Below, one piece after another: positions 1 to 64,000 of a DNA stretch of 64,000 nt. The stretch comes from Sphingomonas sp. (GTDB lineage Bacteria > Pseudomonadota > Alphaproteobacteria > Sphingomonadales > Sphingomonadaceae). The translations under genes and the position numbers were made by a program. Every line of letters starts with the position of its first letter. The stretch's first letter is position 1. The stretch covers positions 124,001 to 188,000 of the forward strand of contig NZ_JAFKLZ010000002.1 of assembly GCF_017304615.1 (NCBI RefSeq). Direction: 5' to 3'. The notes beneath the pieces are model-generated. The model was not told where the DNA came from. It was given only the letters and a program-made list of their open reading frames with translations, and did no database searches.

Positions 1-690
1 CGCGCCGAGGACGTCAAGACCGCGATCGTTTTCTCCAACCGCAAGACGACGGTGCGCGAGCTCAACAAGGCGTTGCAGCGCGCGGGTTTCCGCAGCTCCG
101 AAATCCATGGCGACATGGACCAGTCGTCGCGCATCGCCGAACTCGACCGGTTCAAGGCCGGCGACGTCAACATCCTGGTCGCCAGTGACGTCGCGGCGCG
201 CGGACTCGACATCAAGGGCGTCAGCCACGTCTTCAACTTCGACGCGCCGTGGCATCCCGATGATTACGTCCACCGTATCGGTCGCACCGGCCGCGCGGGG
301 GCGACCGGGGTCGCGTTCACGCTGGCCACGGCGGATGACGCCGAGAATATCGCGAACATCGAGAAGCTGACCGGGCTCAAGATCGAGCGTTACGAAGGCG
401 CGGCCGACGAGGCGCCCGCCCAGCGCGCGCCGCGCGGTCGCAAGCCGGCGGCAAAGAAGGCCGAAGCGCCGGCCAAGTCCGCGCCCGCGCCGACCGCGAA
501 GGAAGTGCCGGCGACCAAGGCGCCGCGCGAGCCGAGCGCACCGCGAGCCGAGCGCCCCCCGCGCGACTCACGTCCGTCACGCGCGGAGCGTACCGTCGCC
601 CGTCAGGACGATTACGACGACGCTCCCGACGACGGCGGCTGGAACGGTCCGATGCCCGGTTTCTTGAGCGCAAGGCTCACCACCGACTAA
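1..690 (+). CDS. DEAD-box RNA helicase, C-terminal part (5' end outside window)
   Basis: The frame is open from base 1, so the gene starts upstream of the window and only the helicase C-terminal (RecA-like 2) domain and tail are present. Motif V (VASDVAARGLDI) and motif VI (HRIGRTGRAG) are intact; these bind RNA and ATP in DEAD-box helicases that remodel rRNA or mRNA structure in the cytoplasm. After about residue 140 the protein becomes a low-complexity tail rich in Ala, Pro, Arg and Lys, a common RNA-binding extension of RhlE-type helicases. RhlE-like is the best guess, but subfamily assignment needs the missing N-terminal half. Confidence 0.93.
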   Translation, partial: RAEDVKTAIVFSNRKTTVRELNKALQRAGFRSSEIHGDMDQSSRIAELDRFKAGDVNILVASDVAARGLDIKGVSHVFNFDAPWHPDDYVHRIGRTGRAGATGVAFTLATADDAENIANIEKLTGLKIERYEGAADEAPAQRAPRGRKPAAKKAEAPAKSAPAPTAKEVPATKAPREPSAPRAERPPRDSRPSRAERTVARQDDYDDAPDDGGWNGPMPGFLSARLTTD

Positions 691-698
691 ATCGCTTC

Positions 699-887
699 AT
701 GTCGTTGCCCGATTTCATCAGCATCGTGCCGGCGCAGACGATCGAGAGCCCGTGCGTCAACATCTGCACGATCGGCAAGGACCGGTTGTGCGAGGGATGC
801 CGCCGGTCGATCACCGAGATCGCGCACTGGTCGCGCCTGACGCCGGCCGAACGCGACGCGGTGATGGCCGAGTTGCCGACGCGCTAA
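699..887 (+). CDS. DUF1289 family small cysteine protein
   Basis: 62 residues beginning 8 bases after the helicase stop, so probably cotranscribed with it. It shows the DUF1289 signature of four cysteines spaced C-x3-C-x7-C-x2-C (SPCVNICTIG then LCEGCRR) followed by the ITEIAHWSRLTPAERDAVM segment typical of the family. The cysteines suggest binding of a metal or iron-sulfur cluster, but the family's role is not known. Length is normal for the family. Confidence 0.85.
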   Translation: MSLPDFISIVPAQTIESPCVNICTIGKDRLCEGCRRSITEIAHWSRLTPAERDAVMAELPTR

Positions 888-890
888 CGC

Positions 891-945
891 CGGATGGGCA
901 TGCCCATGTCGGCGCACCGCCGCCGCTCGCCGCGGCTCTAACGCC
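891..945. repeat. hairpin-rich intergenic element, possible loose relative of the modular element at 21.0 and 45.4 kb
   Basis: Directly after the DUF1289 stop lies a perfect dyad (ATGGGC at 894-899, GCCCAT at 902-907) followed by GTCGGCG and a GC-rich second fold. The order, variable first stem then GTCGG linker then GC-rich section, resembles the elements at 21031 and 45381, but the AT-containing inner palindrome of those copies is absent, so membership is tentative. Confidence 0.4.
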
Positions 946-1135
946 GGTCGTTGAGGCAATGGCGCAACCCACGGTCCCATTTGTCCTGCGTCCGCGTATC
1001 CCACCCCCCGCGCCCGATCTCGCTCGGGGCGCTCGACGACGGCGCGGGTAGCCGCGACGGTTGCGGACGAAACGAGGCGTTTGCCGCCGATAACGGCACG
1101 ACGAACAAGGTTGCGCAGATCAGGACGAGCTTCAT
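938..1135 (-). CDS. small secreted hypothetical protein
   Basis: 65 residues starting MKLVLICATLFVVPLSAANA, a clear signal peptide with a likely cleavage after ANA. The ATG at 1135 is chosen over upstream in-frame codons because it is preceded by AGGGAGAA at proper spacing and opens directly with the signal peptide. The mature part is only about 45 residues, proline/serine-rich, ending RGLRHCLNDRR with one cysteine. No family recognised. It lies downstream of the muramidase gene on the same strand, with 131 bases between. Confidence 0.6.
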   Translation of the reverse strand: MKLVLICATLFVVPLSAANASFRPQPSRLPAPSSSAPSEIGRGGWDTRTQDKWDRGLRHCLNDRR

Positions 1136-1266
1136 CGCGGTTCTCCCTGTCGTCCAATAACCGCCACCAGGCTGAATATCGGCTGAAAGCTCCCGATGTC
1201 GCGCACGCGCGGACCGCCGCAACGGACCAAAGTTGACACTAACTTCACACCATCGCGACATGCCGA

Positions 1267-2016
1267 TCACGAACGCGGCAAGGCGTCGAACTGCTTCTTG
1301 AGGTCGTGGATTGCCTTGAGCTTGGGGCCGTAGACCGCGCCCCCGCCCGCGCCGTTATAGCCGTCGCCGAACCTGACCCATTCGTGTGTCTTGATCTTGT
1401 CGACCAACCCCGCCGAGCGGCAGAAATCGAAGAACCCCAGCACTTGCCAGCGCAGATCGCGCGCGAAGGCGTTGACCATGTCGAACGCAGACGCGTAGCC
1501 GATCAGGCCGCAGTTGAACCCCATCACTTGCGTCCCGCCCCAGCTCGCGCTTTGCGCCGCCGGTTCGACCCCCGACAGTGTCCGCGCGAAGTGATAGACG
1601 TCATATTCCTTCGCCTGGTCGCCGTGAAAGCTCGCCCACGGATCGCCCGCCTTCGCGCGCCACTTGTGCCCTTCCCAGCGCCTGCCGTCCGCGCCATGCC
1701 CGCCAAACACGAAATGCGCGTCGAAGGTCTTGGGATTGTCGACGCCCCAGCGATCCCAGAACACGTGGTTCTCGAACCGCATCACCGGCTTGCCCTGCGT
1801 GAACGGCCGCCCGCCGCTTTCGACCATCCAGACCGCGAGCGCGGCGAGGGTTTCGATCCCCGTCACCGCGCCGAGGCGATCGACCAGCCCACCGATCGCG
1901 TTGTAGGATTTCGCGAGATTGCCCAGGGGTGTGACGGGGGGTGATAACGCCTTGATCGGTCTTTTGGGCGTCAGGCTCGCAGCCTTCAGCGTCGCATCGT
2001 TCTTGTAAAACCCCAT
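1267..2016 (-). CDS. N-acetylmuramidase domain protein (DUF3380 type)
   Basis: 249 residues with the phage-endolysin-like N-acetylmuramidase fold. The recognisable block is AVWMVESGG, then GKPVMRFENHVFWDRWG around residues 60-90, and later ASWGGTQVMGFN and RWQVLGFFDFCRSAGL, all typical of the family; the Glu in VESGG is the expected catalytic acid. It would cleave the glycan strand of peptidoglycan. No signal peptide is evident, as in endolysins that need a holin, yet no phage genes lie nearby, so this is either a remnant or a domesticated wall hydrolase. Confidence 0.85.
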   Translation of the reverse strand: MGFYKNDATLKAASLTPKRPIKALSPPVTPLGNLAKSYNAIGGLVDRLGAVTGIETLAALAVWMVESGGRPFTQGKPVMRFENHVFWDRWGVDNPKTFDAHFVFGGHGADGRRWEGHKWRAKAGDPWASFHGDQAKEYDVYHFARTLSGVEPAAQSASWGGTQVMGFNCGLIGYASAFDMVNAFARDLRWQVLGFFDFCRSAGLVDKIKTHEWVRFGDGYNGAGGGAVYGPKLKAIHDLKKQFDALPRS

Positions 2017-2036
2017 TCCCCCTCCTTCATGCCCTA

Positions 2037-2660
2037 TCAGGCGAGCTGGTTGGTCTCCATCAGCGCATCGTCCAGCTCGCTCGCCCGCTTGCAGGCATCG
2101 CGCGACGTCAGCCGTTCGGCATAGGCGGCGAAGGCGTCGCGTTTGGGGATCGAGCCGAATTGCGTGCCCCAGATCACCTGGCTGCCGACATAGACGTCGG
2201 CCATCGTGAAGGCGTCCCCCGCGACGTAATCGCGCGCCGATACCGCCTGTTCGAGCACGTCGATCGCCTGGTCATAGCTGCCGTAACCGAACGTCCGGCG
2301 CTGGTCGGCCGAGGGCACGAATCCGGCCGTGTTGTTGGTCACCGCCGCTTCGACCGGTCCCGCGGCGAAGAACAGCCAGCGATAGTAATCGGCGCGGTCG
2401 GCGAGTGCGGGCGCGAGGCCCGCATCGGGAAACGCATCGCCCAGATACGCGCAGATCGCGGCGCATTCGGTGATCACCTTCCCGTTGTGCGCGATCGCCG
2501 GGACCTTCCCCATCGGATTGATCGCGAGATAGTCGTCGCCCTTCATCGTGTCGGCATAGTTCATCACGCGCACTTCGTAGCGCGCGCCGACTTCCTCCAG
2601 CGCCCAGCGCGCGATCCGCCCGCGCGACATCGGATTGGTGTAAAGAATCAGGTCGCTCAT
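2037..2660 (-). CDS. glutathione S-transferase family protein
   Basis: 207 residues, normal for a cytosolic GST. The N-terminal thioredoxin-like domain begins MSDLILYTNPMSRGRIARWALEE, with Ser at the position used to activate glutathione in many bacterial GSTs, and carries the cis-proline/glutathione-binding block GKVPAIAHNG and TECAAICAYL. The C-terminal helical domain contains FTMADVYVGSQV. It would conjugate or reduce electrophiles with glutathione in the cytoplasm; substrate unknown. Single gene: the next gene on the strand ends about 170 bases upstream behind a palindromic repeat. Confidence 0.9.
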   Translation of the reverse strand: MSDLILYTNPMSRGRIARWALEEVGARYEVRVMNYADTMKGDDYLAINPMGKVPAIAHNGKVITECAAICAYLGDAFPDAGLAPALADRADYYRWLFFAAGPVEAAVTNNTAGFVPSADQRRTFGYGSYDQAIDVLEQAVSARDYVAGDAFTMADVYVGSQVIWGTQFGSIPKRDAFAAYAERLTSRDACKRASELDDALMETNQLA

Positions 2661-2720
2661 CGATCTTCTCCGTTAGAACAAATAGAGAACATACTTAATC
2701 CAACAATGCAAGCTTTGTAT

Positions 2721-2821
2721 AGCCCCTCCCCTTCAGGGGAGGGGTTGGGGTGGGGCAGTCACGGGCGGTGTCCTCTGCGAGGCATCCCCCACCCCGTCCG
2801 CTCCCCTAAAGGGGAGGGGCT
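2721..2821. repeat. GC-rich palindromic intergenic repeat
   Basis: Nested inverted repeats: CCCCTCCCC/GGGGAGGGG at the left end, a long-range GGGGTGGGG/CCCCACCCC pair flanking the centre, and CTCCCC/GGGGAG at the right end. This bipartite double-hairpin layout is typical of REP/BIME-like dispersed repeats. It fills the gap between the dienelactone hydrolase stop and the GST start. Confidence 0.75.
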
Positions 2822-2828
2822 TTGAAGG

Positions 2829-3701
2829 TCACAGCGCCGTCTTGAACAGCGCCAGCATCCGGGCCCACGCTTTCTCGGCCATCGCGGCATTGTACACGCG
2901 GCTGTCGGGCGGGCACCAACCATGCATCGTACCTTCGTACACCTCGATTTCGGCGGGCAGCTTGGCGGCGGCGAAAGCAGCCTTGAGCACGTCCTTGTCG
3001 CCCGGCGCCTTGGCATCGTCATTGGCGGCGATCGCGATCAAATAGCTCGCCTTCATCAGGGGGATCAGCTGGTTGGGGCTGTCGAGCTTGTCGCCGACAA
3101 GGCCTCCGCCATGGAAGGTCGCGCCGGCCTTGACCCGCGCGGCGTTGGACGCGGCGGTGCGGAACACCATTGGGCCGCCCATGCAATAGCCGGTGGTCGC
3201 GAGCCCGCGTTTGGTGTCGACCTCCCCCTGCGCGTCGAGCCAGGCGGTGAAGGCGGTCGCGTCGCGCACGGTGCCGTCGGGGCTGAGCGCCTGGGTATAA
3301 GGCATGATCCGCGCGCGGACATCGGGCTGGTCGAACGATTCGCCGGGCTTGATGAACGGCGTGGCGGTCGAGCGGTAGAACTGGTTCACGACCAGCACGG
3401 AATAGCCCGACTGCGCCAGCCGATCGGCCATCTGGCGGAACGCGGGCCGCAGCCCCATGATGTCGGGCCAGATCAGCACGCCGGGCGCCTTGCCGGTTGC
3501 TGGGGCGACGAAATAGGCGTCGCATGTGCCGTCCGGGGTCTTGATCGCGACGTCGCGGCCCTTGATCGCGGCGGCGTTGGCGGGGACCGGCATCATCGCC
3601 ATCAGCCCGGCGATGCCCGCCATCGTCCCGAACTGCCGCCGGGAGGGATGGACGCTGGCGAGGAAGCGATCGTTATCGGCCGCGGTGTGTTCGTCGCACA
3701 T
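2829..3701 (-). CDS. dienelactone hydrolase family protein with Tat signal
   Basis: 290 residues from the ATG at 3701, preceded by GGGAGAGAG. The frame continues upstream, but those codons lie inside a dispersed repeat and are rejected. A twin-arginine signal (SRRQF near residue 20, then a hydrophobic run to ANA at 43) predicts folded export. The alpha/beta hydrolase core shows the family's cysteine nucleophile in TTGYCMGGP (Cys173), a candidate Asp in AANDDA (about 228) and His260 in EGTMHGWCPP. Family members hydrolyse dienelactones or other small esters; with no aromatic-degradation genes nearby the substrate is open. Confidence 0.9.
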   Translation of the reverse strand: MCDEHTAADNDRFLASVHPSRRQFGTMAGIAGLMAMMPVPANAAAIKGRDVAIKTPDGTCDAYFVAPATGKAPGVLIWPDIMGLRPAFRQMADRLAQSGYSVLVVNQFYRSTATPFIKPGESFDQPDVRARIMPYTQALSPDGTVRDATAFTAWLDAQGEVDTKRGLATTGYCMGGPMVFRTAASNAARVKAGATFHGGGLVGDKLDSPNQLIPLMKASYLIAIAANDDAKAPGDKDVLKAAFAAAKLPAEIEVYEGTMHGWCPPDSRVYNAAMAEKAWARMLALFKTAL

Positions 3702-3784
3702 GTCTCTCTCTCCCGAGTCGTGGTTTCGGGGGAGCATAGGCTGAAGAGGTGCGGGCGCGAAGGCGAGATGGCCCCCGACATCCC

Positions 3785-3872
3785 CCGTTCGCCCTGAGCT
3801 TGTCGAAGGGCCGTTCTTCCCTCTGATCACAACACGAGAAGTGCGGTGCTTCGACAAGCTCAGCACGAACGG
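3785..3872. repeat. inverted dispersed repeat (CTTGTCGAAG type)
   Basis: Left arm holds CCTGAGCTTGTCGAAGGGC (from about 3792), right arm TTCGACAAGCTCAGCACGAA (from 3850); they are near-reverse complements separated by about 40 bases. This sequence type is widespread between genes in sphingomonads. It lies between clpA's terminator and the dienelactone hydrolase start and creates a spurious N-terminal extension (MLSLSKH) for that gene. Confidence 0.8.
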
Positions 3873-3890
3873 AATAGGTTGATCACGCGC

Positions 3891-3923
3891 ACGAAAACGG
3901 GCCGGGAATCGCTTCCCGGCCCG
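3891..3923 (-). terminator. rho-independent terminator of clpA
   Basis: A perfect 11-bp stem (CGGGCCGGGAA at 3898-3908, TTCCCGGCCCG at 3913-3923) with a TCGC loop is followed on the minus strand by GTTTTCGTG. It lies 22 bases past the clpA stop. Confidence 0.85.
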
Positions 3924-3945
3924 CCGTTCGATACTCAGATTGGCC

Positions 3946-6264
3946 TTACTTGGCTTCGGCCTTGACCGTCTTGCCGCCCTTCTTGCCCGGTTTCTTGGGC
4001 GCGGCGGGTTCGATCGCGAAGGTCAGCGCGCCGTCCTTCATCTTCACCGTCACTTCGCCGCCATGGACGAGCTTGCCGAACAACAATTCCTCGGCGAGCG
4101 GCTGCTTGATCTTTTCCTGGATCAGGCGGCCCATCGGGCGCGCGCCGTAGAGCTTGTCATAGCCCTTCGACGTCAGCCACGCCTTCGATTCGTCGTCGAG
4201 CTGGATGTGGACGTTGCGGTCCGCCAGTTGCAGTTCGAGCTGGAGGATGAACTTGTCCACCACCCGCGCGACCACTTCGGGCGGCAGGTAACCGAACGGA
4301 ACGATCGCATCGAGGCGGTTGCGGAATTCCGGCGTGAACATCTTCTGCACCGCCTGCTCGTCCTCGCCCTCGCGCGTGAGGTTGCCGAAGCCGAGCGTCT
4401 CGCGCGCCATGTCGGACGCGCCGGCGTTGGTCGTCATGATGAGGATCACGTTGCGGAAATCGACCGTCTTGCCGTGCTGGTCGGTCAGGCGGCCATGATC
4501 CATCACCTGCAACAGGATGTTGAACAGATCCGGGTGCGCCTTCTCGATCTCGTCGAGCAGCAGGACGCAATGCGGCTGCTGGTCTACGGCATCAGTGAGC
4601 AGACCGCCCTGGTCGAACCCGACATAGCCCGGAGGCGCGCCGATCAGCCGGCTGACCGAGTGGCGCTCCATATATTCGGACATGTCGAATCGCTGGAGCG
4701 GGATGCCCATGATCGACGCCAGCTGGCGCGCGACCTCGGTCTTGCCGACACCGGTGGGGCCGGTGAACAGATAGTTGCCGATCGGTTTTTCGGGATCGCG
4801 CAGGCCCGCGCGGCTCAGCTTGATCGCCGACGACAGCTTCTCGATCGCGTCGTTCTGGCCGAACACCACGCGCTTCAGGTCGGTTTCGAGCGTCGCGAGC
4901 GCGAGCGTGTCGTCCTTCGACACCGATTTCGGCGGGATGCGCGCCATCGTCGCGATCACCGCCTCGATCTCCCTGGTGGTGATCGTCTTCTTGCGCTTCG
5001 ACGGCGGCACCAACATCTGCATCGCGCCGACTTCGTCGATCACGTCGATCGCCTTGTCGGGCAATTTCCGGTCGTTGATGTAGCGCGACGACAGCTCGAC
5101 CGCGGCCTTGATCGCGTCGGGCGTGTACTTGACCGAATGGTGATCCTCGAACGCCGAGCGCAGACCCGCGAGGATCTTGATCGTATCCTCAATCGTCGGT
5201 TCGTTAACGTCGATCTTCTGGAACCGGCGCAGCAGCGCGCGGTCCTTTTCGAAATGGTTGCGGAATTCCTTGTAGGTGGTCGAACCGATGCAGCGGATCG
5301 TCCCGCCCGACAGCGCCGGCTTGAGCAGGTTCGACGCGTCCATCGCCCCGCCGCTGGTCGCGCCAGCGCCGATCACGGTGTGGATCTCGTCGATGAACAG
5401 GATCGCGTCGGGGAGCTTTTCGAGCTCGTTGACGACCGCTTTCAGCCGCTCCTCGAAATCGCCGCGATACCGCGTGCCCGCAAGCAACGCGCCCATGTCG
5501 AGCGAATAGATCACCGCGGGCTTGAGCACGTCGGGCACGTCGCCCTCGATGATCTTGCGCGCCAGCCCCTCGGCGATCGCGGTCTTCCCGACGCCGGGAT
5601 CGCCGACATAGAGCGGGTTGTTCTTCGACCGGCGGCACAGGATCTGGATCGTCCGATCGACCTCGGCCATGCGCCCGATCAACGGGTCGACCTTGCCGTT
5701 CCTGGCCTTTTCGTTGAGGTCGACGGTGAATTGCTTGAGCGCCGACTCAGACTTGCCCTTTTCAGACTTGCTCGGCTTTTCCTCGTCGCTCGCGCCCTTG
5801 GGCGTGGAGCTTTCGGTCGGCGCGCCGCCCTTGCCGACGCCGTGGCTGATGAAGCTGACCGCGTCCAAACGGCTCATGTCCTGCTGCTGCAGGAAATAGA
5901 CCGCATAGCTCTCGCGTTCGCTGAACAGTGCGACCAGCACGTTCGCCCCGGTCACTTCGTCGCGGCCCGACGACTGGACGTGCAGGATCGCGCGCTGGAC
6001 GACGCGCTGGAAACCGCTAGTCGGCGACGGATCGGTTGCCTTCTCGACTTTCAGCGCGTCCAGTTCGGTGTCGAGATAGTGGGCGACCGTGGTGCGCAGG
6101 TCGTCGAGCTCGACGCCGCACGCGGACATGACCTTCGACGCATGTTCGTCGTCGATCAGCGCGAGCAGCAAGTGCTCCAGCGTCGCATATTCGTGGCGGC
6201 GCGACGATGCGGCTTCGAGCGCCTTGTGGAGCGTGTTTTCGAGCGCGGAGGCGAAACTCGGCAT
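3946..6264 (-). CDS. clpA: ATP-dependent Clp protease ATP-binding subunit ClpA
   Basis: 772 residues, normal for ClpA. Order: N-terminal Clp repeat domain (about 1-145, starting MPSFASALENTLHKALE), a Ser/Lys-rich linker, AAA module 1 with Walker A GDPGVGKTAIAEG near residue 225, and AAA module 2 with GPTGVGKTEVARQ near residue 500. LGFGN in module 2 matches the loop that docks on ClpP. It unfolds N-end-rule and other substrates for ClpP. Start at 6264 is chosen for the AGGAG upstream; an in-frame ATG at 6291 lacks one. clpS, usually adjacent, is about 39 kb away here. The C-terminus is Lys-rich. Confidence 0.97.
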   Translation of the reverse strand: MPSFASALENTLHKALEAASSRRHEYATLEHLLLALIDDEHASKVMSACGVELDDLRTTVAHYLDTELDALKVEKATDPSPTSGFQRVVQRAILHVQSSGRDEVTGANVLVALFSERESYAVYFLQQQDMSRLDAVSFISHGVGKGGAPTESSTPKGASDEEKPSKSEKGKSESALKQFTVDLNEKARNGKVDPLIGRMAEVDRTIQILCRRSKNNPLYVGDPGVGKTAIAEGLARKIIEGDVPDVLKPAVIYSLDMGALLAGTRYRGDFEERLKAVVNELEKLPDAILFIDEIHTVIGAGATSGGAMDASNLLKPALSGGTIRCIGSTTYKEFRNHFEKDRALLRRFQKIDVNEPTIEDTIKILAGLRSAFEDHHSVKYTPDAIKAAVELSSRYINDRKLPDKAIDVIDEVGAMQMLVPPSKRKKTITTREIEAVIATMARIPPKSVSKDDTLALATLETDLKRVVFGQNDAIEKLSSAIKLSRAGLRDPEKPIGNYLFTGPTGVGKTEVARQLASIMGIPLQRFDMSEYMERHSVSRLIGAPPGYVGFDQGGLLTDAVDQQPHCVLLLDEIEKAHPDLFNILLQVMDHGRLTDQHGKTVDFRNVILIMTTNAGASDMARETLGFGNLTREGEDEQAVQKMFTPEFRNRLDAIVPFGYLPPEVVARVVDKFILQLELQLADRNVHIQLDDESKAWLTSKGYDKLYGARPMGRLIQEKIKQPLAEELLFGKLVHGGEVTVKMKDGALTFAIEPAAPKKPGKKGGKTVKAEAK

Positions 6265-6403
6265 TAGACTTGTACTCCTGACGGGCCGCATGGACGCGCG
6301 GCCCTTTGCCCTAATGTCGGGTGGGAGGGGCCTCGCATCAAGCGCTGGCCAAAATCCGCATCGTCATGTCGGCAATCCGCCGGCGCGAAGATGCGGTTCG
6401 CGC

Positions 6404-6598
6404 TCATCGCTTGAATAGCTCGTCAGCGATTGCGCGATGGTTAACGGCGCGTTGTTTGTGCCGGTTAACGCGCGCGATCTCGCCCTCCAGCGTCGCGACG
6501 CGCGCCTCAAGCTCGGCGACCGACAGCGGATCGAGGTCCTGTTTGACCAGGAGCGCGAGCGGATCGCCGGGCCGCGGCAGATTCTCGTCGGAATCCAT
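6404..6598 (-). CDS. DUF1192 family small protein
   Basis: 64 residues starting MDSDENLPRPGDPL. The block DPLALLVKQDLDPLSVAELEARVATLEGEIARV is the DUF1192 pattern: an acidic N-terminus, a DLDPLSVAEL motif and a short coiled coil. Function unknown. Start at 6598 fits the family; an upstream in-frame ATG would add residues not conserved. Divergent from the quinone oxidoreductase with 46 bases between, so the two may share a control region. Confidence 0.8.
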   Translation of the reverse strand: MDSDENLPRPGDPLALLVKQDLDPLSVAELEARVATLEGEIARVNRHKQRAVNHRAIADELFKR

Positions 6599-6644
6599 GT
6601 GGCGAAACGTTGACCGGGGAGGAGGCGAAGTCAATAACGATGCG

Positions 6645-7640
6645 ATGATTCCAAAGATGATGCGGGCGATCGACCCCGAAGCGCCCGGTGGTCCCGAGGT
6701 TCTGACGGTCGTCGAGCGGCCGGTGCCGACGCCCGGCGAGGGCGAGGTGCTGATCAGGGTGGCCGCCGCCGGAGTGAACCGCCCCGAAGTGCTGCAGCGG
6801 ATGGGGATGTATCCTCCGCCGCCGGGGGCGCCATCGATCCTGGGGATGGAAGTCGCGGGGACAATTGTCGCGACTGGCGGCGGCGTCGAACCGGAACTGG
6901 TCGGCCAACCGGTCTGCGCGCTGATCGCAGGCGGGGCCTATGCGGAATATGCCGTCGCCCCTTACGGCCAATGCCTCCCCGTACCCGAAGCGCTCAGCAC
7001 GGCCGAAGCGGCGGCGATGCCCGAAACCCTCTTCACCGTGTGGATCAACCTCTTCGAGCGCGGCTTCGCGGCCGAAGGGGATACGGTGCTCATCCATGGC
7101 GGCACCAGCGGCATCGGCACGATGGCGATCGCCTTGTGCAACCTGTTCGGCGTGACCGTCATCGTCACCGCCGGGTCCGACGACAAATGCGCGGCGGCGA
7201 AGGCAATCGGCGCGGATCACGCAATCAATTACAAGACGCAGGACTTCGTCGCCGAGGTGAAGGCGATCACCGGCGGCGCGGGCGTCGCGGTGGTGCTCGA
7301 CATGGTCGGCGGTGACTATGTCGCGCGCAACATGCAGTGCCTGGCCGATGACGGCCGCCACGTCTCGATCGCGGTACAGGGCGGCGCGATGGCGACGATC
7401 CCGGTGTTCGAGGTGATGCGCCGCCGCCTGACGCTGACCGGATCGACGCTGCGCCCGCGCTCGGTCGCGTTCAAGACCGCGGTCGCCGACGAACTCGCGC
7501 GGACGGTCTGGCCGTTGGTCGCCGAGGGCAAATTGAAGCCGGTGATCGACCGCACCTATGCGCTGGCCGACGCGCCCGACGCGCATCGACGGATGGAATC
7601 GGGGGGCCATGTCGGCAAGATCGTGCTGACGATGGACTGA
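6645..7640 (+). CDS. NAD(P)H-quinone oxidoreductase, PIG3/zeta-crystallin type
   Basis: 331 residues of the zinc-independent MDR family. The N-terminal GroES-like domain has AAAGVNRPEVLQRMGMYPPPPGA, typical of PIG3 proteins, and the Rossmann domain has IHGGTSGIGTMAIALCNLFG. Such enzymes reduce quinones with NADPH in the cytoplasm. Three in-frame ATGs (6645, 6657, 6660) are possible. A strong GGGGAGGAGG lies at 6616-6625, somewhat far from all of them, so the exact start is uncertain. Confidence 0.92.
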   Translation: MIPKMMRAIDPEAPGGPEVLTVVERPVPTPGEGEVLIRVAAAGVNRPEVLQRMGMYPPPPGAPSILGMEVAGTIVATGGGVEPELVGQPVCALIAGGAYAEYAVAPYGQCLPVPEALSTAEAAAMPETLFTVWINLFERGFAAEGDTVLIHGGTSGIGTMAIALCNLFGVTVIVTAGSDDKCAAAKAIGADHAINYKTQDFVAEVKAITGGAGVAVVLDMVGGDYVARNMQCLADDGRHVSIAVQGGAMATIPVFEVMRRRLTLTGSTLRPRSVAFKTAVADELARTVWPLVAEGKLKPVIDRTYALADAPDAHRRMESGGHVGKIVLTMD

Positions 7641-7659
7641 CACCAAAGCAGGGGGACCC

Positions 7660-8262
7660 ATGGAAGTGGATGATGGGGCCGCGGTTGCGGCGCCGGGACG
7701 TTGGCCGCAGGCGATACTGGCGGCGATCGTGGTGGTGGCGTTCCTGGCGGCGCAGTTATTGTCCGACCGGCCGCAATTACCGCTCAAGCGGCCGTGGATC
7801 GACCATGTCGCCGACCTGCCGGTCGGCTCGGACCTCGATCGGTACACAAGCTATGCCTACGCCACCACCGCGATCCTGCCCACGGGGCGACGGCTGACGG
7901 TGCCCGAACTCAACCGCCAGATGGCGGCGCTGAGGGATCCGAAGCCGCCCACGGACGTGCCGGCCAAACTGGGCTATTCGATCACCGAATATGTCGCGCT
8001 GGCCATGCCGTTCTTCGCGCAAAAGGATTTCGGCTACACGCTCTATGTCGATGACGGCGGGCAATACATGTACTTCGCCCCGCTCGGCGACGAAGGCATC
8101 GCCAAGCTGCGCGAGGAGCTGAAGACGCCGATCGGTGAGGACTACACCTTCCGCTGGTGGAACCACATGTGGGGCTGGATTCCGCTGCTGGCGCTGATCG
8201 GGATCGTCGTGCTGGAAGTGCGCCGGGCGCGAATCAAGCGATTGCACTCGGGCATTCTATAA
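7660..8262 (+). CDS. membrane-anchored hypothetical protein
   Basis: 200 residues with an AGGGGGA ribosome site. A transmembrane helix near the N-terminus (AILAAIVVVAFLAAQLL), a roughly 130-residue extramembrane part and a second helix near the C-terminus (WIPLLALIGIVVLEV) followed by a basic tail (RRARIKRLH) predict a hairpin topology with both ends in the cytoplasm. No known domain seen. It follows the quinone oxidoreductase by 19 bases and is probably cotranscribed with it. Confidence 0.75.
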   Translation: MEVDDGAAVAAPGRWPQAILAAIVVVAFLAAQLLSDRPQLPLKRPWIDHVADLPVGSDLDRYTSYAYATTAILPTGRRLTVPELNRQMAALRDPKPPTDVPAKLGYSITEYVALAMPFFAQKDFGYTLYVDDGGQYMYFAPLGDEGIAKLREELKTPIGEDYTFRWWNHMWGWIPLLALIGIVVLEVRRARIKRLHSGIL

Positions 8263-8348
8263 GTGGCGTTGATCGATCGCGCGGCGGATTTGGTTGGCAG
8301 CGGCTCACCTGCGGTGGCACGGATCGCGCATCAAAAGGGAGGGAGCGC

Positions 8349-8966
8349 GTGGCCAATCTGATCCTGCACGAATATGCCCGGTCGGGAAATTGCTACAAGA
8401 TCCGCCTGACCGCGGCACATCTCGGTCTCGCGCTCGAACGGCGCGAATATGACATCATGCAGGGCCAGACACGGACCGCGGATTTCCTGAGCGACGTGAA
8501 CGCCAACGGACGAATCCCCGTGCTCCAGGTCGGCGACGATTACCTGCCGGAAAGCAACGCGGCGTGCTGGTATCTGGCGGACGGGTCCGACCTGATCCCC
8601 GCCGACCGCTTCGACCGCGCCGACTTGCTGCGCTGGATGTTCTGGGAACAGTATAACCACGAACCCAATGTCGCGACCCTACGGTTCTGGCACGGCTGGG
8701 TCGGCGAGGAGAATTTCACCGACCTGCAGCACGCCATGCTGCCCGCCAAGCGCGAGGCGGGCGAGGCTGCGCTGACCTTAATGGACGAGCATCTGGGCCG
8801 CGCACCGTTCTTCGTCGGCGGCCGCTTCAGCCTCGCCGACATTGCACTCTACGCCTATACCCATGTGTGCGAGGATGGCGGGTTCGAGCTTCGCCATTAC
8901 CCCAACGTCCAGGCGTGGATCGCCCGCGTCGCCACGCTGCCCGGGCACATCACGATCGACGCGTGA
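8349..8966 (+). CDS. glutathione S-transferase family protein
   Basis: 205 residues from a GTG at 8349 with GGGAGGGAG directly upstream; the frame extends further up but without family similarity. N-terminal thioredoxin-like part NLILHEYARSGNCYKIRLTAAHLGL has Ser/Cys at the glutathione site, followed by GRIPVLQVGDDYLPESNAACWYL (cis-Pro and Glu-Ser contacts). C-terminal helical domain includes FSLADIALYAYTHV. Distinct from the GST at 2037. Substrate unknown. Confidence 0.9.
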   Translation: MANLILHEYARSGNCYKIRLTAAHLGLALERREYDIMQGQTRTADFLSDVNANGRIPVLQVGDDYLPESNAACWYLADGSDLIPADRFDRADLLRWMFWEQYNHEPNVATLRFWHGWVGEENFTDLQHAMLPAKREAGEAALTLMDEHLGRAPFFVGGRFSLADIALYAYTHVCEDGGFELRHYPNVQAWIARVATLPGHITIDA

Positions 8967-9064
8967 AAGTGTCGATTATGACAAGTCGGTGAAATCGCAC
9001 CGATTCCGATTGTAACAATTCGCCGCCATAGGCCCCGAACGTCAGCAATGCAGGGGCCTGGCGG

Positions 9065-9919
9065 ATGAACGACCTCCGTAACTTCGCGCGCGATTTCGCC
9101 AACTCACAACCCGCGATACCCGAACGGGTAATCTGCCGGCGGCGGCAATATCGCACGATCTGGATCAGCGACGTCCATCTCGGCACGCGCGGCTGCAACG
9201 CCGAAATGCTGATCGACTTCCTCGACCATGTCGACAGCGAGAAGATGTACCTGGTCGGCGACATCATCGACGGCTGGCGGCTGAAGAAGAAGCTGCACTG
9301 GCCCGCCACGCACAACGACGTGGTGTGGCGCCTGCTGAAGCGCGCCAAGCGCGGTGCCGAGGTGATCTATATCCCCGGCAATCACGACGAGCTGGTCCGC
9401 CAGTTCTGCGGACTCGATTTCGGCGGCATCGCGATCCGCCGCGACGACGTCCACGTCACCGCAGACGGCCGCAAGCTGCTCGTCATGCACGGCGACGAGT
9501 TCGATGCGATCATGCTGTCGCACCGCTGGCTCGCCTATCTCGGCGATGTCGCATACGAGGCAATGATGGGGCTCAACCGGTTCGTCAACGCCTGGCGCCG
9601 GCTGTTCCGCCTGCCGTATTGGTCGCTGTCGAAGCACGCCAAGGCCAAGGTCAAGAACGCGGTAGAATTCATTTCCCGGTACGAGGAAGTGGTCGCGCAA
9701 GCCGCTGCCCATCGCGGGGCGAACGGCGTGGTATGCGGGCACATCCATACGGCGGAATTTCGCGACATCGACGGGATCGCCTATTACAACGATGGCGACT
9801 GGGTCGAAGGCTGCACCGCTCTGGTCGAGCATTTCGACGGCCGCATGGAGATTCTGCACTGGGCCGACGAAATCCAAAAGCGACAAGCGCCCGCCCCGTC
9901 ACTGATGCTGGCGGCCTAG
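9065..9919 (+). CDS. LpxH-like metallophosphatase (UDP-2,3-diacylglucosamine diphosphatase family)
   Basis: 284 residues with all the calcineurin-like metal motifs: ISDVHLGT, GDIIDGW, GNHDE, MHGDEFD and GHIHTAEF. The family splits a pyrophosphate bond in lipid A precursors, but homologues fused in operon to glycosyltransferases, as here, may act on other glycolipid intermediates. The next gene begins 5 bases downstream, so translation is probably coupled. A 7-bp stem (9030-9036 with 9053-9059) lies immediately before the start codon. Confidence 0.88.
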   Translation: MNDLRNFARDFANSQPAIPERVICRRRQYRTIWISDVHLGTRGCNAEMLIDFLDHVDSEKMYLVGDIIDGWRLKKKLHWPATHNDVVWRLLKRAKRGAEVIYIPGNHDELVRQFCGLDFGGIAIRRDDVHVTADGRKLLVMHGDEFDAIMLSHRWLAYLGDVAYEAMMGLNRFVNAWRRLFRLPYWSLSKHAKAKVKNAVEFISRYEEVVAQAAAHRGANGVVCGHIHTAEFRDIDGIAYYNDGDWVEGCTALVEHFDGRMEILHWADEIQKRQAPAPSLMLAA

Positions 9920-9924
9920 AGCAC

Positions 9925-10941
9925 GTGCGGATCGCCATCGTCACCGACGCCTGGGCTCCGCAGGTCAACGGTGTGGTCCGCACGCTTCAGTCGGTCCGCG
10001 CCGAACTGGAGAAAATGGGGCATGAGGTGCTGGTGATCTCGCCGGACCTTTTCAGTTCGATCCCCTGTCCGACCTATCCGGAAATTCGGCTAGCCTTCGC
10101 TTCGACCGGGGCGGTCGGCACGATGCTGGAGGAGTTCAGTCCCCAGGCGGTGCACCTTGCGACCGAAGGGCCGGTATGCCTCGCCGCGCGCCGCTGGTGC
10201 CTGCAGCGCGATTTCCCCTTCACCACCGCCTATCACACGCAATTTCCCGATTACGTCGCGGCGCGCACGGGCCTGAACCCCGAATGGGTGTGGCGCTATA
10301 TCAAGTGGTTCCACGGACCCGCCCAGTCGATCTTTGCAGCGACGCCGTCGATCGAGGCAGCGTTGCGCGCGCACGGCCTGACGCGGATCCGGCGCTGGGG
10401 TCGCGGCGTGGACCTAGCGACCTTCGCCGGCGCGGCACCGGACCCGGCGATCCGCGCGCTGCCCGGCCCGGTGATGCTTTATGTCGGCCGCATCGCGATC
10501 GAAAAGAATATCGAGGCGTTCCTGACCGCGAAGCATCCCGGCAGCAAGGTGCTGGTCGGTGACGGCCCCGCGCTCGCCAGCCTGAAGGCCAGGTTCCTGC
10601 AAGCGCACTTCCTCGGCCCCAAATACGGCACCGACCTCGCCGCCGCCTATGCCGCTGCCGACGTGTTTGTCTTCCCTAGCAAGACCGACACGTTCGGGCT
10701 GGTGATGATCGAGGCGCTGGCGAGCGGCGTGCCCGTTGCCGGCTATCCAGTGACGGGCCCGGTCGATGTGCTGACGCCGCAGGTTGGCGCAATGGCCGAC
10801 GACTTGGACACCGCGATCGCCGATGCTCTCACCCGCGACCCCGCCGCCTGCGCCGCGTACGGGGGGAGCTTCACCTGGGCGACCAGCGCGCGCCAGTTTC
10901 TTAACGCGCTCGTGCCCCTGCCGGAGGCGGCCGCCGCGTGA
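9925..10941 (+). CDS. GT4-family glycosyltransferase
   Basis: 338 residues from a GTG at 9925. GT-B fold: N-terminal VTDAWAPQVNGVVRTLQSV is the acceptor-binding loop shared with bacterial mannosyl- and sulfoquinovosyl-type lipid glycosyltransferases, and KTDTFGLVMIEALASGVPVAG is the C-terminal nucleotide-sugar motif with the E-x7-E pattern. Pairing with an LpxH-like phosphatase suggests a joint role in envelope glycolipid or glycosphingolipid assembly (inference). Slightly short for the family. Confidence 0.88.
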   Translation: MRIAIVTDAWAPQVNGVVRTLQSVRAELEKMGHEVLVISPDLFSSIPCPTYPEIRLAFASTGAVGTMLEEFSPQAVHLATEGPVCLAARRWCLQRDFPFTTAYHTQFPDYVAARTGLNPEWVWRYIKWFHGPAQSIFAATPSIEAALRAHGLTRIRRWGRGVDLATFAGAAPDPAIRALPGPVMLYVGRIAIEKNIEAFLTAKHPGSKVLVGDGPALASLKARFLQAHFLGPKYGTDLAAAYAAADVFVFPSKTDTFGLVMIEALASGVPVAGYPVTGPVDVLTPQVGAMADDLDTAIADALTRDPAACAAYGGSFTWATSARQFLNALVPLPEAAAA

Positions 10942-10986
10942 TGCTTGCCCTGACGGCGCAGAAGCATTAAGTCGCGTCCACGACAC

Positions 10987-11017
10987 GGCCGCTCCGCGAG
11001 GGGCGGCCCTATTTATT
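10987..11017 (+). terminator. probable rho-independent terminator
   Basis: GGCCGCTCC and GGGGCGGCC pair over 9 positions (one G-T wobble) with a GCGA loop, followed by TATTTATTT. It separates the glycosyltransferase from trcR. Confidence 0.65.
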
Positions 11018-11034
11018 TCTGACGGAGAAATTCA

Positions 11035-11715
11035 GTGGCCCAGCCGCTCATGCCGCACGCGACCGCTTCCTGGCTGGTCGACAACACCTCGCTCTCGTTC
11101 GAGCAGATCGCCGAGTTTTGCGGCCTGCATATCCTGGAGGTAAACGCGATCGCCGACGATACCGCGGCGACGAAGCTGACCGGGCGTGATCCGGTGCGCG
11201 CGCACGAACTGACGCAGGAAGAGATCGATAAGGGTCAGGCCGACCCGAACTACGTGCTCCAGATGCTCAAGGGACCGGAGCAGGTCCGCCGCACCAAGGG
11301 TCCGCGCTATACGCCAGTGTCGAAGCGACAGGACAAGCCAGACGGCATCGCCTGGATCATCCGCAACCATCCGGAAATCACCGACGGCGCGATCAGCAAC
11401 CTGATCGGCACGACGCGCACGACGATCGCTGCGATCCGCGACCGCACGCACTGGAACATCGCCAACATCGTGCCGAAGGACCCGGTGACGCTTGGTCTCA
11501 CGACGCAGCGCGAGCTCGACGCGGCAGTGGCGAAGGCGGCGAAGGCGGCGGGCCTCGAAGCCCCGGTCGATACGCGCCTGGAGGGCGACCGCGAGGCGCT
11601 GATCGAACAGCTCCGCGCCGAACGCGAACAGGCCGCCCGCGACGCCGAAGCGGCGGCGGAAGGTGGCGAGGCCGGCCCGGTCGAGCATACCGCGGAGACG
11701 CTGTTCAAGAGCTGA
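11035..11715 (+). CDS. trcR: cell cycle transcriptional regulator TrcR (DUF1013)
   Basis: 226 residues from a GTG with GACGGAGAA upstream. The whole DUF1013 core is present: ATASWLVDNTSLSFEQIAEFCGLH, PRYTPVSKRQDKPDGIAWIIRNHPEITD and the second helix-turn-helix-like part AISNLIGTTRTTIAAIRDRTHW. The C-terminal 50 residues are Ala/Glu-rich coiled coil. Members are conserved single genes in alphaproteobacteria and are named TrcR for a role in cell-cycle transcription; mechanism is poorly known. Confidence 0.93.
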   Translation: MAQPLMPHATASWLVDNTSLSFEQIAEFCGLHILEVNAIADDTAATKLTGRDPVRAHELTQEEIDKGQADPNYVLQMLKGPEQVRRTKGPRYTPVSKRQDKPDGIAWIIRNHPEITDGAISNLIGTTRTTIAAIRDRTHWNIANIVPKDPVTLGLTTQRELDAAVAKAAKAAGLEAPVDTRLEGDREALIEQLRAEREQAARDAEAAAEGGEAGPVEHTAETLFKS

Positions 11716-11759
11716 GCGAAGGGCCGGCCATTCCCGGCTCGGTGGGCAGCATCGGCTCA

Positions 11760-11825
11760 GCTGGCCGGCAGATGAGCCGCTCTCGGCTCGATCCGGCCGA
11801 CGGCTTTGCCGTCGGCTACGCGCGA
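11760..11825. repeat. hairpin-rich intergenic element, possible relative of the modular element
   Basis: A perfect 8-bp stem with a TTT loop (CCGACGGC at 11797-11804, GCCGTCGG at 11808-11815), a GAGCCG/CGGCTC pair to its left (11775-11789) and CTGGCCGGCA beyond. Read on the minus strand the order is variable hairpin, linker, second hairpin, TGCCGGCC, like the element at 21031. It occupies the gap after trcR and downstream of arsC. Confidence 0.45.
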
Positions 11826-11855
11826 AATTTATGCGAAATCCTGTATTGCGGGCGG

Positions 11856-12263
11856 TCAGCTGCGCACGACTTCGCCATCTTCCTTGATGAATTCGCCCGG
11901 CCCCCGTCCCAGCAAGGACAATACCGTCTCCGAAGGCCGGCACAGCCTCACGCCCAACGGAGTAACGACGATGGGCCGGTTTACCAGGATCGGGTGCGCG
12001 ACCATGGCGTCGATGATGGTGTGGTCGCCGATCGACGGATCGAGCAGGCCGAGTTCGACCGCAGGCGTGCCCTTCTCGCGCATCGCTGCGCGCGGCGTGG
12101 CGCCCATGGCGGCGAACAGGGCATCGAGTTGCGGGCGTGTCCACCCGACCTTGCGATACTCGACGACAGTCGGCGCGTATCCGGCTGCCTCGATCATCGC
12201 GAGCGTGTTGCGCGACGTGCTGCAGTCGGGGTTATGATAGATGGTGATCGGGAATTCGCTCAT
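11856..12263 (-). CDS. arsC: arsenate reductase ArsC (glutaredoxin-dependent type)
   Basis: 135 residues. The active-site loop YHNPDCSTSRNTL carries catalytic Cys14 in the H-x-P-x-C-x-x-S-R-N motif of the glutathione/glutaredoxin-linked arsenate reductases. It reduces arsenate to arsenite in the cytoplasm. It overlaps the aquaporin gene by 4 bases (ATGA), so it is the third gene of the ars operon. The C-terminal part (LLGRGPGEFIKEDGEVV) is complete. Confidence 0.95.
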   Translation of the reverse strand: MSEFPITIYHNPDCSTSRNTLAMIEAAGYAPTVVEYRKVGWTRPQLDALFAAMGATPRAAMREKGTPAVELGLLDPSIGDHTIIDAMVAHPILVNRPIVVTPLGVRLCRPSETVLSLLGRGPGEFIKEDGEVVRS

Positions 12264-12919
12264 TGCGGCGCTTCTTCCTGATAGAGCCAGACGAATAACG
12301 GCACGGCAACCAGCACGCCGGCAAGCTGCCCGGCGATGAACAGCGGAACCGACGCCGGCGCGATACCGGCGAAGGTGTCGGACAAACTCCGCGCGATCGT
12401 GACGGCAGGGTTGGCGAACGATGTCGACGCGGTAAACCAATATGCAGCGGTGATGTAGAGTCCCACCGCGCCCGGCGTGACGTCCGGTCGTTTCGCCTTC
12501 GTCGCGTGGATTATCGCGATCAGGCCGAACGTGGCGACAAGTTCGGCGAACCCTTGGGCGACACCCGGCCGAAGTTTGATCGAAACCTGGATGATCGGTT
12601 CGGCGAACATCGCATGGGCGATCCATACGCCGATGATCGCGCCCGCCCCCTGCGCAATGACGTAAAAAGTCGCCGTCCGCGCATCGGCCTGGCGCTGCAA
12701 CAACGCCGCGAGCGTGACGGCGGGATTGAAGTGTGCGCCCGAAATCGGGCCGAACATATGAATAAGCACGACCAGACCCGCACCCGTCGCGATCGTGTTG
12801 CCCAGCAAGGCGATGGCGCCGTTACCGCCCGACAGCCGCTGTCCCATAATGCCCGAGCCGACAACGATCGCGAGCAGCATCGCCGTGCCCAGAAATTCGG
12901 CCGACAGCCGCCGCATCAT
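12260..12919 (-). CDS. aqpS: aquaglyceroporin AqpS-type arsenite channel
   Basis: 219 residues from the ATG overlapping the arsR stop. Six hydrophobic segments and both channel motifs, HFNPAVT and SFANPAVT, identify a MIP-family channel. Between an ArsR regulator and arsC it matches the rhizobial arrangement in which AqpS lets arsenite formed by ArsC leave down its gradient, replacing an ArsB pump. No ArsB or Acr3 gene is present next to it. In-frame codons upstream of 12919 would lie inside arsR and are rejected. Confidence 0.92.
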   Translation of the reverse strand: MMRRLSAEFLGTAMLLAIVVGSGIMGQRLSGGNGAIALLGNTIATGAGLVVLIHMFGPISGAHFNPAVTLAALLQRQADARTATFYVIAQGAGAIIGVWIAHAMFAEPIIQVSIKLRPGVAQGFAELVATFGLIAIIHATKAKRPDVTPGAVGLYITAAYWFTASTSFANPAVTIARSLSDTFAGIAPASVPLFIAGQLAGVLVAVPLFVWLYQEEAPQ

Positions 12920-13269
12920 TGATCGCAGCACGACATCGCCTCGACCAGCGATCCGCATATTTCGGGGCGGCCGGCGCAACAATCGGCCACGAGGAACCCA
13001 AGCAGATCGCGCATTCCATCATAATCGGCCGAATAGATGATCGAACGGCCGTCGCGACGCGACCTAACCAACCCGGCGTGCCCTAGGATCGCCAGATGAG
13101 TGGAGAGTGTGTTGGGCAGCATGCCGATCTCGCGCGCGATTTCCCCAGCCGGCGCACCTTGGTGGCCCGCCCGGACCAGCAGGCGAAAGACGGCCAGCCG
13201 GTTCGTGTGCGCAAGTGCCGACAGCGCCGCGACGGCCTCGGGAAGAAGCATGTCAAGCCGTTTGGACAT
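12916..13269 (-). CDS. arsR: ArsR-family metalloregulator
   Basis: 117 residues. The winged helix has PAGEIAREIGMLPNTLSTHLAILGHAGLVRSRRDGRSIIYSA. Cysteines sit not in the classic recognition helix ELCVC position but at the C-terminus (VADCCAGRPEICG and SCCDQ), as in other arsenic sensors with relocated sites. It would repress the operon and release with arsenite. ATG at 13269 chosen; a TTG one codon upstream is possible. First gene of arsR-aqpS-arsC. Confidence 0.93.
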   Translation of the reverse strand: MSKRLDMLLPEAVAALSALAHTNRLAVFRLLVRAGHQGAPAGEIAREIGMLPNTLSTHLAILGHAGLVRSRRDGRSIIYSADYDGMRDLLGFLVADCCAGRPEICGSLVEAMSCCDQ

Positions 13270-13271
13270 CA

Positions 13272-13303
13272 ATATTTCGAATAATCCAGAAATATCGAAT
13301 AGT
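13272..13303. promoter_or_regulatory. putative ArsR operator
   Basis: AT-rich stretch immediately upstream of arsR in an otherwise GC-rich region. TCGAATA occurs twice in direct orientation, at 13277-13283 and 13295-13301 (18 bases apart), each within ATTTCGAATAAT / ATATCGAATAGT. ArsR operators are typically AT-rich imperfect dyads at this place. Confidence 0.5.
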
Positions 13304-13310
13304 CAAAAAG

Positions 13311-13358
13311 GATAGCCGACTCGCTATCGGCCAGCGCTCGCTGTTGCGCGGCAGCGCC
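13311..13358. repeat. two-hairpin intergenic element, possible relative of the modular element
   Basis: GATAGC (13311-13316) pairs with GCTATC (13323-13328); GGCC follows; then CGCTG and CAGCG form a second stem. The hairpin-GGCC-hairpin order resembles that at 21031, with different stem sequences. Located between arsR and the MBL hydrolase. Confidence 0.35.
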
Positions 13359-13409
13359 CCTTCAGACTCCCCACTTTCCCCTCCCCCAATCCGTTGCTAC
13401 CCGCAACTC

Positions 13410-14504
13410 ATGGCCACCGCCCGCACCGATGCCGCGTTCGTCGCGGATGAAAGCTTCGTTCCGACCAGCCACAAGGGCCTGACCTATCCGTTCGGCAGCG
13501 CGGAACCCGCCGACGGCGAGGTGATGACGGTCGCCCCGGGGGTGCGCTGGGTACGGCTGAAGGTTCCCGGACCGCTCAAGCACGTCAATTGCTGGCTGAT
13601 CGATGACGGCGACGGCGTCGCTCTGGTCGATGCCGGAATGAACCGGACCGAAAGCCGTGATGCGTGGAAGGCGGTGTTCAAAGGGCCGCTGGCGGGCACG
13701 CGCGTCACGCGGATGATCGGCACGCACTTACACCCCGATCATATCGGGCTGGCCGGGTGGATGTGCGATCATCACGGCGCGCCGTTGTGGATGACGCGCG
13801 GCGAGTGGCTGACTGCGCAGATGCTGATCGCCGATGCGCGGCCGGAAACGCCGAAGGAAGTCAGCGACTATCGCCACGCCGCCGGATGGACCGACGAGCA
13901 GATCGAGATCGCGGCGCAAACCGGCTGGGCCAATTTCGGGCGGATCGTGCGACCGATGCCGATGTCATATCGCCGTATGGTCGATGGCGAGACGTTTCCA
14001 ATCGGTGGGCGCTGCTGGCGCGTCGTCGTCGGATCCGGACACAGCCCGGAACATGCCTGCCTGCTGGATGAGGAAGCTCGCATATTCATCGCGGGCGACC
14101 AAGTGCTGCCGCGGATCAGCCCCAACGTATCGGTCGGGATCACCGAGCCGCAGGCCGACCCGCTGGGTGACTGGTTTGCCTCGATCGCTAAGCTGAAACG
14201 CGAAGTGCCCGCCGACGTGTTGACCTTGCCCGGCCATGGCGACCCGTTCACGGGGCTGCACAACCGGCTCGACGCGATGGACCGCGAGCATCACGAACGG
14301 CTCGACGAATTGGAGGCGTTCTTGGCGATCGAGCCGCGCCGTGCCACCGATTGCTTCGGGCGGCTGTTCCGCCGTGCGATCGGGCAGGAAATGCTCGTGA
14401 TGGCGACTGGCGAAGCGATCGCGCACCTTCGCCGGCTGGAGGTCGAGGGACGCGCGGTTCGCGAAACTGGTGACGACGGGGTATGGAGGTGGGGGACGGT
14501 CTGA
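13410..14504 (+). CDS. MBL-fold metallo-hydrolase
   Basis: 364 residues. The zinc motif THLHPDHIGLAG (His106, His108, Asp110, His111) lies after the beta-lactamase-like first half; SGHSPEHACLLDEEARIFIAGDQVLP supplies the next His and Asp, and LPGHGDPF the last His. The C-terminal 80 residues form a helical/winged extension as in glyoxalase II-like and LACTB2-like proteins. ATG at 13410 opens MATARTDAAF; no strong ribosome site is visible. Substrate unknown, probably a thioester or ester. Confidence 0.9.
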   Translation: MATARTDAAFVADESFVPTSHKGLTYPFGSAEPADGEVMTVAPGVRWVRLKVPGPLKHVNCWLIDDGDGVALVDAGMNRTESRDAWKAVFKGPLAGTRVTRMIGTHLHPDHIGLAGWMCDHHGAPLWMTRGEWLTAQMLIADARPETPKEVSDYRHAAGWTDEQIEIAAQTGWANFGRIVRPMPMSYRRMVDGETFPIGGRCWRVVVGSGHSPEHACLLDEEARIFIAGDQVLPRISPNVSVGITEPQADPLGDWFASIAKLKREVPADVLTLPGHGDPFTGLHNRLDAMDREHHERLDELEAFLAIEPRRATDCFGRLFRRAIGQEMLVMATGEAIAHLRRLEVEGRAVRETGDDGVWRWGTV

Positions 14505-14586
14505 CCCGCGCCGGCGCGTCGGGTCTGTCCAATAGGCGGCGGGAAAATCGCGATAGTCTTTCGGCCGGTAACGAGGGAGACGGGTC

Positions 14587-15774
14587 ATGCGGCATTTCGT
14601 GTTGTGGACGACGAGCATTGCGACGCTGGCGGCGGGAATCGGTTATGCCGCCCCGGCCGGGACCGGCGGACCCGTCGCCCGCTACCAGATGGATGTCTCG
14701 ACCACGTCCGGCTTCGGCGCGGGCGGGGTCAATCCGATGAAGATGATGATGGGTGGCGGGGGCGGCAATTCGATCGCGCGCACCATGATCCTGCGGCTCG
14801 GATCGACGCTGGCGGCGAACGGCGCGCCGAGCGCCGACCATTTCCTGCCCGCCGGCATGAACATGGGGCCGTCGGTGCCGCTGGTCACGCCGCAGGTATC
14901 GCGGGAGTCCGAACCCACCGAATTCAAGCGGCCCAAGGGCCGGCTGCTGCTGTTCTGGGGATGCGGGCCGCACGCCGGGCCGGGCCAGCCGGTCGTGATC
15001 GACTTCGCGAAACTGGCGCAGGGGCAATTCCCGCCGGGGCTGTTTTCCGTCACGGTGCCGGTCGATCGCGGACCGACCTTCGCCAATTCGCGGACCTATG
15101 GCGACTGGCCGAACGGCAAGTCGAAGGCGACGGTGAAGCCCACATCGTCGCTGATCGGCGAGCATCGCATCGCCGGCAATTACAGCCCGGAGATCAAGTT
15201 CGCGCTCGACCAGGATTTCATGGCCGGCCTCAGCGCGCGGAGCCAGGCGCAAGGGGACGGATCGCAGATGCTGAATTGGGGGTCGATCCCGAACGCGACC
15301 GGTTACTACGCCTGGCTGTTCGGCGCGAAGGACATGAGCAACGACAGCGCCGAAATGGTGTGGTGGACGTCGGCCAGCGCCAAGGAATTCGGTGGCGGGC
15401 TGACCGACTGGCTGCCGCCGGCGACCGTCGCCAATCTCATCACGCGCAAGGTCGTAATGCCGCCGACCCAGACGAGCTGCCAGATCCCCGCCGAGGTAAA
15501 GAGCGCCGCCGGCGGGTTCATGATGACGCAGCTCTACGCCTACGGTCCGGAACGCAATTTCGCCTATCCGCCGCGGCCGGCCAATCCCAAGACGCCGTGG
15601 AAGCCCGAATGGACCGCGTCGGTGCGTTATCGTTCGAACACGACGGTGATCGCCGGGATGCCGGGCATGGACTCGGCCGACGACAATGGCGGGCGCGGCA
15701 ACAATGCCGGCAACGGCGACCAGCCCAAGAAGTGCAAGCCGCGCATCACGCTCGGCGGGTTCAAGCCCTGCTGA
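14587..15774 (+). CDS. secreted hypothetical protein with Met/Gly-rich segment
   Basis: 395 residues beginning with a signal peptide (MRHFVLWTTSIATLAAGIGYA). Shortly after it comes an unusual NPMKMMMGGGGGNS stretch, then a globular region with LLLFWGCGPHAGPGQPVVIDFAKL and a C-terminus with four cysteines in total spread over the protein. I recognise no domain; the mature part probably sits in the periplasm or cell surface. It follows the MBL hydrolase by 82 bases. Confidence 0.8.
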   Translation: MRHFVLWTTSIATLAAGIGYAAPAGTGGPVARYQMDVSTTSGFGAGGVNPMKMMMGGGGGNSIARTMILRLGSTLAANGAPSADHFLPAGMNMGPSVPLVTPQVSRESEPTEFKRPKGRLLLFWGCGPHAGPGQPVVIDFAKLAQGQFPPGLFSVTVPVDRGPTFANSRTYGDWPNGKSKATVKPTSSLIGEHRIAGNYSPEIKFALDQDFMAGLSARSQAQGDGSQMLNWGSIPNATGYYAWLFGAKDMSNDSAEMVWWTSASAKEFGGGLTDWLPPATVANLITRKVVMPPTQTSCQIPAEVKSAAGGFMMTQLYAYGPERNFAYPPRPANPKTPWKPEWTASVRYRSNTTVIAGMPGMDSADDNGGRGNNAGNGDQPKKCKPRITLGGFKPC

Positions 15775-15865
15775 CCGCCAACGGTGGGGGGCGGCGCATG
15801 CCGCCTCCACCGTTGGAAGCGCGTGATTTACCAATAATTTGTCCCTGGCCGCTAGGCCGGGGGCC

Positions 15866-17551
15866 ATGGGGCGTATCGGCCATCTGTTTTTCGTATGTGC
15901 GCTGTTCGCCGCTTTCGTGACGAGTTTCGCCGCATCCCCGGCGCGCGCGCAGAGCGCGGTGACGGGCGTTCCCCTGTCGGTCTGCGTCGCGCGAGTCGCC
16001 CCGGGCGACAAGGCCGCCAGCATGTTCGCGGCGAAAGGCCGGTTCGACTGCGCCACGCCGCAGACCAAATTCCACAATGGCGACTATTGGGTACTCTCCC
16101 AGCCGCTGGACAATATCGCCGATGCCGCCGACCGCGATCGTGTCCGCATCGCCAGCCTGTGGCAGGAACGCGTCACGCTCTACGCACTCTATCCCGACGG
16201 CACGCTGCGCGGCTGGACCTATGACGGTGCCGCGACCAGCCGCCACCTTCAACTCGGCGCAATGATCCAGTGGCGGCTCGACCCCAAGCTCGGCGCACCG
16301 GCGCGACTGTTGTGGCGAGTCGACGGCAGCGCCAATCTGCGCGGCATTATCGTCGCGCCCCGGCTGGCCACGCCGGCCCAGGCATCGCGGGCGAATATCG
16401 AAATGGCGGCGCTGTATTCGGGGTTCACCGGGCTCTGCATCGCGCTGTTGATCTACAACCTCGCCATGTGGGGCGCGCTGCGCCATCGGTTCCAGCTCGC
16501 CTACTGCGCGATGGTGCTGTCGCTGTTGCTCTACGGCTTCACCTCATCGGGCGGGCTGGCCTGGGCCAACCCGGCGATGCTCAACAACGACCGGCTGCGG
16601 TTCAACTACATTTTCCTGGCCTGCGCCGCGGCGACGGCCTTCATGTTCGCGCGCGCGTTCTTCCCGTCCGCGGTGACGTCGGGATGGGTGTCGCGCGCGG
16701 CTAACGCCCTGACCGCCCTGTCGCTGACCGCGATGGTCGCGTTCGCGTTACTAGCGCCGTGGCAGATCCGGCTGCTCGACACCTTCTACACCCTCAGCTT
16801 CGCGGTGCTGATCGTGGCCGTGCTGCCGATCATCATCCGCGCCCGCATCGAACGCAGCCCCCATTTGTGGCTGTTCGCCATCGCCTGGGCGGCGCCGATC
16901 GTGTTCGCGGCGCTGCGCCTGCTCGCCAATCTGACGCTGGTGCGGTGGAGTTTCTGGCTCGACAATTCGACGATCTTGGCCATGGCGTTCGAGGCGATCG
17001 TGTCGACGCTGGCGATCGCCTATCGCATCCGCCTGCTCAGCATCGAACGCGACGAGGCGATCGAGCGCGAGATCATCGCCGCGCGGCTGGCCGATACCGA
17101 TCCGCTGACCGGTCTGCTCAATCGCCGCGCGTTCATGCGTAAGGCGATCGGACGATCGGGCGAACAGTCGATGATCCTGACCGACCTCGATCATTTCAAG
17201 CGCGTCAACGAAACGCTGGGGCATGACGGCGGCGACGAGGTGCTGCGCCGGTTCGCGCGCGTCCTGCGCCAGGCGGCGCCGACCGGCGCGCTGATCACGC
17301 GGATGGGTGGCGAGGAGTTCGCGATCCTGTCGCCGGCCGAGCGTGCCGTAGCGCCCGACACGATCCTGGAACGCCTGCGCGCCGCGCGGATGCCGTTCGA
17401 CGTCCAGGTCACCGCCAGCATCGGCGCATGCACCGGCCCTCTCGCCACCGAGGCGGACTGGAAGGAAATGTATCGCCGCGCCGACCGCGCTTTGTTCGAG
17501 GCGAAACAGGCCGGCCGCGACCGCGCGCGCTTCGCCCCGCTCGCCGCCTAA
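15866..17551 (+). CDS. membrane diguanylate cyclase (7TMR-DISM-like sensor with GGDEF domain)
   Basis: 561 residues. Signal peptide (to about 31), a periplasmic beta-rich sensor of about 150 residues, seven hydrophobic segments between about 180 and 390, then a GGDEF domain starting DTDPLTGLLNRRAF. The catalytic motif is GGEEF (about residue 480) with the metal-site LTDLDHFKRVNETLGHD intact, so it should make c-di-GMP. The upstream RxxD inhibitory site is absent (the aligned residues are P and A). ATG at 15866 is chosen because it opens on the signal peptide. Confidence 0.9.
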   Translation: MGRIGHLFFVCALFAAFVTSFAASPARAQSAVTGVPLSVCVARVAPGDKAASMFAAKGRFDCATPQTKFHNGDYWVLSQPLDNIADAADRDRVRIASLWQERVTLYALYPDGTLRGWTYDGAATSRHLQLGAMIQWRLDPKLGAPARLLWRVDGSANLRGIIVAPRLATPAQASRANIEMAALYSGFTGLCIALLIYNLAMWGALRHRFQLAYCAMVLSLLLYGFTSSGGLAWANPAMLNNDRLRFNYIFLACAAATAFMFARAFFPSAVTSGWVSRAANALTALSLTAMVAFALLAPWQIRLLDTFYTLSFAVLIVAVLPIIIRARIERSPHLWLFAIAWAAPIVFAALRLLANLTLVRWSFWLDNSTILAMAFEAIVSTLAIAYRIRLLSIERDEAIEREIIAARLADTDPLTGLLNRRAFMRKAIGRSGEQSMILTDLDHFKRVNETLGHDGGDEVLRRFARVLRQAAPTGALITRMGGEEFAILSPAERAVAPDTILERLRAARMPFDVQVTASIGACTGPLATEADWKEMYRRADRALFEAKQAGRDRARFAPLAA

Positions 17552-17606
17552 CGATCCTCCACAAAATCCCTTTGTCGCCGGACGCGACCTCGCATATGGT
17601 AAACGC

Positions 17607-17810
17607 ATGCGGAAGCAGCGGCGGACCATTCTGATAGCGGCGGCGGTGCTGGCCATCGTCGCGGTCGCGCGTCACCCGACCGCAGACGTCGAAATCCTGA
17701 CGCATCAGGTGGGCGACCCCTCACCGCGCAAGGTCGAGGCGGCGATCGACCTGGGTGTCGTCGCGGTCAAATTCCTGCTCACCTGGACGGCGAATCGGGT
17801 AGTTTCCTAA
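17607..17810 (+). CDS. small hypothetical membrane or secreted protein
   Basis: 67 residues: basic start MRKQRR, hydrophobic TILIAAAVLAIVAVA, then a 45-residue tail ending LLTWTANRVVS. It could be a single-pass membrane protein or a secreted peptide. No homologous family recognised and no strong ribosome site, so it is a moderate-confidence gene between the GGDEF protein and the acyl-CoA ligase. Confidence 0.45.
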   Translation: MRKQRRTILIAAAVLAIVAVARHPTADVEILTHQVGDPSPRKVEAAIDLGVVAVKFLLTWTANRVVS

Positions 17811-17835
17811 CCTTCGCGCGCTTACATCGGTGTCA

Positions 17836-19518
17836 ATGACCGATCCGGAGAGCATCTGGCGTAGCGCCGCCTATCTTCACCCGACGCCCTGGGCGACGGA
17901 GTTCCCGCCGCTGGCGCTGACCACGATGTTCGAGGAATCGGCCGCGCGGCACGGCGACAGGCCGTTGATCGATTTTCTCGGCCGGCATTATTCCTATGCG
18001 GAGACGCTGGACGGCGCGAACCGAGTCGCGGCGGGGCTGGCGAAGCTCGGTTACGGGCCGGGCGACCGCCTTGGGCTGTTCCTGCCCAACGTGCCGCACT
18101 ACCTCGCGGCCTATTACGGCATCCTCAAGCTCGGCGCGACGGTGGTCAATTTCTCGCCACTCTACACGGTCGACGAGCTGGCGCATCAAGTCGAGGATTC
18201 GGGCACGCGCGCGCTGTTCACGCTGTCGGCGGCGGCGCTGCTGCCGACCGCGCTCAAGGTGCTGGACAGGTCGAGCATCGAGCGGCTGATCGTCGGATCG
18301 GTCGCGGGCGCGCTGCCACCCACCAAGTCGCTATTCTACCGGCTGTTCCGCGGGAAGGAGGTGGCCAAGCGCCCTCACGATCCGCGTATCATGGCCTTCT
18401 CCAAGCTGATCGCCAATGACGGCGCCGGTGACCATCCGGCGATCGACGCAGAGAACCATGTCGCGGTGATCCAATATACCGGCGGCACCACCGGCACACC
18501 CAAGGGGGCGATGCTGACTCACCAGAACCTGTCGGCCAACGCCCGACAAGTCGAGGGCATGGACCCGGAGCCGGGCGGCGAGGACCGGATCATCGGCGTG
18601 CTCCCACTGTTCCATGTCTTCGCGAATACCTGCGTGATGAACCGGACGGTCGCGAACGGCGGCATGATCGTGATGCTGCCGCGGTTCGACGGGGCGCAGG
18701 TGCTCGCGGCGATCGAGCGGACCAGGGCGACCGCGTTGCCGGGCGTGCCGACTATGTATCAGGCGCTGCTCGACCATCCCAAATTGAAGACCACCGACCT
18801 GTCGAGTCTGCGATATTGCATCTCCGGCGGCGCGCCGCTGCCCGCCGAGGTCAAGGCGAAGTTCGAAGCGGCGACGGGTGGCCGGGTGATCGAAGGCTAT
18901 GGCCTGTCGGAAACGTCCGGCGTCGTCTCGTGCAATCCCTATGCGAGCATGGGCAAGGTCGGCAGCATCGGCCAGCCGATTCCCGCGACGCATGTCCGGC
19001 TGGTCGACAAGGAAGACCCGTCGCGCCCGGCACCCGAGGGCGAACCCGGCGAGATCGTCGTTCGCGGACCGCAGATCATGAAGGGTTACTGGAACCGGCC
19101 CGACGCCGACCGCGACGTGTTCGTGGAGGGGTGGCTGCGCACCGGCGATGTCGGGGAGATCGACGCGGACGGTTTCATCCGCGTGGTCGACCGGCTCAAG
19201 GACATGATCGCCGTGTCGGGCTTCAAGGTCTTCCCCAGCCAGATCGAGGCGGTGCTGTACAAGCATCCCGCGGTGAAGGAGGCGCTGGTGATCGGCGTGC
19301 CCGACGCCTATCGCGGCGAACAGCCCCGCGCCTATGTAACGCTGACCGACGGCGCGACCGCGACGCCCGACGAGATCAGGACATGGCTCAACGCCCAGCT
19401 CGGCCATCACGAGCGCGTCGATCAGGTGGTGATCCGCCTGACGCTGCCCAAAACGCTGGTCGGCAAGCTCAGCCGCAAGGAGCTGGTCGACGAAGTGAGG
19501 GCCGAATCGACCGGGTGA
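17836..19518 (+). CDS. long-chain fatty acid--CoA ligase
   Basis: 560 residues of the AMP-forming ligase family. P-loop YTGGTTGTPKGAMLTHQN near residue 215, GYGLSETSG adenine-binding motif, LRTGDVGEIDADGF and the C-terminal catalytic lysine region LVGKLSRKELVDE. It activates fatty acids for beta-oxidation or lipid synthesis. A GTG two codons upstream (17830) is an alternative start. FadD-like, but the exact chain-length range cannot be read from sequence. Confidence 0.93.
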   Translation: MTDPESIWRSAAYLHPTPWATEFPPLALTTMFEESAARHGDRPLIDFLGRHYSYAETLDGANRVAAGLAKLGYGPGDRLGLFLPNVPHYLAAYYGILKLGATVVNFSPLYTVDELAHQVEDSGTRALFTLSAAALLPTALKVLDRSSIERLIVGSVAGALPPTKSLFYRLFRGKEVAKRPHDPRIMAFSKLIANDGAGDHPAIDAENHVAVIQYTGGTTGTPKGAMLTHQNLSANARQVEGMDPEPGGEDRIIGVLPLFHVFANTCVMNRTVANGGMIVMLPRFDGAQVLAAIERTRATALPGVPTMYQALLDHPKLKTTDLSSLRYCISGGAPLPAEVKAKFEAATGGRVIEGYGLSETSGVVSCNPYASMGKVGSIGQPIPATHVRLVDKEDPSRPAPEGEPGEIVVRGPQIMKGYWNRPDADRDVFVEGWLRTGDVGEIDADGFIRVVDRLKDMIAVSGFKVFPSQIEAVLYKHPAVKEALVIGVPDAYRGEQPRAYVTLTDGATATPDEIRTWLNAQLGHHERVDQVVIRLTLPKTLVGKLSRKELVDEVRAESTG

Positions 19519-19634
19519 ACCCAATTAGTCATTTGATCGCAACAAAATAACCGGATGACGCGTTTCGGACCTATCGGCGGTTGTGTGCCGGTCAGGTCGG
19601 TGCCATTGTTGCACTGCAATAAAGGGAGACCATC

Positions 19635-19877
19635 ATGAGGTTCGCGAAGTATCTGGGGGCGGTAGCAGCCCTGTCGATGGCCGCGGCGCCGGCTTTGGCC
19701 GCCCCGGCCAACCCTGCCGCCAGCCTGTCGGTCGCCAAGTCGGTACGCGCATCGGCGCCGACCAAGAACGCCAGCCAGCTCCACGGGGCGGGCATCTTCC
19801 TGGCCGCAGCGGCGGTAGTCGGGATCGTGGTCGCGATCGTGCTGATCGCCGACGACAACAAGTCGAAGAGCCCGTAA
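19635..19877 (+). CDS. small membrane protein, conserved in sphingomonads (inferred)
   Basis: 80 residues with AAAGGGAGA upstream. A signal-like segment (MRFAKYLGAVAALSMAAAPALA) is followed by an Ala/Ser-rich stretch and a transmembrane helix (GIFLAAAAVVGIVVAIVLIA) ending in a short charged tail DDNKSKSP. Unknown function. A strong terminator follows directly, so it is probably a monocistronic gene. Confidence 0.7.
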   Translation: MRFAKYLGAVAALSMAAAPALAAPANPAASLSVAKSVRASAPTKNASQLHGAGIFLAAAAVVGIVVAIVLIADDNKSKSP

Positions 19878-19898
19878 GCTAGTCGATAATGAATACGG

Positions 19899-19926
19899 AA
19901 AAGGGGGGGCTGCGGCCCCCTTTTTT
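19899..19926 (+). terminator. rho-independent terminator, probably bidirectional
   Basis: AAAAGGGGG and CCCCCTTTTTT flank a GGCTGCGG loop region. It ends the small membrane protein gene and also lies just past the convergent C13 peptidase gene. Confidence 0.9.
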
Positions 19927-19934
19927 GTACCCGC

Positions 19935-20945
19935 TTACTTGCCGTCGAAGATCGTGATCGCCGGGCGGCCGACCAGCGGCGTCGCAGTCTTGGGCATCTT
20001 CGCCTCGAGCGGAGCGAGCCAGGTCGAAACCTTGCTGCCGATCGAAATCTGCGGCTGCGAGGGGATGATGTCGCTGCTCATCGCTTCCCATTTGGCGATC
20101 AGCGCCAGCGCATTCTCGCCCGCCTTGGCGAGCGGCACCGGTTGCCGCAGCGCGTTGTTGATCATCGCGTCGCCATAGAAGGTCCAGTCGCGGTCGGACT
20201 GGCAGCCGAACGACGTGCGGTCGGCCGAGGCGGCGGTGAACAGCGCCGTGGTGTCGCTCGACAAGGTCGGCACGAAGATTCCGGAGAAGCACGCCGACAG
20301 GATCAGCAGGCGGTTCTCGATCCCGAGCTCATCGAACATCCGCGCCATCCGCGCCGGCGGGATGATGCCGAACCCGTCGTCGGCGTCGTGATAGGCCAGG
20401 CCCACCTTCGCGCCATGCCCGGCGGTGTAGAGGACGAGCACGTCCTGCTTCTTGTCCATCAGCTCAGCGACGCGCGCGAGGGCGACCCCCAGGTTGCGGG
20501 GGGAGCCGTTGGGCAGCGCCGACGGCCCGCTGCCGTCTGTCCCCGCGAGCACGATCGTGCGCCCGGCCGCATTGTAGCGGCGGCTGAGCACCTTGCCCGC
20601 CTCGCGCGCTTCGCGGCCGAAGATCGGGTCGCTGTCGAGCCCGACGACGACGACATAGGCGTCGACCACGCCCGGCTTTTGCGGGCCGAGCGCCGCGAGC
20701 GCCTTGTCGAGCTTGCGCTGTTCGTCGAGCAACCATTTGGGCGAACGGTCGCGTTCGAGTTCCGGCCCGAGATCGAGCGACGCCGTCGCCTCGGCCTCGT
20801 TGGTGCCGGAGACGAGGCCCGGCCAGCCGCCGACATGCTCGGGTGCCTTATAGGGCGTGGTCGATTGCCCGGTCGCCGATGCCGTGACCGCGAGCGACAC
20901 CGCCAGCACGCTCGCCGTTCGCGCGACCTTACCCCACCACCGCAT
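19935..20945 (-). CDS. C13 (legumain-like) family cysteine peptidase, secreted
   Basis: 336 residues from ATG 20945 (AGGGG upstream), with a signal peptide (to about ATASATG). The caspase-fold dyad is visible: His in LYTAGHGAKVG and Cys in LILSACFSGIFV, both in the family context. Bacterial C13 proteins are periplasmic or surface enzymes of largely unknown substrate, distantly related to GPI8 and legumain. It stands upstream of nothing on its strand but a terminator; sdhA ends 184 bases away. Confidence 0.88.
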   Translation of the reverse strand: MRWWGKVARTASVLAVSLAVTASATGQSTTPYKAPEHVGGWPGLVSGTNEAEATASLDLGPELERDRSPKWLLDEQRKLDKALAALGPQKPGVVDAYVVVVGLDSDPIFGREAREAGKVLSRRYNAAGRTIVLAGTDGSGPSALPNGSPRNLGVALARVAELMDKKQDVLVLYTAGHGAKVGLAYHDADDGFGIIPPARMARMFDELGIENRLLILSACFSGIFVPTLSSDTTALFTAASADRTSFGCQSDRDWTFYGDAMINNALRQPVPLAKAGENALALIAKWEAMSSDIIPSQPQISIGSKVSTWLAPLEAKMPKTATPLVGRPAITIFDGK

Positions 20946-21030
20946 ATGCTTCGCCCCTGCCGGAAATCGATCGGACGACCTTCGCGCGCGGCGGGGCGGT
21001 GTCAAGCGGCGACACGACGAGATTTACTAG

Positions 21031-21129
21031 GCATGGGCAAAGCCCATGCCGTCGGCCGCTGCTTTTGGCAGCGCCGGCCGGGCTTGGCCGCGGGCGGCGA
21101 TTAGCGTGCGCTAATCGCCTCGGCCAAGC
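21031..21129. repeat. modular variable-stem hairpin element, copy 1 (3' of sdhA)
   Basis: From left: hairpin GCATGGGC/GCCCATGC with AAA loop (21031-21049); CGTCGG linker; hairpin GCTGC/GCAGC; CGCCGGCCGG; then GCTTGGCC (21082-21089) and GGCCAAGC (21122-21129) enclosing an inner palindrome with arms GCGATTAGCG and CGCTAATCGC (21097-21118). The right outer arm abuts the sdhA stop codon. The inner palindrome recurs at 45452-45473. Confidence 0.8.
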
Positions 21130-22932
21130 TCAATAAACCCGCTTCTTCGGCTTGATATACTCCACATCGTCCGTGAGCGTGTAGTCGTGGACCGGGCGGT
21201 AATCGAGGCTGACGCTCCCGCCCTTGCCGCCCCAGCCGTCGAACGTCGCGATGGTGTGCTTCATGAAATTCTTGTCGTCACGCTCGGGATAATCCTCGTG
21301 CATGTGCGCGCCGCGGCTTTCCTTACGATTGGCCGCGCCCCGGATCGTGACGATCGCCTGACCGAGCAGGTTATCGAGTTCGAGCGTCTCGACCAGGTCG
21401 GTGTTCCAGATCAGCGACCGGTCGGTGATGCCGACATCGCCCAGCGACTTGTACACCGCATCCATGTGCGTCACGCCTTCGTCGAGCAGCGCCGTGTCGC
21501 GGAACACCGCGCAATGCTTCTGCATCGTGCGCTGCATGTCGAGGCGAATTTGCGCGGTCGGGGCGGCGCCCTTCGCATTGCGGAAATGGTCGAGCCGTTC
21601 GATCGCCTTGTCGTCCGCGGCGGAGACGGGCGCGCCGTGCTTGGTATTGGGCTTGAGGATGTCGGCGATTCGCTTGCCGGTCGCGCGGCCGAACACGACG
21701 AGATCGATCAGCGAGTTGGAGCCGAGCCGGTTGGCGCCGTGGACGCTGACGCACGCCGCCTCGCCCACGGCAAACAGGCCGGGCACCACGGCATCGGGAT
21801 CGCCGTCCTTCAGATGGACGACCTCGCCGTGATAGTTCGTGGGGATGCCGCCCATATTGTAGTGGACGGTCGGCGTGACCGGCAGCGGCTGGCGCGTCAG
21901 GTCGACGCCGGCGAAGATCTTCCCCGTCTCGGTGATGCCGGGCAGGCGCTCGTGCAGCACCTTCGGATCGATGTGATCGAGGTGGAGGTAGATGTGATCC
22001 TTGTTCGGGCCGACGCCGCGCCCTTCGCGGATTTCGGCCGCCATCGATCGCGACACGACGTCGCGCGACGCCAGGTCCTTCGCCGAGGGGGCATAGCGTT
22101 CCATGAAGCGCTCGCCCTCGGAATTGGTCAGATAGCCACCCTCGCCGCGCGCGCCCTCGGTGATCAGCACGCCCGCGCCGTAAATGCCCGTCGGGTGGAA
22201 CTGGACGAATTCCATGTCCTGCAGCGGCAATCCGGCGCGTAGCACCATCCCGCCGCCATCGCCGGTACAGGTGTGCGCCGAAGTCGCCGAGAAATAGCAG
22301 CGGCCATAGCCGCCCGTCGCCAGCACGGTCGCATGGCTGCGGAAGCGGTGGATGCTGCCATCCTCCATGCACAGCGCGATCACGCCCTTGCACTCGCCAC
22401 CTTCCATGATGAGGTCGAGCGCGAAATATTCGATGTAGAAATCGGCGTCGAAGCGCAGGCTCTGCTGGTAGAGCGCGTGGAGCATCGCATGGCCGGTGCG
22501 GTCGGCGGCGGCGCAGGTCCGCTGCGCGGGTGGCCCCTCGCCCATGTTCTGCATCATGCCGCCGAACGGGCGCTGATAGATCTTGCCCGCGTCGGTGCGG
22601 CTGAACGGCACGCCGGCATGTTCGAGTTCATAGACCGCCGCCGGCGCCTCGCGGACCATATATTCGATCGCGTCCTGGTCGCCGAGCCAGTCCGACCCCT
22701 TGACGGTGTCGTACATGTGCCAGGTCCAGTGATCCGGACCCATGTTGCCCAGGCTGGCGGCGATGCCGCCCTGCGCCGCGACGGTATGGCTGCGGGTCGG
22801 AAACACCTTGGTGATGCACGCCGTCTTCAGGCCGCTTTGCGCGCATTCCTGCACCGCGCGCAGGCCCGATCCGCCCGCGCCGACGACCACCGCGTCATAG
22901 GTGTGGTCGATGATCTTGTACGCGTCGCTCAT
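21130..22932 (-). CDS. sdhA: succinate dehydrogenase flavoprotein subunit
   Basis: 600 residues. FAD-binding [13 protein letters not shown] at the N-terminus; [12 protein letters not shown] contains the histidine that carries covalent FAD; later HRLGSNSL-type [21 protein letters not shown] and the C-terminal [18 protein letters not shown]. It oxidises succinate to fumarate at the inner membrane. It overlaps sdhD by 4 bases. ATG at 22932 chosen; further upstream would overlap sdhD. No sdhB follows. Confidence 0.97.
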
Positions 22933-23333
22933 CCTGCCGCCGGCCCCGCTGCTGCTACCGTGAACAATGCCGCCTTGAGGATCGAGAAGATCGCGGTGAC
23001 GGCGATGATGGCGAGGAAATATTCGGCGATCAGCAGCCACGCGACGCGACCCTCATCATCCTGATAATCCTCGATCAGCACCTGCAGCCCCAGCCGCGCG
23101 TGCCAGCAGGTCGAAATGACCAGCAGGATCAGCGGCACGGCATTCCAACTCAACCGAATCCAGTCGTGGACCGCGTTATATTCGAAATTCGGTAGCCGGG
23201 TCAGCGTGAACATGAACCAGGCGAGGAAGAACAGGTTCGATCCCGCCGTCACGCGCTGGCGCCACCAGTGATGCGCGCCTTCCTTGGCGCTGCCTAGGCC
23301 GCGGACGCGGCCGAGTTCGGTACCGTCGCCCAT
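22929..23333 (-). CDS. sdhD: succinate dehydrogenase hydrophobic membrane anchor
   Basis: 134 residues with three transmembrane helices. The N-terminal [20 protein letters not shown] is typical of alphaproteobacterial SdhD, and [17 protein letters not shown] holds the heme b histidine ligand. Anchors the SdhAB head and carries electrons to ubiquinone together with SdhC. Overlaps the sdhC stop and sdhA start (ATGA type). Confidence 0.94.
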
Positions 23334-23773
23334 TATTTGGTCCCTGCGATAGCGGCGAGAATGACGTCCTTGAGGAGGATCCCCCAGAACAGGATGGTGA
23401 GGATCGCGGCCCCGACGAAGGTCAGGATTGCGCCGGTCTTGTTGGCCTCGAGCTCATAGCCCGCGCCAGTGTCGAGCACGAGGTGACGAATGCCGCTCAT
23501 CATGTGCTGGAACAGCGAATAGGTCAGCCCGACCCCGACGACGTAGCCGAGCACATTCCAGCCCGGCCCGGTGAACCAGGACAGGAAATAGTCGTAGCTT
23601 TCCTTCCCCGCCGCGAGCGACGCCAGCCACCAGGTGAACAGCAATCCACCGACGATCGCCAGCCCGTCGCCGGTGATGCGGTGGACGATCGACGCCGTCA
23701 TGGCGGGACCCATGCGATAATGGCCGAGATGCGGCGAAATGGGACGGTCAGGTTTGGGCGGAACAGTGGCCAA
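23333..23773 (-). CDS. sdhC: succinate dehydrogenase cytochrome b556 subunit
   Basis: 146 residues. RPISPHLGHYRMGPAMTASIVHRITG is the SdhC signature (quinone-site Ser/Arg and heme region), followed by three transmembrane helices with LFQHMMSGIRHLVLDTG. First gene of sdhCDA. The start is in the normal place for the family. Confidence 0.95.
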   Translation of the reverse strand: MATVPPKPDRPISPHLGHYRMGPAMTASIVHRITGDGLAIVGGLLFTWWLASLAAGKESYDYFLSWFTGPGWNVLGYVVGVGLTYSLFQHMMSGIRHLVLDTGAGYELEANKTGAILTFVGAAILTILFWGILLKDVILAAIAGTK

Positions 23774-23933
23774 GGAAAATACCCCTGCAAGGATGCGTGC
23801 GCCCTCTTACCCCTGATGCTTCGCGATGCAAGCCATCCCCCGAAATCCTAACCTCTCTTTAACCACGGCCGCTGTAGCTCTTGCCCGTAAACCGTCGCGT
23901 CGGCGGGCACGCTGGAAATCGGAGCAATTCGCC

Positions 23934-25292
23934 TTGAACGTCAACGACCTGCCCCCTGCCGAGACGATGGCCGCCAAGGTCCGCCTGTCCGAGCGGCTGC
24001 GCATCTTCGATTTCGACGGCTCGCTGGCCAGCGCCAGCCGGGATGTCTGGACGGTAATCGAACCCGATATTCGGGAGATTTCCGAAGCCTATTGGCAGCA
24101 ATGGCTGCGGTGCTTCGCCGACGATCGCGTCTGGGCGCCGCACGAGACCCAGAAGATGATCGACCTGGGCGTCGATTTCCTGCGTCTGCGTTTCCTCAAT
24201 ACAAGCGAGCGCGGCTGGGTCGAATCGATCGCCCGCTCGGTCGCCGCGGCCTATGCCGGCAAGGTCGAGCCCGAAGCCCTGCTCTCGATGATCAATGCGA
24301 GCGACCGCGCCGCTCTCGACAGCCTGATGCGCCGCGTCGATCGCGAGGACGCGAAGTTGCCGATGATGATCGACACGCTGCTGCGCCTTTCCGCAATGGA
24401 AGGAGACATCACCGTCGCGCTCTACAACAGCTATGTCGAACACGCCGCGCAGACTTATCGCGAGGCGCTCGCCGCCGAATTCCGCGACGGCATCGCCGCC
24501 GTCGTCGAGCGGTCCAGCCTGGAAAGCCATTCGCTGCGCGACCAGTCGATCCGCACGTCCACGTCCGCGCGCGGCATGATCGGCAAGACCTCGGAAGTCG
24601 CGGCGGCAGCCGAGCAATCGGCAGTCGCGATGCGCGAGGCGGCGCAGACCGCCGCTGGCCTCATCCGCGCGATCGAGGACGCCCGCACCGAAGTCGAGGC
24701 CGCCGCTGAAATCGCCAACCGTGCCAGCTCGCAAGCGGGTCAGGCGGTCGGCATGTCCGAGGCCCTGTCCGATCACGCCAAGTCGATCGAATCGATCCTG
24801 GGTCTGATCCGCGACATTGCGGGGCAGACGAACCTGCTCGCGCTCAACGCGACGATCGAGGCAGCCCGCGCGGGCGATGCGGGCCGTGGCTTCGCGGTCG
24901 TCGCGCAGGAAGTGAAGTCCCTCGCCAACCAGACCGCACGCGCGACCGACGACATCGCTGCCAAGATCGCCGCGATCCAGTCCGCCACGCGTTCAACCGT
25001 CGACACCAACGCATCGATCAAATCGACCGTCGCCGAAGTGCAGGAGTCCGCCAACCGCATTCGTTTCGCGATGGAGGCGCAAGCGCAGACCGTCACCGCG
25101 ATCACCGCCGCGGTCGATGAAACCGCGCTCGCCGCCGATTCGATGTCGAACACAATCGCAACCATTCGCGAGGATACTGAAGCGGTGGCGACGGAAATCG
25201 ACGGCGTGGGCAAGGGATTCGATTCGCTCGACGGGCAACTCGGCCAGCTCAAGGCCAGCGCCAGCGATTTCGTGGTCAAGGTAGCGGCATAA
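23934..25292 (+). CDS. soluble methyl-accepting chemotaxis protein with globin-like sensor, copy 1
   Basis: 452 residues from a TTG at 23934 (CGGAG upstream). That start gives 24 residues before FDFDG, matching the 23 in the downstream paralogue; ATG 23967 is the alternative. Residues about 20-180 are helical and fit a protoglobin-type sensor, with Tyr where the proximal heme His would align (my alignment, tentative). Then comes a complete MCP signalling domain whose hairpin tip is [22 protein letters not shown]. No transmembrane segment, so cytoplasmic. It would pass a redox, gas or other internal signal to CheA. Confidence 0.85.
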
Positions 25293-25314
25293 GATCCACA
25301 TCCCGGAGAGGGGC

Positions 25315-26679
25315 ATGAGCGAGCAACGGCCAGTCACATGGCCCCAGGAACTCGAAGCATCGCTCCGGCGTGACTTGCCGGCGTTCGATTGGGACGGCCA
25401 GATCGGCCCGCTGACCGCCGAGATCGCACCGATCGTCGCGCCGCACTATCGCCGCATCTGCGAAATATTCTGGGACCATTATCTCGCGCACCCGGCGGCG
25501 GCGCCAGTCCGCGGCTATTACACCGCCGACCGGCTGGAAAAGGCGGTCGAAGCCAGCGTCGTCTATATGCGCGCCAAGTTCGAAAAGCCGCTGGGCCGCG
25601 ACTGGATGGAAATGGCCTGCGCCCATGCTCGCGATTCGGAACGCGCGGGCATGCCGCTGGCGGCGCAACTCGCTTCCCTCACCGCCTCCTACCAGGCGAC
25701 GGTGAACGTGGTCGCGACCGCCTGCTCCGGCGATACCGAACGACTGGCGCGATATGTCGACGTGATGCAGCGCGTATCGGCGGTCGAGGCGCATGTCCTC
25801 ACCAGCTATATTTCGCAACTGGTCGAGCATCGGTCGCGAAAGGCGCGATTGGCGAGGTCCGAGAAATTCCGCGAATCGATCGCCGGGTCGATCGCATCCG
25901 CCGCCGAACTGGGCACGCAGATTCGAGCGCAGGCCGGCCGCACGTCCGACTCCGCCAAGGGCATGATCGGCAAGACCTCGGAAGTCGCGGCGGCGGCCGA
26001 GCAGTCTGCGGTGGCGATGCGCGAGGCGGCGCAGACCGCGGCGGGGCTGATCCGCGCGATCGAGGATGCCCGCACCGAAGTCGAGGCCGCCGCCGAAATC
26101 GCCAACCGTGCCAGCTCGCAAGCGGGTCAGGCGGTCGGCATGTCGGAAGCGCTGAGCGATCACGCCAAGTCGATCGAATCGATCCTTGGCCTGATCCGCG
26201 ACATTGCCGGCCAGACCAACCTCCTCGCGCTCAACGCGACGATCGAAGCGGCTCGCGCAGGCGATGCGGGTCGCGGTTTCGCGGTGGTCGCGCAGGAAGT
26301 GAAATCGCTTGCCAACCAAACCGCACGCGCCACCGACGACATCGCTGCCAAGATAGCCGCGATCCAGTCCGCGACGCGTTCAACCGTCGACACCAACGCG
26401 TCGATCAAGGCCACCGTCGCCGAGGTCGAGGAGTCCGCCAACCGCATCCGTTTCGCGATGGAAGCGCAAGCGCAGACCGTCAGTTCGATCACCGCCGCGG
26501 TCGATGAAACTGCGCTCGCCGCCGATTCGATGGCGCACATCATCGCCACGATCCGCGAGGACACCGAAAACGTGGCGCGCGAAATGGGCGCGCTCGCCGA
26601 CAATGTCAGCGACGTCGACGACCGGCTCGGCGGGCTGAAGGGCGCCGCCGACGATTTCTCGGCGGGCGTGGCGGCCTGA
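25315..26679 (+). CDS. soluble methyl-accepting chemotaxis protein with globin-like sensor, copy 2
   Basis: 454 residues starting 22 bases after copy 1. The sensor (about 1-180; [22 protein letters not shown]) is diverged from copy 1, while residues from [20 protein letters not shown] to [12 protein letters not shown], more than 200 residues, are nearly identical. The heme-site region reads [14 protein letters not shown], with no His at the canonical spacing before G-M-P, though a His lies four residues earlier. Cytoplasmic, probably in mixed receptor arrays with copy 1. Confidence 0.88.
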
Positions 26680-26704
26680 CCTTCGGCGCGCTATTGCAGC
26701 GCGC

Positions 26705-27403
26705 ATGACCAATATCCTCCTGACCGGCAGCAGCCGCGGGATCGGCGCGGCGATCGCGGCGGACCTGAACGCGACGCCCGACATCAGCTTCGTCGGCCAT
26801 GGCACCGCGAGCGGCATTCCCGCCGATTTCGCCGATCCCGCCGGGCCACATTCGCTCTGGGACGCGGCGCTCAAAAAGCTCGGCACCATCGACGTGCTGA
26901 TCAACAATGCCGGCGTGTTCGAGGCCAATCCGATCGACCTGGACGACGCCGCGTGGGTCGCCGGCTGGGAGCGGACAATGCGAATCAACCTGACCGCCAG
27001 CGCCGAACTGTGCCGCTTGGCGATCCGGCACTGGCAGGAGCGCGGGGTCGGGGGGCGGATCGTCAACGTCGCCAGCCGCGCCGCCTATCGTGGCGACAGC
27101 CCGGCGCATTGGCACTATGCCGCGTCGAAGGCGGGCATGGTCGCGATGACCAAGAGCATCGCGCGCGGCTATGCGGGCGGCGGCATTCTGGCGTTCGCGG
27201 TTTGCCCCGGCTTCACGATGACCGGGATGGCGGAAGATTATCTGGCAAGCCGCGGTGGCGACAAATTGCTCGCCGACATCCCGCTCGGCCGCGTTGCCGA
27301 TCCTGAGGAAGTGGCCAACGCGGTTACCTATCTCGCGCTGAATGCGCCGCCCTCGATGACCGGAGCAGTGATCGACGTGAACGGGGCGAGCTATGTCCGC
27401 TGA
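26705..27403 (+). CDS. SDR family NAD(P)-dependent oxidoreductase
   Basis: 232 residues. Nucleotide site TGSSRGIG (7-14), NNAG at 67-70, catalytic Ser near 124, Tyr138 and Lys142 in HYAASKAG. The end (PPSMTGAVIDVNGASYV) is the usual classical-SDR C-terminus. FabG-like 3-ketoacyl or alcohol reductase, substrate unknown. It overlaps prmA by 11 bases, indicating cotranscription. Confidence 0.93.
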   Translation: MTNILLTGSSRGIGAAIAADLNATPDISFVGHGTASGIPADFADPAGPHSLWDAALKKLGTIDVLINNAGVFEANPIDLDDAAWVAGWERTMRINLTASAELCRLAIRHWQERGVGGRIVNVASRAAYRGDSPAHWHYAASKAGMVAMTKSIARGYAGGGILAFAVCPGFTMTGMAEDYLASRGGDKLLADIPLGRVADPEEVANAVTYLALNAPPSMTGAVIDVNGASYVR

Positions 27404-28340
27404 CGACAAGATCGACAGCTGGAAGACCAGTTTCCCCTGCACCCGGGCCGAGGCGGAGGCGATCGATGCCGGCGACATAGCGATCGACGCGGTGCTGATG
27501 ACGACCGAGGAAGTCGAGGACGACCGCGAGCGTTGGCGGCTCGACGCCTATACCGAGATGGAGCCGGACGCGGCGATGATCGCGGCGCTGCGCACGCTGG
27601 TGCCGAGCGCGGCGGCGGTCGAACCCGTCATCGAGGCATTGTCGCCCGAGGATTGGGTGACGATGAGCCAGGAAGGGCTCGAGCCGATCGCCGAGGGGCG
27701 CTTCGTCGTCCATACCAGCGCACATCCGGTCGCCGTCCCGCCCGGCGGCCGCGCGTTCCTGATCGACGCGGGCCGCGCGTTCGGGACCGGACACCATGCA
27801 ACGACGTCGGGTTGCCTCAAGGCGCTCGATGCGATGGCAGACCACGGCTTCGAGAATGTCATCGATATCGGCACGGGCACCGGACTGCTCGCTTTCGCCG
27901 CGCGGCACCTCTGGCCTCGGGCGACCATCACCGCGACCGACATCGATCCAGCCGCGATCGACGTGACGCGGGAGAATGCGGCGGCGAACGACGTGGCCGC
28001 GATCGACCTGATCGTCGCCGACGGCGCGCTCGACGATACGATTACCGCCAAGGCGCCCTATGACCTCGTCATCGCCAACGTCCTCGCGGGGCCACTCGTG
28101 TCGATGGCGCCCGAACTCGCCGCGATCGCGGCACCGCACGCGACGATCCTGCTCGCGGGGCTGCTCGAGACGCAGCGCGCGCAGGTGGTCGAGGCTTATA
28201 CCGCGTGCGGCTGTGCGCTGACCGTCGCCGACGTGCGTGGCGACTGGACGATCCTGACGCTGACCGCGGGCGCGGAGCGCTACGTCCCGACCAGGCCGAT
28301 CGATCCCAAGGGCCGCGACGGCTGGGCGCTGGACATCTAG
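27393..28340 (+). CDS. prmA: ribosomal protein L11 methyltransferase
   Basis: 315 residues. Characteristic PrmA elements: N-terminal ferredoxin-like domain, DAGRAFGTGHHATTSGCLKAL, SAM-binding IDIGTGTGLLA and NVLAGPLVSMAPEL (the NxLxxP-like active-site motif). It methylates L11 on several amino groups. Ends 4 bases past the convergent phhA stop. Confidence 0.96.
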   Translation: MSADDKIDSWKTSFPCTRAEAEAIDAGDIAIDAVLMTTEEVEDDRERWRLDAYTEMEPDAAMIAALRTLVPSAAAVEPVIEALSPEDWVTMSQEGLEPIAEGRFVVHTSAHPVAVPPGGRAFLIDAGRAFGTGHHATTSGCLKALDAMADHGFENVIDIGTGTGLLAFAARHLWPRATITATDIDPAAIDVTRENAAANDVAAIDLIVADGALDDTITAKAPYDLVIANVLAGPLVSMAPELAAIAAPHATILLAGLLETQRAQVVEAYTACGCALTVADVRGDWTILTLTAGAERYVPTRPIDPKGRDGWALDI

Positions 28341-29212
28341 GCTTTCGAGCGCGCGTAATCCTGCGTTCCAAGCGTCATCACGTCATCGCCCGGCACGATT
28401 GCCGCGACGGGGATGTCGGGCTGCGCCTTCAACGCTGCGTAGAGCGGGGCGAAATCGGTCTCGACAGTCGCGCGGAGGAGTTCGTCGAAGCTTGGGATGA
28501 CGAAGTAATTCTGCTGGAAATCGTCGATCCGGTATTCGGTGCGCATCACCCGCGCCATGTCGAAGCCGATCCGGTTGGGGCTGGGGTCGTCGAGCGCGAA
28601 CTGGCTTTCCGCGTAGCTCGACACGATGCCCGATCCGTAGATGCGCAACCCCTCCGGCTCCGCGATCAGGCCGAATTCGACCGTGTACCAATAGAGCCGG
28701 CCGAGATATTTGAGCGCGTCGTGCTCCATCGCGCGCAGCCCGCCTTTGCCGTACGCCTCCAGGTAATTGGCGAACACCGGGTCGGCGAGCATCGGGACGT
28801 GGCCGAACACGTCGTGGAACACGTCGGGTTCCTGGAGGTAGTCGAGCTGGTCGGGACGGCGGATGAAATTGCCCGCGACGAAGCGGCGATTGGCCATGTG
28901 ATCGAAGAACACGTCGTCGGGGACGAGACCCGGGACGGCGACGACCTGCCATCCGGTCAGCGCCATCAAGCGGTCGGACAGTTCCGCGAAGTCGGGGATG
29001 CCGGGCTTGGACAGCTTGAGCACGTCGAGCCCGCGCAGATACGCTTCCGACGCGCGGCCGGGGAGCAATTTCGCCTGTCGCGCAAACAGCTTGTCCCAGG
29101 TGGCATGTTCTTCGGGCGTGTAGTGCGACCAGTCCTGCGGGATCGTCCAGTCGGCCGAGGCGCCGGGCGGCGGGGAATCGAGGACATGCGTTTCGGTTGC
29201 CATTGAAACCAT
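28337..29212 (-). CDS. phhA: phenylalanine 4-monooxygenase
   Basis: 291 residues. The aromatic amino acid hydroxylase iron site is complete: His133 and His138 in VFHDVFGHVP and Glu179 in YWYTVEFGL; pterin-binding GLVPDDVFF and substrate residues present. It makes tyrosine from phenylalanine with tetrahydropterin and O2. An ATG three codons in (29203) is an equally possible start; neither has a clear ribosome site. Divergent from the DUF2459 gene. No pterin dehydratase (phhB) is adjacent. Confidence 0.96.
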   Translation of the reverse strand: MVSMATETHVLDSPPPGASADWTIPQDWSHYTPEEHATWDKLFARQAKLLPGRASEAYLRGLDVLKLSKPGIPDFAELSDRLMALTGWQVVAVPGLVPDDVFFDHMANRRFVAGNFIRRPDQLDYLQEPDVFHDVFGHVPMLADPVFANYLEAYGKGGLRAMEHDALKYLGRLYWYTVEFGLIAEPEGLRIYGSGIVSSYAESQFALDDPSPNRIGFDMARVMRTEYRIDDFQQNYFVIPSFDELLRATVETDFAPLYAALKAQPDIPVAAIVPGDDVMTLGTQDYARSKA

Positions 29213-29229
29213 CTATCACGGCCGTTGCG

Positions 29230-29898
29230 ATGAACGAAATCTTCCGATGGATGGCACGATCGGCCCGCCGCGCCGGTATCGCCTTGCTTCTGCTGGTCGG
29301 CATCTACGCCACCGCGGGGATGATCGGCGGCAGCATTCCGGCCAACGCGTCATGGGTCCAGCCGACCGGGGGCGTGCGCATCTTCGTCGAGGATAACGGC
29401 ATCCATACCGGGATCGTCATGCCGGTGTCGGCGGCGGGGGTGGAATGGCGCGGGGTCTTTCCGGCGAGCGATCTGGCCGACCCACGCTACGCGGGTTTCG
29501 ACCATATCGCGGTCGGCTGGGGCGACCGCGCTTTCTATGTCGAGACGCCGACCTGGCGAGACCTCAGCCTCGTTACGGTGATGCGGGCAGCGGTCGGCAG
29601 CAGCCGCACCGTGCTGCACGTCGAGCATGTTCCCGCGCCGTCGGTAGGCCTTGGCGTGCGGGAGATCGTGCTGACACCGGAGCAATATCGGCGCCTCGCG
29701 GCATTCGTTCGGGATACGATCGGCCCCGGGGGCAAGGTAGCGAGCGGATACGGGCCCGACGACGCGTTCTACGATGCGCGCGGCACCTATAGCGCCATCG
29801 TGACCTGCAACGAATGGACCGGCCGCGCGCTGCGCCATGCCGGCGTGCGGGTCGGCGCGTGGACGCCGTTTCCCGTCACGGTGATGGGCTGGTTCTGA
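29230..29898 (+). CDS. DUF2459 / TIGR02117 family membrane-anchored protein
   Basis: 222 residues with an N-terminal transmembrane or signal segment (AGIALLLLVGIYATAGMIGG). Conserved family blocks: VEDNGIHTGIVMP, HIAVGWGDRAFYVETPTWRDL, YSAIVTCNEWTGRAL. The His in the first and Cys in the last suggest a papain-like (NlpC/P60-related) fold, an inference from motif spacing. Periplasmic. ATG at 29230 preferred over in-frame TTGs upstream. Confidence 0.85.
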   Translation: MNEIFRWMARSARRAGIALLLLVGIYATAGMIGGSIPANASWVQPTGGVRIFVEDNGIHTGIVMPVSAAGVEWRGVFPASDLADPRYAGFDHIAVGWGDRAFYVETPTWRDLSLVTVMRAAVGSSRTVLHVEHVPAPSVGLGVREIVLTPEQYRRLAAFVRDTIGPGGKVASGYGPDDAFYDARGTYSAIVTCNEWTGRALRHAGVRVGAWTPFPVTVMGWF

Positions 29899-29916
29899 CG
29901 CTTCGAAATCTCGAAA

Positions 29917-29935
29917 TCGTCCCACCATGGGACGA
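29917..29935 (+). terminator. hairpin, probable terminator of the DUF2459 gene
   Basis: Perfect 8-bp stem TCGTCCCA/TGGGACGA with CCA loop 19 bases after the stop codon; a TCTTTTG run follows only 9 bases later, so termination is plausible rather than certain. Confidence 0.45.
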
Positions 29936-29978
29936 TCGGGACGTCTTTTGATTTGCTCGCGCGCGGACAGGGATTAGG

Positions 29979-29993
29979 TTAACAGAAGGTTAA
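29979..29993. promoter_or_regulatory. putative CtrA-binding site
   Basis: TTAA, 7 bases, TTAA on the plus strand; on the minus strand it reads TTAA-CCTTCTG-TTAAC, an exact match to the alphaproteobacterial CtrA consensus TTAA-N7-TTAAC. It lies 62 bases upstream of the PEP-CTERM protein start. Confidence 0.45.
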
Positions 29994-30054
29994 TGGATGG
30001 GGAATGCGAGACCGGGCGACCCCGGATCGCAACGTTTCGAATGGGGGATATTTG

Positions 30055-30468
30055 ATGAAGCACCTTCTGGCCGCGGCGACGTTCACCGCCCTGCTCGCGG
30101 CAGCACCGGCGAGCGCGCAGGTCGCTTATGGCATGGTGCCCGGCGAAACCGCGACAGTCACCGGATTCTCCACCGGCGGCAACTGGCGCGACGCCGTGGT
30201 GATCTACGCGGGCAGCAATACGGGTTCGACCGTGCTCGACAATGCAATCGCACCGCTTACCACCGATGCCGGCGCGGCAACGCCGGCCGGTGTGTCGTTC
30301 GATCTGGGCGCAGGCAGCAGCAATGCCGGCTTGACCGGTTTCAGCGGTGGCTCCGACGCTGTCGTGCCCGTGCCGGAACCGGCGACCTGGGCGATGATGC
30401 TGGTCGGGTTCGGCGCGGTCGGGGGCATGCTGCGCAGCCGCCGCAAGGCGACGATCCGCTACGCCTGA
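30055..30468 (+). CDS. PEPxxWA-CTERM sorting domain protein
   Basis: 137 residues: signal peptide (MKHLLAAATFTALLAAAPASA), a short Gly/Ser/Thr/Ala-rich passenger of about 85 residues, then VPEPATWAMMLVGFGAVGG with a basic end (LRSRRK). This C-terminal signal directs proteins to an exosortase in organisms making exopolysaccharide. The passenger is very short. Followed by a strong terminator and preceded by a possible CtrA site. Confidence 0.92.
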   Translation: MKHLLAAATFTALLAAAPASAQVAYGMVPGETATVTGFSTGGNWRDAVVIYAGSNTGSTVLDNAIAPLTTDAGAATPAGVSFDLGAGSSNAGLTGFSGGSDAVVPVPEPATWAMMLVGFGAVGGMLRSRRKATIRYA

Positions 30469-30489
30469 CCGGCCTGCAGGGTTACGACG

Positions 30490-30526
30490 AAGGGCGCTGC
30501 TCGAGAGAGCGGCGCCCTTTTCATTT
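30490..30526 (+). terminator. rho-independent terminator
   Basis: AAGGGCGCTGCTC and GCGGCGCCCTTTT form an imperfect long stem around GAGAGA, followed by CATTT. Ends the PEP-CTERM gene. Confidence 0.85.
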
Positions 30527-30552
30527 GGACGCGACGGAGCGAGAATGCGCGC

Positions 30553-31260
30553 ATGACCGCGCATGACCCGATCCTCGGCCCGCCGTCGAAAGCGCAATGG
30601 GCCGCCGAATTCCCCCGCATGCTCGGCACGATCGCGAGCATCCCCGGCGCATGGCCCGACCTAATGAAGGCGCCGCCGGGCGACGGACGCCCGATCATGC
30701 TGCTCCCCGGCCTGGTCAATTCGGACTGGTCGACCATGGTGATGAAGCGCTACCTCACCGCGCTCGGCTATCGCGTCGAGGGGTGGAAGCTGGGGCGCAA
30801 CACGGGCGCGCGGGCAATCGGCGGCGAGGGCGAAAAACTGCTCGCGCGGTTGCGGCAATATCACGACGATGCGGGCGAGCCGGTGACGTTGATCGGCGTC
30901 AGCCTGGGCGGGATCATCGCGCGGTTCGCGGCGCATCGCGAGCCGGCGCTGGTGCGCGAAGTCATCACCGTCAGTTCACCCTTCGCCGGCGATCCGCGCG
31001 CGACCAATGTCTGGCGCGCGTTCGAATGGCTGTCCGGCGAGAAGATCGACAGTCCCGACGTGATGGCGCGACGCGCGGAGATCGCCGCCCCGCTGCCCGT
31101 TCCAACCGCCGCGATCTGGAGCGCGAGCGATGGGCTGGTCAACGGCGCCATCTGTCATGACGACCATGCCCGATCGATCGAAATCGTCAGTAGCCATATG
31201 GGCGTCCAGATGCACCCCGCCACACTGCGCGCGATTGCCGAGGTGCTGGGCGGGAACTAG
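30553..31260 (+). CDS. alpha/beta hydrolase
   Basis: 235 residues. Core motifs: oxyanion region PIMLLPGLVNSDW, nucleophile elbow LIGVSLGGIIARF, catalytic Asp candidate in WSASDGLVNG, His in SSHMGVQMHPATLRAI. The MLLPG and GxSxGG pattern resembles lipase/acetyltransferase-like cytoplasmic hydrolases. Substrate unknown. Convergent and 4 bases overlapping with the lipoprotein gene. Confidence 0.85.
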   Translation: MTAHDPILGPPSKAQWAAEFPRMLGTIASIPGAWPDLMKAPPGDGRPIMLLPGLVNSDWSTMVMKRYLTALGYRVEGWKLGRNTGARAIGGEGEKLLARLRQYHDDAGEPVTLIGVSLGGIIARFAAHREPALVREVITVSSPFAGDPRATNVWRAFEWLSGEKIDSPDVMARRAEIAAPLPVPTAAIWSASDGLVNGAICHDDHARSIEIVSSHMGVQMHPATLRAIAEVLGGN

Positions 31261-31541
31261 CGGTTTCGCCGCGCCTCGTCGGCACGATAGCCGTCATACG
31301 GCCCGCAATTATCCGGGTCCTTCCGGCAGGACTTTTCCCAGGCACGGCGCTCGCGGCCTTCGCGTTCCTCGGCCTTGCGCATCTTCTTCCCATAATTGCG
31401 GTCGGCCTCGGACTGGCTGGTCGTGGTCCAGTCGACCGCCTTGCCGGCGACCTTGACGGGCGCGGTGACGACCGAGCCGACGGTCGAGAGGCACCCGCCG
31501 GTCAAAAGCGGCAACAGCGCGACAAGGGCGAACTTACGCAT
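31257..31541 (-). CDS. small lipoprotein
   Basis: 94 residues with a lipobox LLTGGC (Cys17), so the mature protein is lipid-anchored. The mature part is rich in Arg, Lys and Glu (MRKAEEREGRERRAWEKSC) and has two further cysteines (KSCRKDPDNCGPYDG) that could pair. No family recognised. Stop codons of this gene and the hydrolase interlock. Confidence 0.8.
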   Translation of the reverse strand: MRKFALVALLPLLTGGCLSTVGSVVTAPVKVAGKAVDWTTTSQSEADRNYGKKMRKAEEREGRERRAWEKSCRKDPDNCGPYDGYRADEARRNR

Positions 31542-31552
31542 ACAGGTCCGAT

Positions 31553-32623
31553 CTATTTCCGGGCGCGGAAAGCCTCCCGCGCAGTCGCGCCAATTAGCGG
31601 AAAATCGGTGAAAAATCCATCTATGCCCGCCGCAAGCTGGCGTCGGATCGCCGTTTCGACATCGCCATGCGCCTTTGGATCGTCGCCGCGCTTGAGGCTG
31701 GCGGGGAGGAAGAAATTCTCCGCGCGGAAGGTCCAGACATGGACTCGCAACGCCGCGGCGTGCGCATCGGCGACGAGGGTGGTCGGCGTTCCCTCGCCCT
31801 TGTCGACCATGTCCTTGTTCGGCCCGATCCCCCAGGCATAGGCGGCGACCGCCTTAAGTCCCTCGGGCGTGATCATCGCTGCATAGCTCGGCGTCGCATT
31901 GTCGGCGGGGCCGCCGGCGCTGTCCATCAGCTGAATCAGGCGAATCTTCGTGAGCGTGTGCAGCAGCTTGAGGTTGTCGACCTCGAAGCTCTGGATGAAC
32001 ACCGGCGCGTCGGCCGAATCCCAACCCGCCGCCTTCAGCTCGGCGACGAGGTGCTTCTCCATCGGCAGGCCGATCGAGGCGAAGTAGCTCGGGTGCTTCG
32101 TCTCGGGATAGATGCCGATCGTGCGGCCCAGCTCCTTCGACCGTTTTTTCGCCAGCGCGATCACCTCCGCGAGCGTCGGGATCGTATAGAGGCCGTCATA
32201 TTTCGCATTGCCTGGGCGAAGCTGCGGCAAGCGCTCCTTCGCGCGCAGCGTCTTCAGCTCGGCGAGCGTGAAGTCCTCCGTGAACCAGCCCGTATGCGCG
32301 ACACCGTCGATCGTCTTGGTCGTCTTGCGCGCGGCAAACTCGGGATGGTCGGCGACGTCGGTCGTCCCGCTGATGTCGTTCTCGTGCCGCGCGACGAAGA
32401 CATTGTCCCTGGTCAGCACCAGATCGGGCTCGATGAAGTCCGCGCCTTCGTCGATCGCGAATTCGTAGCTGGCGAGCGTGTGTTCGGGACGCTCGCCCGA
32501 TGCGCCGCGATGGCCGATGACGATGGGCGGGGAAAGCGAGGGCATCCGCCTATCCTGCCCCGCCGATGCCCCCGACGCCAGCGCGATCAAGACGAGGGCA
32601 GCGACGAGCTTAGGCAATTTCAT
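31553..32623 (-). CDS. glpQ: periplasmic glycerophosphodiester phosphodiesterase
   Basis: 356 residues with signal peptide (KLVAALVLIALASGASA) and GGGGAGAG upstream of ATG 32623. GDPD catalytic and metal residues: GHRGASGERPEHT, EGADFIEPDLVLT and FVARHENDISGTT. Length and the long insert match periplasmic GlpQ rather than cytosolic UgpQ. It releases glycerol-3-phosphate from deacylated phospholipids. No glycerol-phosphate transporter gene nearby. Confidence 0.92.
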   Translation of the reverse strand: MKLPKLVAALVLIALASGASAGQDRRMPSLSPPIVIGHRGASGERPEHTLASYEFAIDEGADFIEPDLVLTRDNVFVARHENDISGTTDVADHPEFAARKTTKTIDGVAHTGWFTEDFTLAELKTLRAKERLPQLRPGNAKYDGLYTIPTLAEVIALAKKRSKELGRTIGIYPETKHPSYFASIGLPMEKHLVAELKAAGWDSADAPVFIQSFEVDNLKLLHTLTKIRLIQLMDSAGGPADNATPSYAAMITPEGLKAVAAYAWGIGPNKDMVDKGEGTPTTLVADAHAAALRVHVWTFRAENFFLPASLKRGDDPKAHGDVETAIRRQLAAGIDGFFTDFPLIGATAREAFRARK

Positions 32624-32698
32624 GAAGGCTCTCCCCGACAACGACCGAGCGCTAGTCGTGCATTGTGACGAGGCTGCGACCACTCCGCTTACGCCGCC

Positions 32699-32770
32699 TT
32701 TGCGAGCGAAGCGAAGCAATCCATTGCAACCTTGATGGATTGCCGCGTCGCCTTCGGCTCCTCGCAATGT
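32699..32770. repeat. inverted dispersed repeat (GCAATCCA type)
   Basis: Left part TTGCGAGCGAAGCGAAGCAA then TCCA, right part TGGATTGCCGCG then TCGGCTCCTCGCAATG; imperfect reverse complements around TTGCAACCTTGA. A repeat type common between genes in this group of bacteria. It lies in the gap between pccA's stop and glpQ's start. Confidence 0.75.
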
Positions 32771-32779
32771 CGAAGAAAG

Positions 32780-34792
32780 TTATTCCAACTCCAGGATCAC
32801 TTGGTCGACCGCCAGGCTGTCGCCGGCCTTGGCCTCGACCGACTTGACCGTCGCGGCTTTCTCCGCGCGCAGGATATTCTCCATCTTCATCGCCTCGACC
32901 ACCGCGAGCGGTTGGCCGGGCTGGACTTCGTCACCCACCCCGACGTCGAGCCGCACCAGCAGCCCGGGCATCGGCGCGATCAGGAATTTGGACAGATCGG
33001 GCGGGATCTTCTCGATCAAGTGATGCGCGAACGCCGCGACGCCGGTCGGCAGAACGCGGGCGATGTGGCTCGCGCCACGGGCGGTCAGCTTGAAGCCGGT
33101 GCGCGTGCGCGCAATGCGGACGGTCAGGTCGCTGTCGGCCAGTTCTGCGTGCACCACGCGATCGCCCGGCGTGTATTCGAGCGCGACCTCGTGCGGCGCG
33201 CCGTCGACGGTCACGCCGTCGGTCGAGATCGCAATATCGTGATCCACCCCGTCGATCCGCACCGTCCAACCCGAGGGCGGGCGCAGCCGCTTGCCGAGTT
33301 GGCCGTCGATCCGCCGCGCGCGGTCGGCCTCCGCCGTCGCCGCAAACGCCGCGATCGCCGCCAGCGATCTGAGTAATTCCGCCGACGCCGGCGCGCCGTG
33401 GAACCCGTCAGGATATTCCTCGGCAATGAACCCCGTCGTCAGCGCGCCGTCGCGGAAGCGCGGGTGCTGCATCAGCGCCGACAGGAAGTCGATATTGTTG
33501 CCCGGTCCCTCGATTTCGAACGCGTCGAGCGCGGCGATCTGCTCGTCGATCGCTTCCTCGCGGGTCGGCGCCCAGGTGATCAGCTTGGCGATCATCGGGT
33601 CGTAGAACATCGACACCTCGCCGCCCTCCGCCACGCCATCGTCGACGCGGACGTAAGCGTCGGTCGCGGTTTCGCCATAGGGCGTGTCCTCGCTCGCGGG
33701 CGGGTCGTAGCGCACCAGCCGGCCGATAGACGGCAGGAACCCGCGATACGGATCCTCGGCATAGACGCGGTTCTCGATCGCCCAGCCGTTGAGCTTCACG
33801 TCGTCCTGCGTCAGCGGCAGTTTCTCTCCGTACGCGACGCGAATCATCAGCTCGACCAGGTCGAGCCCCGTGATCGCCTCGGTCACCGGATGCTCTACCT
33901 GCAGCCGGGTGTTCATTTCGAGGAAGTAGAAGCCCTGGCCGGTGGTGTCGGCGCCCGACACGATCAGCTCGACCGTCCCCGCGGAATAATAACCGACCGC
34001 GCGGGCCAGCGCGACCGCCTGCTCGCCCATCGCCTTGCGCATCTCGGGCGTGACGAACGGCGACGGCGCTTCCTCGACCACCTTCTGGTGGCGGCGCTGG
34101 ACGCTGCATTCGCGCTCGCCGAGATAGAGGATGTTGCCGTGCTGGTCGCCCATCACCTGGATTTCGATGTGGCGCGGGCTTTCGATGAACTTCTCGATGA
34201 AGACGCGGTCGTCGCCGAAGCTGGCGAGCCCCTCGCGCTTGGTCGCCTCGAACCCTTCGCGGACGTCCTGCTCGCTATAGGCCAGCCGCATCCCCTTGCC
34301 GCCGCCGCCGGCCGACGCCTTCATCATCACCGGATAGCCGATGTCGCCGGCGATCTTCACCGCCTCGTCGGTGTCGGCGATCTCGCCCAGGAAGCCGGGG
34401 ACGACGTTGACGCCCGCGGCCTTGGCCAGCTTCTTCGATTCGATCTTGTCGCCCATCGCGGCGATGGCGTTGGGTGGAGGCCCGACGAACGCGATCCCCG
34501 CCTCGGCGCAGGCGCGCGCGAAGCTCTCGCGCTCCGACAGGAAACCGTAGCCGGGGTGGATGCAGTCCGCCCCGGTGATCTTCGCCGCGTCGAGGATCAG
34601 GTCGGCGAGCAGATAGCTCTCCGCGGCCGGCGGCGGGCCGAGCCGGACCGCTTCGTCCGCCATCAGCACGTGCGGGCTGCGCGCGTCGGCATCCGAATAG
34701 ACCGCGACCGTTGCGATCCCCATCTTCTTGGCAGTGCGCATCACGCGACACGCAATCTCGCCGCGATTGGCGACCAGGATTTTCTTGAACAT
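32780..34792 (-). CDS. pccA: propionyl-CoA carboxylase alpha subunit (biotin carboxylase plus biotin carrier)
   Basis: 670 residues. Biotin carboxylase domain (1-450): KKILVANRGEIACRVMRTAKK, ATP-grasp SAGGGGKGMRLAYS, ERECSVQRRHQKVVEEAPSP, FLEMNTRLQVEHPVTE. A BT-like linker domain follows, then the carrier domain with EAMKMEN and biotinyl Lys636. With PccB it carboxylates propionyl-CoA to methylmalonyl-CoA. Assigned as propionyl rather than methylcrotonyl because mutase and epimerase share the operon. Last gene of the operon. Confidence 0.96.
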   Translation of the reverse strand: MFKKILVANRGEIACRVMRTAKKMGIATVAVYSDADARSPHVLMADEAVRLGPPPAAESYLLADLILDAAKITGADCIHPGYGFLSERESFARACAEAGIAFVGPPPNAIAAMGDKIESKKLAKAAGVNVVPGFLGEIADTDEAVKIAGDIGYPVMMKASAGGGGKGMRLAYSEQDVREGFEATKREGLASFGDDRVFIEKFIESPRHIEIQVMGDQHGNILYLGERECSVQRRHQKVVEEAPSPFVTPEMRKAMGEQAVALARAVGYYSAGTVELIVSGADTTGQGFYFLEMNTRLQVEHPVTEAITGLDLVELMIRVAYGEKLPLTQDDVKLNGWAIENRVYAEDPYRGFLPSIGRLVRYDPPASEDTPYGETATDAYVRVDDGVAEGGEVSMFYDPMIAKLITWAPTREEAIDEQIAALDAFEIEGPGNNIDFLSALMQHPRFRDGALTTGFIAEEYPDGFHGAPASAELLRSLAAIAAFAATAEADRARRIDGQLGKRLRPPSGWTVRIDGVDHDIAISTDGVTVDGAPHEVALEYTPGDRVVHAELADSDLTVRIARTRTGFKLTARGASHIARVLPTGVAAFAHHLIEKIPPDLSKFLIAPMPGLLVRLDVGVGDEVQPGQPLAVVEAMKMENILRAEKAATVKSVEAKAGDSLAVDQVILELE

Positions 34793-34795
34793 TAG

Positions 34796-35176
34796 CTATC
34801 CTATGAACTCATCGGGCCAAGCGGCTTCTTCGACCGACAACGCGACGGCTCGGTTATGAGCAAACCTGTAGATTTTCTTCGAAAGCGAACTGTCCGGAGC
34901 GACAGACGCGGCGTTGCGTAACGGCCCCAGTTCGGCATTTCCCAGCCATCGGCTCGCAAGCGTCAACTCACCGAGCTGGAAACGCACGATAGACCCTTGC
35001 TGGACGACTGATTCTATCTGTCCTCTGCCAACCAAGCCGCGCCCGCCCTGCTTTTCGGAGAACCAGACAAAGGCTTGGTCGCCAACGGCAGCAATCCCAG
35101 CTTTTGATTTGGGGGCTTCGATCAGAAGCGGAACTTCGGCGGTTTCTTGTGGTGGAACTTTAATCAGGACTGCCAT
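34796..35176 (-). CDS. hypothetical protein embedded between bioB and pccA
   Basis: 126 residues, no recognised domain; AFVWFSEKQGGRGLVGRGQIESV hints at a small beta-barrel such as a PUA/EVE-like fold, which I cannot confirm. Gaps to bioB and pccA are only 3 bases each, so it is translated as part of the operon. Base composition is lower than the neighbours (about 55% GC over 34801-34920 by my count, against well above 60% around it), which suggests more recent acquisition. Confidence 0.75.
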   Translation of the reverse strand: MAVLIKVPPQETAEVPLLIEAPKSKAGIAAVGDQAFVWFSEKQGGRGLVGRGQIESVVQQGSIVRFQLGELTLASRWLGNAELGPLRNAASVAPDSSLSKKIYRFAHNRAVALSVEEAAWPDEFIG

Positions 35177-35179
35177 GAC

Positions 35180-36181
35180 CTACTCCGCCGCCTCCACCAG
35201 CCGCTGTTCCGCCGCCATCGGCGTCAGCCCGAGCTTCGCGAACAGCGCGGCGTCCTTGCCCTCGCCGGCATTGCCGGCGGTCAGTAGCTTTTCCCCGGTG
35301 AAGATCGAGTTCGCACCCGCCAGGAAACACAAAGTCTGCGCCGCGTCGCTCATGCTCTCGCGGCCCGCGCTCAGGCGCACCATGCTGTCCGGCATCGTGA
35401 TCCGCGCGACCGCGACCGTGCGCACGAACTCGATATCGTCGATCTTCGCCAGCGGCGTGTCGGCGAGCATGTTGCCCAGAACCGTGCCCTTGACCGGCAC
35501 CAAAGCATTGATCGGAACGCTTTCGGGATGCACCGGCAGGCTGGCCAGCGCGTGGATGAACCCGACCCGGTCGTCGCGCGTTTCGCCCATCCCGACGATC
35601 CCGCCGCAGCACACGTTGATCCCGGCGTCGCGGACATTCTCCAGCGTCTCGATCCGCTCCTCGAACGACCGCGTCGAGATGACGTTGGCGTAATTCTCCG
35701 GCGACGTATCGATGTTGTGATTGTAGTAGTCGAGCCCCGCCGCGGCGAGCGCGTCCGCCTGGCCCGGCGTCAGCATGCCGAGCGTCATGCAGGTTTCCAT
35801 CCCCATCTGGCGCACGCCGCGCACCATTTCGGCGAGCGCAGGAATGTCTTTGTCCTTGGGGTTGCGCCACGCCGCCCCCATGCAGAAGCGGGTCGAGCCA
35901 TTGTCGCGCGCCTGCGCCGCTGCTTGCAAGACGGCGCGGACGTCCATGAGCTTGGTGGCTTTCAGGCCGGTCTCGGCGCTGGCGGATTGCGAGCAATAGC
36001 CACAGTCTTCGGGACACCCGCCGGTCTTGATCGACAGCAAAGTGGAGAGCTGCACCTCGTTCGCCGCGTGATGCGTGCGGTGAACCTCAGCGGCGCGGAA
36101 CACGAGCTCGGTGAAGGGCAGGTCGAACAGCGCCGCGATCTCGTCGCGTGTCCAGTGTCGATCGGGCAGCATCTGGCTCAC
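35180..36181 (-). CDS. bioB: biotin synthase
   Basis: 333 residues. Radical-SAM cluster CPEDCGYC (Cys56, Cys60, Cys63), cysteines for the [2Fe-2S] cluster in [10 protein letters not shown] and [15 protein letters not shown], and the family's VPVKGTVL region. It inserts sulfur into dethiobiotin. GTG at 36181 overlaps the previous stop with AAGGA upstream; ATG 36172 is possible. Standing immediately before pccA's locus, it would supply the cofactor of the carboxylase; other bio genes are not in the window. Confidence 0.96.
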
Positions 36182-36716
36182 TTCGTCGTCCTTCCGACGT
36201 TCGGCAGCCGATCCAGCGCGTACCATTGTGCCTGATGCGGCTGAGTGGCGGAGCCGACGAGCGTAATGCGATAACGGAACGGTGCGCCCTTCTCGGCCCA
36301 ACCGATTTCAGCCTGGTCGTTCAAGACCTTGACCGCTACCGGATATCCGAGCTCGGCTTCGAGCGCCGGCTTCATCATTGCGGCAATTTGGCTGCCGCTG
36401 CGCGGTTGGATACTGCCGACCGACAACGCGCATTGCGCCGTGATCTGCTCGACACCTGGGCCGACTTCGAGCGCCAGAACCGCGCGGGTCGCGCGCCAGC
36501 GGAACGAGGTTGCCGACGGCGTGCTCGACGATTGCGGCTGATAGGCGAAGTCCGACCGCGCCACCGCTTTCTGCATGGACGGGACATCGAACCGGGGCCG
36601 CACGCAGACATCCAGGAATTCGGCGATCGTGCGTTCGGCTGACGATCCTTTCACGCGCGACTCTTCCGGCGCGCTCACCGTTTGACCAGCAAGAGCCAGC
36701 GACAGGATTAAGCCGA

Positions 36717-36720
<4 letters not shown>
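36178..36720 (-). CDS. secreted hypothetical protein in the propionate operon
   Basis: 180 residues, with a short N-terminal hydrophobic segment ([17 protein letters not shown]) likely a signal peptide. No recognised domain; two cysteines in the mature part (LDVCVRPRF and TAQCALS) could pair. It overlaps the mutase stop (ATGA) and the bioB start, so it is a genuine operon member. Role unknown. Confidence 0.72.
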
Positions 36721-38855
<2,135 letters not shown>

Positions 38856-39650
38856 TCAGGCGCCCTTGAACTCGGCCTTGCGTTTCTGGAGGAAGGCCAT
38901 GCCGCCCTCCATCGAATCCGCCGTCCCGCGCGCGGCGCGCTGGTTTTCGGCCTCGCGCAGCATCGCACCCTCATAGTCATCGGCAAGGCTCGCGTGGAGC
39001 TGGCGGCGCATCAGGCCCAGCGCCACGGTCGGCCCCGCCGCGAGCCGCTCGGCCAGGGCGAAGGCTTCGGCATCGAGCGCGTCGTCGCCGACGACCTTGT
39101 GGATCATCCCCCAGTCGAGCGCCTTCGCCGCCGGTACCCGCTCGCCGAGCATCATCATCTCGGTCGCGCGCGGACGGCCGATCAGCCGCGTCAGCATCCA
39201 GCTCGCGCCGCCGTCGGGGACCAGCCCGATATTGACGAACGCCTGGAGGAAATAGGCGGTCTCGCTCGCGACGCAGAAATCGGCGGCGAGCGCCAGGCTG
39301 CACCCGATCCCCGCCGCTGGCCCGCGCACCGCGGTGACCACCGGCACGCTCAAATCGGCGATCGCGGTCAGCGTCGGGTTATAGCTTCCGGTCAGCGCCT
39401 CGTAGGTCACCTGCCCCGGATCGAGTCCCTGCGTCGCGGCCGTCAGCGCCCCGCCGCCGACATCGGCGCCCGAGCAGAATGCCCGCCCCGCCCCTGCGAT
39501 CAGCACCGCGCGCGCGCCGTCCAGGTTGGCCAGCGCCTGCGCGATCTCCACGAACATCGCGGGCGGCGCGGCGTTGAGCCGATCGGGGCGGTTGAGCGTG
39601 ACCACCAGCACGTCGCCGCGCCGTTCGGTCAGGATGTGCTCGTAGGCCAT
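38856..39650 (-). CDS. enoyl-CoA hydratase/isomerase family protein
   Basis: 264 residues. Crotonase fold with oxyanion-hole GRAFCSGADVGG and RGPAAGIGCSLALAADF. The acid position reads NIGLVPDGGASW, with Asp, as in PaaG-type isomerases, while the first catalytic Glu of true enoyl hydratases is missing in the aligned stretch. In a propionyl-CoA operon it may act on a side substrate or feed acyl-CoA into the route. Spacing of 9 bases to mce. Confidence 0.9.
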   Translation of the reverse strand: MAYEHILTERRGDVLVVTLNRPDRLNAAPPAMFVEIAQALANLDGARAVLIAGAGRAFCSGADVGGGALTAATQGLDPGQVTYEALTGSYNPTLTAIADLSVPVVTAVRGPAAGIGCSLALAADFCVASETAYFLQAFVNIGLVPDGGASWMLTRLIGRPRATEMMMLGERVPAAKALDWGMIHKVVGDDALDAEAFALAERLAAGPTVALGLMRRQLHASLADDYEGAMLREAENQRAARGTADSMEGGMAFLQKRKAEFKGA

Positions 39651-39659
39651 CTTATCCTC

Positions 39660-40079
39660 TCAATGATCGCCCTTCGGCGTCTCCATGAACTCGGTCAGCA
39701 CGCCGCCCATGTCCTTCGGGTGGACGAAAAAGATCAGCGTGCCGTGCGCGCCGATCCGCGGTTCGCCGAGCACCTTCGCGCCCTTCGCCTCGAACCACGC
39801 TTTGGCTTCGTGAATGTCGGGCACTTCGTAGCAGACATGATGTTGCCCGCCCGCCGGGTTCTTCGCGATGAACGCGGCGATCGGCGAGCTGGCGTCATAA
39901 GGCTCGATCAGCTCGACCTGCGTGTTGGGCGTATCGACGAAGCACACTTTCACGCCCTGCGCCGGCAGGTCGAACGGCTCACCGATCGCCGTCGCCCCCA
40001 TCACGTCGCGATAGAACACGATCGAGTCGGCGATCGACGGTGTCGCTACCCCGACGTGATTGAGGCGGCCGAGCTTCAT
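39660..40079 (-). CDS. mce: methylmalonyl-CoA epimerase
   Basis: 139 residues, VOC fold. Metal ligands visible: His8 in LNHVGVAT, His in GGQHHVCYEV and Glu in VLTEFME. It converts (S)- to (R)-methylmalonyl-CoA between the carboxylase and mutase steps. Overlaps the downstream-transcribed gene's neighbour at 40076 by 4 bases (ATGA). HPKDMGGVLTEF is diagnostic of the family. Confidence 0.95.
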   Translation of the reverse strand: MKLGRLNHVGVATPSIADSIVFYRDVMGATAIGEPFDLPAQGVKVCFVDTPNTQVELIEPYDASSPIAAFIAKNPAGGQHHVCYEVPDIHEAKAWFEAKGAKVLGEPRIGAHGTLIFFVHPKDMGGVLTEFMETPKGDH

Positions 40080-40594
40080 TTCTTCTTTGGTTCGATCCGC
40101 ACCGGCGGCGTGCCGAGCGTGTAGCCGCAGGCCGCAAGCACCTTCGTCACCGGCTCGGCCGAGGGCGGGCCGGCGAAGCTCGCAGTGACCGGGTCGCCGG
40201 TCGCGGTCGTCGTCGCGAGCTTGATCACCTTGCCCTTCGCGAGCGCGGTGGTGATCGTCGTCACCGCCATGTCCTCACGGATATACGCGCCCTTCTCGAC
40301 GAACTCCCAATTCGCGCCCATCGGCGTGCCGCCGTCGATCGTCAGCGTGACCGGGCGATCCGGCGGGCCGCCGAGCGGCGACTTGCTGAAGAACTGCACC
40401 GACACGACTTGCTGCGCACCCGAATCGCACCGCACCACCAATCGCCCGTTGCCATCGTCTGACGGCGTGCCCGCGACGGTCGAGGTCATGGTCGGGTCGG
40501 TCTTGGGCCGCAAAGTCACTGTCCACGGCGCGGGCGGCGGCGTGGCGGGAGCCGGCGTGGTTGCCTGGAGAAACAGCGAGAGAATGGAGATCAT
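40076..40594 (-). CDS. secreted hypothetical protein in the propionate operon
   Basis: 172 residues with a short hydrophobic start (MISILSLFLQA) followed by a Pro/Ala-rich stretch (TTPAPATPPPAPW), then a beta-rich domain of about 130 residues ending basic (IEPKKK). Single internal Cys pair (VVRCDSG and AACGYT). Resembles periplasmic invasion-protein-B-like beta domains in general character only. It sits 73 bases after pccB and overlaps mce. Confidence 0.7.
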   Translation of the reverse strand: MISILSLFLQATTPAPATPPPAPWTVTLRPKTDPTMTSTVAGTPSDDGNGRLVVRCDSGAQQVVSVQFFSKSPLGGPPDRPVTLTIDGGTPMGANWEFVEKGAYIREDMAVTTITTALAKGKVIKLATTTATGDPVTASFAGPPSAEPVTKVLAACGYTLGTPPVRIEPKKK

Positions 40595-40667
40595 GACTGG
40601 CCTTTCCGACTGGGGAACGGGCGTTCTAGCGGGTTAGTGCGGCGGCGCAAATCCGATGGGCGATCCC

Positions 40668-42194
40668 TCACAGCGGGATGTTGTCATGCTTCTTCCAGGG
40701 ATTCTCGAGCTGCTTGTTGCGCAGTTTCCGAAGCCCCAGCGCGACCCGCCGCCTGGTCGAGTGCGGCTGGATAACCTCGTCGATGAACCCCTTCGACGCG
40801 GCGACGAACGGGTTGGCGAAGCGCGCTTCATATTCGGCGGTGCGCTCGGCGATTTCCTCCGGCGTACGCCCGCGGAAGATGATCTCGACCGCGCCCTTCG
40901 CACCCATCACCGCGATCTCGGCGGTCGGCCAGGCGTAGTTGAGGTCGCCACGCAAATGCTTCGACGCCATGACGTCATAGGCACCGCCATAGGCCTTGCG
41001 CGTGATGACGGTGATCTTGGGCACGGTCGCCTCCGCATAGGCGAACAGCAGTTTCGCACCGTGCTTGATGATCCCGTTATGCTCCTGGCTCGTGCCGGGC
41101 AGGAATCCGGGGACATCGACGAAGGTGATGATCGGGATCTCGAACGCGTCGCAGAAGCGGACGAAGCGCGCGGCCTTCTTCGAGCTATTGATGTCCAGCA
41201 CGCCCGCCAGCACCATCGGCTGGTTGGCGACGATGCCGACGGTCCGGCCCTCGATCCGGCCGAACCCGACGATGATGTTGCCGGCGTGCTTGGGCTGGAC
41301 CTCGAAGAAATCGCCCTCGTCCACCGTCTTCCGGATCAGCTCGTGCATGTCGTAGGGTTGGTTGGCGCTCGCCGGGATCAGCGTATCGAGGCTGTCCTCG
41401 ATCCGGTCCCACGGGTCGGCGGTCGGGCGCTCAGGCACGGCCTCGCGGTTCGAGGCGGGCAGGAAATCGACGAAGTCGCGCGCCGCAAGCAACGCCTCGA
41501 TGTCGTCGTCGAACGCATTGTCGGCGACCGATGTCTTGGTGGTGTGCGTGACCGCGCCGCCCAAAGCCTCCTGCGTCACCACTTCGTTCGTGACCGTCTT
41601 CACCACGTCGGGGCCGGTGACGAACATGTACGAGCTATCCTTCACCATGAAGATGAAGTCGGTCATCGCCGGCGAATAGACCGCGCCGCCCGCGCATGGC
41701 CCCATGATGAGGCTGATCTGCGGCACCACACCCGACGCGAGCACGTTACGCTGGAACACTTCTGCATAGCCGCCGAGCGACGCCACACCCTCCTGGATGC
41801 GCGCGCCGCCGGAATCGTTGAGGCCGATCACCGGCGCGCCGATCTTCAGCGCCAGGTCCATGATCTTGCAGATCTTCTGCGCGTGCCGTTCCGACAGCGA
41901 TCCGCCGAACACGGTGAAGTCCTGGCTGAACACGCAGACCAGCCGGCCGTTGATCGTGCCGGTCCCGGTCACCACGCCGTCGCCGGGGATGATCGTGTCC
42001 TGCATCCCGAAATCGACGCAATTATGCTCGACGAACATGTCGAGTTCCTCGAACGACCCTTCATCGAGCAGCACGTCCAGCCGCTCGCGCGCGGTCAGCT
42101 TGCCCTTGGCGTGCTGTGCGGCGATGCGTTTCTCGCCACCGCCCAGCCGTGCCGCGGCGCGCTTCTTTTCGAGTTCGGCGATGGTCGAGGACAT
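40668..42194 (-). CDS. pccB: propionyl-CoA carboxylase beta subunit
   Basis: 508 residues, normal length. Carboxyltransferase signatures: [62 protein letters not shown] (split here: VDVPGFLPG then [10 protein letters not shown]) and [15 protein letters not shown]. It transfers the carboxyl from biotin to propionyl-CoA. First gene of the operon and divergent from the ScfR-type regulator. Confidence 0.96.
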
Positions 42195-42254
42195 GGCGGC
42201 TCCTGATGCGGATCGGGTCTCTTTCCTCTAGCAGCGCGCCACCGCAACTGTAAT

Positions 42255-42287
42255 GTTGCAAACTTGTGCAACGTTAGTTTGCAAACT
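42255..42287. promoter_or_regulatory. tandem TTGCAA-type operators between pccB and its regulator
   Basis: Two dyads: GTTGCA-AACTTG-TGCAAC (42255-42272) and the perfect 12-bp palindrome AGTTTGCAAACT (42276-42287). RamB and PrpR regulators of propionate and acetate genes recognise TTTGCAAA-type sequence, and a regulator of that family starts 12 bases away, so this is very likely its operator controlling both directions. Confidence 0.75.
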
Positions 42288-42298
42288 ACACTCGCCGG

Positions 42299-43693
42299 AT
42301 GAGCCAGGGACGCCGCATCTTCGCCGGACATCGCCTGCGCGCGCTGCGCCAGCGGCTGGGACTCAGCCAGCGCGCGCTCGCGGATCAGCTGGCGGTGTCG
42401 GTCAGTTATCTGTCGCAGATCGAGAATGGCGACCGGCCCATCACCCCGCTGGTGATGGTCGCGCTGGCTCGCGCCTTTCCCGCCGAGGGCGAAGCCATCG
42501 CCGCGGCTGACGAATCGATGCTGCTGGTCGATGCGATCGAGGCCTCGACCGACCCCAGCGTGCCCGATGCGCGGATCGACGAGGCGACGCTACGCCGCGG
42601 CGCCCAGCAACAGCCGCAACTGGCGCGCCGCATGATCGCGCTCCACGCCGCATTCCGCCGCTCGCAGGAACAGCTCCGCGCATTCGACGACCGGTTCGAA
42701 GCAGGCGCGGCGGAAGTCGCGCGGTTTCCATGGGAAGAAGTGCGCGACTGGTTCCACGCCGAGCGCAACTATATCGACCCGCTCGACCGCGCGGCGGAAG
42801 CGATCGCCGAGGAACTGGGCAACACGCCGAACGCGCTAGAGACGCGGTTGGCCGAGCGGTTCGGGATCACGGTGCGCGCCGACCGCGAGCTCGACGGACC
42901 GTTGCGTGCCTATGACCCGGACGCACGCGTGCTGCGGCTCGACCCGGCGCTTCCGGCCGCGAGCCGCTCCTTCGCGCTGGCGCACCAGCTTGGCCGGCTC
43001 GAGTTCGCCGAGCTTATCCACGACATCGCGAGCGACGGTCTGCCGTCCGATGCCGGACGCGCCTTGCTTGCCGCCGGTTTGGCCAATTACGCCGCGGGCG
43101 CGCTGATCATGCCCTATGCCCGGTTCCGCGCCACCGCCCGCGCGCTCCGCCACGACATCGACCGGCTCAGCCGCCGATTCGGCGCAAGCTTCGAGCAGAC
43201 GTGCCACCGCCTCTCCACGCTACAGCGCCCCGGCGCAACCGGTATCCCGTTCTTCTTCTGCCGCGTCGACATGGCGGGCAACATCACCAAGCGACATTCC
43301 GCGACGCGTTTTCAGTTCGCGCGATTCGGCGGCGCGTGCCCGTTATGGGGCGTGCACGAGGCCGTCGCGATCCCCGATCGCATCGCCGTCCAGCTCGCCG
43401 AAACGCCCGACGGCACGCGCTACGTCGCGATCGCCAAGGGGCTGGTGAAGCCCTCGGGCAGCTTCACCCGCAGCCCCCGCCGCTACGCCGTGACACTCGG
43501 CTGCGAGGAAGCGCATGCCGCCGATTTCGTCTATGCCGATGGCCTCCACGCCGACGATCCGGCAACGCTGATCGGCGTATCGTGCCGCATCTGTCCCCGC
43601 GCCGACTGCGACCAGCGCGCCTTTCCGCCAGCCGCCAGCGAAATCCATATCGATCCCGACGCACGCGACCCGGTGCCTTATTCGTTCCGCTGA
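42299..43693 (+). CDS. short-chain fatty acyl transcriptional regulator (PrpR/RamB/ScfR type)
   Basis: 464 residues. N-terminal XRE helix-turn-helix (LRALRQRLGLSQRALADQLAVSVSYLSQIENG), a middle region related to ImmA/IrrE where the metallopeptidase HExxH is degenerate (AHQLGRLE), and a DUF2083-type C-terminus with VSCRICPRADCDQR, cysteines that hold an Fe-S cluster in characterised PrpR proteins. The family senses propionyl- or other short acyl-CoA. Divergent from pccB, so it is the probable regulator of the whole propionate operon. Confidence 0.93.
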   Translation: MSQGRRIFAGHRLRALRQRLGLSQRALADQLAVSVSYLSQIENGDRPITPLVMVALARAFPAEGEAIAAADESMLLVDAIEASTDPSVPDARIDEATLRRGAQQQPQLARRMIALHAAFRRSQEQLRAFDDRFEAGAAEVARFPWEEVRDWFHAERNYIDPLDRAAEAIAEELGNTPNALETRLAERFGITVRADRELDGPLRAYDPDARVLRLDPALPAASRSFALAHQLGRLEFAELIHDIASDGLPSDAGRALLAAGLANYAAGALIMPYARFRATARALRHDIDRLSRRFGASFEQTCHRLSTLQRPGATGIPFFFCRVDMAGNITKRHSATRFQFARFGGACPLWGVHEAVAIPDRIAVQLAETPDGTRYVAIAKGLVKPSGSFTRSPRRYAVTLGCEEAHAADFVYADGLHADDPATLIGVSCRICPRADCDQRAFPPAASEIHIDPDARDPVPYSFR

Positions 43694-43845
43694 GATCGAC
43701 AGCCGGGGTTCATCTACCTGAACGAACCTAGCTGACCTGCGACCAACGACGACATATTCGCGGCGCCCACGACACAGATCGGCGACAGGTCATACCCAGA
43801 TTGCTCCTCGACCGGACGTATCGGTCGCCAAAAGGAGTTTGGACC

Positions 43846-44175
43846 ATGAAGAAGCTGACTGTTCTACTGGCGGGCCTGGGCATGGCCGCCGCCACCCTCC
43901 CCTCGGTCGCCAGCGCGGCGCCGTGGAACAACATCTCGCAGCGCCAGGTCACGCTGAACGCGCGGATCGATCAGGGATTGCGCACCGGCGCGTTGACTCG
44001 CCCCGAGGCCATGCGGCTCAAGAGCCAGCTTCGCGATGTGGTCGGCCTCGAATATCGCTATGCCCGGTCGGGCGGCCGGATCGACGGCCGCGAGCGCGCC
44101 GACCTCGAGCGCCGCTACAATGCGATCAGCGCCCAGGTGCGGTTCGAGAAGCACGATCGCCAGCATCGCTGGTAA
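43846..44175 (+). CDS. small secreted hypothetical protein
   Basis: 109 residues with AAAAGGAG upstream. Signal peptide MKKLTVLLAGLGMAAATLPSVASA, then a helical, Arg-rich mature domain (NARIDQGLRTGALTRPEAMRLKSQLRDVVGLEYRYARSGG) ending KHDRQHRW. Two-helix repeat-like pattern suggests a stress- or surface-related protein of unknown function. A hairpin terminator follows. Upstream, GTTCA and TGAAC form an inverted repeat at 43708-43723. Confidence 0.8.
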   Translation: MKKLTVLLAGLGMAAATLPSVASAAPWNNISQRQVTLNARIDQGLRTGALTRPEAMRLKSQLRDVVGLEYRYARSGGRIDGRERADLERRYNAISAQVRFEKHDRQHRW

Positions 44176-44182
44176 GCAGGGA

Positions 44183-44208
44183 GGGGCCGGGCAACCGGCC
44201 CCTTCCAT
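44183..44208 (+). terminator. rho-independent terminator
   Basis: GGGGCCGG/CCGGCCCC stem with GCAA tetraloop, then TTCCATT. It ends the small secreted protein gene and lies at the convergent end of the SleB-type gene. Confidence 0.75.
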
Positions 44209-45240
44209 TCACCGCAAGGGTTTGCCGGAGTCCTTCCAGCGATCGAGAACTTGGGAGTCGCCCGGCAGATTGTCCGCCTTCGCGACGCTGACGTCCTGAT
44301 ATTTGGGCTGGATGACCGACAATTCGGTTTTCACGGCCGGCGCGGCGCCAGGGATCAATGGCGTCGTGCCGGCCGCGAAACTGGTCGGGGGAGTAAGCGG
44401 CGCAAGCGGATCGATCTTGCGATACGGCCCCGGCATCGGCTCGCCGCCGCGATACCGCGCGTTGCTGAACGCCGCCGGCGTGCCCCAATAGCCTTTCCAG
44501 CGATGGAAGAAGTGTGCGCCGATCGCGTCGGTCATCACCAGGCTGCGGTTCCACGCCGGGGTCACGGCATAGGTGTGATAGTGCGTCGCGAGCCCCACCG
44601 CGCCCATGACGTAACCGTTGAGCGCCGCCGCCGCGATCCGCGTCGCGCGCGCCATCGCGGCGGCCGATCGCGGCCGCGCCATCGACCCGTCGCAGGCATA
44701 GCTGAACTGGCACCCGGTCGCGCGTTCGGACCCCTGATAGATCACCCCGCACACCGTCGCGGGAAAAGCCGGACTGCGCACGCGGTTGAGGATCACCTGC
44801 GCGACGGCGCGCTGACCGTCGTCGCTCTCCGACGCCGCTTCGTAATAGATCGCGGTCGCCAGGCAGTCGAGCGCGCGTCCGCGGTCGATCGCGCTCGCGC
44901 CGGCCATCGAGAAGGGCTGCGCCGGCTTCACCGTGCCGTCGAGATCGGGGGTCAGCACCACGTTGGCCGGGATCGCGAGCTTGCTGATGTCGATCGTGCC
45001 GGTCGTGCCGACCGTGGGCGCGGCTCCTTCATCAGCGACGTAGAGCGCGGCGGCGCCGGGGAAATGATCCTCGCTCTCGTACCCGATCGGCGGGAGCGAC
45101 GGGGCGGCCTTGGGGGCAGGTGGCGCGTAATAAGCGACCACCGCGGCCTTGGCTGACACCGCGAGCACAGGCACGCCGATCAGCAACGCGAACAGCGCCG
45201 CGCGGCTCCGCCGAATCGTCGATATGCGCCAATTGGTCAT
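44209..45240 (-). CDS. SleB-type cell wall hydrolase
   Basis: 343 residues. N-terminal signal or anchor (ALFALLIGVPVLAVSAKAAVV), about 90 residues of Pro/Ala-rich linker, then Hydrolase_2 domain: DCLATAIYYEAASESDDGQRAVAQVILNRV with catalytic Glu in YYEA, CGVIYQGSERATGCQFSYACDG and ATHYHTYAV. It would act on peptidoglycan in the periplasm, probably as a lytic transglycosylase-like enzyme. A TTAACCAT half-site lies about 100 bases upstream. Confidence 0.9.
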   Translation of the reverse strand: MTNWRISTIRRSRAALFALLIGVPVLAVSAKAAVVAYYAPPAPKAAPSLPPIGYESEDHFPGAAALYVADEGAAPTVGTTGTIDISKLAIPANVVLTPDLDGTVKPAQPFSMAGASAIDRGRALDCLATAIYYEAASESDDGQRAVAQVILNRVRSPAFPATVCGVIYQGSERATGCQFSYACDGSMARPRSAAAMARATRIAAAALNGYVMGAVGLATHYHTYAVTPAWNRSLVMTDAIGAHFFHRWKGYWGTPAAFSNARYRGGEPMPGPYRKIDPLAPLTPPTSFAAGTTPLIPGAAPAVKTELSVIQPKYQDVSVAKADNLPGDSQVLDRWKDSGKPLR

Positions 45241-45380
45241 CGGGGCCCCAGCCGGGTCGATCCCGGCGCAGGAGCGCCTAGCGCAGAAAGCTTACCAGAT
45301 CGCGGGCGATTTTGGGCGTGTCCCGCGGCGAAACGATTGATGGTTAACGCAAGATTTGCGGATCGCGAAGGTGACTGGCC

Positions 45381-45488
45381 CGCCAGCGAAGTGAATTCGC
45401 TGGCGTCGGACGGTCGGCGCTGCCAACCGCCGGCCGGCCTGATCGCTGTCAGCGATTAGCGCACGCTAATCGCGTCGCGGCTCAGGCC
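45381..45488. repeat. modular variable-stem hairpin element, copy 2 (3' of clpS)
   Basis: From left: hairpin CGCCAGCGAA/TTCGCTGGCG (45381-45405); TCGG linker; GGCGCTGCC; CGCCGGCCGG; outer arms GGCCTGA (45436-45442) and TCAGGCC (45482-45488) enclosing the inner palindrome, arms GCGATTAGCG and CGCTAATCGC (45452-45473). The right outer arm contains the clpS stop codon. Distance from first hairpin to palindrome is 46 bases, against 47 in the copy at 21031. Confidence 0.8.
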
Positions 45489-45835
45489 TTCTCCAGCGTG
45501 CATTGCAGCGGATGCTGGTTCTGCCGTGCGAAATCCATCACTTGGCTGACCTTGGTCTCCGCGACTTCGTAGGTGAATACGCCGCACACGCCGACGCCCT
45601 TCTGGTGGACGTGGAACATCACCCGCGTCGCTTCCTCCACCGACATGCGGAAGAATTGCTGGAGACACAGAACGACGAATTCCATCGGCGTGTAGTCGTC
45701 GTTGAGCATCAGCACGCGATACGGCGTCGGCTGCTTGGTCTTGCTGCGGGTCCGCGTCGCGATCCCGACGCCGGTGCCCTCGTCGTCGGAACGATCGGGC
45801 GGCAGGGCCATATGGGTGTTAGGAAAATCGCGCAT
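45482..45835 (-). CDS. clpS: ATP-dependent Clp protease adaptor ClpS
   Basis: 117 residues. The core [25 protein letters not shown] contains the substrate pocket (NDDYT and M) and [24 protein letters not shown] the ClpA-binding and His residues of the family. It hands N-degron substrates to ClpA. ATG 45835 is listed; ATG 45811 is possible and no ribosome site decides. It is not linked to clpA, which is 39 kb away. Confidence 0.95.
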
Positions 45836-45924
45836 CTCGAACGCGGAAATATGGCATTGGCCCCCTCAAGGGCAAGGGGTGGCGGATGCATTAACCCCGC
45901 TTTTGGTCGTGTTGGACGATCGCG

Positions 45925-48033
45925 CTAGAATGTTCCCTTCACTGACAAGGCGATGATCGGGCCGATCAACTGGTTGTGCTGCTCGCGGAACGACAGCGGC
46001 GAGATGGTGCGGTAACCGGTGTAGACGAAGCGATCCAGGCGGTGACGCGCGTTGAGCAGGTTTAGCACCGTAAGCCGCACCGTCATCCCGGCCAGGTCCT
46101 TGCGCTCGATAAAACTGCTCAGCCACCACGGGCCTTCCCAGCTGCGCTGCACCTGGGTCGGGTAATAGGATTTGTTGAAATGGTCGTAGGACGCCTCCGC
46201 CCCCCAGGCGAAGCGGCTGCGCGGCACATCCTGGCGGAACGCAAAGTCCAGCCACACATCGTGGTTGCCGCTGATCGACCGCTCGACACCGGTCAGCGGG
46301 TCGGCCACGCGCGTGCGTTCGATCCCCATCGTCGCGTCGAGCTTCGCGCCGCGCCAACCCAGCGGATCGAATTGCAGCGTGCTGGTGCTGACGATGCCAT
46401 AGCGTGTCGCGCGCGGCAGGTTGCCGACGCCCTCGTCGCTGGTCCCGATCGGAACGATGTCGATGATGTCGGTGATACGATGAGCATAACCGCGCAGCCG
46501 CGTCTTGCCCCACTTGCCGAGTTCACGCCCTACTTCGCCTTCCAGTTCCCAGCTTTGGGGCGGCACCAGTTCGGGGTTGCCGGCATTCTGACGATCCTGG
46601 CTGAGGTTCGGTTGCGACAGGAAATCGTAGAAGCTGATCTGGCCGACCCGTCGGCTTAGCTTCAGGGTCGCATCCCAGCCTGGCGACGGCCGCCAGCCGA
46701 GCGAAATGCTGCCCTTGGGCCGGAAGAACTTGCGCGGTGCCAGGTTGCCGTCGACGCGCGCCAGCGTGCTCTGTTCTGCTCCGAGCACGACCTGCAGGTC
46801 GAGCTTGGTATTGAGCGGCCGGCTGAACGTCGCGGTGCCCTCGTATCGGGTTTCCTCGACCTTGCCCGATCCGCCGGGGAACGGCACCGGCTCGAAGCTG
46901 CCGGTCGGCGACAGATTGGCTAGCGACCCGCGCTGATCGAGCGAATTATAGGCGCGCTCGAACGCCAGTTGCCAGGCGTTCCTGCCGGTCTTCCACGAAT
47001 ATTCGGCGCGGCCGACCGTCTCGCCGATATACGAGTTGCGACCGTAAAGGATGCCGGTATCGGGCGCGCCGCTGTCGAAGGTCGTGACCTGCTTTTGATA
47101 AAGCGGCTCGTGATCGAAATGCCGCACGCCGATCAGCTTGAGCCGCCCCGGCCCGAGTCGGAAGTCATAGTCGCCGCTGATGTCGTAGTAGAAACCCTTG
47201 AGCGTGTTGCGGATCACCCGGTCGCGATTGTCGCCGTCGGTGCGCACACGGCGATCGCCGTTATATGTCGGGTTCCAATAGGGCGTGGCGGACAGTGTCA
47301 GATTGCCCTTGGAAGAGCCCGGTCCGCGGAATGCCAGCTTGGCCCTGACCGTCACAAGGTCCGATTCGCTGTGATAGATCTGGTAGCGCCGCTCGATCAG
47401 CGCGCCAGTCGCGTCGGTGATCAGCACCGGCCCGCCGAACCCGCCGCGCCCGGTGTCGTCCACCACCGACAGTGTATAATCGAGCCAGTCGAGCTTGCCC
47501 GAATAGCTGATCGACCCGCTAATCGGCCGCGCTCGCGCGAAGTGGGGGCGGAAATCGGGGGTCCATTCGAACTGGCCCTTGCCGCCGCCAGCCTTGACGA
47601 TGACGTTGGCGACCTGGCCGACCAGCCCGGCGATGCCCAGGCTGGAGGCGTCGACCAGTTCGATCCGTTCGACATTGACGGCAGGAACGTTGCGCAGTTC
47701 GGCGACGGCACCGCCCGATTTGTTGGCGACGCGTTCGCCGTTGATCAGTACATTCTCCGACGCCTGGCCGAGGCCGCGATCATCCGTGTCGACGCTCTTG
47801 ATCGTGAAGCCCGGCAGCTGGGTGAGCATGTCGTACGCGGTCTGCGGCGCGAAGCGGGCGAAGTCGGCGGGCAAATAGATCCGCTTCGCGGTGGCATCCG
47901 ATACCGGCCGGGGCGCCGGCGCGACCGCGGGGCCGGAGGACGGCGCGGATTGAGCACGGGCAAGGTCGGGCAGGACCAATGCGACGCCGGCGAGCAAAGC
48001 CGCCCGCAAGCGAAAGACAAACTGACGCGACAT
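45925..48033 (-). CDS. TonB-dependent outer membrane receptor
   Basis: 702 residues from ATG 48033 (GGGAGGG upstream). Signal peptide ending LPDLARAQS, plug domain (AYDMLTQLPGFTIKSVDTDD, VLINGERVANKSGG, AVNVERIELVDASSLG), then a 22-strand-type barrel ending in Phe (SVKGTF), a normal outer-membrane finish. Small for the class. Substrate not readable. The promoter overlaps a dyad similar to BlaI/CopY operators. Confidence 0.92.
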   Translation of the reverse strand: MSRQFVFRLRAALLAGVALVLPDLARAQSAPSSGPAVAPAPRPVSDATAKRIYLPADFARFAPQTAYDMLTQLPGFTIKSVDTDDRGLGQASENVLINGERVANKSGGAVAELRNVPAVNVERIELVDASSLGIAGLVGQVANVIVKAGGGKGQFEWTPDFRPHFARARPISGSISYSGKLDWLDYTLSVVDDTGRGGFGGPVLITDATGALIERRYQIYHSESDLVTVRAKLAFRGPGSSKGNLTLSATPYWNPTYNGDRRVRTDGDNRDRVIRNTLKGFYYDISGDYDFRLGPGRLKLIGVRHFDHEPLYQKQVTTFDSGAPDTGILYGRNSYIGETVGRAEYSWKTGRNAWQLAFERAYNSLDQRGSLANLSPTGSFEPVPFPGGSGKVEETRYEGTATFSRPLNTKLDLQVVLGAEQSTLARVDGNLAPRKFFRPKGSISLGWRPSPGWDATLKLSRRVGQISFYDFLSQPNLSQDRQNAGNPELVPPQSWELEGEVGRELGKWGKTRLRGYAHRITDIIDIVPIGTSDEGVGNLPRATRYGIVSTSTLQFDPLGWRGAKLDATMGIERTRVADPLTGVERSISGNHDVWLDFAFRQDVPRSRFAWGAEASYDHFNKSYYPTQVQRSWEGPWWLSSFIERKDLAGMTVRLTVLNLLNARHRLDRFVYTGYRTISPLSFREQHNQLIGPIIALSVKGTF

Positions 48034-48068
48034 TGACCACACCCTCCCGCACACGCCATCGCATGCAA

Positions 48069-48104
48069 TGACTACATTTGTAGTCAACGGAGAGCTTCAG
48101 TCAA
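48069..48104 (-). promoter_or_regulatory. promoter with overlapping BlaI/CopY-like operator
   Basis: Minus-strand TTGACT (48104-48099) and TACAAA (48082-48077) are 16 bases apart, like -35 and -10 boxes. The -10 lies inside an 18-bp dyad TGACTACA-TT-TGTAGTCA (48069-48086), whose TACA-N2-TGTA core is that of BlaI/MecI/CopY repressors. Bound repressor would block the TonB receptor promoter. Confidence 0.55.
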
Positions 48105-48171
48105 GCTGTCTTATTTCTATAGCACACAAAATGTGGGCGGCAACGGCTATCGGCCTGACCGCTTCGACAAG

Positions 48172-48208
48172 AAAAAAGGCGACCGCCGGATGTCCGGCGA
48201 CCGCCTTT
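48172..48208 (-). terminator. rho-independent terminator of the phasin gene
   Basis: On the minus strand AAAGGCG-GT-CGCCGGA / TCCGGCG-GT-CGCCTTT form two stem blocks with a small internal loop, then a run of six T. It starts 31 bases past the phasin stop. Confidence 0.85.
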
Positions 48209-48238
48209 GTTTTCCTGCCTGATCGGCGAAGGTTTCGC

Positions 48239-48958
48239 TTACGCGGCGACCTTCAGCTTCTCGGCGGCAACCGCGACGCGGTTCGAGATCGGCTTGGCGA
48301 CGTCGCCGGCCAGCTTGATCATCGCTTCGGTGTTCTTCGACGTCTCGGCGACCATCGAATCGAACTGGCCCTTCACGAAGTCGGTGTGGAGCTTGAAGAA
48401 GTCGGTCGGCGACTTGGCACCGGCGAAGCTCTTCAGCGCGGCGGTGGTGCCTTCGAACTGCTTGCGGGCATATTCGGCATAGCCCTGGCCCAACGTCTCG
48501 AAGCCCTTGGCCGCGATCTTGCCCGATTCGACGAGCGCTTCGACGTTGCCCTTGCTGAACTCGTTCAGCTCTTCGAACGCCTTCTGGCCCTTGGCCGCGG
48601 CGTCCTTCGCCTTGGCGGTCATGTCGGCGAAATAGGCCTGGCCCTTCTCGGCCACGTCCTTGATGGTGTCGGTCATCTTGGTCACTTCCTTCTTGATGGC
48701 CGGCGCGGCTTCGGCGACGGCAGAGGGTACGGTTTCGGTAACTGCGGTAACAATCTTCTCGGCGGCGGCTTCGACGACCGGCCAGACCGGCTGCTCTACG
48801 GCAGGCGTTTCGGCGACGACGGCGGGCGCGGCCTCGACCGGATCGGCCTTGACCAGTTCCGCCTTGAGCGGCGCCGGTGCGGCCGGCTTGGCGACGGCCG
48901 GTTTCTTCGCCGCGGGCTTGCGCGCCGCAGGTTTGGAAACGGGGGTCTTGCTGGCCAT
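48239..48958 (-). CDS. phasin family protein
   Basis: 239 residues from MASKTPVSKPAARKPAAKKP. N-terminal third is Ala/Pro/Lys-rich, then the phasin domain: ADMTAKAKDAAAKGQKAFEELNEFSKGNVEALVESGKIAAKGFETLGQGYAEYARKQF (in pieces) and VKGQFDSMVAETSKN. Amphipathic helices coat polyhydroxyalkanoate granules. Downstream of phaC on the same strand, across TGCA-rich putative PhaR sites. Confidence 0.93.
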   Translation of the reverse strand: MASKTPVSKPAARKPAAKKPAVAKPAAPAPLKAELVKADPVEAAPAVVAETPAVEQPVWPVVEAAAEKIVTAVTETVPSAVAEAAPAIKKEVTKMTDTIKDVAEKGQAYFADMTAKAKDAAAKGQKAFEELNEFSKGNVEALVESGKIAAKGFETLGQGYAEYARKQFEGTTAALKSFAGAKSPTDFFKLHTDFVKGQFDSMVAETSKNTEAMIKLAGDVAKPISNRVAVAAEKLKVAA

Positions 48959-48960
48959 CA

Positions 48961-49048
48961 CTGCACTCCGCAACGTCATTGCTGCAGTGCACAAATAGGA
49001 TGGTTGCTGCAATAGTCAAGCAGATTTTGTGCAGTGCAACATAAGCTG
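48961..49048. promoter_or_regulatory. TGCA-rich cluster, putative PhaR binding sites
   Basis: Within 90 bases between phasin and phaC: CTGCACTCCGCAA (48961), TTGCTGCAGTGCACAA (48979-48994), GTTGCTGCAA (49003), TTGTGCAGTGCAACA (49027-49041) and AGCTGCAC. Two are imperfect dyads of TTGTGCA. PhaR repressors of PHA genes bind TGC/GCA-rich dyads in phasin promoters. Confidence 0.55.
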
Positions 49049-49058
49049 CACGGAACCG

Positions 49059-50648
49059 TCACCGCGCCTTAACGTAGCGTCCCGGAGCGTCTTCGATCGC
49101 GGCGAGCTTGCCCTCGCCCGGCACGCGCGCGCCCTTGGCCTCGACCTGCTTGGCACCGAACCCGCGGATCCATTCGATCCAGTCGGGCCACCAGCTTCCC
49201 TTATGCTCGGTCGCGCTCGCGACGAAATCGGCCAACGACTTGGCTGCGGAATCTCCGGTCCAATATTGGTATTTGCCGGCACTCGGCGGGTTCACGACGC
49301 CCGCGATATGCCCGGACCCCGCTAGTACGAACTTGATCGGCCCGGCGAAGTGGTGCGTGATCTTCCACACGCTTTCGACCGGCGCGATATGATCTTCGCG
49401 TCCGGCCTGAATGTAGGCGGGCGTTTCCACCTTCGACAGGTCGATCCCCACGCCGAGCGCTTCGATCGCGCCGGGCTGCGACAATTTGTTGTCGCGATAC
49501 AGATCGATCAGATACGCCTTGTGCCACTTGGCAGGCAGGTTGGTGACGTCGCCGTTCCAATGCAGCAGGTCGAACGACGGATGCTTGTCGCCCATCAGGT
49601 AATGGTTGACCACCGGCGACCAGATCAGGTCGCGCCCTCGCAGCATGTTGAACGTCGCGGCTAGATAGCGCCCGTCGAGATACCCCTCGCCCGACAAGGT
49701 CTCGATCAGTTGCAGATAGGAATCGTCGATGAAGTTGAGCAGTTCGCCGGCTTCGGAAAAATCGACCTGCGCGGTGAAGAAGGTCGCGCTCTTGACCTTC
49801 TTCGCGGCGCCCTTCGCCGCCAGCACCGCGAGCGTCGCGGCGAGCGTGGTGCCCGCCACGCAATAGCCGATCGCATGGACCGACTTGACGTCGAGCGCGT
49901 CGCGGATCGTGTCGATCGCGTCGATCTGCGCCGCGATATAATCGTCCCAGATCACGTCCTTCATCGACGCGTCGGCCGACTTCCAGCTGACCATGAACAC
50001 GCTCAGCCCCTGGTCGACCGCCCAGCGGATGAAGCTTTTCTCGGGGCTGAGATCGAGGATGTAGAAGCGGTTGATCCACGGCGGGAAGATGACGAGGGGC
50101 GTCGCAGCGACGTGATCGGTCGTCGGGCTGTACTGGATAAGCTGATAGAGCGGCGTTTCGTGGACGACCTTGCCGGGCGTCGCCGCGATGTTGACGCCGA
50201 GTTCGAACGCCTCGCTGTCAGTGTGCGTCAACTGCCCGCGCTGGAAATCGCGCAGCATCTTCGCGAACCCTTCGGCGAGACTCGCACCGTTGGTGTCAAG
50301 CGCCTTGTTGAGCGCCCTGGGATTGGTGAAGGGCGAATTGGCCGGGCTCATCGCCTCGACCAGCGTCCGCATCGCGAAGCGGGCGCGCTCCCGCGCGGCA
50401 TCGTCGAGACCCGGCGCATCCTCGACCGACTTCATCATCGCCTCGGCCATCACCGAATAGCCCTGACGCATCAGGTCGAACAGCGGATGCTCCCACTCCG
50501 GACCCGAAAAACGCCGATCCTTCGGATCGACCGCGTTGCGCCCGACGGCAGCCACCGGCGCCAGCACCTGCCCCCAGGCGTCGAGCAGTGCCCGGACGCC
50601 GGCAGCGGGCGTAACAGAATCGGTCTGCGGCGCGGAATCCTCGTCCAT
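49059..50648 (-). CDS. phaC: class I poly(3-hydroxyalkanoate) synthase
   Basis: 529 residues. N-terminal PhaC_N region with WEHPLFDLMRQGY and NTPGK-like ATPGKVVHETPLYQLIQY, then alpha/beta hydrolase core with lipase-box-like GYCVAGT (Cys263), Asp in GREDHIAPVES and His in GSGHIAGVVNPP. Class I because of length and lack of a PhaE/PhaR partner. It polymerises hydroxyacyl-CoA into storage granules; propionyl-CoA-derived C5 units could enter (inference). Confidence 0.95.
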   Translation of the reverse strand: MDEDSAPQTDSVTPAAGVRALLDAWGQVLAPVAAVGRNAVDPKDRRFSGPEWEHPLFDLMRQGYSVMAEAMMKSVEDAPGLDDAARERARFAMRTLVEAMSPANSPFTNPRALNKALDTNGASLAEGFAKMLRDFQRGQLTHTDSEAFELGVNIAATPGKVVHETPLYQLIQYSPTTDHVAATPLVIFPPWINRFYILDLSPEKSFIRWAVDQGLSVFMVSWKSADASMKDVIWDDYIAAQIDAIDTIRDALDVKSVHAIGYCVAGTTLAATLAVLAAKGAAKKVKSATFFTAQVDFSEAGELLNFIDDSYLQLIETLSGEGYLDGRYLAATFNMLRGRDLIWSPVVNHYLMGDKHPSFDLLHWNGDVTNLPAKWHKAYLIDLYRDNKLSQPGAIEALGVGIDLSKVETPAYIQAGREDHIAPVESVWKITHHFAGPIKFVLAGSGHIAGVVNPPSAGKYQYWTGDSAAKSLADFVASATEHKGSWWPDWIEWIRGFGAKQVEAKGARVPGEGKLAAIEDAPGRYVKAR

Positions 50649-50766
50649 GTCGCCGGTCTAGTTTATCCGGGCAGCGTTTGCACGCCGCGGGAAACCCGCG
50701 CACGATTATTTTACATCGGACGGTTTGGACTTTCGCCAACGAGCGTTGCGGTGCAGAAGCGCGGGC

Positions 50767-51975
50767 ATGTCCGACGATTTCTACCGCATCAAGCGGCTGC
50801 CGCCCTACATCATCGCCGAAGTCAACGGCATGCGGGCAGCGGCGCGTGCGGCGGGCGAGGACATTATCGACCTCGGCATGGGCAACCCCGATCTGCCGCC
50901 GCCGCCGCATGTCATCGAGAAGCTGGTCGAGGTCGCGCAGAAACCGAACGCGCACGGCTATTCGCAGTCGAAGGGTATTCCCGGCCTGCGCCGCGCCCAG
51001 GCGAACTATTACGGTCGCCGGTTCGGCGTCGAGGTCGATCCCGAGACCGAAGTCGTCGTGACGATGGGGTCGAAGGAGGGGCTCGCCAGCCTTGCGACGG
51101 CTATCACCGCGCCGGGCGACGTCGTGCTCGCGCCCAATCCGAGCTACCCGATCCACACGTTCGGCTTCATCATCGCCGGCGCGACGATCCGCGCGGTGCC
51201 GACCACGCCCGACGAGCATTATTTCGAGGCGCTCGAGCGCGCGATCGCCTTCACCGTGCCGCGCCCATCGGTGCTGGTGGTCAACTATCCGTCCAACCCA
51301 ACGGCCGAAACGGTCGATCTTGCTTTCTACGAACGCCTCGTCGCCTGGGCGCGCGAGAACAAGGTGTGGATCATTTCCGACCTCGCCTATTCGGAGCTTT
51401 ATTACGACGGCAACCCGACCGTCTCGATCCTGCAGGTCGAGGGCGCAAAGGACGTGGCGGTCGAATTCACCAGCCTGTCCAAGACCTATTCGATGGCCGG
51501 CTGGCGGATCGGGTTCGCGGTCGGCAACAAGCAGTTGATCGCCGCGATGACGCGCGTGAAGTCGTATCTCGACTACGGCGCCTTCACCCCGATCCAGGCC
51601 GCCGCGTGCGCCGCGCTCAACGGCCCGCAGGACATTGTCGAGAAGAACCGCCAACTCTATCACAAGCGCCGCGACGTTTTGGTCGAAAGCTTCGGCCGCG
51701 CGGGTTGGGACATTCCGGCCCCGCGCGCGAGCATGTTCGCCTGGGCCCCGCTGCCCCCCGCGCTCGCGCACCTAGGCAGCCTTGAGTTCTCCAAACAATT
51801 GCTGACTCACGCTCAGGTCGCGGTTGCGCCAGGGGTGGGCTATGGCGAGAATGGAGAAGGCTTCGTGCGCATCGCGTTGGTCGAGAACGAACAGCGGCTG
51901 CGCCAGGCGGCGCGCAACGTGAAGCGCTATCTCCAATCGATGGGGGTCAATACTCCCGGCGCATCGGCGGGCTGA
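50767..51975 (+). CDS. aminotransferase class I/II (AlaC/LL-DAP aminotransferase-like)
   Basis: 402 residues from MSDDFYRIKRLPPYI. PLP lysine in SLSKTYSMAGWRIGF, cofactor Asn/Asp/Tyr in NYPSNPTAETVDL and ISDLAYSELYYDG. This protein group is often labelled either LL-diaminopimelate aminotransferase or alanine transaminase AlaC; the sequence alone does not settle it. Divergent from phaC with 118 bases between. Confidence 0.9.
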   Translation: MSDDFYRIKRLPPYIIAEVNGMRAAARAAGEDIIDLGMGNPDLPPPPHVIEKLVEVAQKPNAHGYSQSKGIPGLRRAQANYYGRRFGVEVDPETEVVVTMGSKEGLASLATAITAPGDVVLAPNPSYPIHTFGFIIAGATIRAVPTTPDEHYFEALERAIAFTVPRPSVLVVNYPSNPTAETVDLAFYERLVAWARENKVWIISDLAYSELYYDGNPTVSILQVEGAKDVAVEFTSLSKTYSMAGWRIGFAVGNKQLIAAMTRVKSYLDYGAFTPIQAAACAALNGPQDIVEKNRQLYHKRRDVLVESFGRAGWDIPAPRASMFAWAPLPPALAHLGSLEFSKQLLTHAQVAVAPGVGYGENGEGFVRIALVENEQRLRQAARNVKRYLQSMGVNTPGASAG

Positions 51976-52012
51976 GCCGACGTTTCGCGTGATCGCTGAC
52001 AATCAGAACATC

Positions 52013-52091
52013 GTGTTCCGGCGCAGGCCGGAACGCTGGCGACCATCGCATCGCCAGAAGACCAGCGCTCCGGCCTACACCGGAGCACTGT
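52013..52091. repeat. inverted dispersed repeat (TTCCGGC type)
   Basis: TTCCGGC/GCCGGAA hairpin, TGGCGA/TCGCCA pair and GCTCCGG/CCGGAGC hairpin, with ACGCTGG and CCAGCGC as outer complements. The three-hairpin arrangement is a recurrent sphingomonad intergenic repeat. It lies between the aminotransferase and the TauE exporter start. Confidence 0.75.
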
Positions 52092-52095
52092 AAGA

Positions 52096-52863
52096 GTGAT
52101 CGACTGGCATTATTCGCTGGCCGGCGTGCTGGTCGGGCTTGTCGTCGGCCTGACCGGCGTCGGCGGCGGATCGCTGATGACTCCGCTGCTCGTGCTGGTG
52201 TTCGGCGTCGCGCCGACCACCGCGGTCGGCACGGACCTGCTCTATGCCTCGGCGACCAAGGCGGTCGGCACGACAGTCCACGGCTGGCGCGGCACGGTCA
52301 GCTGGAAAGTGGTAGCGCGGCTGGCGATGGGCAGCGTGCCGGCGACGATCGTCACGCTGCTGGCGCTCGGCGCATCGAACAAGGCGCATACCGGCCACGC
52401 GATTTCGGTCATTCTGGGCATCGTCCTGATCCTGTCGGCCATGGCCGCGCTGTTTCGCGCACGCATCGTCGCGTTCGTGGCGCCGCGCGTCGACACGGTC
52501 GGCCACGAGCATCCGGTCATCCTCACCGTGCTGCTCGGCGCGGTGCTCGGCGCGATGGTGTCGCTGACGTCGGTCGGGGCGGGGGCGCTGGGGATGACCG
52601 CGCTGTTGATCCTCTATCCCGAGTTGCCGGTGAACAAGCTGGTCGGATCGGACATCGCACATGCCGTGCCGCTGACGCTGCTGGCGGGGACCGGGCACTG
52701 GCTGCTCGGTTCGGTCGACGGGGCACTGCTGGTCTCGCTGCTGTGCGGATCGATCCCCGGCATCATCGTCGGCAGCTTGATTTCGTCGCGCGTGTCGGAC
52801 CGCTTCCTCAGTCCGATCCTGGCGACGGTATTGCTGCTCGTCGGCGTCAAATTGCTGTTCTGA
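52096..52863 (+). CDS. TauE/SafE family sulfite/anion exporter
   Basis: 255 residues, seven to eight hydrophobic helices in two similar halves: GLTGVGGGSLMTPLLVLVFG with VGTDLLYASATKAVG, and SLTSVGAGALGMTALLILYP with VGSDIAHAVPLTLL. This internal duplication defines the family, which exports sulfite, sulfoacetate or other organosulfur anions through the inner membrane. Substrate unknown. Confidence 0.92.
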   Translation: MIDWHYSLAGVLVGLVVGLTGVGGGSLMTPLLVLVFGVAPTTAVGTDLLYASATKAVGTTVHGWRGTVSWKVVARLAMGSVPATIVTLLALGASNKAHTGHAISVILGIVLILSAMAALFRARIVAFVAPRVDTVGHEHPVILTVLLGAVLGAMVSLTSVGAGALGMTALLILYPELPVNKLVGSDIAHAVPLTLLAGTGHWLLGSVDGALLVSLLCGSIPGIIVGSLISSRVSDRFLSPILATVLLLVGVKLLF

Positions 52864-52876
52864 TGGTGCGCCCGCA

Positions 52877-53302
52877 ATGACGAGAGACGGCTTCGCCTTT
52901 TCGACCGCCTTCAAGGTCCGCTACGCCGAGATCGACGGACAGAAGGTCGTGTTCAACTCGCGCTACCTTGAGTATGTCGATGTCGCGGCGACCGAGTTCT
53001 GGGAATGGACCGGGATCGCCGACGCGCTCGGACCCGTCTGGACCGAAACCGAATTCCACGTTCGCCGCGCCGAACTCGACTATCTCAAGCCGTTCGTGTG
53101 GGGCGACACGATCCGCGTCTGGGTGCGGATCGACCGCGTCGGCTCGACCAGCATGACGCAGCGCTACGAGATGGTGAACGAAGCGACCGGCGAGCTGCAT
53201 TGTGCCGTCGATATGGTGATCGTGAACGTCCATCTGCCGACCGGCAAGCCAGCGCCGATCGATGACGCAGTGCGGCAATTTATCGCGAATTTGCCCGGTT
53301 AG
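52877..53302 (+). CDS. 4HBT/YbgC-type acyl-CoA thioesterase
   Basis: 141 residues, hot-dog fold. KVRYAEIDGQKVVFNSRYLEYVDVAATEF carries the catalytic Asp position (AEID) and the HN-like N-S-R-Y of the family, with HVRRAELDYLKPFVWGD as second strand pair. It hydrolyses acyl-CoA thioesters. 13 bases after the exporter, so probably cotranscribed. Its stop meets the HxlR gene end to end. Confidence 0.9.
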   Translation: MTRDGFAFSTAFKVRYAEIDGQKVVFNSRYLEYVDVAATEFWEWTGIADALGPVWTETEFHVRRAELDYLKPFVWGDTIRVWVRIDRVGSTSMTQRYEMVNEATGELHCAVDMVIVNVHLPTGKPAPIDDAVRQFIANLPG

Positions 53303-53303
53303 T

Positions 53304-53801
53304 TTATTCCGCCGCCTGCTGCAGCGGCTCGTTATCGCCGACTACATCTTCCGGCAGCGCCCAGTGCAGGTCGCCCTTGCTGAGCGGTCGGCCGTCGTGC
53401 GACAGCACCTGAACCGGCTGGACTCGCCGCATGTCGCGGGCGTCGACCAACACCGGAGTGGCCGGAACGCCGGTCTCCCAGCGTTCGCCCCATTGGCGCA
53501 GCGCGACCATCACCGGCAACAGCGCGAACCCCTTGTCGGTCAGGCTGTACTGGATCTTGCGGCGGTCATCGGCAAGCGCCTCGCGCGTCAGAATCCCGTG
53601 TTCCACAAGGCGCGCCAGGCGGTTGGCCAGGATATTGCGCGCTATCCCGAGCTCGGACTGGAACTCCTCGAAATGGTGCAGGCCGTTGAACGCCGCGCGC
53701 AGAATCATGAACGACCAACGCTCACCCATCGCCTCCAAAGCGGCCGGCAGGCTGCACTCGACCAGATCGCGCAGCGGTTCTCTCAGTCCGCCCATCCCCA
53801 T
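53304..53801 (-). CDS. HxlR-family winged-helix regulator
   Basis: 165 residues. CSLPAALEAMGERWSFMILRAAFNGLHHFEEFQSELGIARNILANRLARLVEHGIL is the HxlR DNA-binding region, with the conserved Cys16 near the N-terminus that senses oxidants in characterised members. The C-terminal 60 residues extend beyond the minimal domain. Divergent from the CC_3452-family gene across a dyad. Confidence 0.92.
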   Translation of the reverse strand: MGMGGLREPLRDLVECSLPAALEAMGERWSFMILRAAFNGLHHFEEFQSELGIARNILANRLARLVEHGILTREALADDRRKIQYSLTDKGFALLPVMVALRQWGERWETGVPATPVLVDARDMRRVQPVQVLSHDGRPLSKGDLHWALPEDVVGDNEPLQQAAE

Positions 53802-53881
53802 CAGAATTCCTCTCTGCCTGCCGTAGCGTAACCCAATTCATCGGTCATGAAAATGCCATGTCAGTTTTCAGTTGCAACTCG

Positions 53882-53901
53882 CTACCTATTGCACTAGGTA
53901 G
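53882..53901. promoter_or_regulatory. putative HxlR operator
   Basis: Inverted repeat CTACCTA-TTGCAC-TAGGTAG between the HxlR gene and the divergent gene at 53946; ACCTATTG recurs once more at 53911-53918. Position and dyad form suit an autoregulatory operator. Confidence 0.5.
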
Positions 53902-53945
53902 TGATTCGCAACCTATTGTGCGTTGCAAGGACGAAGGAGGAAAAC

Positions 53946-54266
53946 ATGTCCCGCATTCTCGGTTTCATCGGCGCCGTCGCCGTCACCACGGCTTTCGGTT
54001 CGACCGTCGCGCTCGCGCAGCCCCAGGGTTCCGGCTATTACGCCGCCACCCCTGCCGAGGCGCCGGCCAAGACCAGCATCATCACCCGCGACACGATGTG
54101 GAAGTTCCGCGACGGCGCGTTCACCGCGTCGAAGGCGCCGGAGCGTGACATGGTGTTGTGCCAGCTCGTCGCGCAGCGCGTCGGCAAGCTGACGTCGTTC
54201 ACCGCGGGTGGTCAGGCACTCGACGCCGACAGCCTGGCGAAGTGCAACGCCAAGGCGGCCAACTAA
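53946..54266 (+). CDS. CC_3452-family secreted protein
   Basis: 106 residues with GAAGGAGG upstream. Signal peptide (MSRILGFIGAVAVTTAFGSTVALAQ) and a mature part with the family pattern: TRDTMWKFRDGAFTAS, then CQLVAQRVGKLTSFTAGGQALDADSLAKCNA, two cysteines likely forming a disulfide. Periplasmic, function unknown. Divergent from and probably controlled by the HxlR regulator. A strong terminator follows. Confidence 0.88.
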   Translation: MSRILGFIGAVAVTTAFGSTVALAQPQGSGYYAATPAEAPAKTSIITRDTMWKFRDGAFTASKAPERDMVLCQLVAQRVGKLTSFTAGGQALDADSLAKCNAKAAN

Positions 54267-54278
54267 GCCATCCCCTCA

Positions 54279-54317
54279 CCGGTTGCTCGCGCTCGCGTGC
54301 GAGCAGCCGGATTTTTT
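54279..54317 (+). terminator. rho-independent terminator of the CC_3452-family gene
   Basis: CCGG-TT-GCTCGC pairs with GCGAGC-AG-CCGG around GCTCGCGT, then ATTTTTTC. Confidence 0.85.
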
Positions 54318-54320
54318 CTA

Positions 54321-54357
54321 CGCCGGCCCGCTTCCCGGATTGGGGAGCGGGCCGGCG
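54321..54357. repeat. long perfect-arm hairpin following the terminator
   Basis: CGCCGGCCCGCTTCCC pairs with GGGGAGCGGGCCGGCG with a single mismatch around GGAT, a stem of about 16 bp, without a T tract. It lies 65 bases before the RelA/SpoT gene and could be a second transcription barrier or a repeat. Confidence 0.55.
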
Positions 54358-54421
54358 TCGTTATGAAAAACGTCAGCATTTGTATTGCAAAGCAACACGA
54401 CACGACGCCATCTAGGCAATA

Positions 54422-56509
54422 ATGCTGCGCCAATACGAACTGGTCGACCGGGTCCTGGGCTATGACCCGCAAGCTGACGAAGCTTTGCTCAACCGCGCCT
54501 ATGTCTTTTCGCTGCAGGCGCACGGATCGCAGAAGCGCGCATCGGGCGATCCTTATTTCAGCCACCCGATCGAGGTCGCCGGCATCCTGACCGACCTTCA
54601 CCTCGACGACGAGACGATTGCCACGGCAATTCTGCACGACACGATCGAGGACACGGTCGCCACCCCCGACCAGATCCAGAAACTGTTCGGCGACAACGTC
54701 GCGCGGATGGTCGACGGCGTCACCAAGCTGTCCAAGATCGAGGCGCAGACCGAGAGCGAGCGCGCCGCGGAAAATCTCCGCAAGTTCCTGCTCGCCATGT
54801 CCGACGACATCCGCGTGCTGCTGGTCAAGCTGGCCGACCGGCTGCACAACATGCGCACGCTCCACCACATCGCCAATCCCGACAAGCGCAAGCGGATCGC
54901 GCGCGAGACGATGGACATCTACGCCCCGCTCGCCGAGCGGATCGGCATGTACGAGTTCATGAAGGAGATGCAGAGCCTCGCCTTCGAACAACTCGAGCCG
55001 GAGGCCTATGCGTCGATCACGCGGCGGCTCAACCAGCTCAAGCAAGGCGGCGGGGATCGCATCGCCAAGATCGGGTCGGGGCTCAAGCTGCTCCTCTCCC
55101 GCGCGGGGGTCGACGCCGAGATTACGGGCCGCGAGAAGCACCCCTACAGCATCTGGAAAAAGATGCAGGAACGCCACATCAGCTTCGAACAGCTTTCCGA
55201 CATCATGGCGTTCCGCGTGACCGTGCCGACGGAGGAGGATTGCTACCGCGCGCTCGGCATCATCCACCGCCGCTGGCCGATGGTCCCCGGACGGTTCAAG
55301 GACTATATCTCGACGCCGAAGCGCAACGGCTACCGCTCGCTCCACACCAGCGTGATGCACGCCGGCGACACCCGCGTCGAAATCCAGATCCGCACCGAGG
55401 AAATGCACGCCGAGGCCGAATACGGCCTGGCCGCGCACTGGGCCTACAAATCGGGTAAGGTGCGCGCCGACACCCAGCATAGCTGGATCGCCGATCTGGT
55501 CGAAATCCTGGAGACCGCCGACAGTCCCGAGGAGCTGCTCGAACACACGCGGATGGCGATGTATCAGGATCGCATCTTCGCGTTCACGCCGAAGGGCGAA
55601 TTGCATCAATTGCCCAAGGGCGCGACACCGATCGACTTCGCTTATGCCGTCCATACCGATCTCGGCGACCAGGCGGTCGGGGCAAAGATCAACGGCCGGC
55701 ATGTTCCCTTGCGCACCGTCATCGAGAATGGCGACCAAGTGCAGATTCTGCGGTCGAAGGCACAGGCGCCGCAGCCCAACTGGCTCAACTTCGCGATCAC
55801 GGGGAAAGCGCGCGCCGCGATCCGCCGCAAGCTGCGGCTGACCGAGCGCAAGGAGACGCTGGCGCTGGGGCGCAAGCTGTACGACGAGATCGTCCAGCGC
55901 CTGCCCGCGCCGCTGTCAGTCGACGCGGTCAAGACCGCGCTCAAGAAACTAAAGCTGGCCGACGAGGATGCGCTGCTCGATGCGGTCGCGCGACGGCGCA
56001 TAACCGACGCGGAGCTGATGGAAGCGTTGATGCCCGGATCGGCGGGTACGGACGCTGGCCGGGCGCTACCGCAGCAATCGGCGGTATCGATCAGCGGGCT
56101 CGCCCCCGGTGTCGCTTACAAGCTCGACAAATGCTGCCACCCGGTCCCCGGCGACCGCATCGTCGGCCTGCGCCGGCCGGACGAGGAGATCGCGGTCCAC
56201 CGTATCGACTGCCCGGTGCTCGCCAAGTCGGACGATGCCGACTGGGTCGATCTCGCCTGGGGCGACAAGGCCGAGGGGGGCCTCGCCCAGATCGAAGTCA
56301 CGCTGAAGAACGAACCCGGCGCGCTCGGCACGGTGTCGACCATCATCGGTCAGCATCGCGCGAACATCGTCAGCATCCGGTTCGACACGAGCGACACCGG
56401 CTTCCACACCAACTTGATCGACCTGGAGGTGCGCGACGTCGCGCACCTCGAAAAGCTGATGTCCGCCCTGCGCGCCGCCGACGCTGTGAGTGCGGTAATG
56501 CGGCCTTAA
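54422..56509 (+). CDS. spoT: bifunctional (p)ppGpp synthetase/hydrolase
   Basis: 695 residues. HD hydrolase domain with AILHDTIEDT (His72-Asp73), synthetase domain with GREKHPYSIWKKM, RFKDYISTPKRNGYRSLHTSV and EIQIRTEEMHAEAEYG, TGS domain (FAFTPKGELHQLPKGATPIDFAYAVHTDLG), and C-terminal ACT (IEVTLKNEPGALGTVSTIIGQHRANI). The alphaproteobacterial Rsh enzyme that makes and breaks the alarmone. rpoZ, often just upstream, is not here. Confidence 0.96.
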   Translation: MLRQYELVDRVLGYDPQADEALLNRAYVFSLQAHGSQKRASGDPYFSHPIEVAGILTDLHLDDETIATAILHDTIEDTVATPDQIQKLFGDNVARMVDGVTKLSKIEAQTESERAAENLRKFLLAMSDDIRVLLVKLADRLHNMRTLHHIANPDKRKRIARETMDIYAPLAERIGMYEFMKEMQSLAFEQLEPEAYASITRRLNQLKQGGGDRIAKIGSGLKLLLSRAGVDAEITGREKHPYSIWKKMQERHISFEQLSDIMAFRVTVPTEEDCYRALGIIHRRWPMVPGRFKDYISTPKRNGYRSLHTSVMHAGDTRVEIQIRTEEMHAEAEYGLAAHWAYKSGKVRADTQHSWIADLVEILETADSPEELLEHTRMAMYQDRIFAFTPKGELHQLPKGATPIDFAYAVHTDLGDQAVGAKINGRHVPLRTVIENGDQVQILRSKAQAPQPNWLNFAITGKARAAIRRKLRLTERKETLALGRKLYDEIVQRLPAPLSVDAVKTALKKLKLADEDALLDAVARRRITDAELMEALMPGSAGTDAGRALPQQSAVSISGLAPGVAYKLDKCCHPVPGDRIVGLRRPDEEIAVHRIDCPVLAKSDDADWVDLAWGDKAEGGLAQIEVTLKNEPGALGTVSTIIGQHRANIVSIRFDTSDTGFHTNLIDLEVRDVAHLEKLMSALRAADAVSAVMRP

Positions 56510-56532
56510 ATCCTCCCCGGGACGGGGAGGAT
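56510..56532. terminator. bidirectional hairpin terminator
   Basis: ATCCTCCCC/GGGGAGGAT stem (9 bp) with GGGAC loop directly after the spoT stop; serves the convergent aminopeptidase gene too. T tract is weak. Confidence 0.6.
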
Positions 56533-56534
56533 CA

Positions 56535-58334
56535 TTACCCCCCGATCGTCGCGCACTTCGCGAGCAGCCACGTGCGCTCGTCGGCCGTCAAATGCGGTCC
56601 CAGCACGTCCAGCACGCGGCCATGATAGGCGTCGAGCCACGCACGCTCGGCTTGGCTCAGCATCGCCGGTTCGATCAGACGGCGCTCGATCGGGGCAAAG
56701 GTCAGGGTTTCGAACCCCAGCATCGTCTGCTCTGCGCCGGGGACGTCGCGGTGTTCGACCAGCACGAGATTCTCGATGCGGATGCCGTATTCGCCCGCTT
56801 TGTAATAGCCCGGCTCGTCCGAGATGATCATGCCCGCGCGCAGCGGCTCGGCGGGGCCGCCGCCGGGATAATTGGGCTTGGCGATCCGCTGCGGCCCCTC
56901 ATGCACCGCGAGATAGCTGCCGACACCGTGCCCGGTGCCGTGCGCGAAATCGAGACCCGCGTTCCAAAGTGGCCGGCGCGCGAAGCTGTCGAGCTGGCCG
57001 CCGTTCGTCCCTTCCGGGAAGACCGCGGTTGCGAGCGCGATATGCCCTTGCAGCACGCGGGTGAAGCGGTCGCGCATCTCGGCGGTCGGTTCGCCGACCG
57101 GGATGACTCGCGTCACGTCGGTGGTGCCATCGGCATACTGCCCGCCCGAATCGACCAGGTAGAGCTGCCCTGGCTCGATCGGCAGGCTCGATTCCTCGGT
57201 CACGCGGTAATGCGGGATCGCGCCATGCGGGCCGGTGGCGGAAATCGTGTCGAAGCTCAGATCCTTGAGCAGTCCGGTTGCCTCGCGCAGTTCCTGCAGC
57301 TTGGCGGCGGCGGTCAGTTCGGTTTCGGTGCCGCCCGGGAACGTCTCCTCGCACCATTTGAGGAAACGCGTCAGCGCGACCCCGTCGCGCACGCTCGCCG
57401 CACGATGGCCCGCGGCTTCGGCCGGATTCTTGATCGCCTTCGCCAGCACCACCGGATCGCGCAACGCCAACACCGTCGCGCCGCCCCGTTGCAGCCCGTC
57501 GAAGATCGCCGCCACCGCGCGTTCGGGATCGGCGGCGACGCGCTTGCCGGCATAGCGGCCGAGCGCGGGCGCGAAGTCCGTGCGATCATGAATGCGCACG
57601 GCATTGCCGAGATGCGCAGCGACGTCCTCGCTCATCTTTTCCGGCGCGACGAACAGGTCGAGCGTGCCGTCTGCATTGGCGATCGCATAAGCCAGCGCGA
57701 CGGGCGTGCGCTCGACGTCGGCGCCGCGCACGTTGAGCGCCCAGGCGATCGAATCGAGCGCCGACAGTACCACCGCATCGGCCTTGTTGTCGGTCAACCA
57801 GTCGGCGATCTCGGCGCGCTTCTGCGCAGAGGATTTGCCGGCAAGGTCGTCCGGCTGCACCACCAGCCGCGCATCCGACGGCGCGGGGCGATCGGGCCAG
57901 ATCGCATCGACGGGGTTGGTGTCGACCGCCACCAACGCCGCGCCCTTCGCGGCCAGCGCCTTCTCCGCCGCCTTTACCCAATCCGACGTGTGCAGCCACG
58001 GGTCGTAGCCGATCCGCCCGCCCTGTGGCGTGTGGCCAGCCAGCCAGTCCGCGACGCTGGTCGCCGGCACCTCGACGAATTGCCAGTCGCCGCCATCGAC
58101 CTGCTCGCGGACTTGCAGCGTGTAGCGCCCGTCGGTGAACATCGCCGCTTCCGCAGGCAGCACCACCGCCGTTCCCGCCGACCCCTGGAACCCGGTCAGC
58201 CATGCCAGCCGCTGGGCATAGGCGCCGACATATTCGGACATGTGTTCGTCGGTCAGCGGCACGACGAACCCGTCGAGCCGGTCACGCTTGAGTTGCTCGC
58301 GCAAGGCGGCGAGGCGGTCGGCATAAGTGGACAT
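56535..58334 (-). CDS. pepP: Xaa-Pro aminopeptidase (M24B)
   Basis: 599 residues, the long three-domain form. The dinuclear metal site is intact: Asp and Asp in LVDSGGQYADGTTDVTR, His in GTGHGVGSYLAVHEGP, Glu in ISDEPGYY and Glu in IRIENLVLV. Two N-terminal creatinase-like domains precede it. It removes N-terminal residues before proline. ATG 58334 (MSTYADRLAALREQL) fits the family. Convergent with spoT. Confidence 0.94.
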   Translation of the reverse strand: MSTYADRLAALREQLKRDRLDGFVVPLTDEHMSEYVGAYAQRLAWLTGFQGSAGTAVVLPAEAAMFTDGRYTLQVREQVDGGDWQFVEVPATSVADWLAGHTPQGGRIGYDPWLHTSDWVKAAEKALAAKGAALVAVDTNPVDAIWPDRPAPSDARLVVQPDDLAGKSSAQKRAEIADWLTDNKADAVVLSALDSIAWALNVRGADVERTPVALAYAIANADGTLDLFVAPEKMSEDVAAHLGNAVRIHDRTDFAPALGRYAGKRVAADPERAVAAIFDGLQRGGATVLALRDPVVLAKAIKNPAEAAGHRAASVRDGVALTRFLKWCEETFPGGTETELTAAAKLQELREATGLLKDLSFDTISATGPHGAIPHYRVTEESSLPIEPGQLYLVDSGGQYADGTTDVTRVIPVGEPTAEMRDRFTRVLQGHIALATAVFPEGTNGGQLDSFARRPLWNAGLDFAHGTGHGVGSYLAVHEGPQRIAKPNYPGGGPAEPLRAGMIISDEPGYYKAGEYGIRIENLVLVEHRDVPGAEQTMLGFETLTFAPIERRLIEPAMLSQAERAWLDAYHGRVLDVLGPHLTADERTWLLAKCATIGG

Positions 58335-58373
58335 GCCGCACCATTGCCAGAAACCCGGCGCAGGGGACAAGAG

Positions 58374-59732
58374 TCAGCGCGCGGCGCTGCCCAGGCTGGC
58401 GAATGCCGACAATGCCGCTCCCGCCGCCAGCCCGGCGCCCGCGAGCGCCGCGACATGAAACGCGTCGATCAGCGCGGGTCCGCTCGCCGCGATCACCGCG
58501 CCGCACGATGCGGTCGCGATCAGCCCTCCGGTCCGCGCGATCGCGCTGTTGAAGCCGGAGGCGGTGCCGGTATGCTCGTCATCGACCGAGGACAGCACTG
58601 CGGTGGTCAGCGGCGCGACCGCCGCCGCCATCCCGAGCGCGATCGCCAGCATGCCGGGTAATACGTGCGTCCAGTAATCGGCTCGCTCGCCGACCAGCAG
58701 CATCAGCGCGAACCCGGCGGCGACGATGCTCGGCCCGATCGTCAGCGGCCAGCGCGGCCCGATCCGCCCGGTCAGCCCGCCCATCAGCCGCGAGCCTAGC
58801 CCGACCGCGAACGAGAAAGGCAGCAGGGCTAGCCCTGCCTGGAGTGGCGAATAGCCTCCCCCGGTAATCAGAACATAAGGTAACAGCAGGATCAGGCCGC
58901 CAAGCGCACCGTACAGCAGGAACGTGTAGGCGGTCAGCCCGACGAACGCGCGCGTTCCGAACAGGGCCAGCGGCATCATCGCGCGGTCGCGGCGGCGATG
59001 CTCGACGAGCACAAACAATGCGAGCGTCACGATTCCAAGGCCAAGCGCGACCCACGCCTGCTCGGTCATCACGCGCTTGCTCGACCATAAAGTCAGCGCC
59101 CAGGTCAGCGCGCCGAGCGCGACCGTCGCCAGCCCCGCGCCCGCCCAATCGAGCGGCTGCTTGCCATCGCCGCTCTCTTCGACACCCTTGAGCGCCAGCC
59201 CGATCGCCAGCGCCGCGACCGGCAGGTTGATGTAAAAGATCGAGCGCCATCCGACGGCCTCGACGAGCCAGCCGCCGAGCGGCGGACCGAACGCGCTGGC
59301 GATCGCGCCGACCGCTGCCCAGGTGCCGACCGCGCGCCCCTTTTCCTCGCCCGAAAAAGCGTAGCTCAGGATCGACAGGCTGTTGGGCATCAGCATCGCC
59401 GCACCGATCCCCTGGACGACACGTGCCGCCAGCAACAGCTCGAGCCCCGGCGCCAGCGCGCAAGCAAGCGACGCCGCTGCGAACAGCGCAATGCCGCCTA
59501 TCAGCATCCGCCGCCGCCCGAAATGATCCCCGGCCGCCCCGCCAAGGAGCAGCAACGCCGACAGCGGCAGCAGATAGGCGTTGATCGTCCATTGCAGGTC
59601 CGCCGCGCTCGCCTGCAGATCGCGCCCGATCGCGGGCAGCGCAACATTGACCACCGACCCGTCGATGAACGCGAGGCTCGACGCCAGGATCGTCGCCAGC
59701 AGGGTCAGGCGCGGGTGGTGCGGGCCGGGCAT
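58374..59732 (-). CDS. MFS transporter, DHA2/EmrB-QacA type
   Basis: 452 residues, about 13-14 transmembrane helices. FIDGSVVNVALPAIGRDL and LQWTINAYLL are the DHA2 N-terminal motifs; GDHFGRRRMLIGGIALFA is MFS motif A; RVVQGIGAAMLMPNSLSIL is motif B/C. Drug or metabolite/proton antiporter in the inner membrane. Start at 59732 is used; an in-frame ATG at 59750 lies in the adjoining repeat. Confidence 0.92.
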   Translation of the reverse strand: MPGPHHPRLTLLATILASSLAFIDGSVVNVALPAIGRDLQASAADLQWTINAYLLPLSALLLLGGAAGDHFGRRRMLIGGIALFAAASLACALAPGLELLLAARVVQGIGAAMLMPNSLSILSYAFSGEEKGRAVGTWAAVGAIASAFGPPLGGWLVEAVGWRSIFYINLPVAALAIGLALKGVEESGDGKQPLDWAGAGLATVALGALTWALTLWSSKRVMTEQAWVALGLGIVTLALFVLVEHRRRDRAMMPLALFGTRAFVGLTAYTFLLYGALGGLILLLPYVLITGGGYSPLQAGLALLPFSFAVGLGSRLMGGLTGRIGPRWPLTIGPSIVAAGFALMLLVGERADYWTHVLPGMLAIALGMAAAVAPLTTAVLSSVDDEHTGTASGFNSAIARTGGLIATASCGAVIAASGPALIDAFHVAALAGAGLAAGAALSAFASLGSAAR

Positions 59733-59745
59733 GGCTTTCTCTACC

Positions 59746-59835
59746 GCCATTCCCGCGAAAGCGGGAACCCATCTCCAACGATTTCGCCCAGCAGCGCGTC
59801 TGAGAGATGGGTCCCCGCTTTCGCGGGGATGACGA
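59746..59835. repeat. inverted dispersed repeat (MGPRFRGDD type)
   Basis: Left arm has CATTCCCGCGAAAGCGGGAA and CCCATCTC, right arm GAGATGGG and TCCCCGCTTTCGCGGGGATG, reverse complements across about 30 bases. One of the most frequent sphingomonad intergenic repeats. Read through, its right half encodes MGPRFRGDD, a spurious N-terminal extension of the next gene. Confidence 0.85.
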
Positions 59836-59854
59836 GGTGGCTAGAGAGCCGTGG

Positions 59855-61915
59855 ATGACCGACCCCACGCCTCCCGTCGCCGCGACCCGTCCGCATGAAT
59901 TCACCACGCATGGCGTGACGATCAGCGACCCCTGGGCGTGGCTCAAAGACCCCAACTACCCGACCGTCACCGACAAGGACGTGCTGGCGTATCTCGAGGA
60001 AGAGAACGCCTATTTCGAGGCCGTGATGGCGCCGCACAAGCCGCTGACCGACCGGCTGTACGAAGAGATGAAGGGGCGCATCAAGGAGGACGATTCGAGC
60101 GTCCCGCAGAAGGACGGCGATTGGCTCTACTGGACCGCGTTCGAGACCGGCGGGCAATATCGCAAATGGTGGCGCAAGCCCGTTTCGGGCGGCGACGACC
60201 AGTTGATCCTCGACGAACCGTCGCTGGCCGAGGGCAAGGAATATTTCCGGCTCGGCGCGTTTTCGGTGTCGAACGACGGCAAGCTCCTTGCGTACGCGAT
60301 CGACGACAACGGGTCGGAGCGCTTCACGATCCGGGTCAAGGACCTCGCGACCGGGGAGCATCTGCCCGACACGATCCCCGGCATGCTGTCGGAGATCGTG
60401 TGGACCGCCGACGACAGCGCTTTCCTCTATGGCCTCGCCAACGAGCAATGGCGCACCGACAATGCGCGGCTGCACCGGCTCGGCACCGATCCGAAGGAAG
60501 ATGTCGAACTCTATCACGAGGCCGACGAGGGCTTCCGCGTCGGCGTGTCGGAGACGAGTGACCGCCAGTGGATCGTCATCGCCAGCGGCGACCATACGAC
60601 GAGCGAAGTCTATCTGCTGCCCGCCAACGATCCGACCGCCGAGCCGCTGCTCATCGCGCCGCGCAAGCCGGGCCGCGAGTATGATGTAGAGACGCATGGC
60701 GACACGCTTTACATCCATACCAACGACACCGATCCGATGTGGCGGCTGGTCACCGCGCCGATCACGGATCCTGGCAACTGGTCCGAACTGATCCCGCCAT
60801 CGCCCCATTTCTACATGACCGGCATCGAATGCTATCGCGACTATTTCGTGGTCGAGGGGCGCGAGGACGGCTTGGACCAGATCGCGATCCATCGCTACGA
60901 TCCCAGCGTCGCGCCCCAGCGGATTGTGTTCCCGGAGGCGAGCTATGCCGCGGGTCTGGGCGACAATCCCGAATACGACATGCCGGTGCTGCGGCTAGGC
61001 TACGAATCGATGGTCACGCCGGGGACGGTGTACGACTATGAGGTCGCTACAGCCAAGATGACGGTGCTCAAGGTGCAGGAAATTCCCTCGGGCTACGACG
61101 CCGGGGAATACGCGACCGAGCGGCTGAAGATCAAAGCGCGCGATGGGACCGAGGTGCCGGTGTCGATCGTCTACCCGAAGGACTTCCCGCGCGACGGCAG
61201 CCGACCGCTCTTCCTCTACGCTTATGGCGCCTACGGTTACGCCATCCCGCCCGGCTTCTCGACCGGCCGCTTGTCGCTGCTCGATCGCGGCTTCGCTTAT
61301 GCCATCGCGCACATTCGCGGCGGCGACGATCTTGGCCAGCAATGGTATCACGACGGCAAGCTCGAAAAGCGCACCAACACGTTCAACGATTTCGTCGATG
61401 TGGCGAAGGGTCTTGTGGCGGACGGCTGGACCAGCGAAGGCAAGATCGCGATCGCGGGGCGTTCGGCGGGCGGTGAACTGATGGGCGCAGTGGTCAATTC
61501 CGACCCCGCACTGTGGGGCGCGGTGATCGCCGACGTGCCATTCGTCGACGTGCTCAACACGATGCTCGACGAGAGCCTGCCGCTGACGCCGGGCGAATGG
61601 CCCGAATGGGGTAACCCGATCGAGGACAAGGCGGCCTTCGACCTCATCCGCTCCTATTCGCCCTACGACAACGTCAAGCCGCAGGCCTATCCGCCCTTGT
61701 TCATTTCGGGCGGCCTGAACGATCCCCGCGTGACCTATTGGGAACCGGCGAAATGGGCCGCGAAGCTCCGGGCGACCAAGACTGATGATAATATCCTGCT
61801 GCTGAAGACCAATATTGGAGCGGGGCATGGCGGCAAGTCGGGGCGGTTCGACAGCTTGTACGAAGCGGCCGAGGAACACGCCTTCGTACTGTGGCAACTC
61901 GGCGTGGAAGCGTAA
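59855..61915 (+). CDS. ptrB: oligopeptidase B (S9A serine peptidase)
   Basis: 686 residues, the normal prolyl-oligopeptidase length. N-terminal beta-propeller, then the hydrolase domain: Ser in IAGRSAGGELMG (about 536), Asp in SGGLNDPRVTYW (about 622), His in GAGHGGKSGRFD (about 657). RPLFLYAYGAYGYAIPPGFS precedes it. Cleaves short peptides after basic residues. ATG 59855 chosen; the longer frame (59807) begins in the repeat. Confidence 0.95.
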   Translation: MTDPTPPVAATRPHEFTTHGVTISDPWAWLKDPNYPTVTDKDVLAYLEEENAYFEAVMAPHKPLTDRLYEEMKGRIKEDDSSVPQKDGDWLYWTAFETGGQYRKWWRKPVSGGDDQLILDEPSLAEGKEYFRLGAFSVSNDGKLLAYAIDDNGSERFTIRVKDLATGEHLPDTIPGMLSEIVWTADDSAFLYGLANEQWRTDNARLHRLGTDPKEDVELYHEADEGFRVGVSETSDRQWIVIASGDHTTSEVYLLPANDPTAEPLLIAPRKPGREYDVETHGDTLYIHTNDTDPMWRLVTAPITDPGNWSELIPPSPHFYMTGIECYRDYFVVEGREDGLDQIAIHRYDPSVAPQRIVFPEASYAAGLGDNPEYDMPVLRLGYESMVTPGTVYDYEVATAKMTVLKVQEIPSGYDAGEYATERLKIKARDGTEVPVSIVYPKDFPRDGSRPLFLYAYGAYGYAIPPGFSTGRLSLLDRGFAYAIAHIRGGDDLGQQWYHDGKLEKRTNTFNDFVDVAKGLVADGWTSEGKIAIAGRSAGGELMGAVVNSDPALWGAVIADVPFVDVLNTMLDESLPLTPGEWPEWGNPIEDKAAFDLIRSYSPYDNVKPQAYPPLFISGGLNDPRVTYWEPAKWAAKLRATKTDDNILLLKTNIGAGHGGKSGRFDSLYEAAEEHAFVLWQLGVEA

Positions 61916-62278
61916 TTGCTGTTCCGCGTGCTGATCGAAGGGTCTGGCATCTTGACCGCAAAAGGCGCCGTCGGATTCTTCGCGACCATGACGGTGAACC
62001 AGCCCGAACAGCCGGGCGCAGAGATGTTCGCGTTGCGCGTGATCCGCGAGGAATGGCGCCACGGCTTCAGCGCCAACCTGTCCTCGACCAAGCCGCATCT
62101 GAAGATCGTCGATTGCTGGCGGCCGAGCTTTCGCGAGCGGCTGCGCAAGGTACCCGACACGCGGAGCTTCTACGAGGCGGGGTCGCGCGGGCAAGTCGCC
62201 GCGCGCGCCGCCAGCCTGAGCCGCGCGCCCACGTCCGCGACGATCTGGACCATCGCCGAGGTCGCCGAAGCCGAATGA
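61916..62278 (+). CDS. hypothetical protein
   Basis: 120 residues starting with a TTG immediately after the ptrB stop. Centre GFFATMTVNQPEQPGAEMFALRVIREEWRHGFSANLSSTKPHLKIVDCWRPSF is well structured and conserved-looking, with one Cys. No known domain recognised. Overlaps the next gene by 4 bases (ATGA), so ptrB, this gene and the thioesterase form one transcript. Start codon uncertain; GTG 61928 is possible. Confidence 0.65.
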   Translation: MLFRVLIEGSGILTAKGAVGFFATMTVNQPEQPGAEMFALRVIREEWRHGFSANLSSTKPHLKIVDCWRPSFRERLRKVPDTRSFYEAGSRGQVAARAASLSRAPTSATIWTIAEVAEAE

Positions 62279-62664
62279 CCTTTTCCTATCCCATCACCGC
62301 GACGGAAGCCGACATCGACGAGCTCGGCCATGTCAACAATGCGGTGTGGGTGCGGTGGATTCAGGACATTGCCGTCGCACACTGGAACGCGATCGCGACG
62401 CCGGAGCAGCGCGCGGCGATGATCTGGGTCGTGACGCGGCACGAGATCGACTATCGCGGCAACGTCGCAGCGGGCGAGACGGTCACCGCCGAAACCTGGG
62501 TGAGCGACCCGCCGCAGGGCGCGCGGTTCGACCGGCATGTGAAATTCACCGGCAGCGATGGCAAGGTAAAGGTGCAAGCGGTGACGACCTGGGCCCTGAT
62601 CGACCGCGCGACGGGGCGGTTGATGCGCGTGCGGCCGGAACTGGCCGCGCCGTTCATGGCCTAA
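62275..62664 (+). CDS. acyl-CoA thioesterase (4HBT)
   Basis: 129 residues. EADIDELGHVNNAVWVRWIQDIAVAHW is the 4-hydroxybenzoyl-CoA thioesterase signature, with the catalytic Asp (DIDELGHVNN). RHEIDYRGNVAAGETVTAETWV completes the hot-dog. Related to, but separate from, the thioesterase at 52877. Convergent with the glycosyltransferase, overlapping by 4 bases. Confidence 0.92.
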   Translation: MTFSYPITATEADIDELGHVNNAVWVRWIQDIAVAHWNAIATPEQRAAMIWVVTRHEIDYRGNVAAGETVTAETWVSDPPQGARFDRHVKFTGSDGKVKVQAVTTWALIDRATGRLMRVRPELAAPFMA

Positions 62665-64000
62665 GCTTCGCCTTCCCGCTTCACTTCCGCGATCGCCGTG
62701 CGGCTCTGCCGCGCCCATGTCTCGCGGCCGGTCAGGAACGCCTTCCACCCCAGGATCGCGCCCCAGTGGCGGAACAACTGGAAGCTGAACGGCTCGAGCA
62801 CCGCGGCGGCCAGCGCCGGACCGAAACTCAGCCCCTTCACTTGCCCGGTCCAGCGTGAATAGAGTTTCAGCGAGGCGAGGTGGAATGTCAGGTCGATCAC
62901 GATCTTGACGAGCATGATGATCAGGATCGGCAGCACGATCTGGAACTTGCCGCTGACCAGCACGGCGATCAGGATGGCGAATGCAGCCAGGCCGAACACC
63001 GGCTGCATCGTGTCGGCCGCCTTCACCGGCAGCATCGCGGTGCCGAGCTTCCCGAAATGCCGGTTGGCGACCATGTCGCGGTTCCAGTGCTGCGTCTGGA
63101 GGAACCCGCCGAACCAGCGCCGCCGCTGACGCAGGAAGGCGGGGAGCGTCGCAGGCGCATCGGTCGATGCCAGTGCGCCGCCGACCACGCGCACCTGCCA
63201 GTCGCGCCCGGTATCGTGCGCATGGCGATGCAGGCGGTGGATCAACTCGTAATCTTCGACCAGGCAATCGGGGTCGAACCCGCCGACCTCGATCACCGCG
63301 CGGGTCCGAAACGCCGCGAACGCGCCCGACACGAGCAGCAGGCCATTGAGACGCTCCCACGCATAGCGCGACAGGAAGTTGCGGACATATTCGTATGTCT
63401 GGAACCATTCGAACAGCCGCCCAGACAGGCTCGGTCCGCACATCGGCCGGATCACGCCGGTCGCGGCGACCAGTTCGGGCTCGGCAGCGAAGGCGGCACG
63501 CATCGCGGCGATGGCGCCGGGTTCGAGCAACGTGTCGGCATCGACGGTTATGACGATGTCTTCGGAGACATGCAGGATTGCGGCGTTGAGCGCGCGCGCC
63601 TTGCCACCATGGGTGAGCCGCAGCCAACGCAGGCTCGGCAAGTCGCGGGCGGGCGCGCCGATCTCGCCGACCGCCGGCTCGACAAGGCCATAGCGCGCCA
63701 GCGTCACCGCGGTCGCATCGTCCGATCCGTCATCGGCGATCAGAATCAGGTCAGGCGCGCCCTCCTGCGCCGCAAGCCGGTTGATCGTCACATCGAGCAC
63801 CGCCGCTTCGTTCCGCGCGGCGACGATCACCGCGAGGGTCGGCGCGGCGCCTTCGATCGCGGGCACCTTCGCGCCGTGCCGCAAGGGCCAGATTTGAACG
63901 GCGGTAAAGATCAGCAACGCTGTATCGTAGAGGATGTACGCGACCCCGACCGACCAGACGAGAACGCCCTGGCGCAGGAACGCCTGCACCACCAACGCGA
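62661..64000 (-). CDS. family 2 glycosyltransferase, processive type (5' end outside window)
   Basis: At least 444 residues; the first possible codon in the window is TTG at 63995 and the frame stays open to the edge, so the true start is probably outside. N-terminal transmembrane helix, then GT2 domain: AVIVAARNEAAVLDV, LIADDGSDD, ITVDADTLL, CLVEDYELIHRL and the processive QRRRW motif, followed by three or four C-terminal helices. Such enzymes build beta-linked polysaccharides at the inner membrane. Polymer unknown. Confidence 0.9.
   Translation of the reverse strand, partial: ALVVQAFLRQGVLVWSVGVAYILYDTALLIFTAVQIWPLRHGAKVPAIEGAAPTLAVIVAARNEAAVLDVTINRLAAQEGAPDLILIADDGSDDATAVTLARYGLVEPAVGEIGAPARDLPSLRWLRLTHGGKARALNAAILHVSEDIVITVDADTLLEPGAIAAMRAAFAAEPELVAATGVIRPMCGPSLSGRLFEWFQTYEYVRNFLSRYAWERLNGLLLVSGAFAAFRTRAVIEVGGFDPDCLVEDYELIHRLHRHAHDTGRDWQVRVVGGALASTDAPATLPAFLRQRRRWFGGFLQTQHWNRDMVANRHFGKLGTAMLPVKAADTMQPVFGLAAFAILIAVLVSGKFQIVLPILIIMLVKIVIDLTFHLASLKLYSRWTGQVKGLSFGPALAAAVLEPFSFQLFRHWGAILGWKAFLTGRETWARQSRTAIAEVKREGEA

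Follow-up and report, generated by a model that had tools for sequence, protein, structure and literature searches.

The window, that is, the whole 64-kb stretch of DNA that was analysed, carries sdhA on its minus strand. The stop codon of this gene (TGA) occupies 21130-21132, and a structured element begins at the next base, 21129. The element is about 105 nt in length and folds into three ordered hairpins, which run P1, P2 and P3 in the 5´ to 3´ direction. The locus contains the following features.

21130..23040, minus strand: open reading frame of sdhA (636 aa; Pfam Succ_DH_flav_C and FAD_binding_2)
21031..21129, minus strand: whole three-hairpin element 3´ of sdhA (model match 21023-21139)
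21082..21129, minus strand: P1, an outer stem enclosing an inner stem
21122-21129 with 21082-21089, minus strand: outer stem of P1, GCTTGGCC/GGCCAAGC
within the palindrome 21097-21118, minus strand: inner stem of P1, GCGATTAGC/GCTAATCGC, with a 4-nt loop
21050..21081, minus strand: P2, comprising a CGGCCGG base, a variable stem-loop, a bulged base and CCG-A-CG (CCGACG)
21031..21049, minus strand: P3, the hairpin GCATGGGC-UUU-GCCCAUGC

The P3 of the sdhA copy reads GCATGGGC-UUU-GCCCATGC with 21031 as its last base, and no U-tract lies 3´ of it. All the parts that the first-pass annotation had described at this locus are present. However, the two segments that it had taken for conserved linkers (CGTCGG among them) are paired together and form the base of P2.

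A second copy lies at the end of clpS.

45482..45835, minus strand: clpS (Pfam ClpS)
45382..45488, minus strand: clpS copy of the element (model match 45375-45494)
45382-45404, minus strand: P3 of the clpS copy
about 45404-45437, minus strand: P2 of the clpS copy
about 45436-45488, minus strand: P1 of the clpS copy

The clpS copy has the same order as the sdhA copy, with stems that differ in letters but are still complementary, and the clpS stop codon (45482-45484) falls inside its P1 outer stem. With up to 3 mismatches allowed, the inner palindrome occurs twice in the window, both times exactly, whereas shuffles expect 0.07 occurrences. The full model scores the sdhA and clpS copies at 81.2 and 73.7 bits (E 1e-17 and 6e-16, respectively), both copies being part of the alignment from which the scoring model came. 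The next matches in the window are an antisense match that overlaps the clpS copy (45431, E 4e-4) and, at 21097 (E 0.015), part of the sdhA copy matched in antisense. The match at 57798 (E 0.009) is located inside long open reading frames and was taken as a false positive, and the remaining matches are at chance level.

The copies extend well beyond the window. A seed model of the core pairs only (R1), which covered 7 of nine hand-picked copies and was later replaced, matches 54 of 61 genus genomes (E<=0.01). The full model (R2), built on 40 copies, finds 45 copies in this genome at E<0.01 and 57 at E<=1, and 61 copies in the relative G028. In the family, which was taken as the sphingomonads from the records Hephaestia (L021) and Sphingomonas (L022), at least 31 of 119 genomes in at least 26 of 96 genera match at E<=1e-4; the other 88 genomes have no match at this threshold among the few candidates scored in each. 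Because either 19 or 31 candidates were scored in each genome, the per-genome copy counts in the family, order and class surveys are lower bounds. At E<=0.01, the order survey yields matches in 43 of 196 genomes, of which 42 belong to the same family and one (G099, E 0.001) does not. The class survey has 10 matching genomes among 190: two belong to the genus, and the other eight, all outside the family, hold single matches with E of 8e-4 to 9e-3, which were treated as chance, given that about two are expected by chance at this threshold and that the model E-values are rough. Six of these eight (L141-L146) were dropped from the position, terminator, loop, T-tract, CGTC and arm-binding counts; they still stand within the fitted alignment described below and were set apart in the linker-pair count. 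The further copies that the first-pass annotation had proposed to seek with a covariance model are thus found in related genomes.

The inner palindrome alone is a poor search key. Searched exactly, it returns three records among the genome contigs, and one of them, an Anaerolineae record (L020), has the palindrome without P2 or P3 as judged by eye. The 22-bp palindrome of that record, the same as here, stands alone and seems to lie upstream of a gene, where it may be an operator or a chance occurrence. Viral contigs searched with one strict pattern gave 0 matches, and a phage origin was set aside on this ground, yet one weak copy (L151) follows a phage capsid gene.

The pairing is retained while the letters change. 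In a MAFFT alignment of 40 copies (A4), which was built without fitting to the structure, pairing holds in 87.9% of cells and both sides have changed in 19 of 26 pairs. Cells with two-sided changes number 114 compared with 38 in shuffles, and the covariation score is 0.304 against 0.123 in shuffled and at most 0.073 in slid controls; the count of further pair types alone is not above shuffles (87/500). RNAalifold on A4 recovers the P1 inner stem, P2 and P3, with the two linker segments paired together, and does not recover the P1 outer stem. P3 pairs in 97% of A4 cells, whereas the P1 outer stem in fixed register pairs in only 57%, because its register shifts between copies. The fitted alignment (A6; 68 rows, including six weak non-family matches and one antisense overlap) gives a covariation score of 0.476 against at most 0.072 when slid. 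In A6, the inner palindrome, which had been described as invariant, shows compensated variation at 8 of its 9 inner pairs, and only the apical GC/GC pairs are nearly fixed in the family. The apex of P1 is conserved as AGC/GCU, often with a GNRA loop. Two pairs between the linker segments carry compensated G-C to A-U changes (6 and 3 of the 62 family rows), with no weak row among them, and the same two pairs change in four and three rows of an own-genome alignment (A5; 55 rows, with some copies represented twice). Such changes are seen in L088 and in the own copy L113, in which CGGCCAGC faces CTGACG.

Two alignment-free comparisons agree with these results. Of the 56 instances, 54 passed the filter; the five tested P2 arm pairs are all formed in 37 of these 54 copies, compared with 11% when the arms are crossed, and the P1 outer arms bind at -16.0 kcal/mol compared with -9.7 kcal/mol crossed in the 62 of 106 sequences that had the core. 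Relatedness is not removed by the shuffles, and the slid and crossed-arm controls were used against kinship. The stems therefore covary beyond shuffled, slid and crossed-arm controls, and the modular 3´ element of conserved structure that the first-pass annotation had proposed stands, both in its compensatory changes and in its copies in related genomes. In the copies inspected, the P3 loops are mainly of two types, UUU/UUC triloops (CTTTG, CTTCG) and the GATTNACTC type.

The element is placed at gene ends, as defined by our own codon-score caller, ARAGORN and Rfam. A same-strand 3´ end is located at the element start in 32 of 45 own copies and in 25 of 31 copies elsewhere (57 of 76 together; the 31 were counted after the six weak non-family matches had been dropped), mostly as a stop codon 0 to 10 nt before P1. 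No sense 3´ end was detected at 13 of the 45 own copies, 11 of which have no opposite-strand stop nearby. At 11 of 45 own copies, the end of a gene on the opposite strand also lies no more than 40 nt from P3, and L113 adjoins the 5´ end of an opposite-strand tRNA-Met. This genome has three facing pairs of copies, 19-24 nt apart (L150 3343-3585, L116 1501-1748 and L148 3356-3594). In the L150 pair, one copy lies after a ferredoxin gene, and no gene was called for the other; the copy list of G028 shows similar facing pairs.

The hosts are diverse. Host names were assigned from Pfam domains, with Pfam run on 30 of 52 upstream proteins (23 of 27 own, 7 of 25 other), and no family was found for five of the 30. 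Among the protein hosts in this genome are rpoZ, sdhA, an Era-like GTPase, rho, clpS, nusG, a ferritin-like protein, rplL, a Mur ligase, infC, a ferredoxin, two pyridine nucleotide-disulphide oxidoreductases, carD, groEL, eipA and a phage capsid gene, and those elsewhere include rpoA, fur, rpsD, nrdB and rpsA. Stable RNAs are also hosts: tRNA-Trp, tRNA-Gly, tRNA-Val, tRNA-Asp, tmRNA and SRP RNA in this genome, and SRP RNA, suhB sRNA, tRNA-Gly and tRNA-Trp elsewhere. The tmRNA ends 12 nt before the model start, which is farther than the other stable-RNA hosts. Because stable RNAs are among the hosts, the factor common to all of them is the transcript end and not translation.

Presence at a given gene end changes between relatives. 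Among 30 genus loci at the sdhA end, the element is found only in this genome and G028; G012, whose sdhA part is 94% identical, is without it. After rpoA in 29 family genomes, the element is clear in 3 (L191, L211 and L216) and weak in 2 (L213 and L217), and it is missing from the rpoA end of this genome; it follows rpoA in a dozen or so genus loci, which were chosen by element score and thus give no rate. The copies after rpoA in L213 and L217 are variants with a P3-like hairpin (TGCGGCTTTG...) inside the P2 loop. Between G028 and this genome, the element occupies orthologous gene ends in 11 of 30 G028 loci compared (30 of its 61 matches; orthology was judged by upstream DNA, and L225 was placed from the contig start), and the other 19 have no partner among the own copies. 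At the 11 shared ends, the elements are 64-88% identical and the upstream DNA is 71-92% identical, with stems that by eye differ in a paired way. Within this genome, the closest copies (L114/L115) score 67 over about 101 nt, compared with 24.5 for the median pair, and L114, L115 and L132 are among the top-scoring pairs. Judged from these comparisons, the copies look old, turning over and under selection for pairing.

Such turnover could reflect a selfish repeat of the REP kind, dispersing between genes, tolerated at their ends and with little function of its own. The dispersed copies, the patchy presence at the same gene end among close relatives, the few own copies that are alike and the facing pairs are in keeping with this reading, and CGTC REPs without a dedicated transposase are reported, in the available part of the source, from alphaproteobacteria including S. 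wittichii and N. aromaticivorans (PMC3733652). However, stems at orthologous sites differ and nevertheless pair, and neutral spread would not give a same-strand orientation and a spacing of few bases, also after tRNA and SRP RNA, so we regard a selfish repeat as unlikely. GTAG REPs can outlive their own transposase. This genome has no match to Y1_Tnp/RAYT (PF01797), which is matched in 5 of 14 control genomes; the absence speaks against a selfish repeat and weakens membership in the GTAG REPs without excluding it, because those REPs can persist after their transposase is lost.

As far as the accessible text of PMC3733652 goes, REPs are palindromes of 20-40 bp with a CGTC or GTAG tag, and the CGTC type has an 8-9 bp stem that starts from A-T pairs, mostly a CCA tail and often a head-to-head dimer arrangement. 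Like both types, the element consists of dispersed palindromes mostly downstream of genes, but it is about 105 nt long and has three hairpins in fixed order. The CGTC unit, searched after that definition as a CGTC tag plus an 8-9 bp stem starting with AT and a loop of 4-5 nt (4-6 allowed), is present on neither strand in any of the 76 copies. Head-to-head dimers do not predominate either; the three facing pairs within 50 nt comprise 6 of 45 own copies. At Rfam 15 gathering scores, the window gives no match, and at E<=1 no match covers the element at five loci. The first-pass annotation had recognised no named repeat here, which agrees with the lack of an Rfam family and with the poor fit to either REP type tested.

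Other comparisons are partial. Like L17DE and HRC-28-1, as these are presented in the available portions of PMC7247131 and PMC8632094, the element is a conserved RNA structure downstream of genes; those two follow mainly one kind of gene, whereas the element follows many unrelated genes and stable RNAs in one genome. It shares the placement at transcription-unit ends and a GC-rich last hairpin with intrinsic terminators, but a U-tract follows P3 in a minority of copies and two conserved hairpins precede P3. The Caulobacter CIR are long intergenic alphaproteobacterial repeats with an inverted-repeat organisation, centred on GANTC methylation sites. The element resembles them in length, location and organisation, but only some P3 loops hold GATTC. 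In the literature searched, which leaves most subscription papers outside, no sphingomonad element of this kind was found. The known sort to which the element belongs is that of dispersed structured 3´ elements; by placement it resembles REPs and terminators, but it fails the defining tests applied to it here. We do not rate it as categorically new because its mechanism is inferred only.

A site that acts at the DNA level is quite improbable. In that case, gyrase or a nucleoid protein would bind, or supercoiling would be relieved, after highly transcribed genes, and the pairing would be that of palindromic DNA; many hosts are indeed core genes expected to be heavily transcribed, and REPs/BIMEs are described as binding sites for several proteins in the part of PMC2817692 available. 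Against it stand the fixed order of the three hairpins, which are unlike one another, and their single orientation relative to the neighbouring 3´ end in most copies. In addition, of the 67 rows with a TAGC/GCTA core, 18 have a GNRA loop and none has a loop of the reverse-complement class, and G-U cells (90) are in weak excess over A-C cells (65) in 109 rows, which include three antisense matches overlapping a copy (in L117, L128 and L075). This loop bias and the weak G-U excess point to the sense strand, i.e. RNA, as the functional form.

There is likewise only a small chance that the copies are ordinary intrinsic terminators preceded by two extra hairpins. Zymomonas mobilis belongs to the same order as the sphingomonads. 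Its U-tract terminators work and are found at about a third of mapped transcript ends, according to the accessible part of PMC7566282. P3 is followed by a U-tract in the rpoZ (L084), rho (L116), infC (L133) and nusG (L090) copies, 11 of 76 copies have a canonical terminator at the position of P3, and T-rich tracts after P3 (at least 4 T in 7 nt nearby) are enriched, with 29 of 109 rows against 11% in the background. However, 65 of 76 copies have no such terminator with its U-tract at P3, and 51 have a canonical terminator neither at P3 nor within 150 nt after the element. In the other 14, the first canonical terminator lies within that distance, and many of these may be background, since 21 of 150 random 164-nt stretches contain one. 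At groEL, rpsA, rpsD and rplL, a canonical terminator is located 34-60 nt away, so the element is not the sole terminator there. At the relatives' sdhA ends without the element, a canonical terminator is present within 200 nt in 9 of 27, about twice the background. The P1 hairpin and the P2 base are kept across genera, which an ordinary terminator would not need.

The least probable explanation is a translation-linked device in which P1 stalls or slows ribosomes terminating at the stop codon: the stop codon touches the predicted helix in 36 of 47 CDS-linked copies, and such an effect on ribosomes is reported in E. coli for REPs no more than 15 nt from a stop codon. REPs less than 16 nt from the stop are described as translational down-regulators in the available text of PMC12306157. 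However, the spacing is similar after tRNAs, tmRNA, SRP RNA and suhB, whose ends are not translated.

The three-hairpin structure, its compensatory conservation, its orientation and its spacing to most host ends were computed. From this arrangement we infer, with a probability of about 0.55, a lineage-specific structured RNA element that ends or protects the 3´ ends of sphingomonad transcripts, mostly without a U-tract. Because the mRNA, tRNA, tmRNA and SRP RNA hosts share a transcript end, a role at the 3´ end, by termination, by a block to exonucleases or by both, is the best reading; the element would act in RNA, ending the transcript and blocking 3´-to-5´ exonucleases. Once transcribed, it is predicted to fold into three consecutive hairpins, with P1 starting at the stop codon or, for a stable RNA, at its mature end. 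P2 would have a bulge and a strongly conserved base, and P3 would form a tight GC hairpin. Since P3 is mostly without a U-tract, it may serve as a stop or barrier of its own type, alone or together with a bound protein, and not as a textbook intrinsic terminator. The P1 apex and the P2 base look as if they make contact with a protein or with one another, and it is their conservation that suggests recognition by a protein.

A bolder form of the 3´-end reading is possible but doubtful, namely that the three hairpins are a dedicated signal, read by RNA polymerase or by a putative protein, of a general end or protection system for core genes and stable RNAs, which would be neither U-tract intrinsic nor plain Rho termination. 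If the element does end or protect transcripts, its copies provide a ready and testable set of gene ends and a pointer to a possible RNA-binding factor, in a group of bacteria used in degradation and biopolymer work. The copies after rho, nusG, rpoZ and carD, and after rpoA in relatives, raise the question of whether the transcription machinery itself is controlled through the element.

Several further observations were made at individual loci. At L043/L025 in this genome, a full copy (C4:313155) is followed 374 bases on by a near-alike second P1 (313529) without a recognisable P2 or P3, which is a partial duplication. At L121/L040, a remnant resembling the 3´ end of tRNA-Gly (compare L072) stands directly before the element with no complete tRNA, and may be the att site of an integrated island. 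Between rpoA and rplQ (L190-L218), many family genomes contain a conserved stretch, GGGGTACCT...ACGGCCCC...ACGAACGAAGGA, before rplQ, which may be the L17 leader that the available part of PMC7247131 reports from Actino- and Proteobacteria. Finally, inspection by eye places a TTGACA 25 nt after the P3 of the sdhA copy in both this genome and G028, which suggests that the next transcription unit may start there.
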